Part shown: positions 1 to 64,000 of the stretch, piece after piece
How positions within the stretch are numbered: the stretch's first letter is position 1
Layout: the number at the start of each line of letters is the position of its first letter
Assembly: GCA_020055645.1 (NCBI GenBank)
Contig: CM034550.1
Span: forward strand, 15,699,001-15,763,000
From: Tomocerus qinae
Taxonomy: Eukaryota > Arthropoda > Collembola > Entomobryomorpha > Tomoceridae
DNA: 64,000 nt
Direction: 5' to 3'
Notes under the pieces: model-generated
What the model was told of the DNA's origin: nothing
The model's input: the letters and a program-made list of their open reading frames with translations, nothing else
The model's database searches: none
Made by a program: the position numbers and the translations under genes

Positions 1-789
1 CCTGTCTCTCCTCCATTCTAACTTTATAGTAACTACTACAACCAATGCTACTATGCTACTGTCCCTCCTTCTACTATTTACACTAGATATACTACATTGA
101 GTATATACCAACTCAGGCTCTTCCGCTCACCAAATAACATTTCCAACAGAATACAAAACTATTTGCATTATTAGGAAGATGAGAATATCAGGTTTAATGG
201 TCGGTGAATTTAATGGCACAGGACAGGACGACAAGAAAATTCAGCTGAAGACAGAATAGACACATAATCTTAGCTTACAATTAACTACCATTTCCCTTTC
301 GCTCTCCATCTGTATTTATTTCTTAACTTAGGTAGGTACTACTAGAAAACTGAAAAAATCACGTCACAAGTTTATTTAGTTTTCATTTACGCACGATAAA
401 TCCCTAAATAAATGGGAGAAAGTGTACATTTATGATTCTCCTTCAGCCTATAAAGTTATACCGTAGAGCAGGCCAAAAAAGACCTTTAACATTTTGCCAT
501 TTTGCTCAAATCATGCGTAATTAATACTTGGACCTGTATAATATATATTTTGTACGTATCTATATCTATCTAATTATAAAAAATTTTCTTGTACTACTAT
601 TCTAAGCTATTTTCAATACGAAAGATAGTAAGTGCTGTAACTTTCGATATTTAGGTAGTAGAACTTGAGAAATAATAGATCAAAAAGTTAGGTCGATTTA
701 GGTTGATGTGCCAAAGTCTGCCAAATCGTCATTTTCTTTGTTATAATCTGTTAGACGTAAGGAATAAGATGAACTGTTGAAGCACTGAC
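1..789 (-). other. Intron 2 (part) of the alpha-arrestin gene
   Basis: This stretch follows the exon 2 splice donor on the minus strand and runs off the window. I looked for a third arrestin exon continuing in the required phase (one base carried over, G then GTCAGT) and saw none. An acceptor-like tract near 245-255 is followed by an early stop in the needed frame. The sequence is AT-rich with scattered stops. The rest of the gene is inferred to lie left of position 1. Confidence 0.45.
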
Positions 790-912
790 CTTTTCCCCAA
801 ATAATAGCTCTGTCGTCGATGAAGTATTGATCATCCCTCACGGTTCGTCTGTCTCCACTCACCATAACTTTCCATTCCGTATGGGCTTTTCCTCGCAAAA
901 CTACTCGGATAG
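790..912 (-). CDS. Alpha-arrestin (arrestin domain-containing protein), exon 2
   Basis: This 123-bp internal exon encodes residues about 38-79 of an arrestin N-domain. Visible family hallmarks are a strand ending in LRGKAHTEW, the stretch DRRTVRDDQYF, and a closing strand IIWGKG. Known ARRDC/alpha-arrestin proteins have the same order: G-x-A/V-x-x-x-W, then a variable loop, then a Y-F segment and a hydrophobic strand ending in GK. The acceptor is strong (pyrimidine tract ending TTTCAG before 912). The donor is G|GTCAGT at 789. The exon begins with two bases that complete the split last codon of exon 1, and it ends one base into a Gly codon. Alpha-arrestins are adaptors that link membrane cargo to ubiquitin ligases and endocytic sorting; that role is family knowledge. 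Downstream exons, including any PPxY motifs, are outside the window. Confidence 0.72.
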
Positions 913-3900
913 CTGAAACACAAACAGAAAGAGGATAAGAACATTTGTACTTTACTTACATGAACTGCTGCATTGACTTTGTTTTAGTTGAGCAACAACG
1001 AACATCACATGCGAATACGATGCAATCTACTAAATAAATAAATTGACTGCACATGGTTTTGTGGAGGTTTGTTAAGGCTCACTTTCCTTTGGTTTGGTTT
1101 ACTTTTCTACTTTATTACATCACTCTAAGTATATATTTTAAAAGCGTACTTAATTTCGAGAGTATAAGCATTATATTTAAGTGTATATCAAGAGCTTCTC
1201 CTATCGAGAGGCAACTTTACCATCCTCTTCAAATAATTCCTTTCATCATGCTAAATTAACATTTCAAACAAAGTCGGTAGTCCACTCATCAGACACAACA
1301 AGACCAGAAGAACAGACCACAACACTTGACTTTATTTACTTTACATTCTGCCTTCTTCCCTTTCCCTGTTTTATTTATTACTCACAATGAAAGAGACTGG
1401 ATTACTTTTTCCTTTATGTACTACTCCATTGCAGTAACTTCCTCTCCCTTCTATCATGTCATATCAACTGTCTGTCTTCACATTATGTACTTTGCAATAC
1501 TAATAATATATGGACTGGCAACAAACTTTGCGACCTACCACTTGCTCTCCCTGACAATTGTCTGCAAGTCTGCACTGCAGTATCTTTCTGACGAAATCCA
1601 ACGCTTTAATTTTACTTTTATTCCCAACAAAACAACTCTGCTTTTTCTCCATCATAATATCATGTTATGTCAGCAGCGGATGATCATGTGGGTGCGTATA
1701 AATATGCAGCTTTTATTCGCTGAACCAAAAATCCAGTTACAAACCTACATTATTAAAATTTCGTAGCTATTGCAGACAATTCTATACTTTTCATCCCAAT
1801 CTACAATACAGTCAGTGTAAATCTGTACTTATTCTTTTCACCTACACCATACAGAATAAGCACAACATCGAAATGCACAATATTTAGTCCCTAGAAATTA
1901 TTTCTCTAGAAATCATCGCTAAATTTTTCGATTTTAAGTTATTTCGTATGAGTCAGCGTTATGAAATGAAAATCTTGGTTGCAATCACAAATCAGTCATG
2001 CTTGTAGGATATGGAAAAAGTGTAGGAAGCTAAAATTGCTTAAGTATGAAGTAAATGTCAGAGTTGGTGGTTTGCTTTGAATTATTGGCATGTCTGCAAT
2101 TATTTATTTGCATTAAATTACTCACATTTCACTGATTTTCAATTGATGCTTTGATGAATAATTTGTTTATGCCATTGGAGTGTGAGTCATAACTCAAACA
2201 TTACTATATAATACATAAAAGATCGTCTGAATTAAAATCTTCAAAGATATCGTTATCTAATGCTTTTTAAGCATGAACTTTTAATGTTTGATCTTTCCAT
2301 GTAATAGCCTATTCAGAGCTATCTGTATTTGCAGACGCAATTTTTATCATTTTTTCCACAGTTTTTCTATGCAAAAAGGAAAGGATGGAGTTTGTTCAAA
2401 TCAACTTGTTCATGTCGCATCTGCATGCTGGTGCTGACTGAAGAGACATGAAATTGCTGGATTCATGTATATGAAAAACATCTATTCTTGGCCTACAGTG
2501 AGCGAACATATAAATGTAGCACAGCTTTCAGCTGTAAATAAATTTTTATGTACTACAAGGTGTTATTTACTTTGGTGTACAGAATAACAAGTGGTACACT
2601 TAATCTTCTGTGCTGTGTCTCCAACTCTTAGCACAAGAAAATTGATTAGCAAATACAAAAGGGAGAGCTTTGGGTACTATCTATTTTGTTTAGCTGGTAA
2701 GTGGTAAATAACCATTTATTTAGAAAGCTACTGCACTAAGAATAAGATTGGTTAAAGAAGAAGCTACTGAGTTTAGGAATGTTTTTTTCTAGCAGTTCCA
2801 ATTCAATTCTGCATTCTCTCTCCCGTCCAGTCCAGATTATCTTGTCTTATAACAAGCTCAATAAATTCCATTTAGTTTGAGTTTGGCCTGGCTCTAAGCT
2901 CATTTTCCAGCTGGGAAATTAAAGGAATGATACAAAACAGTATGTTACGCTTTCAATTTCAAGCAATGTTCTTTCTTCTAATGCTTACTTAAGATTACCT
3001 TCCTACTTTTATTCAGTTCTCTCACTCTCTCTTTGGTTATCTTTGTAATTCACACAAAGCACTGGTTTCTGACTGAAATAACCTGACTAGATGGAAATTG
3101 TTTTCCCAACTCCAAATGTACCTTAGCTTACATTTCAATGCTAATACTGACTATCCCATGTTGTTTACTTACTTGGTACACTAATTGAGTATATAATACA
3201 TACAGGGCTAACTACAACAAATCCTGTGGGCATAAAATATTATTTATAGACAGAAGATTTGAAAAGATAATTTAAGCTGCTATTTAATTTGCTTAGCTTT
3301 AATTAATAATTGCTTTCTATATACATCTGTTCATACTCCAATATGTTTGCTAAATTCATAAATTGCATAAAATGCATTTTGTTCCGCGCTTTCTTCAAGC
3401 ACAAATCTTTGCACTGAGACCTCGCACAGATGCTACAATAAAGTTGTGATTTCCAAGTGATTCACTTACAATAATGGAGATGTATAGGATAAAAAACAAT
3501 AGAATTGTATTAGAAAGTTTGAAAGTACTACCCACTCAATAAATATCCACTCTAGAAATCCAAAGAAAATTGTTCATGCAGGTACTTTATGTTGATATAC
3601 AAATATTAACTTAGGAGTTAGCTAATGTGTTCTAATGCTTGTAAAGGTAGGATTCTGAAGCAAAGTAAACTAAAGTACCCAAAGATTTTTTTTTGAAATG
3701 CATCAACTCCTACATAGCACCCAGAGGGATGTCTAATGTAGAAAGAAAGATATAGGAGACTACATTGCCATTAGCAGTTGCAGATTAACTGTAGTGTGAG
3801 TAATGAGAAAGTAGAACAAATGGAACAAGTCAAGTACAAGACAGAAGAGGGAGGACAGTAATAGAAGTATTGCGGAATTAATGGAACGAATTCAATTTCA

Positions 3901-5271
3901 GCTAATTAAATTAGAAACGCTTGACAGAAATGGAAGTTGAGGTTGACAGGACTATGTGAAGGAAAGGAATATGTCATGTTAAGCACGGTCTTTTGGTCAG
4001 GCTCTATTTCTAGATCTGCTGCAGTTGAATTGAAAGTAAATACCGGGCGTGGACTAAGCTGTAAACACCACAGATTCCCAGTCTTTTCTACATACAGACT
4101 ACTTAGTACTTGTATACATACTACTAATTGAAACATATTCCCTTTTTAATTAACTAAAATTGTACAAGTAAAATAAATAGCCTGATTTAAGTGCATGGAT
4201 TCAAAATGTAAATGCCCCCTCCATCCGCCATAAGTGGATACAAAAGCTTACTCTCTAGTTTTAATATAGCAAAAACACAATTAGTTTCTGAATTATAACA
4301 TCCATAGTCGCGTTTCGTGTAGGTGTCATTATTTTAATATACTTGTATAATTCCTCATAAAAATGCAATTGCTAGAAACATCGATTCCATATACATTATT
4401 GTTACAATTTGCGTGGGTTGTCATTTGCAAAATTGTTTCAAGTATACTAAATGTCATGTCAGTAGATAACAAGAATAATTCTAATTAATAAGTCTCCAGC
4501 CAGTATTAATGCAACCAATCAAAATTGCTACTTGTACGCATTCAATTTAGAGCACACAAACAACACAGTTCGTGAGCTTTCACCCACTGATGTCTGAATC
4601 AGCTCGTGGCACTGCTATTTATTTATACCTAGTAATATTGTGACATATAGTATGTCAAGAATCAAAAGACCAAATCCTCTTTGCGTAATCTATCATTCTT
4701 TGGCAAATAAGTTCTATCATTGCTTTTGTGGTTCACTCAGAGTCAGACTGTTTCACAATACAGAAAGAGGAGTCCTACTCTTCTGTGGTGAGCGAGTAAT
4801 ACTCAAACATTTGATGTTAAATGAATCAAATCCTATAGAAGTACTATAAAATGCATACTATGAAGCTCAATCAATACTAAATGGGTGCAAATTGATACGT
4901 GGAATATTGTCAAACAAACAGACGGTATTAATAACAATTCTCAAAGTAGCTACAGCTTTTCCACAAATCTCTACCCTTTCGTCACAAAAACAACACATTT
5001 CCCAATTTCTCAGAATTGTGAAACCATTTATTTATAAAATCCTAATGAAAGTCTGAGTTTTAAAAATCTATTTTTTGAAAATCGGAACCTATACATACAA
5101 ATAAAACAGAAACATTCGATTTAAACTTTAAAACTAATTTTAGCCGTTCTCTACCAAGGATTTTGATTCTTGCTCTGGTTTAACTAAAATAAATTATTTT
5201 ATATGAAGACCATTTGAAGACCGAAATGTAACGAATCAGACACCATAAAAACGAATTAGACTTGGTTCAGT

Positions 5272-5373
5272 AGTTCGTCTAAATTGATCCAAGTTAGTCT
5301 ATGTTGGTCCAAGTAAGTCTAAATTGGTCCAAGTTAGTCTATATTGGTCTAAGTTAGTCTAAATTGGTCCAAG
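5272..5373. repeat. Tandem 20-bp repeat, about 5 copies
   Basis: The unit AAGTTAGTCTAAATTGGTCC recurs with an exact 20-bp period and a few substitutions (ATGTTGG, AAGTAAG, TTGGTCT variants). It lies in the long arrestin intron. No function is visible, and it has the look of a simple minisatellite. Confidence 0.85.
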
Positions 5374-6136
5374 TGCACCATCAAAGCCCATGACTAAAAA
5401 AGTGTTTTGAAATGGATTCAAGGATAATCACGTTGCTTTAATGCTTAAAACAAAACTGATTTGGAAACGAGTTATAAAATGAAAATAATCTATTTATGGT
5501 AGAAAAAATATAAATTCAATATAAGTTTGTCACTGAACACACTGAAATAGGGTTTGACCACAATCCTAGAAATAAAGTCATGTAAATCTGGTTATTGAAT
5601 TTAAATCAAGGGATGTAGTTATACATGGAAAACATTTTCAATGTGACTATGTTTCATCTTCCTGTTTCAATGTATTTATTTACTTTTCTCATTGCACTGA
5701 TACCTAGTACGCAGGTTACTGCGAATGTTATTCACAAAGTGGGGGATATAAGACTGGTGAATACGTTGCAATAGCTCCCGTATTGGACTAGCTCCCCTAT
5801 TGTAATAGCTCCCCGTTGGACTAGCTCCCTATTGTAATAGCTCTCCGTTGGACCAGCTCCCTATTGTATTAGCTCCCCTTTAGACTTGCTCCCGGCATGA
5901 GAAATGAGGAGAAACGGCAGAACGAAAATCAAAGCTACAAAATTTAGCAACTTGAGATGTGATTACAATTAATTATATTGGAAAACAGTTCCAATAATAT
6001 GTGCAGACCTTAAAAATTGCATGACTAAAAGCAATGATGTTGAATATTTCATAAAATAAAACTTCCGTGACTAAAAATGACTAAAAACAATAATATAGCC
6101 TAACCAAAAGTGACAGTTTAAATCCCACCAGTTTTT

Positions 6137-7193
6137 AGCCCGCCTGAGGAAGCGAGCTTATAGAACCCCACAGTCTGTCCGTACCCACGATAACTTTCGA
6201 ACACTAAGACGGAAGTTGACCAAACTTGGCATAAACAATGCCTATGGACTGGTAACGAACCCTATTGATTTTGGTTCAAATCGCTCCATAGGTTGCTGAG
6301 ATACCGCGCGCTCACTTTGTCTTCATTTTGATAGTCAAAGGGAAAAATTGGCAATAAAAAGTTCAATTGTGTTTCCTATAGATTGTTAGCGAGATAGTAT
6401 AAAATATTTGACTCCGCTTCTACCAAATTTAAGATTTTATAATAAAACAAATAAAACCGGAAAATAACTATTAGAGGACGGAAATAAATCTATTTCGCAT
6501 TTATATTCAATTTTATAGTCAAACTTGCATTTTTCCAATTTCTATTGATTTTGATAATTAAAATTGGCCGATTTCGATTCTCTTTAGATTTTCAAAGTCA
6601 ACGCTAATAAATTTTGAATTTCTGTTGATTTTCATAGCAAAAATGATCCAATTTTGATTTTCTGTTGGTTTTCATAGTCAACATTAATCAATTTTGTATT
6701 TTGTGTTGGTTTTCATAGTCAACATTAATCAATTTTGATTTTATGTTGATTTTCATTGTCAACATAATCAATTTTGATTTTATGTTGATTTTCATAGTCA
6801 ACATTAATCAATTTTGATTTTCTGTTGATTTTCATAGTCAACATTAATCCATTTTGATTTTATGTTGATTTTCATAGTAAAAATTAATCAATTTTGATTT
6901 TTTGTTGATTTTTATAGTAAAAATTAATCAATTTTGATTTTCTGTTGATTTTTCCAATGATATAGCTTCGCTTTGGTTGCGTTATAATTATATTAGTTAA
7001 AGATCACGTCAGTTTTCATATATCCTTATAATATCAATATGTGGTAGCTACATATATAAAGACTCCATTTTGAAAGTTTGATCAAAATCCGTACGCTCGG
7101 TTTTTTGTTACAAAGGGTGAGTACTTTTCGTCAACCAAAAAGTGTACACGGTAATCTTTAATCAGGCGAGCTTCTGTTACGGCTTGCTGTAGG
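6137..7193. mobile_element. Dispersed repeat family 'A', copy 1, nested in the foldback element
   Basis: The copy begins near AGCCCGCCTGAGGAAGCGAG and ends near TCAGGCGAGCTTCTGTTACG plus about 20 bases. The head carries CACAGTCTGTCCGTACC, an ACGATAACTTTCGAA motif and GACCAAACTTGGC. The tail carries ATCAAAATCCGTACG and GTGTACACGGTAA. The same head and tail recur at 16,799-18,140, which defines a repeat family. The two ends share a short inverted motif, GCTCGCCTGA at the head versus TCAGGCGAGC at the tail, consistent with short terminal inverted repeats. Between head and tail is an AT-rich minisatellite. There is no coding capacity, so it is probably a non-autonomous element of unknown superfamily. 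Exact ends are uncertain; both copies abut runs of five T. Confidence 0.65.
6530..6955. repeat. AT-rich minisatellite, about 40-bp unit
   Basis: About ten degenerate copies of a unit resembling TGTTGATTTTCATAGTCAAC followed by ATTAATCAATTTTGATTTT. Each copy is roughly 37-40 bp. It forms the core of repeat family A. The same unit reappears in the second copy of the family (about 17,230-17,470 and 17,780-17,945), so the minisatellite travels with the element. Confidence 0.8.
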
Positions 7194-10100
7194 TTTTTAT
7201 GCATACCGCTCCTGACATTCTACTGAAACTTTTTTGAAACAGTAGATGGACAAACAATTGTTTACTTCAAGTACAAGTAAACAGTTTACAGACGTCAGGA
7301 GTTTTCCATTACAATATTGGAATCCCATAGTCTCATAATTCCCATTTCGTTCCACCTCCACGTATCAAGTTGCACTTAAGGTTTATAGTTTTGATATTCG
7401 TTCTGCCGTTTCTTCTCATTTCTCATACCGGGAGCAGGTCCAATGGGGAGCTATTGCAATAGGGAGCTATTCCAACGGGGAGCTATTACAATAGGGAGCT
7501 AGTGCAACGGGGAGCTATTACAATAGGGGAGCTAGTCCAATACGGGAGCTATTGTGTTGATACCAAGACTGGTGTGCATCAATGTACTGTCTTAATGTAT
7601 ATATATGTCAGACAGACAGAAGTTTATTCAAGCACGACATGAGTTGACTTAGACAAGAAAGATTGCAGAGCGGATAATAATAAATGCCCATTCCCTTTGA
7701 TATTTCCGTCTGGTGTCTATAACACAGGATAGAAAGTAAGATCATAGAATATCACGTAAAATACTATAATGTGAAATCATACTAGAGCATTACTATGCTG
7801 TTGTGGTATAACTACTAGATTACATACATGAACAGAATGTGAATTCTCAAGTTCTACCCCCATTCTTCCTTTTCCTTTAGAATCCGTGTTTTCTTGCAAG
7901 AAAACTTGTTGGAAGAAAGAGACATACATAAGACTTCACTTAATGCTCAGAGTGATGTTCGAGCACTAATGGTACAAGATACATTGTGCTGTTCTTTGTA
8001 TGTCTGTCAGTCCAAGTCGCTACAACATTTCCTTTACAGGACATTTCATGATATACCAAAGTCCAGAGAATCAACTGTCACATGTATGAATACCACATGT
8101 GTACAGTTTGATAAATGGCATTGCCAACATTCCTGTTCAATATGGTAACAACTTAGTATGCAGGTAGAACCGTGGATATCGTATTGCAATGAGCTAGTAG
8201 CTAGTACTAATGGAGCAGTAACAAAATAAAATACTTGACAGAATTTCAAAATGAAGACCAAGGTCATTCGGTAAAGATTGTTAATAAATAATGCCGACGT
8301 GCTATAAATGATTTTTATACACTGTCCACTGTATACAGAGAAAATAGAAATCGACGCAAGTAGCTTCTACAATAAAACACATCAAATAAAAAAAACATCG
8401 TACAGAGAAACAAAAGATGTTGCTGATGATACTTTATTCTGTGAATGAAGATGTAAGATCTGTTGTAGCTTTCATAAAAGATTCAATGACAAACATCAGC
8501 ACGGCATTCATCGCACGTGCTTGGGTTTACAGTCTAAGACTACAGACAATCCACAGGAGGTTTGAAATTACAAGTTTAATGTTCTCTAGATTTACAGTTT
8601 GCAGACTAACTTCATTTGCAGACCTAACATTAACGCAGTAACAAACCCAATTTTCATCTCTGGCTTTATTTTTGTAATTGAAGAATAAAGCTCGAAATAA
8701 TATTTTATTATCTCGCACGAGTGCTTTAACATAAAATGGAGCACCTGCAAGAAGTGAGTACAATTCTTTTTTAATGCTTTGCAATTTGCAATATTGTAGA
8801 GTAATATCCCACTACAGATATCTGGAGCAAGGCAATAATGACTTAACTGACAACAAATTCTGAAGAAAGTGACGTAATTACAGATGTCTACATGAACATA
8901 TAATTTGGATCTAGTGGGTGTGGGTGGTACGTAGGTATTCACAGAATAAACTGTAGTGCTGCCCGTTCACATCCTTACAGTACTTTGAAAATCCTGTTTT
9001 AACTGGAACCAATAACCAACCCATGACCACCCAGTCACATTAAGTTTCTTACAAGGAAGGGATTTAACATGTAAATCAAACTCGCAGTTCTACGATGTTG
9101 CAGTCAATTTTTAGACTAACGTCATTTCGAAAATGAATGAATTCTTTTGAAAAATTTCGGAAATATGGACTCAAATCTATAGAAAAGCCGAATTTACAGC
9201 GCTGAACTGCTTTCTCTACAACCTCCGCCCAGCTGTTGGTTAATTCAAGATATAATTTTAGTCGCTCGTACTGATTGACATTTCATAGTTATATACCCTA
9301 AAGAAAAAGTTATCTATTCAGTATGAACGAAGACTTGAGAATAAAGAAAGATCTATCCGGGTAAAGTTTTCATGTCAAATCTCCAAGTAGATTAATTCAT
9401 TCATTTCCGAAATTAGCATACCGATACCGTCTAATATGTAGATCATGTTATCTGACTGCGAGAAACTTGTGACAGTCTTCCCTTGTTAGCGAACATGTCG
9501 TATAGGTGTTAGTTGTGATAGGAGAAAGCAGATTTTTACGCGAAGAAAATGCGCGTGTCCAATGGACACTAAACAAGATCTCTGTCATCATAAAAAACGA
9601 TAGATGCGTCATTATAAGCACTGCGGCTAGACTTGAGTGCCTTAGACGGCTGTTCTCTATGTGGTAGGTTCGGTTCAATACTACAATCTTATTTTATGTA
9701 GGTATTCTCAAACAGATTTGTAGACGAACCGTAAAACTCCACTTGGTCACACACTAAAGAACAGTAAGTATGGAGCATGTACATACATAATACTATGTTT
9801 TGCCTATATAACCAGTCCTGTCACCATTTTTTTCAATCAAAATAAGTTTGTACGTAGCCTTGTCTGAAATTCTGCTTGTGCCTACCACAAGAAGGTATTA
9901 ACACGTCTAATATTTCACTCACCACACTTAACACCAGCACAACCATGTTGGTAGGTTCAGGTACAGCTAATTACAAACACATCTCATTCGTGTTTACAAA
10001 AAGTATTTCTCGCCTTACCCAACATTCCTGGTCATTACTAATTGACATTATATGCATTACTAACCAGTTACGGAATATTAGTATCTCTATAATATCTCAT

Positions 10101-12798
10101 CAGGAAAATTATGAACCTTCAAAATTACATCGCGGTAAGTTTGATTTGTGAATTGACCAAGAACACCTAAAGTAATAAATATTATATTTTATAAAGTTTA
10201 CAAGAAAAAGCTTTTGGCTTCAAAATATTTTAATTAAAGGCAAAATTTTATTGAGGTTAAATAGATGCATTTTCAGTACGGTTTAATCTAATGTAGCATA
10301 TTATTTTAATAGACAAACGAATAATTTTTGTGCCAATACCTGTAGGAAAGGCTACCATTACAGATTGTAAGAGGTACTTGAATACTCAAAACTCATAGTG
10401 TAGAACTTTCTCCATTTTCGAGTAAAATGTAGTAGTATGAGAATTGAGGATTGTAGTTTCCTTTAGACAAAATGACAGTGGACTACGGGCGTCCTACCTT
10501 TATGAAAGTATACTAACAATAAGAAAGAAATTGACAAAGACATTCATTTTTATCCCATCTCACACACCGTGTCCTGTCATGTCCCACGGTGTCGTTTATT
10601 TCCTTTTAGCTCAAAACGAGAAATGTGTTCAACTCTGTTTTTGTGTGCGGGGAAGACTCAGATGGAGAAAAGATCAAGAAAGGCAAGCCTAGAAAATCCA
10701 GATTCCCCAGATTGCTTTTCTATGCTCTCTCCTGTTTTACTTAAGAAGACGGAGCCAGATAAGAGCAAATTGAATGGCCATATTCTACAACGACATTAGA
10801 GAACATACATTGCGCTACAGCCATTCCAGAATTTAGTAGAAAGAAACTGAACTGTTGAAACCTTTTCGGTTATGCTCCTGATCTCTCTTTGCAAGACAAG
10901 CAACTCTGACTATATTTTACTACCACTACCTGATAAATACATTACCATAATATGAACACGAGCCAATTGATGCTATACATTATATATATCGTGGTATATA
11001 TCTTGTGTGTTGCACTTCCTACAAATATTATAAGAACCAGTAAGATGTTAATGCTTATCGTATGGCAGGATAAACTATTCTTCCTGTTTTAGTAGCTACT
11101 TGCTGCTCTTCCTTTCCTAATATCTCTGTTCTTTATCGCTCAAATGTGTATCCTGTAGTCTCTGTGTATCTAACATAAACACGCAACATTCTAATCTAAT
11201 CATAAAACCAAATATTTTTCTTTGGCTGGTGCTAGTTACACTGCAGAAGGATCTTTTAACGTCCTTTGGTCACGAATTACTTGTGTAAACGAGAACTGTT
11301 ATTTCCTTACATTGAATACTGTTTTATTCAGTCTAATGTTCTCCAACTTTATGCTACAGGTAATAAAATTCAATGGAAAATGATACAGATACAAGAATTA
11401 TACCGATAAAATTCCATGTACACTATGTACCTTACACTTGCATACTTTGTACTATATCTGCACTCTGTGCTTTCTTTGAAATACCCGATTTACAAATCCT
11501 TCAATGGTAACCATAAAAATACTTATGATATCTAACACTTTTATGGAATTTTATCATCTGTTGCCCTTTTTAGGTACTAGCATATAAAAATCATAACCTC
11601 CGTCTGATACTTCTATGACGAATTTAACACGAAATCATCTCTTTCAATTCAACGTAACATGACATATGATTCCATGAACCTAATACGTATGTGGCAATCA
11701 GTACTGTATTTATTACTGCGTATACTAGATAACATTTTTACTTGCCATTGCAACATTGAAACTTTCTTTCTAAGAAAACACTTCAGGATCAGATTTTAAA
11801 AAAGATAGGGAAATCGAGTTTTAGTACCTGCTTCATGCACATAAAACATTTTCAGAGTATGGCCCATAGACAAATAGTACTTCTCAGCTATCGTTTTATC
11901 TTTTTGTTATATAAAAGTAGGTTTATCAGTCCGCATTTTCTGTATTCATATTTCCGTCTTGTATTACCTCGATAAATCAAATATATTTTTCCTCGGATTT
12001 TTCTTTGAGATCTCAAATCTCGAGTAGTACATTGCTTCTCTTCTCATTTTGCTACACGATAATACAATTACATATCAAAATAAATTGATTCAATATAGGT
12101 GTAATATTAGCATTTAGAACTTAACCTTTTGGCAATATGCAAAAGTGGATACTGGATGTGAATGTTTATCTACGTATGGTCTTGGCCTTGTAAACTCCTA
12201 ATAAAACGGATGCTGTGAAGTAAACACCTTAGGCCATTTTAGGACTTAAATCAAGTAACCGCAGCAGGGGTGACCGCAGATAATCTAACTTCGCAAATTT
12301 TTTCAAACCTAACCTAATATAAAATAGACAAAATCTACCAAGTTCGTTTACCTGTGGCCTTAACACCTGAGGTTACGTTTAGGAAATAGAGATTTATAAG
12401 GGAACAGGATGTTTGAATTACGAAATCAAAGTTCGTATTTAAAGTAATTATTTGTATCCAGATAAGAAACATTTTCATCAATGAATTTACTTTTCACCAG
12501 TTGCATTTTTAAGTATGTAGTATAGGAGTAATATTAAGCTGTGTTACATAGGTGCTTTATTATTTTAAAAAAAACTAAGCAAAAAAGCGACCCATTTTCC
12601 CATAATAGCTACATTATTTATATACTACCCAAACTACGATTTTTTTAATTTCCCCGACTATTGCAAAAGAAGCTTGTTTAGATGTTACCTACTACGCCTG
12701 GGTAAGGTCATCCTACGCATATAAAGAGCTATGAGGATTAAAATTAATACAGAGTAAAAAATGGAACACAAAGAAAATTGACAGTTAAAATTTCGAAC

Positions 12799-12910
12799 CT
12801 CTGAGTTTGAAATTCTCGACAGTATCCAAGATGACAGTCCCAGTGAGTGCTTCTCCAGCATAAAACATTTCCTTCTCAAGCTTTATATCAAATTCGCGTA
12901 TGTAATCCAT
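12799..12910 (-). CDS. Alpha-arrestin (arrestin domain-containing protein), first coding exon
   Basis: This exon encodes the first 37 residues plus one base of an arrestin N-domain: MDYIREFDIKLEKEMFYAGE, then a strand with LTGTVILDTVENFKLR. This is the classic alpha-arrestin opening, in which a first strand is followed by F-Y-x-G-E/D, then a G-x-V-x-L strand, and then the strand completed by exon 2. The start is well supported. An in-frame stop (TAG, 12,935-12,937) lies 27 bases upstream, and the ATG context is AGGATGG with A at -3 and G at +4. The exon ends ...CTC AGA G before GTTCGA. The single leftover base plus CT from exon 2 makes an Ala codon, so the join is in phase. The donor is weak beyond GT. 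The homology call rests on motif order only. Confidence 0.72.
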
Positions 12911-15900
12911 CCTTGTTCTTGCGCCTCTGCTCGTCTATGTGCAAATGATGGATTTTCTTCTTAGTCTCTTTTCTTTTAGGGTAGCGTATTGTAGGACATT
13001 ATACATAGCAAAAAATCCCGCACATGTAATATATCTTTTCTTGAGTTATTTTAAAGTAAAAGCGGAGTGTAGCAGAGTCACCATCACCATAATATTATTA
13101 CTTACTCAAAGTGCATGTAAAAAGTAAGTTCTTATATTTACATTTGATTCTAAAAGATTAGTGTTGTCCTATACTTTCCTTTTTCGTGCTGGGAATACTT
13201 TTACTTACTCACTTTCAGTCTTTCCTAGAATTGAGACTCAAAATACCGTAGGAGTCTAGTAGAAGAATGAAACTTTTACTTGTGCGTCTTGCTTGATACA
13301 GCAAAGAGCTCCTGGATTGAGTTTTACTCCAGCAAGCCCAGTTCCAGCAAACTCCTGACGAGATCTAGTCGTTAATTCCAGCAAGATGTACAACAACTTA
13401 TTCCAATTGCACTCATTCAATCTCTTTTTTTCAGGCAAAGTTCTTCAATGCGTCAATTTCAATCCCGTTACAGAATATAGTTGACAATATAGCACGCCTA
13501 CACAAAATTCCACCGTCACTACTAACCAATTTTACAATAACCATGTGAAACACAGTGACAATCTTAGTAACCCGAAATACGTGACAAGATACATAATGTA
13601 GCATTACATTGACATTCTTTCCTTTATCTCCGCCCTACGTACTTTTATGTCCATGCTGACAATTTTTCAATTTTATTTGTAGTTTTTATGTCTTCGGTTT
13701 TCTGCGTTGGCTACAAGAGATGATGCTGTAATGGTAAAAGAATTCTCCTGGGATTTCGGTTTGTTTCTCTTCCTCACTCTTTTCATTCCACCTTCACTTA
13801 CAGATAACAAGGGAAAAGATGTCCGCTGACTGTTATTCAATGGATGTTGGAGCCTATATAGACAGATAAGGTCTACTTGTTTCAACACTGTTTATTTATA
13901 CTATTTTGTATTATTCTATTCCATTACTTTCCCTTGACTTGAGTTCGATTGCCAAGAATAGGATACATATGCCGATCATTCAGAGAAAACGACGTGTAAT
14001 GAATCCCTCACGAATGTTTTCCCTTTCTCAACTCAACTGAGAGGAAAGCTGCTGTCGACCAACTTTCTTTTACTTTCACTGTTTTCGCTTTATGGTTTTC
14101 ACATCAGATTCGTTCTTCGTCAGCAGTGTCAAACAAACGTACAAGTTGCAGCAGCCATTCCCTTCGTGCATTTTCTTCAGCTTTGTTTGTTTCTTCTGAT
14201 GCATCGAGACATGCCAATATTGCCAATAGTGCAATCCACAACCAAACCAATTCAATGTGTTCAAGCTCAATCTAAGCTTAACCGAAGACACGACACTAAA
14301 CAAACGTAGACCACTTTCGTACAGACCACAAAATTAGATTGACCTTCTTCTGACGCACTCGGCTCGAGATAACTGAAAAGTAATGTAAAAAAATCATTTT
14401 AGCTAAAATTATTTTCCATTTTGAGTTTTCCTGCCAATGCTCTTAAAGTACTAAACGTGGGGCGAATTTAAAATTATCAACTGCTAAATACGTAAAACTT
14501 GTTTTATTACAATATTTGGCGGTTTTTGTAGTATTACGATTTTCTATCTTTTACTTATTAGGAAGATTATCTTTTCGAAGTTTTCTGGTCGAAAATTAAT
14601 TACTGTAAATCCATCCAACTAAACTATGATTATCAAAAAGTTATTATTTTCAAATACACATAGGTTAGTTTTTTAATCTTATTTGTGAAAATACCTACAC
14701 AATACCGTAAAACGCTGTTGAAACCCAAGAAACTCTCACTCATTTGGATATTTGGGCTGCGGCTGCCCGAAAATGCGGTTTGGGTAGTTCAGGTATGTAT
14801 TTAGGTTTTCTCTTTTGCCTGTTAACTTATGAGGTAGTCTTTGTGCACATATATTTTTGCTCTTTTTTAAGTGGAAACATGGAAAAGACCCATCGCAGCT
14901 GCTTATGTATTGCGAAGGAATTTCCAAAACACTATAGTCGTAAAGCAAATGTGGAAATTTAATGTTGACCTAACACCAGGTATTGAACCGGGTAGGTGTA
15001 TTCTATTGCATAATAGATATCACCTCTACCTTGGTGTCCTCGTATATGGTAGATTAGATAAATGTATGAATTGAATAGGGCAGCGAACCATAATGCATAC
15101 TAACATACATTTTAGACAGAGTGAGCAACCTGAAGTGAATAAGCTAGCTGGAGTTTTCTGCTGGAGGGAGGGAGAAAGACAGAAAAACGTAACATAGATT
15201 ACATAGGTACATTACGTAGGACTACTCCAATGCACTTGACTTGTGATAAAAAGTTAGCTATCTAGGTAGGTCTCTTCATTTATGTTGTATAGTAAAGGAA
15301 ACCAAGAGAATTGCATTGTGCTAGCCTCTAGACGTATTATAGAGTCAAGCCAGAGAAAGCAAGTAATGTGCGACATCACAAACGCAACACAACAATACAA
15401 GTGTACCATCAAGTCTCCAGTAAAAATACAAAGGTGGTTTCGTCCAACCGTATTGCATATAAAATATACTGACACTGGAACTGCACAGATGAATGAACAT
15501 GCCGAGTTGATATATAGTTCCATAAAATTGTATCATCTATATGATATACATTCTACACATGCATAAAATACAACTTCCCTCCATCCTCACTTTCTTCTAT
15601 ACACAATTTATAAGCATATTGCAATGTAAATGCATGGATGAAGCCTATATCTATAAAAGTTGGTTTGCTTTTTTGGCTTGGTACACAAATACTATACAGA
15701 GAATATTAGCGTCACTTTCACTTGATTTTCGTCCTCCCTATCTTTTGCATTTTTTCCTTTGAACTCCTTTTCTGTTCTACCGCACGGCTACGTCTGTGGT
15801 CTATAATACTAACAAATAAGTAACATAACATACTATATAGCCCATCTATTTCTTTTGTAGTTTAGACACATAGCTAGCATACATTTTCAAAGCTTTACTT

Positions 15901-16299
15901 AGCAGTTTCCCCAATATAAGCGAGCTAAAAGAAAGTGTTGTATGCAAAAAGTAACCACTAAACAACCTCACATTTGCTCTTGACTCCAGGGAGAAGTTCG
16001 TTATCCGTCCTATGCATGCTTTACTCCTGCTCTATTTTATCCTAGGTGAATCCTGTTATTTGGTACTACACATGCAGCCATTCAGTTTTTTTAGCCTAAA
16101 AACATCTTTTCTACTATCTACCTGTCTACGACTACCATTGCGATAATAGTGATAATTTATTGAGGGCTTCACTATAATTCATCTTTAATATTTAAAACTT
16201 TTATAGCCCTACAGCGGCTTCTTTTGTTTTCCACATTTCTCTACTCCAGACATCCCACACCTGTAAACCTTAATCTGCGTGTCTGCTTATTACAGGTCC
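12911..16299. other. Region upstream of the alpha-arrestin start; no gene seen
   Basis: This should contain the 5' untranslated region and promoter of the minus-strand arrestin gene. I could not place a transcription start or a confident TATA element. The ORFs present are short, lack recognisable domains, and look like chance open frames in AT-rich DNA. Confidence 0.4.
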
Positions 16300-16405
16300 A
16301 ATCTCAATTAGTGGCTGTTATATAATAATCATTAGAACGAACAGAAGCTTATACTTATAGCAGCGTTCTAATGATCATTATGTAACATCCACTGTTAATG
16401 AGATT
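16300..16405. repeat. Imperfect long hairpin (MITE-like), 106 bp
   Basis: The left arm (16,300-16,339, beginning AATCTCAATTAGTGG and ending ATCATTAGAACG) is matched by the right arm (16,364-16,405, CGTTCTAATGATCATTATG to AATGAGATT). There are a few mismatches and a 2-base length difference around a 24-bp centre. No coding capacity. It is most simply a small inverted-repeat element or its remnant. No target duplication could be fixed. Confidence 0.65.
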
Positions 16406-16798
16406 GAAATTCAGAGTATCGGAAAAATTGTATAACGGGCTCATGTAATTGAATACTGAGTATTTACTCCGTTTTTAGACACTCGTATTGATAATCAAAT
16501 CTGTATTTTGTGTTTTTAAACATGTATTATCTGTATTTTTGCCAGATTTATGGAATATTATTTATTATTGGATATTCGGATAATATGTTACATTTTACCC
16601 CCAGTGGTAATAATCTTCTAAGTTGCTATTGAAAATGAATAACTTTTAATTAGGTTTATTTAACTTAAATTAAGGAATCCAGGCAATTTATCCCCAAAAT
16701 TGTGGCTCAAGATGACTATACAATATTTTCTTGTTCAGTGCTTGTTATAGGTCAGCTGACCTATTATTATGATTATGCAACTGCAATGTGTACTTTTT
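16406..16798. other. AT-rich spacer; nothing identified
   Basis: The sequence between the 106-bp hairpin and the second copy of repeat family A is AT-rich and stop-dense. I see no repeat structure or gene in it. Confidence 0.4.
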
Positions 16799-18140
16799 AG
16801 CTCGCCTGAATAAGGCAGCTTATAGAACCGCACAGTCTGTCCGTACGTCCGTCCGTCCGTCCGTCCGTACGTCCGTCCGTCCCCACGATAACTTTCGAAA
16901 GCAATGACGGATATTGACCAAACTTGGCAAAAACAATGCCTATGGACCACTGACGATCCCTATTGATTTTGGGGCTAATCGGTCCATTGGTTGCTGAGAT
17001 ACCGTGCGCTCACTTTGTCTTCATTTTGATAGTCAAAGTGAAAAATGGGCATTAAAAAGTTCAATTGCGTTTCCTATAAATTGTTAGCGGGATAGTATAA
17101 AATATTTCACTCCGCTTCTACCGAATTGAAGATTTTATAGTAAAAGCAAATAAAACCAGAAAGTAACTATAGGAGTACGGAAATAAATCTAATTCGCATT
17201 TATATTAAATTTTATAGTCAAACTTGCATTATTCCAATTTCTATTGATTTTCATTATTAATATTGACCGATTTTGATTCTCTTTAGATTTTCATAGTCAA
17301 CATTATTCAATTTTAATTTAATGCTGATTTTCATAGTCAACATTATTCAATTTTAATATGTTGATTTTCATAGTCAAAATTATTCAATTTTGAATTTATG
17401 TTGATTTTTATAGTCAACAATTATCAATTTTGAATTTGTGTTTATTTTCATAGTCAACATTAATCAATTTTAACTCGCCTGAATAAGGCACCGTATAGAA
17501 TCGCACAGTCTGTCCGTCCGTCTGTCCGTACCCACGATAACTTTCGAATGCAAAGACGGATATTAATTAAACTTGGCAAAAACCATACCTATGGACTGGT
17601 GACGATCTCTATTGATTTTCGGGCAAATCAGTCCATTGGTTGCTGAAATGCCGTGCGGTCACTTTGTCTTCATTTTGATAGTCAAAGTGAAAAATGGGCA
17701 TTAAAAAGTTAAATTGCGTTTCCTATAAATTGTGAGATTGATAGTATAAAATATTTCAATCCGCTTCTACCAAATTTATTTTGAATTTATGTTTCATCGA
17801 TTTTGATTTTGTATTGATTTTGATAGTAAAGAATAATCAAATTTGATTTACTGTTGATTTTGATATTCAACATTAATCAATTTTGATTTTGTTGATTTTC
17901 ATAGTCAAAAATTATCTATTTTAAATTTTCTGTTGATTTTTCAAATGATATAGTTTCGTTTCCTTATAATATCAATGTCTGAATTTTTAATATGTCGTAG
18001 CTACATATATAAAGACTCAATTCTGAAAGCTTGATCAAAATCCGTACATTCGGTTTTGTGTTACGTGCGACTTTTCGTCTACCAAAATGTGTACACGGTA
18101 ACCTTTACTCAGGCGAGCTTCTGTTACGGCTTGCTGTAGG
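16799..18140. mobile_element. Dispersed repeat family 'A', copy 2 (head partly duplicated)
   Basis: This copy has the same head as copy 1 (AGCTCGCCTGAATAAGGCAG, CACAGTCTGTCCGTACG, ACGATAACTTTCGAAAG, GACCAAACTTGGCA) and the same tail (ATCAGGCGAGCTTCTGTTAC-type, ending CTTGCTGTAGG at 18,140). A second head begins at about 17,471 (ACTCGCCTGAATAAGGC), so two heads share one tail. This is either one copy inserted into another or an internal duplication through the minisatellite. There is no ORF of note; open frames on the minus strand here are products of the TCCG microsatellite. Confidence 0.65.
16846..16882. repeat. TCCG/GTCC microsatellite
   Basis: A run of CCGT units with two TACG interruptions in the head of repeat family A copy 2. 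Copy 1 has only one or two units at the same place, so the tract has expanded here. Confidence 0.9.
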
Positions 18141-21005
18141 TTTTTGTTACTACTACACTTTGTCGTGCGTTGACTAGGATAGTGTCGAGTATGCTGGTTG
18201 ATAGTGTCGTAGCTAATATTTTTGTTGTCGAATCATTAGATGAGCAGACAAGGAAATGGCAATGGAATTGAAAACATGTCTAACAAAATATGGAAAAGAG
18301 CAACAATGGAGTAGGTAGACGTATTACCATGTATTACTTACATGGCTGGTTAAAACTAATATTGTGAGTAGCTTCTGTTTTCCGTTTTTTCACACATACA
18401 TAAGTTGGAAAGGAGCAAGGGAGAAAAAAATACAAGAGATGAGAATGTTGCAATGCCTATATAATATTGTTTAAGACCATAATCATATTACTAGACCCAT
18501 TCGCCATACTCCACATGAGTAGAGATAAAAATGTTCTTTTTATACTGCGAAGCTTATTTTTATCTCATGCATCTTTCATGAACTAGTTATTATTCGGAAG
18601 GGTTCACGCCTTTTTTCGATACTTGGTCTTTGGCTCCAGACTTTCATTCTTTCATCTAAAATCACAAAGACTTAGCAACAAACATGCCATTGTACAGTTT
18701 GAATCTCATCTTCAGTCTAGTGCCCTGCATTCGCACATGCAAAATGCAGTCTTCCTAAGATTTATTACAGATTGATCGATGGAAATTCCCTTAAAGCAGA
18801 ACGGTCAGTCTTTTCAGCATCTCCTCTACATGTTATTCCCATTTATTTGGCAATCTTAATAATTAATAACATTTATGATCATCATCTACAATACAGTCTA
18901 TGACTATTTTCAAATTACATTATCTATTGGAAAATCTCAATTGTAATTTCGATTATTATACATACACTGAATACGGTTGAACGTATTGATTTTATGTATA
19001 GCGAAAGTAATTCTGCTCCATATTCATGATTTGTTCTACAGAAACAAAAACAAATTCTGATCTATTCAAAAGTCAACGTGAGCCTTATCAATTTCGAAAA
19101 CAAATGTTTATTTTATTTTGTCTGACAATCTTAAGTACAGAGTATACATTTTTTATAATAGCTAGTGATGAAAGCTAAATTGCTTAGAGGATTTGAAGAA
19201 CGACCTGAAAAGGAAGTACATACTTGTGTAGGAGAGCTGTCCATAATTTAGTATTGTTTCCTTTGTCATTTATGTACATATCGAACTGAAAAGAGTAGGA
19301 AGATAGAAGAAATGCTATTAAATTTAGTAGAGCATAAGTAATAACAGGAAAGCAAGACAAGAAAAGAGCGGAAGTAAGCTCACTTAGGGGACAAACTATC
19401 TTGTTGAACAAAAACAAGAGTCGAAAAGAATTATCACTTTAAGTATTGTTGCATGGAATCTATATAGTAGTATATCTGTACAAAACCAAAAGCCACTTAA
19501 ATAGAAAGCATAATATAGATGCCTGGAGAACAAGGAGTGATTATTTGCGAAAACCCATTGCAAAATAGGATGGATTTGTAGAATTGTAAATTTGTATGTA
19601 TGGAGTGTACAGTGTACTTATGATGTATGCATTGTTTTTGTCTTAGTACATACATGTTCAGTGTATTATATGGGAAAATGCAATTGTAGTTGGGAAGTTG
19701 TTGTACATCTGCGAATTTAAAGTACATAGGTTGAATTTGAAATGGAGGAAAAGAGATTTGCATAAAAGGCAGACTACATTCCCAGTTGGATTGAGGAAGG
19801 GAAAATAAAGGAATAATCAACAATTTCAGAGCAGTACTACAAGAGTATAAAGAGTAGTCAGACTTCATTCAGAAAGATTTGGTTAGACAAGGCTCGACAA
19901 CTACATTTATTACATTAGGGTGCACAACTCCTATACTAGTAGTAACTATTCCTATATTATGACATAGACTATTGTAGAGACATTTCAAATAACTTGGTTT
20001 AGTACAGAAAAGTTTTGGAGAGAGACATATACTATAGTAAATAAGAGAGCATAAGTAAGAAGACTCACGACATAAAAGACATGCAAGGCAAGATAGACAA
20101 GAAAAAGTCCCAGTGCTCAACTGACTGTAGTCGACTTTCCATGACATGACACACTAGTAATCGTCTCCTTACAACTAACAATAAGAGACAGACAAATGAA
20201 AACTCATGAAACTTTCAGCGATAATTTTTCTTGGTCCTTTTTCCAAAAGTGCAACTCTAGTCTGAGCTACACTCTCTTTTGTACCATACATTACTAATTT
20301 AGACTTTTATGCAATGGACAGTCTATATAGGTAGACGATGGCAGACAAACAAAACCAAGTCTCATCACATTCAACTCCCTTAAGAGACGAAACATACAAA
20401 CGACTGAGTTTGTAGGCAGTTTAGGTTATTGCCTTCTGACGAGGATATTAGATGAAACATTAGAAGATACTTAACAACATTGCGAAACTATAAAATTACT
20501 GTTCACGTCTATCTTTATGTTATACTTGAGACTAGAGATGACACTCTTGTTGTACTCCGTAATATTATTTAACTTATTGTATTAGTTATGAGAATTGCTG
20601 AGTAGTTCACTAGCATCAGAAACACAATTAGATGGAAGTAATATTTGCTCTAGCATATTTCTGTACGCTTCTACTACCGTTGAAATGTATAATGAAGTTG
20701 ACTACCCACACAATTAATTATAGACTTGTACATCAATTCAGCCCATTCTCCAAGATTGTAACATTGTTACTCCACATCCAAGTATTTTGTGCAACTTAAG
20801 TAAACTTACTCAATAGGTGGTTACAAGGACAGGCCAAGATTTATACATTTAATTAGGCTGCAAGTTCCAGTAACAATGTTCTTTATTTTCTTTACTGTAC
20901 CCAAGGACTGCTAAGATAAAGAAAATTACTGTTGTTACCTATCTACTATGTATTCTCATCCTAACTCAACGAATATCACAATAGATACACTATTTTACGA
21001 ATACT
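18141..21005. other. AT-rich region; no gene identified
   Basis: Open frames here (the longest is about 123 codons on the minus strand, 19,497-19,868) have no domain or motif I recognise and biased low-complexity composition. I see no RNA gene or clear repeat. Confidence 0.4.
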
Positions 21006-21095
21006 CATATATACAGGGTGTCTGAGAAATATATACAGCGTTTATACTTTAATTCTAAAAAGTTGTACAAGTTTTGCAGACACCCTGTATATATG
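21006..21095. mobile_element. 90-bp miniature inverted-repeat element
   Basis: A perfect 19-bp inverted repeat, CATATATACAGGGTGTCTG, occurs at 21,006-21,024 and as its reverse complement at 21,077-21,095, around a 52-bp AT-rich centre. Ends with CAGGGTGT next to TA dinucleotides resemble those of Tc1/mariner-type miniature elements in arthropods; that placement is inference. It is far too short to code for protein. Confidence 0.75.
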
Positions 21096-22777
21096 TAAGT
21101 AAAATGATAAAATTAAGTGTATGTGTATTTGTTTAGCCTCTGTGTATATGTATTAGTGTAAATCAGAGTTGATAAGACAATTGGGACAATGAATGCAATA
21201 AAATATCAGCCTGGGAAAACATGCTGGAATATATGAATGACTGTTGTCTTTAGCCATTCATAATTGCAGACGCTGTTCCAGTTTTCTTGAAGTTGTAAGT
21301 AAAATAAGTAGTACCACCCATAATGCATGAATTGGATCACGGTGAGCGAATAGTGTAAATGAGATGTTGTTTGTCAGAATATTATTGTTATTATTATGTG
21401 CATCCATTCATTCTGGATGTTACGCACTGGCAACCTCTCACATCTTATGCAAGAGATTCTTTCTCACTTAATTGGACTGTGGGGCAAATATTAATTTAAT
21501 TTTGTTACATCGACCTTGTGTGTTCCTACTTATTAAAGTTCGCTTTAGAATATTCCATCTCTGCAAATGTTCGGAATGTGGAAGTTTTAGTTTTCTAATA
21601 GCAATGCGGAATATTTCGTGCCAATTGCATAGTGTACATGGTTTTAGGTATAGTATCGTTATTGCCTTGCTTAGGATTCGTTAGTCTGGGATGTAGGAGA
21701 TTGAATCCTGTGGAAAGCACACAGCCTCCAACAAAATTCGTCCATTAAAGTTCCTACACACTGTCAGTTGCTGTGTACATTTAGATTGTGTAAACAGAAG
21801 TCTCTTTGAAATGTCTGCATTTGCAGTTACTTTTCTCCTTTCGACTGAACTAATCAAAGGTTTTGCATAATAAGACAGGATTTCCTTCCCTGTTTACAAT
21901 TTCCCTAATCTATACATTGCTACTACCAAACGAAATGAATGCAAAGATTTGTTAATGCTTTGAGTAGGTAGGATGAATCTGTAGATACATAGAAATTGTA
22001 TTATCTTCGTGTCTCTCGGCAGGGAATAGTTTTAACGCTCCAACAGCCAACACTGTTCCATATCTACATTTGCGCATTGTATTTGCCATTCGCTCGGTGT
22101 GCAGATGAAATGCATTAGCGTTTTTGGAGTGGAATTTCAAATTTCAACTGCAAACAACCTAAGTCTTGTTTAATTACGAAGTAGACATCACCCCAATAGT
22201 ATTAACAGTTTTAATTTGTAAGCTACGACATGCCAAAGGTAAATACATCAATTATGAATGAAAGTTAAACAGCTTTAGCATTCGTATTGACAGATTTCAG
22301 AACAACTTTTAGGATCTCTTACCAGTAGATCGGAAATGCTTTCTAATTGATTGTTTAGTATCCTCTTAGCTACTGAACAATTCTTTTTTTGATATTATCA
22401 GTGCAAACATTTTTAGCACAGCTAATGGAACAGGAAAAGACAAAGTGTACCGTGAAATGTGAACCTAGAGCACTTCCTTTCCATCATCCTACTCTCTCCG
22501 GTTTATCATCTTTTATGTACGATGATGTAGGTAGAAAATAATAAGATAAAAGATCCTTTTTGACATTACCAAATGAAATCAGGGATCAGAAGTAATACCC
22601 TAAATACCAATGCTGAATACAAGGAAGGAGGTTTCGAAAGGTCTCCCCCAAATCCAAGAAAAATTTTATTTCTAATTTTTTATCTTTCGCTTTTTTACCT
22701 ACAATTTTACCTATCAATTTTGAGTTAGGCCAAATTATATTACATAGGGAATATCAAGGAGTGTCAACAGTTTCAAC
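21096..22777. other. AT-rich region; no gene identified
   Basis: Short open frames only (up to about 70 codons), with no recognisable domain. I see no repeat larger than a few tens of bases. Confidence 0.4.
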
Positions 22778-22913
22778 AGGAGGGTTCAGCTAGGCACTTT
22801 GCGTGAATATCTATAAGGGACAAATCCTACCAGTTGTCATTGGCAACAATCGGATAAGGGACGAAGAACGTCCCTTATAGATATTCACGCAAAGTGCCTA
22901 ACTGAACCCTCCT
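22778..22913. mobile_element. 136-bp MITE-like palindrome
   Basis: 44-bp arms (22,778-22,821 and 22,870-22,913) are inverted copies of each other with about one mismatch. The arms start AGGAGGGTTCAGCTAGGCAC and include GCGTGAATATCTATAAGGGA. The 48-bp centre carries its own small inverted motif around TTGTCATTGGCAACAA. The near-perfect arms suggest a recent small element or a strong cruciform. No coding capacity. Confidence 0.75.
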
Positions 22914-23024
22914 TATGAAAAAACAGCCAAAGAGAAACCAAGGGATACCTAAACCAGTTAAAGCTCCTTGGGGAATATTAATTTGACCCTCGTAAATATT
23001 TCACTACAATTTTTCATTACTCAA

Positions 23025-23346
23025 TAGCACCCTTCAGTATCAGGGCAACAGCTATTTTAGCTTATTGGATATAACAGATTATTTAGCTAGGTCGTTGAAG
23101 GGTCGTTTGTATTTTAGCTGTATCCAACAAGTATTAATTGGTTACCATGGTTTCTCACATTTATCAAGAAGGTAAATAAAAACTTTATCCTTTTTATCCA
23201 CGTTGGAGTGGATAAAGTTTCGACGATAGATTAGCCTTTCGCGCCACAAAAATCTATCCGTTTCGCATGCGCAATAAGGAGTTAAGAATTTTATTAGCGT
23301 TTTTAGCTTTTTAATCGATTTTAGCTACTTGCGTTGAAGGGTGCTA
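23025..23346. mobile_element. 322-bp MITE with 12-bp terminal inverted repeats
   Basis: TAGCACCCTTCA at 23,025-23,036 is matched by its exact reverse complement at 23,335-23,346. If the outermost TA pairs are the target duplication, the element has 10-bp GCACCCTTCA ends and a Tc1/mariner-like TA target. An internal hairpin (23,180-23,190 with 23,210-23,220, AAACTTTATCC / GGATAAAGTTT) strengthens the non-autonomous element reading. No ORF. Confidence 0.65.
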
Positions 23347-26300
23347 ATGTATGAATACATTACGAAAAATAAATTACTATTTACTAAGCTATCTGATACA
23401 TTATCCACCTACATTATGGTGAGATAAATAAATTGTCATTTTACTCAAAAATTTTACTTCAGTCCTGTAAATTAAAATTGGCCGAAATAATATCAAAGTT
23501 TAAAAATATCATTTTTAACCAATTACTATTGAATACTCGTTAACAAAAATTACTAGTTGTAGTTACTTAAATTCTAGATTTCTTGAGAGATTCAATTTTG
23601 TTGGGAGGACAAAATGAAACTGTGAAGTGCGGTGTGTATTGTATAATTTTGACCTGGTAAGATTGGGCAATTTTTGTCGGCGCCCACCTCTGAACTCAGT
23701 TTCCCCATTGATTACATCTCTGGTGCTTGGAAGATGATGGAATAAGTTTTCGTTATGTTTATAGGAGTAATTGAAAGTTGATGTTCTTAGGCTAGAGTAA
23801 AAGGATGTCTGGAGAGAATATTGGAAGAGAAGGTATATTTACTTCACTTCAGTTGCAGAGTGATTGTGAGGCAACTCTGGTGAAGTGCCTGTAGTAGTCG
23901 TCAGCACAAACATTTCCGTTTCCTTATTATTTCTTGCTCTACTGCGTTCCTCCTTCATTCCATTTTGCGTCTGAGGAACTCTAGCTCATTTACTTATTTA
24001 TATCTGACTACCTTTGCTTACTTCGTTCTCTGAAGAGAATTTGAGTTGACAATCGCTTCTGCTCTACAGGAAGTTAAGTGTCACTTACAACAGCTCATAT
24101 ATTATATTGAGATATGTCTCCCAAATATAGTGCCTATATGCAAATTAGGATATTATATTATGCGAATTGAAGTTGTCTAATTAAATCGAATGTACCATTT
24201 TGTATCCTGCATGCGTAGAAGTATAGAAATGTACATACAATATCGATTTTCTCCCTAAATGTATCCTAATAATATCATACCAAGTTGCGAAATACACTCT
24301 AAACTAATATCTACCATTTTTATATAAAGCTTTCATACAATACTGAGAAGATTGTAATTTCTTTCAACAGAGTACTTCTTGGTTGATGGAAAGGAAACTT
24401 TCCGAAGATGATGTTTGTATCGTTTTTTGTAAGAAGATTACAGTTTCTTAGAAAAGTTTCTTGAGACACATTTATTTACGCATAGGATGATGTTTATTGT
24501 GTAGCCCTTAAGGAGTTTCGGCCAAAAAACTTGATTTCTTATTGTGAACTTAAGTCTTTTCAATTCCACATTAGTCGGAAATAAACGTAGGCTGAAAGTT
24601 TCACACAATAAATCGGATAGTAAAACGATTTGGAGAATTATTTTCGTCGCGCCATACCAGGAAGAAGTCAAGACATAGGGCATGTCAACGGAATTGAATT
24701 GGAGTAAGACAAGTCTGTCCCAAGTTGTTCCAAATTTGATTTTGTCTTTTATGATGAGGTTCATGGAGCGAGAAGTAGATTCTATTTGCAAACTAACTGA
24801 TTGTGAGTAACTACACACAATGGTAGTAAATGCAGTTTTACAGCCGGAGCTAAGTGCTAGGAAAACAGCTGGCATAGTGTATTAAATAGTAGCACCGACA
24901 AATATTACACGCTTATCCGAAGAAATGAAAAGAGCTCACATATGTAAGCAAAATAAATGTCGTAGGTAGTAGTTTTAGTGTATAGTAGAGACGGGGGAAA
25001 AGTACAGAGAGAGAATAAATGACTAAGAACGGAAAGTCGGAGAGTGAGAATTTAGTTGGGGGCTGTCGCGTGACTGAATGGAGCTCAACGAATCGAATGA
25101 AAGTCAGGGACGAACGGGAAACCTTCCTTCCCCAAAACAAATTAGAACTGAATACTGAAAAACAAAGTTTAACGAGATGCTCGAAGCATTTTCACTCCAA
25201 TTTCAGTATTCTTGTGAGGATTACTACAACATTATATGCACCACTAGTACACAGCGTACTCCCGATGACTAAAAACCTTCGTTTCGGCTCACTTTCTCTT
25301 CTCAGCTCACACAAGTTCACTTCACCGCTCAATCTGACAGTATTGAGTTGAATGCTAAATTGCCAGAGAAGGAAATTCTCAATGGGAATGCTAAAACCGG
25401 CATTTTAATATCTTTTTTCACTCGAATAGAGTCAGCTCTTTACCTCTTCAGCTGTTTTCTACTCTAAGACAATACAAATGAAAATGTACATTCCAAGAAG
25501 TTCAAAAGACTCCTTAACTCATTATTACTTTACTTCTACATTCGTTTTCCAGTTACTTTTTTCTTCTGCACGCGTTCTGTTATTCTATGTCTATTTTTAA
25601 AAGGATCAAGAATGTTGGACAAATACTGTTACAAAACCGACTTTAATAATTATTATAACAATGGACATTTTCACTGTAACGATATATTGCCCAAACCACC
25701 ACCTTTTTTTGTTATCCATGTATGCAAGCTTTATTACCATTAGGCAGTACTATTTTTGTAACATTACCAATTTCACTAAACCACAAACTGGTAGGAAATT
25801 GTGCAGAGCAATACATTCGCCCATAAAATTAGAAATCATAGTAATGCGAGTAATAGATATATTATCAATTTTTCAATATTATCATTATGAATCGTAAAAT
25901 GTAGATGACCATTTTTATCTGCACTACCAATTTTTAGCATTGAAATTTTTGATCAAATATGGAATTAAAGACGAATAAGCCATTTTTTATGAATTTTGCT
26001 AAGAGCTGATTTTGCATGGGATATTTTTCGTCTTAGCCGCTGCAAGTAAACCAAGTAAGCGGGCTGAGTCTTCCTACCATTTGGACATTTCATATTATCT
26101 ACTAGATAGATGTACCATTTTTACATAGGATAATTTATTTAAGTAATAGGAAGCAGTAGGTATATTTGTAGCAATAGTGAGTGCTGTGTACGCACATAGA
26201 CTTGGAAATAGAATAAATTAGTGATGAAAACAACTATTTACCGGGATATCTCTAGAGATGGACTTTGACATTCTGTTCATCATCCGTACATTCGGGGAAT

Positions 26301-29300
26301 ATAAAAACAGATAGATATTTTAGCTTCCGTTTCTTGGAGCTTATCACATTTGGCTTAAAAGTCAAAAGTTGAAAGTTATTTCTCATAGGACTGCTATTGA
26401 ATTGTATTGTCGGAAAGAGGTAAAATTAAATGTGATCATTTCTATTCAGGAGGTCTCTTCATTTTCCTGTGCTACTTATTCTCAGATGTTGATTACAAAA
26501 ATGGAATGCAATAGAAGAGAAGCACTGAAGGTCTGGAGCCTATAAATATATTACCTTATATGTATAAACATACCTCGCATTTGTGAATGCGAACATAGCA
26601 CTTACCTATAAATTCATAATAAATTCCAAGTTAGGCACATGTCTCCCAACTTCTAACCTTTTATCATGGATATCTTGTAACTCTAAGGCCTGTGCTGTTG
26701 AAGACGCAATTCTTCCAATTACAAAACTTTGAGACTGTTACATTCAAAAACTAATAAACACTTTTAGAAGAAAGTCTTGTTCTACAGACTACTTGATGAA
26801 ATTCCTTTCCATTTAAAGGGACAAAGATGCAAAGACACTCAATTCAATGTTATTACAATCAGGTATCTTTTAATAAAGTGAAATAGGACCTCGCTCGCAT
26901 TTATTGCTTGATTGCTTCTGCATGGCAATAAACTGACTAAAAGTTCTCTAAACATGACTGATTTCAATAATGTGCTATTGTAACACCAAAAGTTGAAAAC
27001 TCTGGAGAATGGGCTAAAGCATTACTATAAGGATATCAGATATTTCTTAGTCTAGATTGTTATAGCTATTAAGTATTTTTATATAAACCATCATGAAAAA
27101 GAGATATGTTTGATCTTTAGCTAATGTTCAAAGTAAAGCAAGGTAATCAAGAAACAAAATGAAAGATTTAATATTTTTAAATACGTTTTCTGCCAGGAAC
27201 AGGAACCATAGTTCAACGTTTATCGTTTGTGGATAGCGTTTATTTTCTCAGGAAAGACGGTAGTAGTAATAACGTTCTTGAAATATTATGTAATAATAAA
27301 AATACGGGATAGTCGAGATATTATATTACGGATATGGACTATTTAGCAATGGTTTGCATTTATTTGCAAGTAATACTATCAACCTGTTTCAGATAGTATT
27401 TGATAGGGATATAAATGTGTTTTATGTTTAATATGATACGGTATGTGAATGGCATTCGGTGTATAGAGAAGAATTCAAGAGAAGGGAATAGGTATGAAAG
27501 GAGTGTGGAGAAATAGAAGACAAGAAAGTGGAATGTGAGAGTTTAGGTAAACTTTGAACCTATCCACATTCTCGTCTTGCCTTCTTATCCTTTTCTCTGT
27601 GTTCTCTATCTTTACGTTTAGATCAGACAAAGAGTTTTCTTTTATATTTTCTATTGCTCCCGTAAATTCTCCCTCCTTTTCCCTTTGCCATGTGCATCTA
27701 CATCAAATTCTACACTTTTATTTTATTTCTGTCTACAGTTACTGCTTAGTTGAGTACAGACACAGTTCTACAGTTACGAGGAATGTTTAGGATATAAAGA
27801 TACCTAATTCCTAGGACTAAACTCTAGTCTCTGTCTCTATCCATACTACTGTAGTCATGTTGATGCACACAATAAGTATCTACATTCGAAATGTAGGGAG
27901 ATATTCCAAAGAGAACAAACCAGACAAGTCAGACAAATCACAAGGCTTGGGAAAGCATTTCTTCAGCCGTAGTTTTGCTCGTTAACTCCTTTTCACAAAT
28001 TCGTACATGCTTCACTTGACAGTGGCATCCTCCAATTCAATTTCTAAATCCGAGCTGTACAAAATTACCTCACTGCACACTGATATATAACATGTATCGG
28101 CATCATCCTCCTTATAACCTTCCATCTCTTCCAATCCCCTAAAGCATACTGACACCATACTTACACTGTAAACATTCCCACAGGAGGAATTCGACTATGA
28201 ACATATTTTTACATTTCAATGAGATTGTACAAAGGCTTTCCCGACAAAAGACCTGAAAATACTCTATTTATAAATATGCCGTTCCTGAAGGAAAGGCAAT
28301 AATTCTTAGGTTTTTAGCTTAAATCTACCATGAAGGGAGTTTTTAATCAACACCCCATAAACTAAGTCACTGTTGTGTAATGAATGAACAGTGCATTAGA
28401 TCCCGGAAGGATAATTACAAATCCTCTTACGTATATTCCTTCTCTATTAGCTTCAGTTAATTACGTTAGGTTAAGTTTCTTGACGACCGAACGGAATTTC
28501 CTCCGCACATTGTACACGTTGTAATTACATTTCCTTGAAAGGCAATTCGATCAAGTTTCGAGAATTTCTTATGATAATAACCTAGAAATAAACAGGCAAG
28601 TAATAAGGATAACAATTTGTTGTAAAAATAGAACATTGGCTGAAATAAAACTCCTTCTAGGCTTCTCATATTCCTTTCTTAATTGCAAATCTTACAAACT
28701 CAGATTGGCGGAACAAAAACTACTTTGCTAGGTACCAAATCTATTTTGAGATACTCTTGAAAACCAATCCTGAAGAAACGAAAGATGATTTTCTAATCAT
28801 GGTACATTAGCCAGAGCACTTCATGACATAAATATTCGTAATTTCAGTAATACGCTTTTTGGTAAGCGAAACTATTTTTGGAGCTTTTCCAAACAAGGTA
28901 GTCAAAGAATTATAAATTGGCTTCGGTGAAAAAACCAGACGATAATACGATAATAACCAAGAGTTGCGAGGAAAGTTTTCTTACGTATGATTACCTTTGC
29001 TCATTATTTTCTTGAGACAAATCTAGCTTCTCATTCGAAGGTAAATTTATCCAATGAAAATTAATAGCGTTTTATTACATGGAATAGAAAATCCAACCTA
29101 TTCCTTATTGTATAAGATATCAAATCTCGACGTTTTAAAAATTACATAGGGTTATGTTAGGTAAATCTTGTAATATTGCATAAATGTTGGAAAACGAAGA
29201 AATCTGAAGAACACGGGTAATAATCTTTTATGAAGGGTTACATAAGTTTAATTAGTGTAATAATTATGGGATTATTAATGTTAGGTAATGATAAAGTGGT

Positions 29301-32300
29301 ACCAGTAAGTCTTGGTGGTGAGTAAAGAGTAAAATCACAGGATAGCAATTGTGTCAAATAACACACATGACTAAGCCATATTAAAGTTGGTTTTCTAATC
29401 TTTTCCGGGAGATTCATGATGTATAGCCAATGACTAGAAAGTTGAAGAGAAAGTCAATAGGAGTCTGAGGTAGGTTAAACCTGGAGAGGAATTGGAAACT
29501 AAGAAGACTAAGGTTAAGTGTCTTAAGAGTTAAGATTACTAGGAAGCCGAACTAATAACTTGCCTACATGTTTAATAACCAGGAGCATGACATTTATATT
29601 GCAAGGAAAGCTTACCACAGTCGCTTGCCTTACATCGTCGCTCTTCTATCTAATTTCAAAATCTGGAAGTTGAGACAGGAAGGAAAACGGATGTGCTATC
29701 CCGAAAACCTCATCTTGAGGAACCATGCATTAGACATAATATCTGTAATATTAGGAGAATTTCAATTTCACTCCTCCTTTCTGAAATTCCTTTTTAGTGT
29801 CAGTGTCAGTTAAGTCAAAATCTATCTATTCATTGTAGAACCGCAGTCTGAAACCCATTTTGGGAAAGAAAACTACAATTTTCTTTCTTGCACTTAAATA
29901 ATATGTTTTAGGTTGAGAAAAGAAGTCTTCCATTACATTCCTAACTACATTCACATTGTACGTGGAATAAGAAAATGCGTTTATGGAGAAAGTCTCAAAA
30001 GAACTGCGCTGCTGCAGTGCAATATAGGCTATTGATACTAAATATGACAGAATAATATCTCTAGCCAGATGTATACTTTTCAAGTCACGACTCACATGCA
30101 GAGAACGTCACGATTCGAGCTAGCGACCATAAACCCTAATATATATTGAGCATTGAAAGAAGCTCACACAGTCATTGTCATTATTGAATGTTGAAAAGAG
30201 AATCAAACCAAAGCCGACACAGAAAACCAGAATTGAATGGCTTGTGCAACATACGTAATTGTCTCCCTAAGCATACCTGACTATATTTAATATAGTATAA
30301 CGTATAAAATCTTAAGAATTCTCTAATCTGCAACGTTGTTGAGAAGATGTGAGACGACATGAGATGACACTATAATATAATAAGCCTTACTTTCAGATGT
30401 GAATGTGATCTGAGCTAAGTATGTATGGAATGGGAATTGTAGGTAAAAATTGCCGTGCAAGATTTTCATCTTTATTTTCAATCCTCGTAAACTATGTGCA
30501 GCATGCCTTCGTGAATAGCTACTACTGTGAGAATATCATTAAGGAATATAATTTCATCAGCAGAATTCCAATTTTTTCTTTACTTATCAGCAATCCAATC
30601 TATGCTATGTGATACACTATCCTAGCTATGTTATTAGTTTTTCACTTCCAGTCCCTTCATATCTGATAATATTACATTGCATTTCGTTCAGGAAAACATT
30701 AACCACACTCCAAAGACTTTTATCTAATATACACTCTCCTCTGCTAACATACATGTCCATAAAACCTAGAAACTAAGTATTTCTACGAAGCTTCCTAACA
30801 AGCAAAATGCCCGTAATGTGACGTATAATGTTACTGACAATGGCACACACCTATTGATTTGACTCTGTTTCATCTCAGTGGATATAATGTTATTTAAGCC
30901 ATCATAACGAACACCGTAAAAATCTATTCCTCGCCCCATTCCTTCTTTCTAATGGTATTGGTTGCAATTATCCCGGAACATGTATCTGAAAAATTCTTTC
31001 AGGACCTAGCTGTTTACTATTTTCTAACACAATCGAGTCCAGAATACGATTACATACCAAAATGTGTAACTACTTTGTAACAATTGATTGTAATTGGATA
31101 CTGCACATTTCTTTCTCAATTTTAACGCCTAGATCTTTCAATAGCGTATTTACGGTGGAAATTTTACTATCGTATCATATATCCTATTACAACCAAAAAT
31201 GTTTCTCATCTTGGTACATTCCTCTAAGGGTAAGGTACGAGAGAGTATGGAAAAGTGCATTTTTTCGCCAATTCAATTTATTCTATTCCCAGCACTGTTT
31301 TATAAACCAAGATGATCTGGATTTTGTTATTATGTGTCAAGAAATTATCTTTTTATGTGTATAAATGGTTGTTTTGCTTATTTTTGTCATCCTATAGTGC
31401 GCACATCGTGGGATGACAATCTTTCGTTAAATTCTTGACTTTTGAAATAAACAGAATTTTACTGCCTTTTAGACTTCAGGGGCCGGAATAAATAAATATC
31501 ACGACATATTGTTTATGTAGGTAGGAAAGTACGAAATCTCAATAGGAGCTATGTAGTATCCTCTACTACTATTTGTCAAATAATATTGCGTTACTCTACC
31601 TAATAATAGTACTTGTGATAATACAATCTGTGACTTTGTGTATTTTCAACTAAAGACTAGCTTTCTTTACAGTAACATGGATTCCTCGTATGTTATTCAG
31701 CAGTAGTTTGTACAGTGTCTCCTTGATGCTTATTTACTGTATCAAAATGACTTAAAATGAGTAGGTAAACAATTTGTAGAGTATGAAAGCATTTTCACGT
31801 AATATTAACATTGCATTCATGTTTATTTAGCTGTAACAACATTCTTTTTTGGTGTAAGTAAAGTACTGGGTCCTTAATGGCACTTTTGAATCTTAATCAC
31901 ACTCTTAGCTTTTTGATATATGAGCCCATTACATCCATTTAGTGATAGAGCGGGATTTCTTGTCTGCTTTACTTTAGCCAGACTTGGCTTCGCTGTTGAT
32001 TGTACTACTAGCGTGTAAAAGAGCATTTTATATAGTACAAATTTGTTCTATATGAAATGAAAGGAGACTTTCACCGCTATCCTTTCACCAGTACTTTGCA
32101 GAACTCTGTTGACTGTTACTTCCTTGAAGCATTTCTCCAGGGTCTCATATGTTAGAGCAGAAGAAGAGTATAGATTTCATACGTACGTAGAGAAGAGTAG
32201 AGATGGGTATTTATTTCTACACCTTCCACTTGAACTACACTCACGCACATGAGTACTGATAGCCGTGCAGATGCAGTTGGCTCTCTCCTCTCCTCCTACA

Positions 32301-35300
32301 AGCTACGTTATTCAAGATAGCTACTCAACTTTGGAATGATAACATAATACTGATGATGATAGTTTGTAGTAGGGATGTGCATGTAACTGACTTTCTACCC
32401 ACTGCGACGTTCCTCTTGTTTATAATAGAATCTTTCCTCGTTACTCTGACTTGTTCAAATGTTCTTTCAGATATCAAAGCCTTTCTTCCAATCTCCTTTC
32501 TCCACACAAGTCCAACTTTAAATTACAAAACTCGTCTTTGTGGTACTCCTAATAGCGGTTATAGTTTAACTTGTTCGTTTAAAATCTCGAACTCTATTTC
32601 ATTCTACATTGTGTAGAAACACTGTTGTGCAAAACCCAACTGCATCGTTCTACACGATTTCTCTTCCTAAACCAACTAATGAAAATTTAATGCCGATTTA
32701 CTTACCTCTGTTAACATTCGTAGGAAATGAAATTTTCTGTTTTTACAGAAACCACGACTTAGCTTGATTAAACTCAAACATGTCTTACATTCTTCTCGCT
32801 TGCTGTGTTACATTTTTTATATGTACTTCTTGAGTACATTTAGAATTTTCTACCATATCTTATCTAGACGAGTTTTAAATTATTTACTACTGCATATAAG
32901 TCATTACAGACTTTAAGGATGCACTCTAAGCAAAGATATGTGGTTGAGATATGGAGAAACTTCCATGTTTATTTACGCCTGTACTTTGGCATTCCCAAAG
33001 TGCTGCTAAATCGAAAGAGTTAATTTAGCTGATGATGATAAAGTAAAATGAGTTTCTCTTTAGTCCCATCATTTAATTAGCGTGTAAATTAATTTCCGCC
33101 CATTCCTACTTCAACCCAAGTTTTCTCAGACTCACCTAATCTTCCAAATTAAATCTACTCAATCTGTCTTTAATCAAATTAAATCCAAACTCCTAATTTT
33201 TCAAATCGTATATTCTATTTGGTACGTCTGATAGTTGATGCTTCTTTTCCAAACATCCATTTGCATACCAGATTTTTCCTCGAATGTGTATTGTATTGTT
33301 AAGTTTGTTTTGCAAGAGTAGTGGTACGTTTTTGTTTAGCATTTTGTGAACTACGTGCTTTCCAGTAGAAGGATTTTCCTACGCTTAGAAAAACTTTGCG
33401 GGCGAAATGGTAGAATACAATTAAATGAAATGCGGTTTCATAAAGCTTGTTCAGGCATGGTTTATTGCTAATTAAATGGCACGACTGCTCTAAAATAGTA
33501 AATCCCTTTAAGTTCTCCAAGTAAAATTGCAACGTAGGACAGGTAGATATAGATTTTGGCAAATCCTGATGGTAACATAATTCTGTGTGTAGCTCAAAGC
33601 TTAATCAAATAGTGGTATTTTGAATCTTGAACGAATCTAGAGCAGTACATTCAGTTAATCTAAGTATTTCGTCTGGGATTCTTTTCTGGATGGCTGGTGG
33701 CTGGCTCTATATGATTTCATCTGATAAGCCGAGATGAAACGTTCAGATCAGATGAAGGAATTCTTAGTTTAGGAAATATATTGAGTATGCAGTAGCGGAT
33801 TCATGTGATGTGGTTTGGCTAGCTCTTGTGCGGTGTATCTTCTACTTGTATGCGTGAAAATCGATAGTCCCTCGCCTGGCGTCAAAGAACTGTTCATAGA
33901 GCCGTGAAAACGGATTTGCTACACTAAATGCTCCTTTTATCTCTTGGTGCTTCTCTGTCCTCTCTGTCCTCCTGGTATGTATGTCCTTTCTCAAGAATTA
34001 GGTAAGCCCGCCTGGATTGCCAACGGTAAGAAGGTAGGAAGTATACCGTAGACACATTATGTATATTAGCTCCTTATGTACCTTGTCCTTTTCCAGAAAT
34101 AGGAATGGACATTTTTTGGGTACATTCGCAACTTACGACATGGAATTCCAGTCTACTTCAAGACAAGTCAAGTCAAAGTGAAGCCAAATCATGCCAAGTC
34201 ACTCAACACAAGTTACCATTCTGATACCTTTCAAGTAGACCACACTATTCAATGGAGAGCTGCCAGGGAATCCAATTTTCAATCGGTATGGGCGCAAATA
34301 TTTCGTCAACTCGTACGCTCTAACGTCTTATCCTTATAGACTCACATATTTATTACAATACCCCGATTATTGCAATATATTTGAACAGGATAGCATTAAA
34401 TTTGAAGATAAAAATACTTTTTGGAGACAATTTTTTTAGTTTTTGAGCATTTTTTCCTAATTTACATTTTCATGAGACAAAAAGTGTCAAATACTCCTAT
34501 TGGATTTAAACCCAGTTACCATTTGGGCTTAACTTGCATAGGAATTTTTGCAATTGATAATATTGGGGATTTTTGATCCTGGGCAACTCTCTATTTGTTC
34601 ACACACACACACGAGAGATCAAAAAAGAAGTTATAGGACAAGCAAACGGAAAGCACTCATTCCCATCTCGAGTAGTTTCTTTGAGGTGACAGGAATTTTG
34701 TCTTGTCGTGGTCTTATGAAAATCCATTGGACGTTCCTTAGCTTAGAAAAGCAGTTGTAGATTGGGTTCCCTTGTCTTCCTTTGGCATCTCTCAGAGTGT
34801 GGAGTATGGGTTAAGCTGATGGAATGAATGTTTGTGATAGAGGGAGAGGAGTTAATGGGAAACAATGTCACTCAAGTCAAGTTGAATCGAGTCAACCATA
34901 CACAGGCGTCGTCCCGTGTCAAATTATATTAAACTTTAAAAGAAATTCCCTCTTACCACTCTCACCACTTTCTTTTCCTCACTCATTTCAATTTCCTAAC
35001 TTTCCCGTCCGACTTGCAATTCCATATCTGTTCGTACCTACATATACATACGTGTGGAATCAACTCACCTATATCTTATTATATACATTTTCAGTCAAAT
35101 CCACTGCAAGTCCTGCAAGTGGCTTTTACTTTTTATTATTCCCCAGGGATTCAAATGAAATCTTTCGGCTAAAGACGTTACTTTAGTACCGATCCCTTTT
35201 ATTTTATGTTACTGCGTCGTTAGACTGGGCAATGATGATTGTTAGGCTAAGTTTCTCCAACTTTACTTTCATAACTGCTCCTAGACTCGACTTGGATTCA

Positions 35301-35396
35301 TGGAGTCTGGAAATGCGAGCATATAAGTACCGCAGACATACCCATAGGAAATATGAAGTTCTAATGCACACGTTTCTATGAGTATTTTCGTACAGG
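23347..35396. other. AT-rich region, about 12 kb; no gene identified
   Basis: Open frames reach 145 codons (24,438-24,875, minus) but none shows a domain I recognise. The region has occasional short hairpins, for example TTGTCATCC / GGATGACAA at 31,384-31,392 and 31,411-31,419. It also has a short CA run near 34,600-34,612. Small exons of a gene could be hidden here; I cannot demonstrate any. Confidence 0.35.
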
Positions 35397-35553
35397 TGTA
35401 CTAAAATACTAGAGAATTCGAGTATAAACAAACATTTGGAAAAATGTCAACTTGTATTTTAGAACACGTTCTAAATGTGTTCTAAAATACTAGTATCTAT
35501 AGGAATAAAAGAACTAGTTCTAATCAACTAGTTTTCACTCGTATTTTAGTACA
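35397..35553. repeat. Palindrome-rich patch
   Basis: GTACTAAAATAC (35,397-35,408) is matched by GTATTTTAGTAC near 35,542-35,553. A second perfect hairpin sits between them (TATTTTAGAACAC, 35,455-35,467, and its reverse complement, 35,477-35,489). ACTAGT and AGTACT words continue to about 35,830. This may be a degenerate inverted-repeat element. No coding capacity. Confidence 0.55.
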
Positions 35554-37817
35554 TTACGGGTTTTATTACTAAACTTTGTATCCCCTGTTTATTAGATTGG
35601 TAACGTAGCTAGGTGGTAGGCAGAGGAGACTTTGGTGGAAGTAGGCGGGAAATCGGTTCCCCCCCCCTGGATTTTTTTTCCAAAATTGTTGTTCTTTTTT
35701 TGCCTTTGTTTCCTAGTGAATTAAAATTAGTTTTTACTTGTACATTAGTACTAGTACTAAAGTACGACTCAACGTCCCATAAGTCCTAGTTCTATTATAC
35801 TAGTAAATACGAGTCGTTTAGTACTCGTACTCGGCAGTAGAATTTTTCCCTATGGGTATCCAATAGCTTCCTACTACTACACTGTTCTACTTATTGGGTC
35901 CTGTCCAATATCCTAAATTCTATTTATCTTTATGTGTAAAGTAACTATAATATATGCATTCTAACTGCTATATATTACCCTACCTATATAACCATAGAGA
36001 GGTAGGCACTTCTACTTCAAATTGACAAATTCATTAATTACATCTAACATTTCCAAGTTTTTCTAAACGAACAAAGCAATTTTATTCCTTTTGTGGTTGA
36101 ACAACAAAGGGAAAGTTCAACTCTTTATTCATTCGGCCCTTCCTTATGATTAATGTAGTTCAACTAATACTTATAGGTAATAAACTTTGATTTTTAAACA
36201 AAAAACTCCTTGAATATAATAGATTTTTCATTTTCTTCTGTTTTTCACATTTTTCTACTCACAAATCAAACACAGATTATTTCCCCAGTGTCGCCAGCCG
36301 CCATAAGTGGATGCTAGACCAAAAATGAAAATAATCGAGACAGTTTTTGTTTAGTTAACTTGACATAACGCAGTTTTTAACCAAATACAGACAGCAGATT
36401 GACAATTTCACAAATACTTGCTATTATTAGAATAAAATTATTTATTTATAATACCACCTAAACAAAAAAAGATGAAACCCAATTTTATTCGCTCTAGTCA
36501 AACTTAGATTTGATATTATACCGTTAGTGTTTATCGAATTCCTTTGCTCAGTCTAATTTTGTTCGAACTCAATAATGGAAATCATAATTCTTGTTTGAAA
36601 ATGAATAGCCAAGTAGCAACCAGTGGCCATATCTTAGAAGTGACTGTAGTGTTAATAAAGATTTACGAAATCGGTTATACCTATACAGTTAATAGACAGT
36701 GGCTACATGAATACATTGCAAGAAGCTACTCGTAAGCATTTTGTAGGGACTTTCTACTAGCCACTTGTATTCACATTGGTACATGTGCCAAATCTACTTT
36801 TACATACGAGGCTACTACTGCAAAATGTACATATTTCTATCCCGTGTAAGATACGCCACAAGCTTACCAATTGTCTATATAAGTTCTATATTTATATCCC
36901 ATAACAATATTATATACTATATTATAGTATAGCTTAACATACTACAATAAATGTACCTACATAGAATTGGCTATAATAGTACTGGAGCTTTCACATTCTG
37001 TGACTAATACTCTGTCTTCTATTTCTCTTGGCTTTGGTAAATGCCCAAGAATAAAATAGTAGTTTAGCTATCTGAAAAGCATTTTCTGGTTTGCGTGTCT
37101 TTTCACAATTTGTCATCACTTCACTTCCAATATTAAAATTTTATTCTAGGTCGAGCTCAGAACTCGTTCATATCCTATTTACGTTAAGAAAATTTTCCTA
37201 GTAAATGAGTTTATCTACTGCTACGAAATAGTTGTAGGCTGTAATCACTCCTAAACTGTATTTCTTGTGCTTGTCACTACATTAATCTGATTTATTAAGT
37301 TAAGGCAGGGTTACATACACAGTAAAAGGATCTGGGCTTATAAATTAATGATGATAGACACATTATTATCAAGGTAAGCATGTATTATCATGTCTTAAAC
37401 TACTTCTAATACAATATACATGTAGTTTAACTGTAATTTATTGCATGAGAATGATTTACTATCCCCTGCAGTTTATTATCCAACTAAAAACATACATCAA
37501 TTATTATGTAACACCTTTCAGGAGTCTAAAATTGAATATACTAGCCCATAGTGAATATTTCAGCACTATTTTATTGTCAACAAGATTATTTATGCATAAA
37601 AAAATATTTTGTGTAAATCTTGTGTAGTTCCCGAAATATTTTTCGATACAAGTGGTATGCGGCAATGTAGGTTTGTAGGTAAGATGGAGAAATGATAATG
37701 CGACCTGTTGTAATGTGCATTGAGTTAGTTTTTGCAGGGTAGCATAAATGAGTAATGGAATCCTCCATAATTCAATGTCAATCTTCACATAACTTTCTCA
37801 GTGTGATAGTGTCGGTT

Positions 37818-37851
37818 CCCTTGCCCTGAATGACTACATTCAGGACAAGGG
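37818..37851. repeat. Short stem-loop, 15-bp stem with one mismatch
   Basis: CCCTTGCCCTGAATG, loop ACTA, then CATTCAGGACAAGGG. It is strong for its length but too short for a microRNA precursor. No flanking signals suggest a function. Confidence 0.6.
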
Positions 37852-40800
37852 TAAGGAAGGGAAAGGACAGCAGTAAAACACTAAAACAAATGTTCAATTC
37901 CCTATTGTAGTTTTTCCCTGGCATTACTTGCGTCGTGTGCGAAAGTAAAGATAGAGTAAAATAGTTTATTTAACTTATTTATGGCAACACGCACTGCTTG
38001 GCATTTCACTCGACTAACTCCATGAGTAAGCATTGGGCATGCACAGTGCGTTTTTTATAACAGAGAAATAGTAAGGAAGTAACACACCTTGTATACATAG
38101 TAAGCAAAAATAGTAGGAACTAGCCAAGTGTACTAATAAAGGTAGTATGACTACTCCAGATAAAGTACGGAAGTGTTAATACCATTCTATTGCTTCTCTC
38201 AGTCCTTTTTATCATTGTAACATTGAATTTATGTAGGCAAGTAAATTCGGGTCAAGACTTACACTCAACTTCAACAACAAAATAAAACAAGTCTTATGAA
38301 ATAACAATAAGGAAGGACTAGACGACTACACACGTGTAAAAATCTACCCAGACGACTGAGAACTTAGTTTATACGCAATATAAATGTAATTTTTCAAGAG
38401 AAATGTCCTACAACGACTTAGAAGTAAGTCAGGCGTTAAAAATTACTGTTATTTCAGTATGGCGTTATTTAAACAATGTTTTCTAGCTACTCAACCGTTT
38501 TCACTATATTCTTGACTTGAAACTGTTCTCTGATTTTGAATATTTTCCACATTTACTCCCAGAAATGCTGAATATAGAAAAAAAATAATAGGTTTTAGGT
38601 ACATTTAGTACAAGTCTTGCTTTCGCGGTAGACGAAATTCATCAGGGTGAATACTAAATAGGAGGAAAAGCAATTTGTTGCTGCTGATAAAGTTTACTGT
38701 ATTATTATCGTTAGCGGGTTATGAAAAGTAAGCACTATAAATCTACTATTGTGCTCTGAAAGAAAAAAACAAGTTGCGCAACCAATGTACTATTGGTGCA
38801 GAAGAAATAACAAAAAACAATTAATTATACCTTGGCAGTAACTTCTATGAAGGGAAAAGAGCCAGTGGGACAATTTTTTGCTTGTCGTATACTAATGGCA
38901 ACTGATTGTAAGATTGAAGAAAAGACAAACGAAAGAGATATTTCTAGGTAATGACTACTATATGTAATTCAGTGAGTGGAGTATATTTGCACTTCTATTC
39001 TCTGACTTATTATCGTTAGAAAGTAGTTAGAGTGGAAAAGAAAGAAGAAAAGAAACTAAAAAAGTTTGCAGAGCTTGACGGTGCAGTGTACGAGTCCGTC
39101 TTTTGAGGTCGCAAACAACAAAGTAAAAGAAGATCAAATCAGATCAAATATATGAGCCATAATCTACAGTAGACTAGCATCCAAGCTCTAGGTCTACTTG
39201 TATACTAACATTTAGACATCCTATTAGAAAAAGATACACTTTAATCACGAATCGATATATCATCATTCCTACTAAACTACATTTAATGCAAAAAGTAGGG
39301 ATCTACACACAAAAAGGGTTTAACTACGGGAAATATAGGCACTATCTGAAGCCAGAACTTTTTTACATTTTTTTTCTGTATCGCCCATCAACTGACGGTT
39401 GGGATTTTCCTCAGAATCAAAAATATAAGTGAGAAAACATCTGTGCACTCTGTGATGCTCAAAAAAAATATAATGTTAGGTCAAAGTTCTGTTATGGATA
39501 TTGATGAGACGTACATGTACAAGTAATCTCTTTTCATAGTAGTATGAACAGCGGAATTTTTTATTCCCAAATCTGAGGGCCATTAATATTGAATCAAACC
39601 AGATTAAAGGAAAATCAGACCTTGTATGTTTTGTAAGACTTGTTAGATATTCTATTTTCATCTATAATCATTCTCGTATCAGAACTCTATTGCGTCAAAC
39701 ATTCATGTAGGCTGAGTACTCCAAACAACGTTTTGTAAAGAATATATATCTAACTAAAGCACGTCTTGTTGAAACATCCAAGAAAATTGTTCAGAAAAAA
39801 CGTTCAAACCCACATTAGTTATATTTTGAAATGAAGATAATCATCTCATTGAATCCTATCTAATAATAGTGTCTGGAATACTAGACCTACCTTTACATAG
39901 TCTGCTGCTGCTGTTGCAAAACATATCTGTAATACATAGAGGTACTTTATATTAAAAAGACCAATAAATAAATTCAAACGAAATACTAAAGTGCTATTAT
40001 AACCAGATTCATTAGTTCCATTCAAGGAAGAGTAAATAGCTACAGCTGCACAGTTTAGTGGACCAAACAAATTGTATACAAAAATAGGCTATTTGTGTGG
40101 GATTTAATAGCGCTGTAGCTTACCATTAGTACATATGACTAGTATTGATAATGCTGTCATGATAAAATAATAATAAAAGAATCAATTTATATGCCTGTAG
40201 TCTGTGGTTATGCTGTATGAGATTTTTTCTCCTCATTGTCAGTAGTAATCGTTCAGCAGTAAAAGTTTCGTGGTTTCAGTGCCTGTAGATAGAGAAATAA
40301 ACATTCGTCAGGAAAGTAATGAAAAGCCAACCAAGCGTTTCAGAAAATGAAAAGGACTCTTACTAAGAGATCTCATTGCTTGATTCAATTTGGATTGCTT
40401 ATTTTTAGCTCACTCTGTTTTCTAAGTACAATGGAAAGAAATCCTACATGTCACCAACGTACCTTACCGAGTTTATACTTACAGATAATCTAAACATAAC
40501 TTTGTACATTGACTTATGAATTATGGTGGTTGTTGTTAAAGAAGGTCGCGAAGATATTCATTTATCACTAAATTATTTCTCTACCTGCATAAATCAAAAT
40601 GTAATTTTAAAATTCATTTAATGTTAGCCTAATTTTATGTTAGAATTATAATTCAACCGTTCCATTTGACATTTGACTTGCCGACGGAATGTTTTGTTTT
40701 CCTTTCATGTATGAAATGGAGCGTATGCGTGTGAAAGTCTAAAATAGAGGATATTTACATATCCTTAGTGGTAGAGTAGCCTCTATAATGTAGTAAAGGA

Positions 40801-43800
40801 GGACAAACTAAACAAAAGTAATGTGTGTCGAAGATACTTATGATTTTTGCGAAGATGTGTAGTCCCATTGGGAAAGAAGTAGTAGGAAGGAGGGAAATAA
40901 AAACGAAAAAATCAATAAACTTCAATTCCCCGACGGAGTTATGCTAATGTTCATTGATTTCCTGTGTAAGTACAATTGTATGGCTGGAGCAGAGACAGAG
41001 GAACTTGTTCCAACTCCTACACTACTACTTGAGTTCTTGAACAACACTCCATAAAGAACAGATCTTTCCTTTTCTCCAAAACTCGGCTCTCTCAGCCAGA
41101 ACAAACTGCATTCCTATGCATTCCCATTCAAAAGGAAAATAATTAGCCCTCACGTTTACAAAGAAAGAAATAAGGTTTTCATACTTTCCCTTTATAGTCA
41201 ACCCGGGGAAAATAGAACCGTAATCCACGACAGCAGACAGAATGTTTTATTAACCCGAGGCGACTCCCTATTTGCTTATTGCACACTCATTCATGCGCAT
41301 AAATAACATGTAATTACACTACCTACTCCTTGATAATTACACATTTTTAATTGAATTTTCAGCACCAATTTATTCACTGCTTTTGTATACAGCCGAAGGC
41401 TATGGCTAATGAAATGTAGCAACATATGATAATAATACATGCAGATAAATACACACGAGTACATAGCCCATGTAGTCTGATTGCCTGACAATTTCGCAAA
41501 AGTTATGCTTATCCTAAGTTTAGTTTTCGTTATACAATATCTACATGTAAGAACTTTGTTTATACATATTCAACTCTCAAGTGGATTCTACTTTATTAAA
41601 CAGTTGCATAATTGCATATAAATCCCAGTGGAAAGTTTAATACTCTCCAAACTACATACCTATGTACAAAAACTATGAATTACTTTCTGACTTAAAAGAT
41701 TTTACGTTTTTGGAAAATTATTTTTAAATAAAACCTTCCCTGTGAAAAACTTTGTAATTTTGTTAGGAACTATTGCACATCACTTTGCACCATTCTCCCT
41801 AATATGAAAATAGTTTTATGCTAGTCTTCTGTAAAAAGAAACCAATGTAATTTATTTAGAGCACCTTCGTATAATTAATTGCTAGGCAGTGCCAGCACCT
41901 ACAGCTATTGGGAAAGTATCCAATAAAGGCCAAAAATGAAGTGGGAGTGGTACAATTGTCTATTTTACACAGATGGGAGCATCTAACGCATGAATGAATG
42001 TAGTTACATAATAAATTATTAAAAGCTTAATTATTTTCCAGGTAGGAATCTTTCCGTTTCTCCGTATTATAATTACCCCATTTTGATATTGTCAATGTGT
42101 TTCAGTGATCTAATTAAAAGTTTAAATTGAAAAATTTCATTTTGTAAATATTTTAGTTGACTGCTCTAAATTCACTCAATAATTCAGGCCCCTCCGAAGT
42201 TAACGTTCCATTTTAAATATAATTGACCGTAGTCAACTAAATGGAGTGGGACATTATTTATTTATCTGTATTCATAGTTTAGAATTTCTAAGCAATTCAT
42301 GAATTCGGACGGAGAAGTATAAACTATAATATAATATGTGATAAAATCGGGTAGTACATGTATAGTGCTTGCGAAAATATGATGCCGATTATGCAGGAGT
42401 GGAAGAAAGTAGAATGTAATCAAGTAGAGATTGTTAATAGTAGAAACAGTAAATACTCATCAGTGTCATGTCATGAGCTTGAGAAACGTCATCATCGTTT
42501 CACATTAGATTTGACAAAACGGTCGTGATATACTGCTATTTCCTCCCACACTTGTAAGGCTATAACATTCTACAGCGTAGTGATGATAAGAATTTGTACA
42601 CAGAAGGAGAAATGCAGTAAATGGTATGTCGTGCATATGTCACAGGCTGTCCCATTACATCTAACTGTTTCACCATATAGCTGTTGATAAATGAAGGTTT
42701 TGAATTCAGGAAGCTGATTTGCCTCAAGTGCAAAAGTGCTAGAATTCCGGATGATGTAATTACACAGTAAATACCCTGTATGACTACTTATTACTTGTAC
42801 TAACTATGTATATAATATATTCTCTATATGCTACTCTATTAGCAGTAGTGTTTCAATAAAGATAAAATGTCAGCAGAGGTGAATTATTCAGTTCACCACA
42901 ATCCCCAGCAAGTATTAGTGCACATTACATGCAATGACGAAGATCGTGCCACAATTTCACACTGCAGCAAAACGGAATCAAACCGCAAACAAAACCACAG
43001 ATCCAGCACGATTATATTCTGTCTCCCTCTCGATTCATACAATATCCCCTGACATGACAGACTTTCACTTCAAGTGTCCGATTACATACTACAATTACTT
43101 TCGATTTAATGTGATGTGGTTTGGCTTTTCCCATTTCCCTCGCTCCCTCCTTGCTAAATTATGAATTCAGTTCCCATTAGGGCATGGACAATTATTTATC
43201 CATTTCCACTTCTCTGGCTCTCTTAATTTATTGCCAAGTTCGCCTACTAAATCCTTAACTTACCAGAGGAAATAGGATCCAGCCAATTCTAAGACGAAAT
43301 TTACCACTCCTATTTATGGACTCTTCTCCTCTAAAGACTCGTTGTACCTTCTCCAAACTGAATTTTTACTGAACCGTCAGGGTAAAAATCCGTTTGTAAT
43401 AAATTAAGATATTGAAAATTATTAGTATCAAAGGAGGAATAGATAATTACAAAATATCCAATGATTCAAAGTATGAAATGGTAAATTACATGACAGTGAA
43501 CGTATAAATATGTTAGCCCCCAGTTCATCACATCCAGAACGTACTAAGAAAGACTTAGCGTTTCGTGTAATAGGATAGATGTGTTATATATTTAATGTGT
43601 TATGTTGTAGGGATTTGGCCCGAAGTCAGGCAATTCGTGTATAGTTGCAATTTCAGACGACCAAATCAGGTCGTTCAATTACTGAAATGCTGAAATCAGC
43701 ACTGGTGTAATAGTGACCATTATACATTTGTGACTCTATGCTATCTTTATTTTATCCCATTGACTTGTGGTTTATCTACGTGACTCCAGTAATTACCATC

Positions 43801-46800
43801 CTATACTGACCTACAGTCACATCGTCATAAAATACGTAAGCCTTATTAGATTGTGAAGTAAACTATAGTAAAACTCTTATTGCTACAGGCATACAAACTA
43901 CATTTATGTCCTATAGACGTCTTTAATTGTTAATAATATTACCTGTTCCATCTATAGTGCTGACTTTCACATTTATTAGGGCTCCTAGGTAAAAGACGTC
44001 AACTAAAGCGTTTTTATTGCGTTACTGTTATACACATTATGCTGGAAAACCTTCTTTCTACGCGGTCCTATACAGTATTCATCCACATTATCTCTAGAGC
44101 CGAGTCTGGCACTAATGTCATGAACGCTACCGTGAACGTGAGTGATGGATAAGGACTAGAGAAGTTTTATTAGCACCCTAGTGTAGTTAGTGGTTCATTT
44201 TGGCAAGTAAGAAATGTATTATGGCATTGTAAGTACAGAAAGTAGAGCTAATATGTTAATCCCCACAATAAGGTATATACTATGTGGTAGACTGAGAGGG
44301 ATATCAGTCTCAGTGGGATGTCATGGCTCTGGGTCGTTAGACTGAATGGGATATCTATGGTTATAATTACATGATAATTACTGAACGGTAACAATTGGAG
44401 TTGATACAAACACATTCCCTAATAAGCTTAGGTTTCAAACATTGTTAATATCGGGCATTCTATTCAAAAGCCTTCAAAAGCATTCTATTGCCGTAAAAGC
44501 AAAACTTGTAAAAATTAATTTACGTAATATCTTTTAAATGAGATGTACGATCTTAATAATATTTCAAATCTAGGATCATTAGAGTAATTTCCCTTGACTA
44601 AGTTATTAGCACCAATTATCATTTATGATGCAAATGTGATCACAGATATCTCTTTCAGGCTGATAGCCCTTCTAGTCTACTACATATATACCGAATAGCA
44701 GTTTGTGTCAACATCGAAAAGAAGTACTATTATGGGTAGTAGTTCACCGTGTGTGGCTGTTTGACTTTGACTTTAGATGTGGAAATTCAATAATAATACT
44801 TTCGCAACACTGCGAGGATAATCTGGAGAGTTTATAGACTAAGCTAACATTATTACGGTTTGGGTTGATGTGTCCATAATTTGTGAGTGTCTTATGTATG
44901 TGGATAGAGGTGAATGTGTACATATGCACATATGTTTGTAGCAGTTGATTAAAGTGTGAAAGAGATGGATAGAGAAATTATTCTGTGGCTGGATTTGGCT
45001 AGTTAACTTTGGTTTGGTCTACTGTGCGGTTGCCTCCATTCCCTCTTATCTATATAAATTATACGGGGATTAGAGATCCCATTATGCCTGGCACTGACTG
45101 ATTACCAATATTATTCTTGAGTTCTGCTCAACTTGAAACTATACGGCTACTTGTACACTTCACTCAAACTTCTCAGCATCCATCTGCTATTGCTTTGACA
45201 TTAACATGCGGAGGATTATGTTTCTACGGCCCTCCATCTCATATTTAATGCGTATTAACAGAATTTAACTGACAGGGTACATATAGCCTTGCTGAACTAA
45301 ATTACATCCTACATTGACACACTAACAGAACATACCCAACTTTGTACTAAATTAGAAAACTTATTTCCTTATGTTGCAAGAATTTCTAAAGTGCACTTCT
45401 TTTAGATTGAATATTACCTACCTATGCAAAACTAAAGAGAACAACCTCAGGAATTCTATGAAATATTACTTTCAATGTTATTCATGGAAAATCACTAGAC
45501 ATAACATTTTCTATATTTTGACTATGCAGTTCGATTACTTACATTGACAACATATTTGTCAAAGCAAATTTTACACATGAGATGAACCTTAATATTTCAT
45601 AGTTACAGCATTACTGACACTATGATGAAATGTTATTCATTCCAAAACCCATTGTACTTGGATTAAATATGGACGTTTGAAACACGCGCACGAAAGATCT
45701 AGTTTTCAACGCCAAATTTTCAACACCCAAAGGAGGAAGCTAAAATTCTTTAGTAGTTTTCCCAGTTGTGGTCAGTTTTCAACAATTTTGTATTGTAATA
45801 ATTTACTTTAGATTTCATTTAAAAAGACATTCGGGTAGGAAAATAGTTTTTTGCATTTTTTACGTACTGAAAATAGTGAGCATAGTTTTGTGTCCAAAAC
45901 TAGTGAGTAAATCCCACGTTTAGCTTTGATGAAAGGAGATTTTCTTTAGATTATAACGGGTATTTACAAACGACCAAGAAATGTAATAAGGATAAATAGG
46001 AATTGTACTACTTCCTTCTCAGTTTGTGAATAGTGCAAGAAAATGTATGGACGTAGAAAGTAGCTATATAATATGGGATGATTTATACTCCAGTTTTTAG
46101 GTGCTTACATAGTTATCGTGGCATTTAAAGTTGAGATAAATGGTGCATACTAGTAATCTATGCAGTTGTTATCTACCTACATAAAAATATTCCATTAGAT
46201 TTACATTGCATTGCACTTCCTAGCAAAACTCCAATGTTTCATTTTGTTATTTTATCCGGAATTAGAACGACAGGGACAACGGACTCATTTCTCTCCGTTG
46301 AATGTGAATCATCAAAATTTGTTATGAACATAGCTCAGTGTAAACTATTTGCAAAGTATTAGACTTCCTACATGTATAACTAAATGTGCATTAGTTTTGG
46401 TGTTTACAGTCGAAGATAGTGCTGTGTCGGTGCATACTGCATACTATTATCTTTAAGCTATTTAATGCTCGTTGCTTTCGACTATCAGACTGAGTATACC
46501 TATTACAGAACACATTCACATCGCACATCCAATATTATTTAACACTGCTACTTACTCCATACCCAGAGATACAGACTCATAAAATAGTGCTCTAAAAACA
46601 CAGCAAACCCATTACTATAAACATTGAATAGCTAGACATGTCTGTCTCGTGGTAAAATAAAACTGCCTAGCTCTACTCTACCTCCTTTAAAATACGCAAC
46701 ATTTCCATTCTCATACTCCTTATTCACTTCTAAATACATTACACGTTACTACTTACTGCCTAAACATTTGTCTCATCTCTAATCCAAGAAATTACCAAGT

Positions 46801-46818
46801 TTTTCAATCATTTCATCC

Positions 46819-46823
46819 TTCGA
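46819..46823. repeat. Target-site duplication TTCGA, left copy
   Basis: TTCGA directly abuts the first LTR base and is repeated at 59,385-59,389 directly after the last LTR. Five-base duplications are typical of copia integrases. It encloses the whole two-copy array, and no such duplication flanks the middle LTR. Confidence 0.85.
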
Positions 46824-47264
46824 TGTTATGAAAACGGATTCAGTTAGTGAGACAAGTTTTGTATTTAGTTGTTACTGTAAAGTAACTTTTATTGAACAGA
46901 GAGAGAATGAAGTTTCCAGCTCAAACAGTTGAATAATACTCAGTACTTTTACATTATTGTCCATGGTATTTAAATACTATGCTTACATAGACAGATGTGA
47001 GAGACCCTTAATGGTTACAATAGGTATCTCTATAAAGCAAGGGACATGGGACGATGTAACAGTTGTACCCATATGCTTTCATGCTTCATTTAGACTTAAT
47101 TGAGCTACAAAATCATAAAAACTAATAGTTACTACATTAAGAAGGGCCAAACGTTAAGTACTTGGACCCTTAAAATCTAATGTTCAGCTTAAATGTACAA
47201 ACCAATTGTGTGAACATTTGCTACTTTACTTTCTCATGCATTTATTTAGGTTAGTATTCTAACA
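46824..47264 (-). repeat. LTR, left outer (3' LTR of left copy)
   Basis: 441 bp, TG...CA ends (minus strand TGTTAG...TAACA), flush with the TTCGA duplication. It matches the other two LTRs by eye over its whole length. TATA-like TATTTAAATA lies at 46,967-46,976, and an AATAAA signal (minus) about 75 bp downstream near 46,888. Confidence 0.95.
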
Positions 47265-47273
47265 CTATCCCTT
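47265..47273 (-). other. Polypurine tract of left copy
   Basis: On the minus strand AAGGGATAG immediately precedes the 3' LTR, the expected site for plus-strand priming. It is short but positioned flush with the LTR, and the right copy has the same sequence at 53,324-53,332. Confidence 0.7.
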
Positions 47274-47291
47274 AATCTAAATACATTTTCT

Positions 47292-48845
47292 TTAGGCATC
47301 ATCTATTTCGATGGTTTTAGGGGCTGTAAATTTTACAGCAGGCTCGACAGTTTTCTTCCGTTTCCAAATGATAATCATAACAACAACCAGAATTATTATA
47401 ATAAGAGACAAAAAAATGATTCCACCAATCAACAAATTTAAAAACATAAATGTAGTATTATATGAATCATGATTTTTCTTAGTTGAATCCAACATTTTTA
47501 TATCTTCCTTAATTTCGTCCATGTGTATCTTTGGCTGTAATAGCCAATTAGCTTTCATCGTGAATAAAGGGTTGACCTCCTGGATATGGCTAATTTGAAA
47601 TTCGCCGGCCTTGTAGAAATGGTCATTGATTGTGAAAGCTGCTGTAATTGGCAGTGTAAAGACATCAAGTGGGCAGGCCTGTTCTCTTTTTCCAATTGTA
47701 ATATTATTGCCGTGGCAATAAATATAATTCTGAAAGTTGAAGTTTTTTACTTGAACGAAATCCATCGCGTCCTTTGTATGTCTCGGATGACATTTTCCCA
47801 ACGAATAATACCTCGAGACGTTTGGGTAGGTCATGCTATGGTCACAATCCTGTGAAGGAGACAAAATCAAATCAGAGTATTTAACATTAACTGCATACAC
47901 ACAACTGTGTAATTCACTCATGATCACGTTTCGGGGTCCAGAAAACGAGATAACGCAAGTCTGGTTCTCAGTTTGGTGTATCAGGTCAAAAGGGTCAGCC
48001 TCCAGAAGGTGCAGAGTATCATTTATAAGTGGAGTAACAAAATCAAAGTACAGTTTAGATTTGTCATAAGATATTCGACATTTCTTTGCTCTGCCAAGCC
48101 GAATTGGACAAGACTCTTTACATGGCAAGGAGAAGCCAAGATAGTCAAACAATGGAGCATATAACTTTCGTTCTTCCCAATTTCGCTTCGCTTCTTTAAG
48201 TATTTGTTTGGCAGTCAGCATTCTTGATGTTATGTATGAAATTGCGTAAATAGATGCGCTCAGCTTTGCTTTCATTTGTGTATAGTCATCTTCATGTGCC
48301 TTAGTTTCTATCCGCAAAAGTTTTACATTATGTTGTAGAACTTTAATTGCTTCTTTCGCCAATTCCATATTTTTCGAAAGACTCTCTAGTTCACTTTCCA
48401 TCTCACTCATCTTCGTTTCAACAGTTGCTATTTTTCCTGCTGCGACACTGGCTGTCACCTGTGCTGAGATTCCAAGTCCAACTGGAACAACTATGGACAT
48501 GATTAGTATTCCCATTAATATTCCAAAAACAAATCTCTTAGAGCGTGAATGGACTTCTGTGAAGCTGCCTTTAGGGCACATAATTTCCAGTTCCTTCATA
48601 AAATATTCATCATACAGTTCGTTGCATTTGTTTTTCGTATCGATGAGAAGATCCTCATGAATTGTCTCATTCGTCAAAATGTCGCAAGGGCTTTTCAAAT
48701 GAATCATTAAATAGTACTCATTGTAACCTACAGTTATAGGTATGTTACTTGGCCTCCAGAGTACTGGTTGGTTTACGGTTGGGTTTGCAGTAATTGGAGA
48801 TAGAAGTCCCAGCAATAGTAGCATAGTAATGAATAACTTGCTCAT
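47292..48845 (-). CDS. env: Envelope-like class I fusion glycoprotein, left copy
   Basis: 517 codons, intact and identical in translation to the right copy. From its own Met: hydrophobic signal peptide (about 1-20), short N-terminal subunit with Cys54, 74 and 90, and furin-type site RSKR at 101-104. Then a hydrophobic, Gly-rich fusion-peptide-like segment (105-129), a heptad-repeat region (about 141-179), and a Cys-rich ectodomain (Cys242, 246, 256, 297, 315, 334, 352, 377, 391). A second helical stretch lies before the membrane (about 441-460), then a transmembrane anchor (about 467-493) and a basic tail. Six N-glycosylation sequons are visible (59, 275, 294, 342, 381, 463). It follows RNase H in the same frame after a roughly 20-residue linker, with no stop between. 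Expression could be by spliced RNA or by cleavage of a polyprotein. Its role in cell entry is inferred from architecture only. Confidence 0.88.
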   Translation of the reverse strand: MSKLFITMLLLLGLLSPITANPTVNQPVLWRPSNIPITVGYNEYYLMIHLKSPCDILTNETIHEDLLIDTKNKCNELYDEYFMKELEIMCPKGSFTEVHSRSKRFVFGILMGILIMSIVVPVGLGISAQVTASVAAGKIATVETKMSEMESELESLSKNMELAKEAIKVLQHNVKLLRIETKAHEDDYTQMKAKLSASIYAISYITSRMLTAKQILKEAKRNWEERKLYAPLFDYLGFSLPCKESCPIRLGRAKKCRISYDKSKLYFDFVTPLINDTLHLLEADPFDLIHQTENQTCVISFSGPRNVIMSELHSCVYAVNVKYSDLILSPSQDCDHSMTYPNVSRYYSLGKCHPRHTKDAMDFVQVKNFNFQNYIYCHGNNITIGKREQACPLDVFTLPITAAFTINDHFYKAGEFQISHIQEVNPLFTMKANWLLQPKIHMDEIKEDIKMLDSTKKNHDSYNTTFMFLNLLIGGIIFLSLIIIILVVVMIIIWKRKKTVEPAVKFTAPKTIEIDDA

Positions 48846-49296
48846 TAGTCCACTTATGGTTCCAGTTCCAACACCGATCTTTGAATGGGGATTGATATTC
48901 CCGTTTCCTGCACTGAGTCCAAGTTTCTGTGTATCATGCTGATGTTTGCCTTTTAGCAGTGGTTTTGTGAGTACATCTGCCTTTTGTTCTTCTTTGGGTA
49001 CATGGTGTACCTCTATTACATTATTAGTTATTAGTTCTCTGACATAGTGGTAACGTACATCTATATGCTTAGTACGTTTATGAAACTCTGGGTTTTTAGC
49101 TAGCCGTATAGCGCTTGTATTGTCAACGAACAGCTTGGCTGGGCCGTCTTGTGGTATCTGCAGCTCCAAAAGATAGGTTTGCAGCCAAACACATTCCCTG
49201 GCTGCTGAGGAAAGAGCAACATACTCTGCCTCTGTACTGGAACAAGTCACTATAGGTTGCTTATTACTGTTCCAAGTGATCAAACTATCTCCAAGG
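48846..49296 (-). CDS. pol: RNase H domain, left copy (C-terminal part of Pol)
   Basis: Copia-type RNase H. The catalytic Glu is in STEAEYVAL, an Asp in LFVDNTSAI, and the domain closes with ADVLTKPL. The first catalytic Asp (in a SDSDFAG motif) lies just upstream, beyond a four-base A run (plus strand 49,297-49,300) where the frame changes. The same A run of four is present in the right copy (55,356-55,359), so this break is shared. Downstream, the frame continues without a stop through a linker into the envelope. Confidence 0.85.
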
Positions 49297-49371
49297 AAAA
49301 GGCATAACCAGTGGTTGATTTCCTGTCAAGTTTGTTGCCTGCAAAGTCTGAATCCGAGTAGCCATTCAAAC

Positions 49372-51276
49372 TCAACTCTCCTCCTTCTTGTAATACAAAC
49401 CCAAGTTTATTGTTCCTTTTAGGTACATAAGTACCTTTTTCGCTGCTTCGAGATGATTCTCATCGTATGCACTCATAAATTGGGACAGCTTTGACACTGC
49501 ATAGGCAATGTCAGGACGGGATAATCTTGTGAGAAACAATAAAGCTCCAATGAGCTGTGGATAAGGCAGTCCTTTCTCACACTGCTCAGCAGGAAGCCAA
49601 TCCTGGTTCGGTTGCATTGGTACAGACTGTACACTGCAATCAGTCATCTCAAATCTGTCAAGCAAGGTTTGTACATACGATGCCTGTCCCATATAAATTC
49701 CGTCTTCGCTTCGTTTAATTTCGAATCCCACGAAAGAGCTTAGTTCTCCTTTTGATATTTCAAATGTAGACTCAATTCTCTGTGTAACCATTTTTAGTGC
49801 TTCGTTATTTGGGGACACCATTAAAATATCGTCCACATATACCAGTAGGTATACAATGTATGTGTTAACAAATCCAATAAAGACACAAGGGTCGCTTGTT
49901 AATACATTAAAATTATTTTCTTTTAAAAATTCAGTTAATCTCTCGTTCCAGCATCTCGGTGCTTGCTTAAGCCCATAAAGACTCTTGTCCAACAAGCAAA
50001 CTAAGTTAGGATTTTCTATAAATCCGTCAGGCTGCTTCATATAAATAACTTCTTTAACTTTCCCATGCAGAAAGGCTGTTTTGATGTCCAGTTGTACAAT
50101 AAAGTAGCCGTATGTAGCTGCTATGCATATCAGAATCCTTATGCTTTCGTATCGGCCAACAGAGGAGAATGTGGCATAATAATCAATTCCATGTACTTGC
50201 TTGTAACCTTTTATAACCAAACGGGACTTAAATCTTGAAATTGAGCCATCTGGGTTTGTTTTTACTCTGTATACCCAACGGTTGTCAAGTACTTGCTTGT
50301 CTGTTGGGTAAGGGACCAAAGTCCAAGTTTTATTTAATTTATGGCTATGTAATTCATCCACCATGGATTCCATCCATTCCTTGGCATTGGGTGACATAAT
50401 TGCTTCATCAAACGTTGCTGGCTCTATTATTTTTGTATGAAATCCAACTTGAAGTCTGTCTATTGGCTTTAGTTTGGACCTATCCCTTAAAGTAGGCCCT
50501 GGCTTTATGTAGGATTCTATCTCCTCTTCGTCTCCCACAGGTTCACTTAACTCTTTTCTACTCTGCTCAAAGCTGTTCGCTTCCTCAAGAGAAATTTCAC
50601 CTTGTACTACTTCTTTGAAAGTTACATTACGAGCAATTGTTACTGTTTTATTAAGAGCATTGTATATTCTGTAGCTTTCTCCATCATATCCAACCATATA
50701 ACTCTGTTCAGCAGTATCATTCCACAATTTTCGTTTGTTTTGTGGTATGTGTGCAAAGGCTAGGCATCCAAAAATACGCAAATGTCCCATTTCTGGTTTT
50801 CTTTTTAAAATAGCCTCAAATGCTGTTATTTCTGGACTCTGTGTATCCAGAATTCGGTTCTTTATGTAAACTGCTGTGGCCATTGCTTCAGCCCACAAAT
50901 ATTCTGGCAGTTTTGACTGCAGTAGCATACAGCGAGCCGATTCTTTCAAAGTTCTCATTTCCCGTTCTATCTTCCCATTCGATTCAGGGCTGTATGGGGC
51001 CGTGGTCTCATGTACAATACCCATTTTCTGAAAGAATGTCTGAACTGTCTTATTAACCATTTCAGTTCCATTGTCACTTCTAAAAACTTTAAGTCTTGAT
51101 CCTGTCTGGTTTTCCATAAAGTAAACATACTCTTCAATACAGGCAGGGACTTGTGTCTTTTTCGTGATAAAGAATACCATACGAAATCCTGTCGAATCAT
51201 CTTTCATTAGGAAGAAATAATCAGCTCCTCCAATAGAAGTAACAGGCATTTTCCCAGATAGGTCTGCGTGAACCAT
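49372..51276 (-). CDS. pol: Integrase and reverse transcriptase, left copy (Pol, frame-broken at both ends)
   Basis: 634 codons. Integrase catalytic residues are Asp5, Asp68 and Glu104 (RSDNGTE and NGKIERE), exactly the D,D35E spacing. The copia reverse transcriptase has the LDIKTAFLHG motif (Asp397), SLYGLKQAPR and YVDD at 480-483. The frame starts artificially at an internal ATG, because a C is missing from a run at 51,279-51,281 (CCC here, CCCC at 57,338-57,341). It stops early because CC at 49,383-49,384 is CCC in the right copy (55,442-55,444). Apart from these ends the domain is uninterrupted. Confidence 0.93.
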   Translation of the reverse strand: MVHADLSGKMPVTSIGGADYFFLMKDDSTGFRMVFFITKKTQVPACIEEYVYFMENQTGSRLKVFRSDNGTEMVNKTVQTFFQKMGIVHETTAPYSPESNGKIEREMRTLKESARCMLLQSKLPEYLWAEAMATAVYIKNRILDTQSPEITAFEAILKRKPEMGHLRIFGCLAFAHIPQNKRKLWNDTAEQSYMVGYDGESYRIYNALNKTVTIARNVTFKEVVQGEISLEEANSFEQSRKELSEPVGDEEEIESYIKPGPTLRDRSKLKPIDRLQVGFHTKIIEPATFDEAIMSPNAKEWMESMVDELHSHKLNKTWTLVPYPTDKQVLDNRWVYRVKTNPDGSISRFKSRLVIKGYKQVHGIDYYATFSSVGRYESIRILICIAATYGYFIVQLDIKTAFLHGKVKEVIYMKQPDGFIENPNLVCLLDKSLYGLKQAPRCWNERLTEFLKENNFNVLTSDPCVFIGFVNTYIVYLLVYVDDILMVSPNNEALKMVTQRIESTFEISKGELSSFVGFEIKRSEDGIYMGQASYVQTLLDRFEMTDCSVQSVPMQPNQDWLPAEQCEKGLPYPQLIGALLFLTRLSRPDIAYAVSKLSQFMSAYDENHLEAAKKVLMYLKGTINLGLYYKKEES

Positions 51277-52721
51277 TTCCCTGGCTTAGTATTTCTCTTA
51301 GTTTCCACTGTGTGGTAAGGCTTTCTAGCTTGTTTTCCCAATTGACAAGTGCTACATTCAATGGACTGTTCTCCAAAATTCTCATAAAATCCTTTCACTG
51401 CATTTTTCTTGGCCGTGTCATTAATGAACCTTATATTGATGTGACCCATTCGCTCATGCCAGAGTCTTGCATTAGAGCTCAAGCATATTGCATTTGCTTT
51501 GTTCGGTACAATGGGTTTAAACTTCATAATATACATATTATCTCTCATTACAGCTACTGGCCCTTCTAATCCATTTCTATCAATGTATTTTGCCACTCCC
51601 GCTGCTCTTATTATGGTATATCCCTTTTTATCCATAATAACTTCTGAAAAGAGATTGGCTGCTCCCTCAATATGCAGTACCTCATTCATTGTGCATTCTA
51701 TCCATTTATTGTTCATGAATGCCAATACTGAAACAGTTCCTATTCCTTGGGCTTCCACTGCGTTTCCGTCAGTAAGGTATACTGACACTCGGGTCTCAAA
51801 CTCTTTGTATGAAATAAAGAAGGATTTTTTACCGCATATATGTTGGCTTGCACCGGAATCTGAAATCCATACATCATTACCATGATTTGGATTGCTCATG
51901 AAGGCTGCAATTGTCTTTCTTTTATCCTCCTCACTTTCGTTGGGGTGTGTATTGCGGGCTGGGCATTCCTTATCCTTATACCAATGACCAGTCTGTTTGC
52001 ACCGACTGCATTTGGTCTTTTTCTTTAATTCTTCAATCTTTCTTTTCTTGAATTCCTTTTTGTCGAGTTTCCCTTTTCCTCCTTTTGCCTGAAACGCCTT
52101 TACTTGGCTCTGCTCCTCCTCAGTGTTGCTTACTTGTTTCAGCTCAAGATCCTCTTTTCTCAACCTGGCTAACAGTGCGGGCATTGTTTGGGATGCTGCA
52201 GGAACACTGTCCCATGCCTTTTTGAAAGCATTATGCTTTTCATCAGGAAGTGAAGACACTATCTTCATAATTGTGGTATCATCGTCAATAACCACACCCA
52301 TTTGGTTTAGAGAGATTGACAACCTCTCTATCTCAGTGTATGTAGTGACAAGAGTTGTTCCCTCTTTGAACTTATAGTTGAAGAATGAAGCTAACACAAA
52401 CTGTTTGTTCAACTGACTTGTGTCACTATGAATTGACTTTAGACGGTCATACACTTGTTTTGATGTAATACAACTGTGGATATGAGTAGCGTTCACTAAT
52501 GTAAGAGTGGGTACAATGATGGCTTGGGCCTTTATATCAGAATCGTCCCATTTATCTTTATCAGCTGCGGCTGCACGAGTGGATGTGCCACTGACAACGT
52601 CCCACACTTTTGCAGCTTTAAGAACTAGGGTGATTTGTAAGTTCCAGAGATCCCAATTATCATTTGCAAGTTTTACAACGTGATTTGTATCAATACGTTG
52701 CGAAATACTGACGGTGGCCAT
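51207..52721 (-). CDS. gag-pol: Gag, protease and integrase N-domain, left copy
   Basis: 504 codons. Residues about 20-200 match the UBN2-type copia Gag layout, with W23/W26 near the start and a helical body. A basic stretch precedes a zinc knuckle at Cys238, Cys241, His246, Cys253, which is CX2CX4HX6C rather than the usual CX4HX4C. The aspartic protease signature is D288-S-G. The integrase zinc domain follows with His422, His427, Cys456 and Cys459. Sequence after residue about 481 is out of frame because of the CCC/CCCC difference at 51,279-51,281, so the last 23 residues are not genuine. This copy is intact at 51,647-51,650 (AAAA), where the right copy has five A. Confidence 0.93.
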   Translation of the reverse strand: MATVSISQRIDTNHVVKLANDNWDLWNLQITLVLKAAKVWDVVSGTSTRAAAADKDKWDDSDIKAQAIIVPTLTLVNATHIHSCITSKQVYDRLKSIHSDTSQLNKQFVLASFFNYKFKEGTTLVTTYTEIERLSISLNQMGVVIDDDTTIMKIVSSLPDEKHNAFKKAWDSVPAASQTMPALLARLRKEDLELKQVSNTEEEQSQVKAFQAKGGKGKLDKKEFKKRKIEELKKKTKCSRCKQTGHWYKDKECPARNTHPNESEEDKRKTIAAFMSNPNHGNDVWISDSGASQHICGKKSFFISYKEFETRVSVYLTDGNAVEAQGIGTVSVLAFMNNKWIECTMNEVLHIEGAANLFSEVIMDKKGYTIIRAAGVAKYIDRNGLEGPVAVMRDNMYIMKFKPIVPNKANAICLSSNARLWHERMGHINIRFINDTAKKNAVKGFYENFGEQSIECSTCQLGKQARKPYHTVETKRNTKPGKWFTQTYLGKCLLLLLEELIISS

Positions 52722-52862
52722 TTTACTTGTCAGAGTTCAACAACTTGCTCACTCACAAATACTTCACTCTTTTCCACACAAAAAACTGACTAAGTATTTA
52801 CTGATTGGACAAATTCACTAAGTTCAAAAACTTGAATTCTTTTAACTCACAGATCGAATCCT

Positions 52863-52882
52863 GAATCCCACTTCTGACACCA
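52863..52882 (-). other. Primer-binding site (tRNA-Leu) of left copy
   Basis: The plus strand reads GAATCCCACTTCTGACACCA directly next to the LTR. This equals the 3' end of a metazoan-type tRNA-Leu (CAA family) including CCA, so the element's RNA can pair with 20 bases of that tRNA. There is no gap between LTR and site. Confidence 0.85.
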
Positions 52883-53323
52883 TGTTATGAAAACGGATTC
52901 AGTTAGTGAGACAAGTTTTGTATTTAGTTGTTACTGTAAAGTAACTTTTATTGAACAGAGAGAGAATGAAGTTTCCAGCTCAAACAGTTGAATAATACTC
53001 AGTACTTTTACATTATTGTCCATGGTATTTAAATACTATGCTTACATAGACAGATGTGAGAGACCCTTAATGGTTACAATAGGTATCTCTATAAAGCAAG
53101 GGACATGGGACGATGTAACAGTTGTACCCATATGCTTTCATGCTTCATTTAGACTTAATTGAGCTACAAAATCATAAAAACTAATAGTTACTACATTAAG
53201 AAGGGCCAAACGTTAAGTACTTGGACCCTTAAAATCTAATGTTCAGCTTAAATGTACAAACCAATTGTGTGAACATTTGCTACTTTACTTTCTCATGCAT
53301 TTATTTAGGTTAGTATTCTAACA
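52883..53323 (-). repeat. LTR, central, shared by both copies
   Basis: 441 bp. It serves as 5' LTR of the left copy and 3' LTR of the right copy. It has no 5-bp duplication at either side, as expected if it was never itself an outer junction. The TATA-like TATTTAAATA lies at 53,026-53,035. Confidence 0.95.
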
Positions 53324-53332
53324 CTATCCCTT
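53324..53332 (-). other. Polypurine tract of right copy
   Basis: AAGGGATAG on the minus strand, flush with the central LTR and identical to the left copy. Confidence 0.7.
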
Positions 53333-53350
53333 AATCTAAATACATTTTCT

Positions 53351-54904
53351 TTAGGCATCATCTATTTCGATGGTTTTAGGGGCTGTAAATTTTACAGCAG
53401 GCTCGACAGTTTTCTTCCGTTTCCAAATGATAATCATAACAACAACCAGAATTATTATAATAAGAGACAAAAAAATGATTCCACCAATCAACAAATTTAA
53501 AAACATAAATGTAGTATTATATGAATCATGATTTTTCTTAGTTGAATCCAACATTTTTATATCTTCCTTAATTTCGTCCATGTGTATCTTTGGCTGTAAT
53601 AGCCAATTAGCTTTCATCGTGAATAAAGGGTTGACCTCCTGGATATGGCTAATTTGAAATTCGCCGGCCTTGTAGAAATGGTCATTGATTGTGAAAGCTG
53701 CTGTAATTGGCAGTGTAAAGACATCAAGTGGGCAGGCCTGTTCTCTTTTTCCAATTGTAATATTATTGCCGTGGCAATAAATATAATTCTGAAAGTTGAA
53801 GTTTTTTACTTGAACGAAATCCATCGCGTCCTTTGTATGTCTCGGATGACATTTTCCCAACGAATAATACCTCGAGACGTTTGGGTAGGTCATGCTATGG
53901 TCACAATCCTGTGAAGGAGACAAAATCAAATCAGAGTATTTAACATTAACTGCATACACACAACTGTGTAATTCACTCATGATCACGTTTCGGGGTCCAG
54001 AAAACGAGATAACGCAAGTCTGGTTCTCAGTTTGGTGTATCAGGTCAAAAGGGTCAGCCTCCAGAAGGTGCAGAGTATCATTTATAAGTGGAGTAACAAA
54101 ATCAAAGTACAGTTTAGATTTGTCATAAGATATTCGACATTTCTTTGCTCTGCCAAGCCGAATTGGACAAGACTCTTTACATGGCAAGGAGAAGCCAAGA
54201 TAGTCAAACAATGGAGCATATAACTTTCGTTCTTCCCAATTTCGCTTCGCTTCTTTAAGTATTTGTTTGGCAGTCAGCATTCTTGATGTTATGTATGAAA
54301 TTGCGTAAATAGATGCGCTCAGCTTTGCTTTCATTTGTGTATAGTCATCTTCATGTGCCTTAGTTTCTATCCGCAAAAGTTTTACATTATGTTGTAGAAC
54401 TTTAATTGCTTCTTTCGCCAATTCCATATTTTTCGAAAGACTCTCTAGTTCACTTTCCATCTCACTCATCTTCGTTTCAACAGTTGCTATTTTTCCTGCT
54501 GCGACACTGGCTGTCACCTGTGCTGAGATTCCAAGTCCAACTGGAACAACTATGGACATGATTAGTATTCCCATTAATATTCCAAAAACAAATCTCTTAG
54601 AGCGTGAATGGACTTCTGTGAAGCTGCCTTTAGGGCACATAATTTCCAGTTCCTTCATAAAATATTCATCATACAGTTCGTTGCATTTGTTTTTCGTATC
54701 GATGAGAAGATCCTCATGAATTGTCTCATTCGTCAAAATGTCGCAAGGGCTTTTCAAATGAATCATTAAATAGTACTCATTGTAACCTACAGTTATAGGT
54801 ATGTTACTTGGCCTCCAGAGTACTGGTTGGTTTACGGTTGGGTTTGCAGTAATTGGAGATAGAAGTCCCAGCAATAGTAGCATAGTAATGAATAACTTGC
54901 TCAT
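53351..54904 (-). CDS. env: Envelope-like class I fusion glycoprotein, right copy
   Basis: 517 codons with the same protein as the left copy: signal peptide, RSKR site at 101-104, fusion-peptide-like segment, heptad region, twelve ectodomain cysteines (three before and nine after the cleavage site), transmembrane anchor and basic tail. Env is unbroken in both copies while gag-pol has length differences in both. The frame is continuous with RNase H upstream. Start chosen at the Met just before the signal peptide. Confidence 0.88.
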   Translation of the reverse strand: MSKLFITMLLLLGLLSPITANPTVNQPVLWRPSNIPITVGYNEYYLMIHLKSPCDILTNETIHEDLLIDTKNKCNELYDEYFMKELEIMCPKGSFTEVHSRSKRFVFGILMGILIMSIVVPVGLGISAQVTASVAAGKIATVETKMSEMESELESLSKNMELAKEAIKVLQHNVKLLRIETKAHEDDYTQMKAKLSASIYAISYITSRMLTAKQILKEAKRNWEERKLYAPLFDYLGFSLPCKESCPIRLGRAKKCRISYDKSKLYFDFVTPLINDTLHLLEADPFDLIHQTENQTCVISFSGPRNVIMSELHSCVYAVNVKYSDLILSPSQDCDHSMTYPNVSRYYSLGKCHPRHTKDAMDFVQVKNFNFQNYIYCHGNNITIGKREQACPLDVFTLPITAAFTINDHFYKAGEFQISHIQEVNPLFTMKANWLLQPKIHMDEIKEDIKMLDSTKKNHDSYNTTFMFLNLLIGGIIFLSLIIIILVVVMIIIWKRKKTVEPAVKFTAPKTIEIDDA

Positions 54905-55355
54905 TAGTCCACTTATGGTTCCAGTTCCAACACCGATCTTTGAATGGGGATTGATATTCCCGTTTCCTGCACTGAGTCCAAGTTTCTGTGTATCATGCTG
55001 ATGTTTGCCTTTTAGCAGTGGTTTTGTGAGTACATCTGCCTTTTGTTCTTCTTTGGGTACATGGTGTACCTCTATTACATTATTAGTTATTAGTTCTCTG
55101 ACATAGTGGTAACGTACATCTATATGCTTAGTACGTTTATGAAACTCTGGGTTTTTAGCTAGCCGTATAGCGCTTGTATTGTCAACGAACAGCTTGGCTG
55201 GGCCGTCTTGTGGTATCTGCAGCTCCAAAAGATAGGTTTGCAGCCAAACACATTCCCTGGCTGCTGAGGAAAGAGCAACATACTCTGCCTCTGTACTGGA
55301 ACAAGTCACTATAGGTTGCTTATTACTGTTCCAAGTGATCAAACTATCTCCAAGG
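54905..55355 (-). CDS. pol: RNase H domain, right copy (C-terminal part of Pol)
   Basis: Same content as the left copy: STEAEYVAL, LFVDNTSAI and ADVLTKPL motifs. The frame changes at the four-base A run 55,356-55,359. Upstream of it, in the reverse-transcriptase frame, the first RNase H motif (SDSDFAG) reads openly in this copy. Confidence 0.85.
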
Positions 55356-55478
55356 AAAAGGCATAACCAGTGGTTGATTTCCTGTCAAGTTTGTTGCCTG
55401 CAAAGTCTGAATCCGAGTAGCCATTCAAACTCAACTCTCCTCCCTTCTTGTAATACAAACCCAAGTTTATTGTTCCTT

Positions 55479-57746
55479 TTAGGTACATAAGTACCTTTTC
55501 GCTGCTTCGAGATGATTCTCATCGTATGCACTCATAAATTGGGACAGCTTTGACACTGCATAGGCAATGTCAGGACGGGATAATCTTGTGAGAAACAATA
55601 AAGCTCCAATGAGCTGTGGATAAGGCAGTCCTTTCTCACACTGCTCAGCAGGAAGCCAATCCTGGTTCGGTTGCATTGGTACAGACTGTACACTGCAATC
55701 AGTCATCTCAAATCTGTCAAGCAAGGTTTGTACATACGATGCCTGTCCCATATAAATTCCGTCTTCGCTTCGTTTAATTTCGAATCCCACGAAAGAGCTT
55801 AGTTCTCCTTTTGATATTTCAAATGTAGACTCAATTCTCTGTGTAACCATTTTTAGTGCTTCGTTATTTGGGGACACCATTAAAATATCGTCCACATATA
55901 CCAGTAGGTATACAATGTATGTGTTAACAAATCCAATAAAGACACAAGGGTCGCTTGTTAATACATTAAAATTATTTTCTTTTAAAAATTCAGTTAATCT
56001 CTCGTTCCAGCATCTCGGTGCTTGCTTAAGCCCATAAAGACTCTTGTCCAACAAGCAAACTAAGTTAGGATTTTCTATAAATCCGTCAGGCTGCTTCATA
56101 TAAATAACTTCTTTAACTTTCCCATGCAGAAAGGCTGTTTTGATGTCCAGTTGTACAATAAAGTAGCCGTATGTAGCTGCTATGCATATCAGAATCCTTA
56201 TGCTTTCGTATCGGCCAACAGAGGAGAATGTGGCATAATAATCAATTCCATGTACTTGCTTGTAACCTTTTATAACCAAACGGGACTTAAATCTTGAAAT
56301 TGAGCCATCTGGGTTTGTTTTTACTCTGTATACCCAACGGTTGTCAAGTACTTGCTTGTCTGTTGGGTAAGGGACCAAAGTCCAAGTTTTATTTAATTTA
56401 TGGCTATGTAATTCATCCACCATGGATTCCATCCATTCCTTGGCATTGGGTGACATAATTGCTTCATCAAACGTTGCTGGCTCTATTATTTTTGTATGAA
56501 ATCCAACTTGAAGTCTGTCTATTGGCTTTAGTTTGGACCTATCCCTTAAAGTAGGCCCTGGCTTTATGTAGGATTCTATCTCCTCTTCGTCTCCCACAGG
56601 TTCACTTAACTCTTTTCTACTCTGCTCAAAGCTGTTCGCTTCCTCAAGAGAAATTTCACCTTGTACTACTTCTTTGAAAGTTACATTACGAGCAATTGTT
56701 ACTGTTTTATTAAGAGCATTGTATATTCTGTAGCTTTCTCCATCATATCCAACCATATAACTCTGTTCAGCAGTATCATTCCACACTTTTCGTTTGTTTT
56801 GTGGTATGTGTGCAAAGGCTAGGCATCCAAAAATACGCAAATGTCCCATTTCTGGTTTTCTTTTTAAAATAGCCTCAAATGCTGTTATTTCTGGACTCTG
56901 TGTATCCAGAATTCGGTTCTTTATGTAAACTGCTGTGGCCATTGCTTCAGCCCACAAATATTCTGGCAGTTTTGACTGCAGTAGCATACAGCGAGCCGAT
57001 TCTTTCAAAGTTCTCATTTCCCGTTCTATCTTCCCATTCGATTCAGGGCTGTATGGGGCCGTGGTCTCATGTACAATACCCATTTTCTGAAAGAATGTCT
57101 GAACTGTCTTATTAACCATTTCAGTTCCATTGTCACTTCTAAAAACTTTAAGTCTTGATCCTGTCTGGTTTTCCATAAAGTAAACATACTCTTCAATACA
57201 GGCAGGGACTTGTGTCTTTTTCGTGATAAAGAATACCATACGAAATCCTGTCGAATCATCTTTCATTAGGAAGAAATAATCAGCTCCTCCAATAGAAGTA
57301 ACAGGCATTTTCCCAGATAGGTCTGCGTGAACCATTTCCCCTGGCTTAGTATTTCTCTTAGTTTCCACTGTGTGGTAAGGCTTTCTAGCTTGTTTTCCCA
57401 ATTGACAAGTGCTACATTCAATGGACTGTTCTCCAAAATTCTCATAAAATCCTTTCACTGCATTTTTCTTGGCCGTGTCATTAATGAACCTTATATTGAT
57501 GTGACCCATTCGCTCATGCCAGAGTCTTGCATTAGAGCTCAAGCATATTGCATTTGCTTTGTTCGGTACAATGGGTTTAAACTTCATAATATACATATTA
57601 TCTCTCATTACAGCTACTGGCCCTTCTAATCCATTTCTATCAATGTATTTTGCCACTCCCGCTGCTCTTATTATGGTATATCCCTTTTTATCCATAATAA
57701 CTTCTGAAAAAGAGATTGGCTGCTCCCTCAATATGCAGTACCTCAT
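55479..57746 (-). CDS. pol: Integrase and reverse transcriptase, right copy
   Basis: 755 codons from an artificial start. The first roughly dozen residues come from the wrong frame ahead of a run of five A (57,707-57,711; four in the left copy). The genuine sequence then runs through the integrase zinc domain (His77, His82, Cys111, Cys114), the D,D35E core (Asp142, Asp205, Glu241) and reverse transcriptase with YVDD at 617-620. It ends early because TTTT at 55,496-55,499 is TTTTT in the left copy (49,436-49,440). One residue differs from the left copy (Val for Leu in the KRK-WNDT stretch). The integrase part is uninterrupted here, unlike the left copy. Confidence 0.93.
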   Translation of the reverse strand: MRYCILREQPISFSEVIMDKKGYTIIRAAGVAKYIDRNGLEGPVAVMRDNMYIMKFKPIVPNKANAICLSSNARLWHERMGHINIRFINDTAKKNAVKGFYENFGEQSIECSTCQLGKQARKPYHTVETKRNTKPGEMVHADLSGKMPVTSIGGADYFFLMKDDSTGFRMVFFITKKTQVPACIEEYVYFMENQTGSRLKVFRSDNGTEMVNKTVQTFFQKMGIVHETTAPYSPESNGKIEREMRTLKESARCMLLQSKLPEYLWAEAMATAVYIKNRILDTQSPEITAFEAILKRKPEMGHLRIFGCLAFAHIPQNKRKVWNDTAEQSYMVGYDGESYRIYNALNKTVTIARNVTFKEVVQGEISLEEANSFEQSRKELSEPVGDEEEIESYIKPGPTLRDRSKLKPIDRLQVGFHTKIIEPATFDEAIMSPNAKEWMESMVDELHSHKLNKTWTLVPYPTDKQVLDNRWVYRVKTNPDGSISRFKSRLVIKGYKQVHGIDYYATFSSVGRYESIRILICIAATYGYFIVQLDIKTAFLHGKVKEVIYMKQPDGFIENPNLVCLLDKSLYGLKQAPRCWNERLTEFLKENNFNVLTSDPCVFIGFVNTYIVYLLVYVDDILMVSPNNEALKMVTQRIESTFEISKGELSSFVGFEIKRSEDGIYMGQASYVQTLLDRFEMTDCSVQSVPMQPNQDWLPAEQCEKGLPYPQLIGALLFLTRLSRPDIAYAVSKLSQFMSAYDENHLEAAKRYLCT

Positions 57747-58782
57747 TCATTGTGCATTCTATCCATTTATTGTTCATGAATGCCAATACTGAAACAGTTC
57801 CTATTCCTTGGGCTTCCACTGCGTTTCCGTCAGTAAGGTATACTGACACTCGGGTCTCAAACTCTTTGTATGAAATAAAGAAGGATTTTTTACCGCATAT
57901 ATGTTGGCTTGCACCGGAATCTGAAATCCATACATCATTACCATGATTTGGATTGCTCATGAAGGCTGCAATTGTCTTTCTTTTATCCTCCTCACTTTCG
58001 TTGGGGTGTGTATTGCGGGCTGGGCATTCCTTATCCTTATACCAATGACCAGTCTGTTTGCACCGACTGCATTTGGTCTTTTTCTTTAATTCTTCAATCT
58101 TTCTTTTCTTGAATTCCTTTTTGTCGAGTTTCCCTTTTCCTCCTTTTGCCTGAAACGCCTTTACTTGGCTCTGCTCCTCCTCAGTGTTGCTTACTTGTTT
58201 CAGCTCAAGATCCTCTTTTCTCAACCTGGCTAACAGTGCGGGCATTGTTTGGGATGCTGCAGGAACACTGTCCCATGCCTTTTTGAAAGCATTATGCTTT
58301 TCATCAGGAAGTGAAGACACTATCTTCATAATTGTGGTATCATCGTCAATAACCACACCCATTTGGTTTAGAGAGATTGACAACCTCTCTATCTCAGTGT
58401 ATGTAGTGACAAGAGTTGTTCCCTCTTTGAACTTATAGTTGAAGAATGAAGCTAACACAAACTGTTTGTTCAACTGACTTGTGTCACTATGAATTGACTT
58501 TAGACGGTCATACACTTGTTTTGATGTAATACAACTGTGGATATGAGTAGCGTTCACTAATGTAAGAGTGGGTACAATGATGGCTTGGGCCTTTATATCA
58601 GAATCGTCCCATTTATCTTTATCAGCTGCGGCTGCACGAGTGGATGTGCCACTGACAACGTCCCACACTTTTGCAGCTTTAAGAACTAGGGTGATTTGTA
58701 AGTTCCAGAGATCCCAATTATCATTTGCAAGTTTTACAACGTGATTTGTATCAATACGTTGCGAAATACTGACGGTGGCCAT
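57688..58782 (-). CDS. gag-pol: Gag and protease, right copy
   Basis: 364 codons. Gag body, zinc knuckle at Cys238/Cys241/His246/Cys253 and protease D288-S-G are identical to the left copy. The reading frame leaves the true one at the five-A run 57,707-57,711, so the last few residues are not genuine. The start ATG lies 161 bases after the 5' LTR, in the favourable context AAAATGGCC. A GTAAAA donor-like sequence ends immediately before this ATG (58,786-58,787). Confidence 0.93.
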   Translation of the reverse strand: MATVSISQRIDTNHVVKLANDNWDLWNLQITLVLKAAKVWDVVSGTSTRAAAADKDKWDDSDIKAQAIIVPTLTLVNATHIHSCITSKQVYDRLKSIHSDTSQLNKQFVLASFFNYKFKEGTTLVTTYTEIERLSISLNQMGVVIDDDTTIMKIVSSLPDEKHNAFKKAWDSVPAASQTMPALLARLRKEDLELKQVSNTEEEQSQVKAFQAKGGKGKLDKKEFKKRKIEELKKKTKCSRCKQTGHWYKDKECPARNTHPNESEEDKRKTIAAFMSNPNHGNDVWISDSGASQHICGKKSFFISYKEFETRVSVYLTDGNAVEAQGIGTVSVLAFMNNKWIECTMNEVLHIEGAANLFFRSYYG

Positions 58783-58923
58783 TTTACTTGTCAGAGTTCA
58801 ACAACTTGCTCACTCACAAATACTTCACTCTTTTCCACACAAAAAACTGACTAAGTATTTACTGATTGGACAAATTCACTAAGTTCAAAAACTTGAATTC
58901 TTTTAACTCACAGATCGAATCCT

Positions 58924-58943
58924 GAATCCCACTTCTGACACCA
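58924..58943 (-). other. Primer-binding site (tRNA-Leu) of right copy
   Basis: The same 20 bases as the left copy, GAATCCCACTTCTGACACCA on the plus strand, abutting the 5' LTR at 58,944. The match to the 3' end of tRNA-Leu is from memory of the metazoan sequence. Confidence 0.85.
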
Positions 58944-59007
58944 TGTTATGAAAACGGATTCAGTTAGTGAGACAAGTTTTGTATTTAGTTGTTACTGTAA
59001 AGTAACT

Positions 59008-59013
59008 TTTATT
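59008..59013 (-). promoter_or_regulatory. Polyadenylation signal AATAAA in LTR
   Basis: AATAAA on the minus strand, about 75 bp downstream of the TATA-like box, so it would lie in or near the R region. The same spot exists in the other two LTRs. Confidence 0.55.
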
Positions 59014-59086
59014 GAACAGAGAGAGAATGAAGTTTCCAGCTCAAACAGTTGAATAATACTCAGTACTTTTACATTATTGTCCATGG

Positions 59087-59096
59087 TATTTAAATA
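59087..59096 (-). promoter_or_regulatory. TATA-like box in LTR
   Basis: TATTTAAATA (self-complementary) about 290 bp into the LTR from its 5' end, placing the transcription start shortly downstream and the polyadenylation signal after it. Equivalent boxes lie at 53,026-53,035 and 46,967-46,976. Confidence 0.55.
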
Positions 59097-59384
59097 CTAT
59101 GCTTACATAGACAGATGTGAGAGACCCTTAATGGTTACAATAGGTATCTCTATAAAGCAAGGGACATGGGACGATGTAACAGTTGTACCCATATGCTTTC
59201 ATGCTTCATTTAGACTTAATTGAGCTACAAAATCATAAAAACTAATAGTTACTACATTAAGAAGGGCCAAACGTTAAGTACTTGGACCCTTAAAATCTAA
59301 TGTTCAGCTTAAATGTACAAACCAATTGTGTGAACATTTGCTACTTTACTTTCTCATGCATTTATTTAGGTTAGTATTCTAACA

Positions 59385-59389
59385 TTCGA
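59385..59389. repeat. Target-site duplication TTCGA, right copy
   Basis: Exact partner of 46,819-46,823. Together they show the array occupies one integration site. Confidence 0.85.
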
Positions 59390-62300
59390 GGAACCTACAT
59401 TTAATTTGTAACGTTATTCCTCATCTGTGCTAAATCTGAACATTGGAGTCTTAATCTTTAAAAAAATACGTTTTAAAGTATTTTTTATACTTTTCTTTAA
59501 AATCTATTTTTAAATCTCTAAATCTCTATCTCTAAATCTGTAAAATTAGTAGAAAAAATCAGGATTTTTCTTCGTTTCTCAAACATTTCTCATGAAATAC
59601 ACGGTTTGAAATGCAGAATTGCTTTCCCTCTGTCTGCATTCCAAATTTTAAAAGAAATATTTATTTTTATTTATTTGCTAGGGTGGTAAAAAGTGTGGTA
59701 CATCTGTGAAAGTGGGGAAAAGATTAAAAATTTAGGAAAATATTTACTCCGAGCAGCATTTGGGTACGCATGTGAATTTGTAAAACAGATCGAGTAATCT
59801 GGAGCTGTGATTAGTGTGTGCTATCTTCATTAGCAGTAGTAGATAGGCATTAAAAGATAAGATCGGGTAAAATAAGGGTTCTAGGCGATATTGTATAGAG
59901 CTGGAATTGAACTGGGAACTAAAGCACTCAGTCATTCACTCACACCCTCAGATTTTATGTAGATTAATGAAGAAAGTTAGCTAAATTACTGAAGTCGTGT
60001 ATAGAGGTACTCATTTGGCATTTACCCCGAGTAAATCTGTAGTATTCTCTGGGTTTTAGTGTACATATATTTTACACGGGGCACATCTCGTTGATGTATT
60101 TGCTGCGTATACGGAGAAATGTTTAGCTAAGCTGAAGTCAACTGCAAACCAAGTCTAACCAGAGCAGACCACAAGAGTCAGAATCAGAGAGCAGACCAGA
60201 AAGTCTCTCTTGCCAAAGTGGGCAAGATATATTCCTATAGAATTCACACAGATACTCAACATAGGAAAACAATGGAGTAGTGGGGAAGATGTATGGAGAC
60301 ATTATAAGGATTTAGTAATCAATATCCCGCAACATAACAGAAAACATCTCTGAGGTATACTTATTATTAGCGTAAATATACACAAATTCACCTATACAGA
60401 CATTTAAAGATTACCTACTATAAATATTGCAAATTGTTTACGATGTAATATCTATAGAAAGTTCTAGTGAGTAGATAGCAAGATATTTCCAGCAGAGAAA
60501 CTGATTGCGACAAGTCACTCATTCACGTCTCATTAGATTAGCCTATTGTACAGCCACATACAACTTCAGATCTTACACATATATAGTATCTGCTATACTT
60601 ACAGTACTATCTGGTTAATAATATTTGAAGTCTGTCTTGTCTTATGTGGAGGCATGTCTGGCTTTATCTTACCTTCCTTGTCTCCCCATTTCCTTGAGAA
60701 ACAACTTTATTCCCAAATCTTCCATGGGTGGTGGGAAAGAAAGTCGGGGCAGTGTTCTAGTTCTGAACGTGCCAATCTTAATCTATGAATGTATGTAAAA
60801 AATGTAAACTAAGTTAACGACTCGCAAGTACTTTCTCTCCCTAATACAAAGTGTGTATCTTTCCTCCGAGGACAAAACTTTGCTTTTCTTTTTTACTTCT
60901 TATTTCCCATGAATTTGTACCCTTTCCCTAAAAAAAGTTTTTTTGTTCTAGTTAGAATGAGTATCGAGTATCGACTATATATGCAAAATACACTAAAGAG
61001 AGTTTTTTATTTCTGAAAAGTGAGATAGACTCGTGTGGGAAACCAAAGCTTCATTTTCCAATGGGAGAAAAGTAAACGAAACTAAGAAGAACAAACAGCC
61101 AGGAGGAAGAGGGAGTTTATCTTAACTCTTAGCTCATCCGATCTTATCTTACTCCATTCTCTGTTGGCTTAGCATGCCCTGTTGTAGTTTTAAGTGTAGA
61201 GTCATGCACTTATCCAGACTTCTATGTGCTTACTTAGCATCTCTCAATCTCTTTACATATACGCTTCGTCTTGTCACTACTTTCTTTTGTTTAGTTTAGC
61301 TCATTCATTGTCTTCTGACTCATCTCTTACACAACTAAAACAATCTTATATAATATAATAGCTTGCGTAATTTCTATGCACAGTCTACGTGTAAATCTTT
61401 CTTTTGTAACATTGTTATGCAATTTGCTTCTATTTCACCATTGTTGTCATATTACGTTCGTTTATAATACGAATCAGTAGACTCTTGTCTCTTTTCATCT
61501 ACTTTCCCTTAATTTACTCTTCCTCACGTTCTCCACTTCCAAACACTTACATATAAAAGGACGTGCTCTCATCTATAAGTCTTCCTAAAAGAATCCCATT
61601 CAACAAAGAACAGGGGAAACATGTGTTGCTGTCATGTCATTTTATTCTAGAAATTAAATTTCCTTACTTCTAAGAATTTTGACCAAATGTACATTGTTGT
61701 AGTACTACATGCATTAAATCTTAAATTGTATTGTCTTAGAACTTGCTTACAGTTAGCTTTATTTATGTAGCTCCAGAATCCTCCTTGTGAGTATGTCTGT
61801 TCATCAGTCACGAATTGTCGTTTCAGCACTTCGCATGCGATGTCAGTCCACTCAGCTCAACGCAATACAATTCACTCAATTTTCTCCTTCCTCACTCGTG
61901 AATGCAACCCAATCACAAAATAAGTGCTAAACAATTCAATTCAATCAAAAATTCGATCCAATTCAATCATTCACCTTTCAAGTCCTCTTCATTCCTACCT
62001 TCGAAACAGTCCATCAGGTTTCCACAAATATAATTTGTTTATGCAAGACAGAGACTTCGCATCTTAGAATTCCGTCGTGCTACAAGGAATTATTTAATTG
62101 ACCATAAGACAAAGGAAGCACTCTCTTAAATAAAGTTATCTCAGTTCACAAATTACAGATATACTTGCTACTTTATTTTATAATCACTTTCTTCACAAGT
62201 TATTATGTTTGGATTGCTATACTTATTAAATGTCTTATGAGTCACACAATTTGCATTTGTATTGTCTCTATTGAATTGTAAATTGTATGCGTCTTGAATA

Positions 62301-64000
62301 TTGTGTGTAAGAAGTTCGTTCACTTATGATAGAGGTAAGGTGGAATCATGCGTGATATTTAATACATAAGTTTTGGGTAGAAATACCCGAGTAGAAATAG
62401 ACATGTGTTAGTGCGAGAAGAAAAGTGTGCGTCCACTTAGGTTGAATTACGGTAAGTTAAGGTAGTTGTTGTACTTGTAGCTACGTAGTAGGAGTTTATG
62501 TACAGTAATGTTTGTTTTCTGTTGGACAGTGTGTTGAGCTGATGGTTAGGTCGTGTGATACTGTAGTAAGATGGTCCTGTGTGTATTTGTGTACAAACAG
62601 AGTGGCTGTCCACGAGCACACAATGCGAAGAGACGAGTAGGGCTGGTTGAAGAGACATAAAATAACTCCCTGGCTTCTCCTCCCAAACTCCAAAGTGAAC
62701 TGAACAGAGCAGAAGTGTCAGAACGAGAGTAGGACTGAAGGAAACCCATAGCAAAGGTTTCACAGCTTTTCTCCCAAACCAATTCAAGTCTGTTGCAAAT
62801 GTAGACTTATATTTTGTTATAGAAGGGAAAGTTGGTTCGTAGCTCAGACACGACACAGAGTCACATTCACATAGTTCACTTCCAAAAGTGTTTGTTGTAC
62901 ATGGACAGACCCATCTACTTCTACGCAGGAACAAATCTCTATCTTACTCTTTCTCTACCTATCTATTCCCACTTTTCTACCCTAATACTCCTCTCCACTC
63001 TCCCAAATTTCTCTCCCAATGAACTTTAACGAAAAGTAAGCAGAGCTCTATCACAAAGTCTCTACACCCTACCTACTCTACTTACTACAATAACTACTTA
63101 CCACAGAAAGTCCCCAAGGACCCCCCCTTCCACTTAGGGTATCAATAAATACGACTTTAATCGCTAATACATTCTCTAATACTCATTCTAATGACATTAT
63201 CTAATCTTCAATCTTCTACTTTTCTAATGATTTTTCAACACACTCTTCCATACAGTTCAATGAAACCGATTAGTTCTGCCTGCTAATTTAGCATCTGATA
63301 GCATATTGAAATAAAATATTGGCACAACAGCCTTGTTTCAATATATTTGATAATGTCATTGCAATTAGGGATAGGTAGTGTGGTAAGAACGATTTTATTG
63401 GTACCCCATTGTGGGAGGTTCTATATGGAGAACTATCCTGTTAGGTAGTTATACCTGTTAATCCCTATTGGATGTAATTGTACCTCCCATTTTCAACAAT
63501 ACAGACATAATGCAGTGATAATGCAATGTGAAAATTCGTACTTAACATTTTTCTTTATTTTGTGAATTTTACAGGTAATGCAAAAAGAAAAATCTAATAA
63601 ATATTATCATTAATGAAAAATGTAATTGATATAATAAATATATATAGGTATCAAGCTCTAAACTGTAATTTATTGTAATGACAATTTTAAATGCAAGAAA
63701 TATTTCGTAGAGTAAACAAACAGAATAGGTAGGTAATAGAAGAAATGCAATTAAATTCAAAGGTAGTTTTGAAGTTGTATACATTATGATAGATACACTA
63801 CGATGATAGATACATACAGTATGTATTGAAAGTGGGTATACATAGGAGTTTATGGGTATACATAGAATTTTAGTATCCATAGCACTTTCATTGTTAGTAT
63901 ACAGTACACAAGTTCAATTTGCAATTTTTACCAGCCAGATTTCCCTTTTATTATTTCATTGTTCGTCCCTCTATCCTTCTTTTCGCAATAAATAATGCGT
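59390..64000. other. AT-rich region; no gene identified
   Basis: It begins with A/T-run sequence and short AAATCTCT repeats (about 59,511-59,540). The longest open frame (62,437-62,934, minus, 165 codons) shows no domain I recognise and overlaps other open frames in the same stretch, which points to low stop density and not coding. A seven-C run lies at about 63,121-63,127. Confidence 0.35.

What the first reader, a model, noticed from the sequence alone, without database searches (positions are those of the whole stretch)
47292..58782. A copia-type retroelement that carries an envelope gene
The pol order (protease, integrase, reverse transcriptase, RNase H) and motifs are Ty1/copia. Yet an intact 517-residue membrane glycoprotein with signal peptide, furin-type site, fusion-peptide-like segment and transmembrane anchor follows RNase H in the same frame. 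Envelope-bearing copia elements are known mainly from plants (SIRE-type), while animal env-bearing LTR elements are mostly gypsy/errantivirus or BEL/Pao. A recent animal copia element with an apparently complete class I-type envelope would be an independent route to a retrovirus-like lifestyle. Motifs and frames are seen directly; the novelty is my judgement from memory.
Basis: partly seen in the sequence, partly recalled or inferred. Interest (0 to 1): 0.92.

Follow-up and report, generated by a model that had tools for sequence, protein, structure and literature searches.

The report
Copia retroelements encoding a viral-type envelope
A jumping gene of the copia family carries, fused to its own enzymes, a protein that looks like the membrane-fusion spike of parainfluenza-type viruses, and related, recently inserted elements of several families occur in the same genome, which suggests another way in which a retrotransposon could have become virus-like.

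Summary
Confirmed and extended. The window holds a tandem copia element (three identical 441-bp LTRs, 5-bp target duplication) whose RNase H is followed, in frame, by a 517-residue type I glycoprotein: signal peptide, RSKR site, hydrophobic segment, long helix, anchor. Fold searches with a low-confidence model return mostly paramyxovirus/pneumovirus F proteins and related viral glycoproteins. The host genome (334 Mb, unnamed) has at least 87 matches. Of 20 loci I chose and fetched, 18 are copia, and RNase H and envelope share one frame in 18 of 18; gag to envelope is one frame in 9; 16 have LTR pairs 99.8-100% identical. Eleven families and one outside relative are separated from 28 selected env-less copia sequences by one well supported RT branch. 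Env dN/dS is 0.04-0.32 in the four unsaturated copia pairs. Best reading: an old copia lineage, recently active, that acquired an F-like fusogen and makes it as the C-terminal part of a Gag-Pol-Env polyprotein. Fusion, particles, infectivity and host identity are not shown; the window's own copies have broken pol frames. The same envelope also sits in a second, non-copia repeated unit.

The parts
46819..46823 (.). target-site duplication TTCGA, one outer flank
46824..47264 (-). LTR (3' LTR of copy 1), 441 bp, TG...CA
47265..47276 (-). short purine-rich tract next to the 3' LTR
   Evidence: sequence; function inferred
47292..48845 (-). envelope, 517 aa, copy 1 (in frame with RNase H upstream)
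47346..47459 (-). transmembrane anchor, env residues 463-500
48447..48533 (-). hydrophobic fusion-peptide-like segment, env residues 105-133
   Evidence: weak Fusion_gly match over this part
48534..48545 (-). furin-type site RSKR, env residues 101-104
48786..48845 (-). signal peptide, env residues 1-20 (cleavage point inferred)
48846..49325 (-). RNase H (assigned by motif and kin, not by Pfam) and linker, same open frame as env
49372..51276 (-). integrase and reverse transcriptase ORF, copy 1
51207..52721 (-). gag, Pol_BBD/protease region (protease by recalled motif), pre-integrase, copy 1
52864..52882 (-). primer-binding site, copy 1 (tRNA-Leu-like by recall)
   Evidence: sequence
52883..53323 (-). 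middle LTR shared by both copies
53351..54904 (-). envelope, copy 2, identical protein
54905..55384 (-). RNase H and linker, copy 2
55479..57746 (-). pre-integrase, integrase and reverse transcriptase ORF, copy 2
57688..58782 (-). gag and Pol_BBD/protease-region ORF, copy 2
58925..58943 (-). primer-binding site, copy 2
   Evidence: sequence
58944..59384 (-). LTR (5' LTR of copy 2)
59385..59389 (.). target-site duplication TTCGA, other outer flank

Best explanation
This is a member of an old lineage of Ty1/copia elements that carries a class I, F-like membrane-fusion glycoprotein (the paramyxovirus/pneumovirus/arthropod mononegavirus kind) and has kept it under selection. The element encodes Gag, protease, integrase, RT, RNase H and Env in one reading frame. 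Most likely ribosomes make a Gag-Pol-Env polyprotein; the internal signal peptide after RNase H inserts the C-terminal part into the ER, signal peptidase frees Env from Pol, a furin-type protease cuts at RxKR in most families, and a trimeric F-like spike reaches the surface, where it could let copia particles move between cells, for instance into the germ line. Shown: copia backbone, continuous frame, anatomy, conservation across families, low dN/dS, recent insertions. Inferred: polyprotein synthesis, processing, fusion, particle uptake.
For: Copia domains and order; the best solved relative of the pol ORF is the integrase of 7z0h (Ty1 by recall) at 6e-17, next come foamy-virus integrases at 5e-6. 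At least 87 env matches in the own genome, 13 of them in stop-free frames of 1,609-1,995 codons. Of 20 chosen loci 18 are copia, RNase H and env share one ORF in 18 of 18, and gag-IN-RT-RH-env are in one ORF in 9 of 20 (copia domains confirmed by Pfam in the 4 tested). Over 11 families the spacing from RNase H motif to env motif varies from 57 to 85 residues and is in frame throughout; P0005 and P0007 from other records have the same join with 64 and 68. The hydrophobic segment at the cleavage position is there in 18 of 18 copia rows; RxKR directly before it in 8 of 11 families. Fold: 47 of the 50 rows shown by Foldseek against PDB are paramyxo/pneumovirus F, 3 are coronavirus spike, best E 8.5e-7; of 14 BFVD hits at E<=0.001, 13 are named viral glycoproteins, spikes or F, top Canya virus; 48 of 50 VIA rows are F. 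With a profile of 16 envelopes the best eight PDB sequences are F0 proteins, E 0.0017-0.003; Fusion_gly is the Pfam family met by most members, 5 of 16, best 0.00028. RT tree: 12 env-bearing rows and 28 env-less rows on two sides of one branch, 100/95. dN/dS 0.15, 0.04, 0.16, 0.32 in four copia pairs. LTR pairs 99.8-100% in 16 of 20 loci; 5-bp duplications in 9 of 17 tested.
Against: Both fold models have low confidence (pLDDT 55 and 52), TM-scores of the hits are 0.12-0.36, and VIA Z stays under 7. With the second model the first BFVD hit is an uncharacterised abalone herpesvirus protein, a baculovirus F is fourth, and in VIA 39 of 50 rows are F while 11 are others, among them alphavirus E1 and FHA domains on the C-terminal part. 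Sequence evidence for F is weak and below Pfam's cut-off. RxKR is missing in 3 of 11 families. In L025, one of the nine long frames, the frame ends before the anchor. P0011, an RT neighbour on the env side of the tree, ends 72 residues after the RNase H motif without a full Env in that ORF. In-frame fusion does not exclude a spliced env mRNA. There are no RNA or protein data. The window's own copies have broken pol frames.
Confidence: 0.72

Rival explanations
1. Same element and same fusogen, but Env is made from a spliced subgenomic RNA as in retroviruses and gypsy errantiviruses; the common frame with Pol is incidental.
For: A Met lies before or within the signal region in every copia row; by recall, retroviral Env is expressed by splicing.
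Against: 11 families with spacings of 57-85 residues are all in frame; drift would be expected if the frame did not matter.
Confidence: 0.3
2. The C-terminal glycoprotein is a surface protein without fusion activity (adhesion, superinfection exclusion) or a captured host protein.
For: Fold models have low confidence; a furin-type motif is missing in 3 of 11 families; many weak Pfam matches are to coiled coils of cellular proteins.
Against: Fold and profile searches rank viral fusion proteins first; the hydrophobic segment at the cleavage position is kept in 18 of 18 copia rows.
Confidence: 0.1
3. The join of copia pol and envelope is an assembly chimera or a single chance insertion.
For: The two tandem copies in the window are nearly identical and could be partly an assembly product.
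Against: 18 of 18 copia loci at other places show the same join; records P0005 and P0007 show it too.
Confidence: 0.01
4. Env entered copia not from an RNA virus but from another retroelement or large element such as the PR-Env unit at L010/L011.
For: The same Env sits in a non-copia ORF with an aspartic protease.
Against: In the env tree these rows are nested among copia envelopes, next to the window and L009 families, which suggests copia as donor.
Confidence: 0.15

Closest known systems
Ty1/copia elements (Pseudoviridae)
   Same: copia gag, integrase before RT, RVT_2, LTRs, 5-bp target duplication, single Gag-Pol frame
   Different: a 517-aa F-like glycoprotein in frame after RNase H; of 65 relatives holding the RNase H motif only P0007 has a tail long enough for it, but the search left out proteins over about 1,320 residues, so full Gag-Pol-Env proteins could not appear
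Sirevirus (plant copia with env-like ORF)
   Same: copia backbone with an extra envelope-like gene after pol
   Different: plant elements; whether they encode an envelope is called still unclear (passages of PMC5408684); no sequence comparison with sireviruses was made here
Errantivirus/gypsy insect endogenous retroviruses
   Same: LTR retroelement with an F-type Env (passages of PMC12992720)
   Different: gypsy backbone; Env related to baculovirus F and, by recall, expressed by splicing
Bdelloid rotifer TelKA elements
   Different: a retrovirus-like LTR lineage in that abstract, gypsy by my recall; not copia
Lokiretroviruses
   Same: Env similar to Mononegavirales fusion glycoproteins (passages of PMC9040795)
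   Different: dual RNase H, sister to retroviruses
Anakin BEL-Pao elements of mosquitoes
   Same: LTR retroelement with an RNA-virus glycoprotein (passages of PMC7642597)
   Different: BEL/Pao backbone; chuvirus glycoprotein, called type III in a passage of PMC13172572

Membership tests
Ty1/copia (Pseudoviridae) | integrase upstream of RT | tested here: met
Ty1/copia (Pseudoviridae) | RNase H after RT | tested here: inconclusive
   by motif and similarity among kin; no RNase H family was hit by Pfam
Ty1/copia (Pseudoviridae) | RVT_2 type reverse transcriptase | tested here: met
   6.9e-68 against RVT_1 0.031
Ty1/copia (Pseudoviridae) | copia-type gag | tested here: met
   Retrotran_gag_2 3.8e-25
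Ty1/copia (Pseudoviridae) | LTRs and short target-site duplication | tested here: met
Ty1/copia (Pseudoviridae) | RT groups with copia against gypsy and BEL in a tree | not tested
   no gypsy or BEL reference rows were available; trees hold copia only
Class I viral fusion protein (F-type) | signal, cleavage site, fusion peptide, heptad helix, C-terminal anchor | tested here: met
   window protein; cleavage motif missing in 3 of 11 families
Class I viral fusion protein (F-type) | class I fold | tested here: inconclusive
   mostly consistent hits but low-confidence models
Class I viral fusion protein (F-type) | Pfam Fusion_gly above its cut-off | tested here: not met
   15.1 bits against 29.8; hence 'F-like', not filed as Fusion_gly
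Class I viral fusion protein (F-type) | membrane fusion activity | not testable with these tools
   needs a cell fusion assay
Retroviridae / Metaviridae (errantivirus) | RT upstream of integrase | tested here: not met
   integrase is upstream of RT
Sirevirus | RT inside the plant sirevirus clade | not tested
   no sirevirus sequences were held or named
Infectious retroelement | extracellular particles or new germ-line insertions through Env | not testable with these tools
   needs biology

The most novel reading that the evidence does not exclude
Another backbone, Ty1/copia, has given rise to retrovirus-like elements in animals, beside gypsy/retroviruses and BEL/Pao, and it expresses Env in a way I know from no other retroelement: as the C-terminal part of one Gag-Pol-Env polyprotein released at an internal signal peptide, much as alphaviruses and flaviviruses do (recall). 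The lineage is old, diverse (11 families in one genome), recently inserting, exchanges envelopes by recombination (one mosaic seen), and has donated its envelope to an unrelated repeated unit.
Probability: 0.5. Interest if true: 0.92.

Novelty: new variant of a known kind. Interest (0 to 1): 0.83.

Why it matters
Capture of a fusogen is how retrotransposons are thought to become infectious. It is documented for gypsy and BEL backbones; copia was represented by plant elements whose 'envelopes' have no clear function. A copia lineage with an F-like Env at low dN/dS and fresh insertions gives an independent test of that transition. A fixed Pol-Env fusion would also be a new solution for Env expression, directly testable with RNA and peptide data.

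Tried and rejected
Host identity: no tRNA (ARAGORN) and no Rfam family in the window; Pfam gave nothing above a cut-off for the 10 flank ORFs scanned, of 134 flank ORFs of 60 or more codons. The telomere-repeat, receptor-family and RT searches of the own genome did not complete, so 'animal' stays unproven and I cannot say how many copia copies in this genome lack env.

Wider collections: viral contigs and prokaryote genome contigs gave no relative that passed tblastn; phage records had no match for the RVT_1 ORF at L035. Metagenome contigs could not be scanned, so P0001-P0007 have no DNA context. The protein searches scored only the roughly 8,000 candidates sharing most words.

Env against PDB by sequence: a single sequence gave tropomyosin at 0.13; a five-row profile gave optineurin at 0.04 and F0 proteins at 0.2 or weaker; profile A2 was useless because P0007 brought its integrase along. 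Prefoldin, ATG17, DUF7365 and similar Pfam matches were set aside as heptad-repeat matches; that is judgement. The second fold model was weaker than the first.

dN/dS is saturated in 9 of 15 pairs; two very close pairs of the PR-Env unit gave 0.45 and 0.36 on few changes. The env-less set was the first 28 qualifying RT hits: ids from P0012 on, RNase H motif, tail of at most 60 residues. It is not a balanced sample of copia and is env-less by selection. Four further rows were not classed: three end before or within RNase H (P0008, P0010, P0013), and P0011 ends 72 residues after the motif. The tree has no outgroup, so gain against loss of env is not decided. The 20 loci were picked by me from 87 matches, all with at least 400 residues of env and partly for long open frames, so 9 of 20 is no estimate of the intact fraction. 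By my count 48 of the 87 matches cover at least 400 of 519 query residues. The 11 families are my grouping by eye from the trees.

Literature: ten answered searches of the open-licence PMC library showed me no animal copia element with a fusogen; listings were capped, and subscription papers and Repbase are not covered.
Full report
Observation. The reported ORFs are present. Pfam names gag, Pol_BBD, gag_pre-integrs, rve, SH3 and RVT_2, integrase before RT; protease and RNase H were not hit by Pfam and rest on motif, position and kin. The RNase H frame runs on without a stop into a protein of 517 residues from its first Met. It has a signal peptide, RSKR at 101-104, a hydrophobic stretch directly after, six sequons, twelve cysteines and a C-terminal anchor, and a long helix in the model. 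The whole unit is 46824-59384: three LTRs of 441 bp without a single difference, two internal copies, and TTCGA on both outer flanks. A tandem of this kind may come from LTR recombination after one insertion; an assembly contribution is not excluded. The two internal copies differ at five sites. In each, gag-pol is broken into separate ORFs, at different places, while env is open in both.

The envelope is a family, not a singleton. A search of about 5.8 billion predicted proteins found relatives of 39-49% identity (P0001-P0004) and, with a profile, P0005 and P0006. P0005 and P0007 join the copia RNase H region to this envelope in one frame in other records of unnamed organisms. Of the twelve cysteines, ten are invariant in the five sequences of A1, and the other two lie where P0003 and P0004 are cut off.

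The host genome. One search of the own genome was answered. G000 has 334,443,149 bases in 115 contigs and 87 matches to this envelope (a lower bound), from 100% to about 30% identity; 13 lie in stop-free frames of 1,609-1,995 codons. I fetched 20 loci of my choice. Eighteen are copia elements, and in 18 of 18 RNase H and Env lie in one ORF. In 9 of 20 gag, integrase, RT, RNase H and Env are all in one ORF of 1,817-1,995 codons; in one of these, L025, the frame ends before the anchor. Pfam confirmed the copia domains in the four frames tested. Sixteen of 20 have an LTR pair 99.8-100% identical. L018 gave only a 75% repeat, which I do not take for an LTR pair, and L010, L011 and L012 gave none; L012 was cut short by my choice of borders. 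Exact 5-bp duplications next to TG...CA ends were found in 9 of 17, L018 included in the 17. Other copies of the window's own family have longer open frames.

Architecture across families. I count 11 copia families in this genome from RT and env divergence. The distance from the RNase H motif to the envelope motif takes values from 57 to 85 residues, in frame throughout. The order signal, cleavage region, hydrophobic segment, anchor is kept, with these exceptions: the anchor is missing in L025, L026 and L028, where the frame ends early; the RxKR pattern is absent in L014-L016, L018, L021 and L022, that is 3 of 11 families; and the signal-peptide peak missed my threshold in L022. The persistence of the frame while the linker length changes is my main argument for a Gag-Pol-Env polyprotein. 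It is inference: splicing could act as well.

Evolution. In the RT tree 12 env-bearing rows (11 families and P0007) and 28 env-less rows lie on two sides of one branch, support 100/95. The 28 were chosen as env-less and as nearest hits; four unclassed rows lie with the env-bearing ones, three of them cut off too early to tell, while P0011 ends without a full Env. The protein search behind this left out proteins over about 1,320 residues, so complete Gag-Pol-Env proteins could not appear in it. No outgroup was available, so gain and loss both fit. In the env tree relatives from other records (P0001-P0005, P0007) fall among the families of this genome, so the join is older than these families' split or has moved between hosts. 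L027 has 96% env identity but 72% RT identity to the window and changes place between the trees, which points to envelope exchange. dN/dS for env is 0.15 (window/L027), 0.04 (L014/L016), 0.16 (L021/L022) and 0.32 (L023/L026); nine other pairs are saturated. These values argue for selection on the protein, acting through the active copies.

A second carrier. At L010 and L011 the same envelope, 63% and 58% identical, follows an ORF with an aspartic protease match and no copia domain. The ORF recurs at L034, L035 and L036; L010 and L035 match at 98% over 5.4 kb. BTB (in one case MATH-BTB) and zinc-finger genes lie next to it on the opposite strand at several places. In the env tree these rows join the window and L009 families with support 100/99, P0007 outside. 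This suggests transfer of Env from copia into another repeated unit of unknown nature.

Comparison with print. Bdelloid TelKA elements (PMC5408684, passages) and lokiretroviruses (PMC9040795, passages) carry paramyxovirus- or mononegavirus-like Env; errantiviruses carry baculovirus-like F (PMC12992720, passages); mosquito Anakin elements are BEL-Pao with a chuvirus glycoprotein (PMC7642597, passages). The structural survey Viro3D places class I proteins of LTR retrotransposons in Metaviridae, and the word Pseudoviridae does not occur in its main text (PMC12583693, passages and section 9). It used RSV F as its single reference and expects further cases. A silkworm survey (PMC6085415, passages), an annelid survey (PMC8220671, passages), a BEL/Pao survey (PMC3118150, passages) and the Troyka paper (PMC12440569, passages) showed no copia element with a fusogen in the passages seen. 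Ten searches of the open library found none; that is the extent of the claim.

Verdict. Observation confirmed; interpretation supported on backbone, envelope and recency; polyprotein expression is a proposal from this work; infectivity and host remain open.

Noticed in passing
L010:4739-7807, L011:4497-7766, L034, L035, L036 (own genome): The same envelope lies in a non-copia ORF behind a retroviral-type aspartic protease, in a repeated unit with BTB and zinc-finger genes on the opposite strand; nature of the unit unknown.
   Followed up: partly
L027: Mosaic copia element: env 96% but RT 72%, RNase H 77%, integrase 79%, gag 88% identical to the window family, which points to envelope exchange by recombination.
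   Followed up: partly
G000 C1, about 65-77 Mb: Several of the closest env copies and four of the five PR-Env ORF loci lie on C1 between about 65 and 77 Mb; clustering not tested.
   Followed up: no
P0011: A copia pol from another record ends shortly after RNase H in a hydrophobic, signal-peptide-like tail of about 30 residues, perhaps the start of a lost or frame-broken envelope.
   Followed up: no
P0006: An envelope relative carries an extra stretch of about 28 residues inside a conserved block, as if an intron had been read through.
   Followed up: no
L013, L015-L017 against the window and L027: Families differ in primer-binding site: TGGTAGCAGAGCG..., initiator-Met-like by recall, in L013 and L015-L017; TGGTGTCAGAAGTGGG, Leu-like by recall, in the window family and L027.
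   Followed up: no
window 6539-6952, 17286-17473, 17796-17940: Three tandem arrays of similar 40-bp units in the AT-rich flanking DNA.
   Followed up: no
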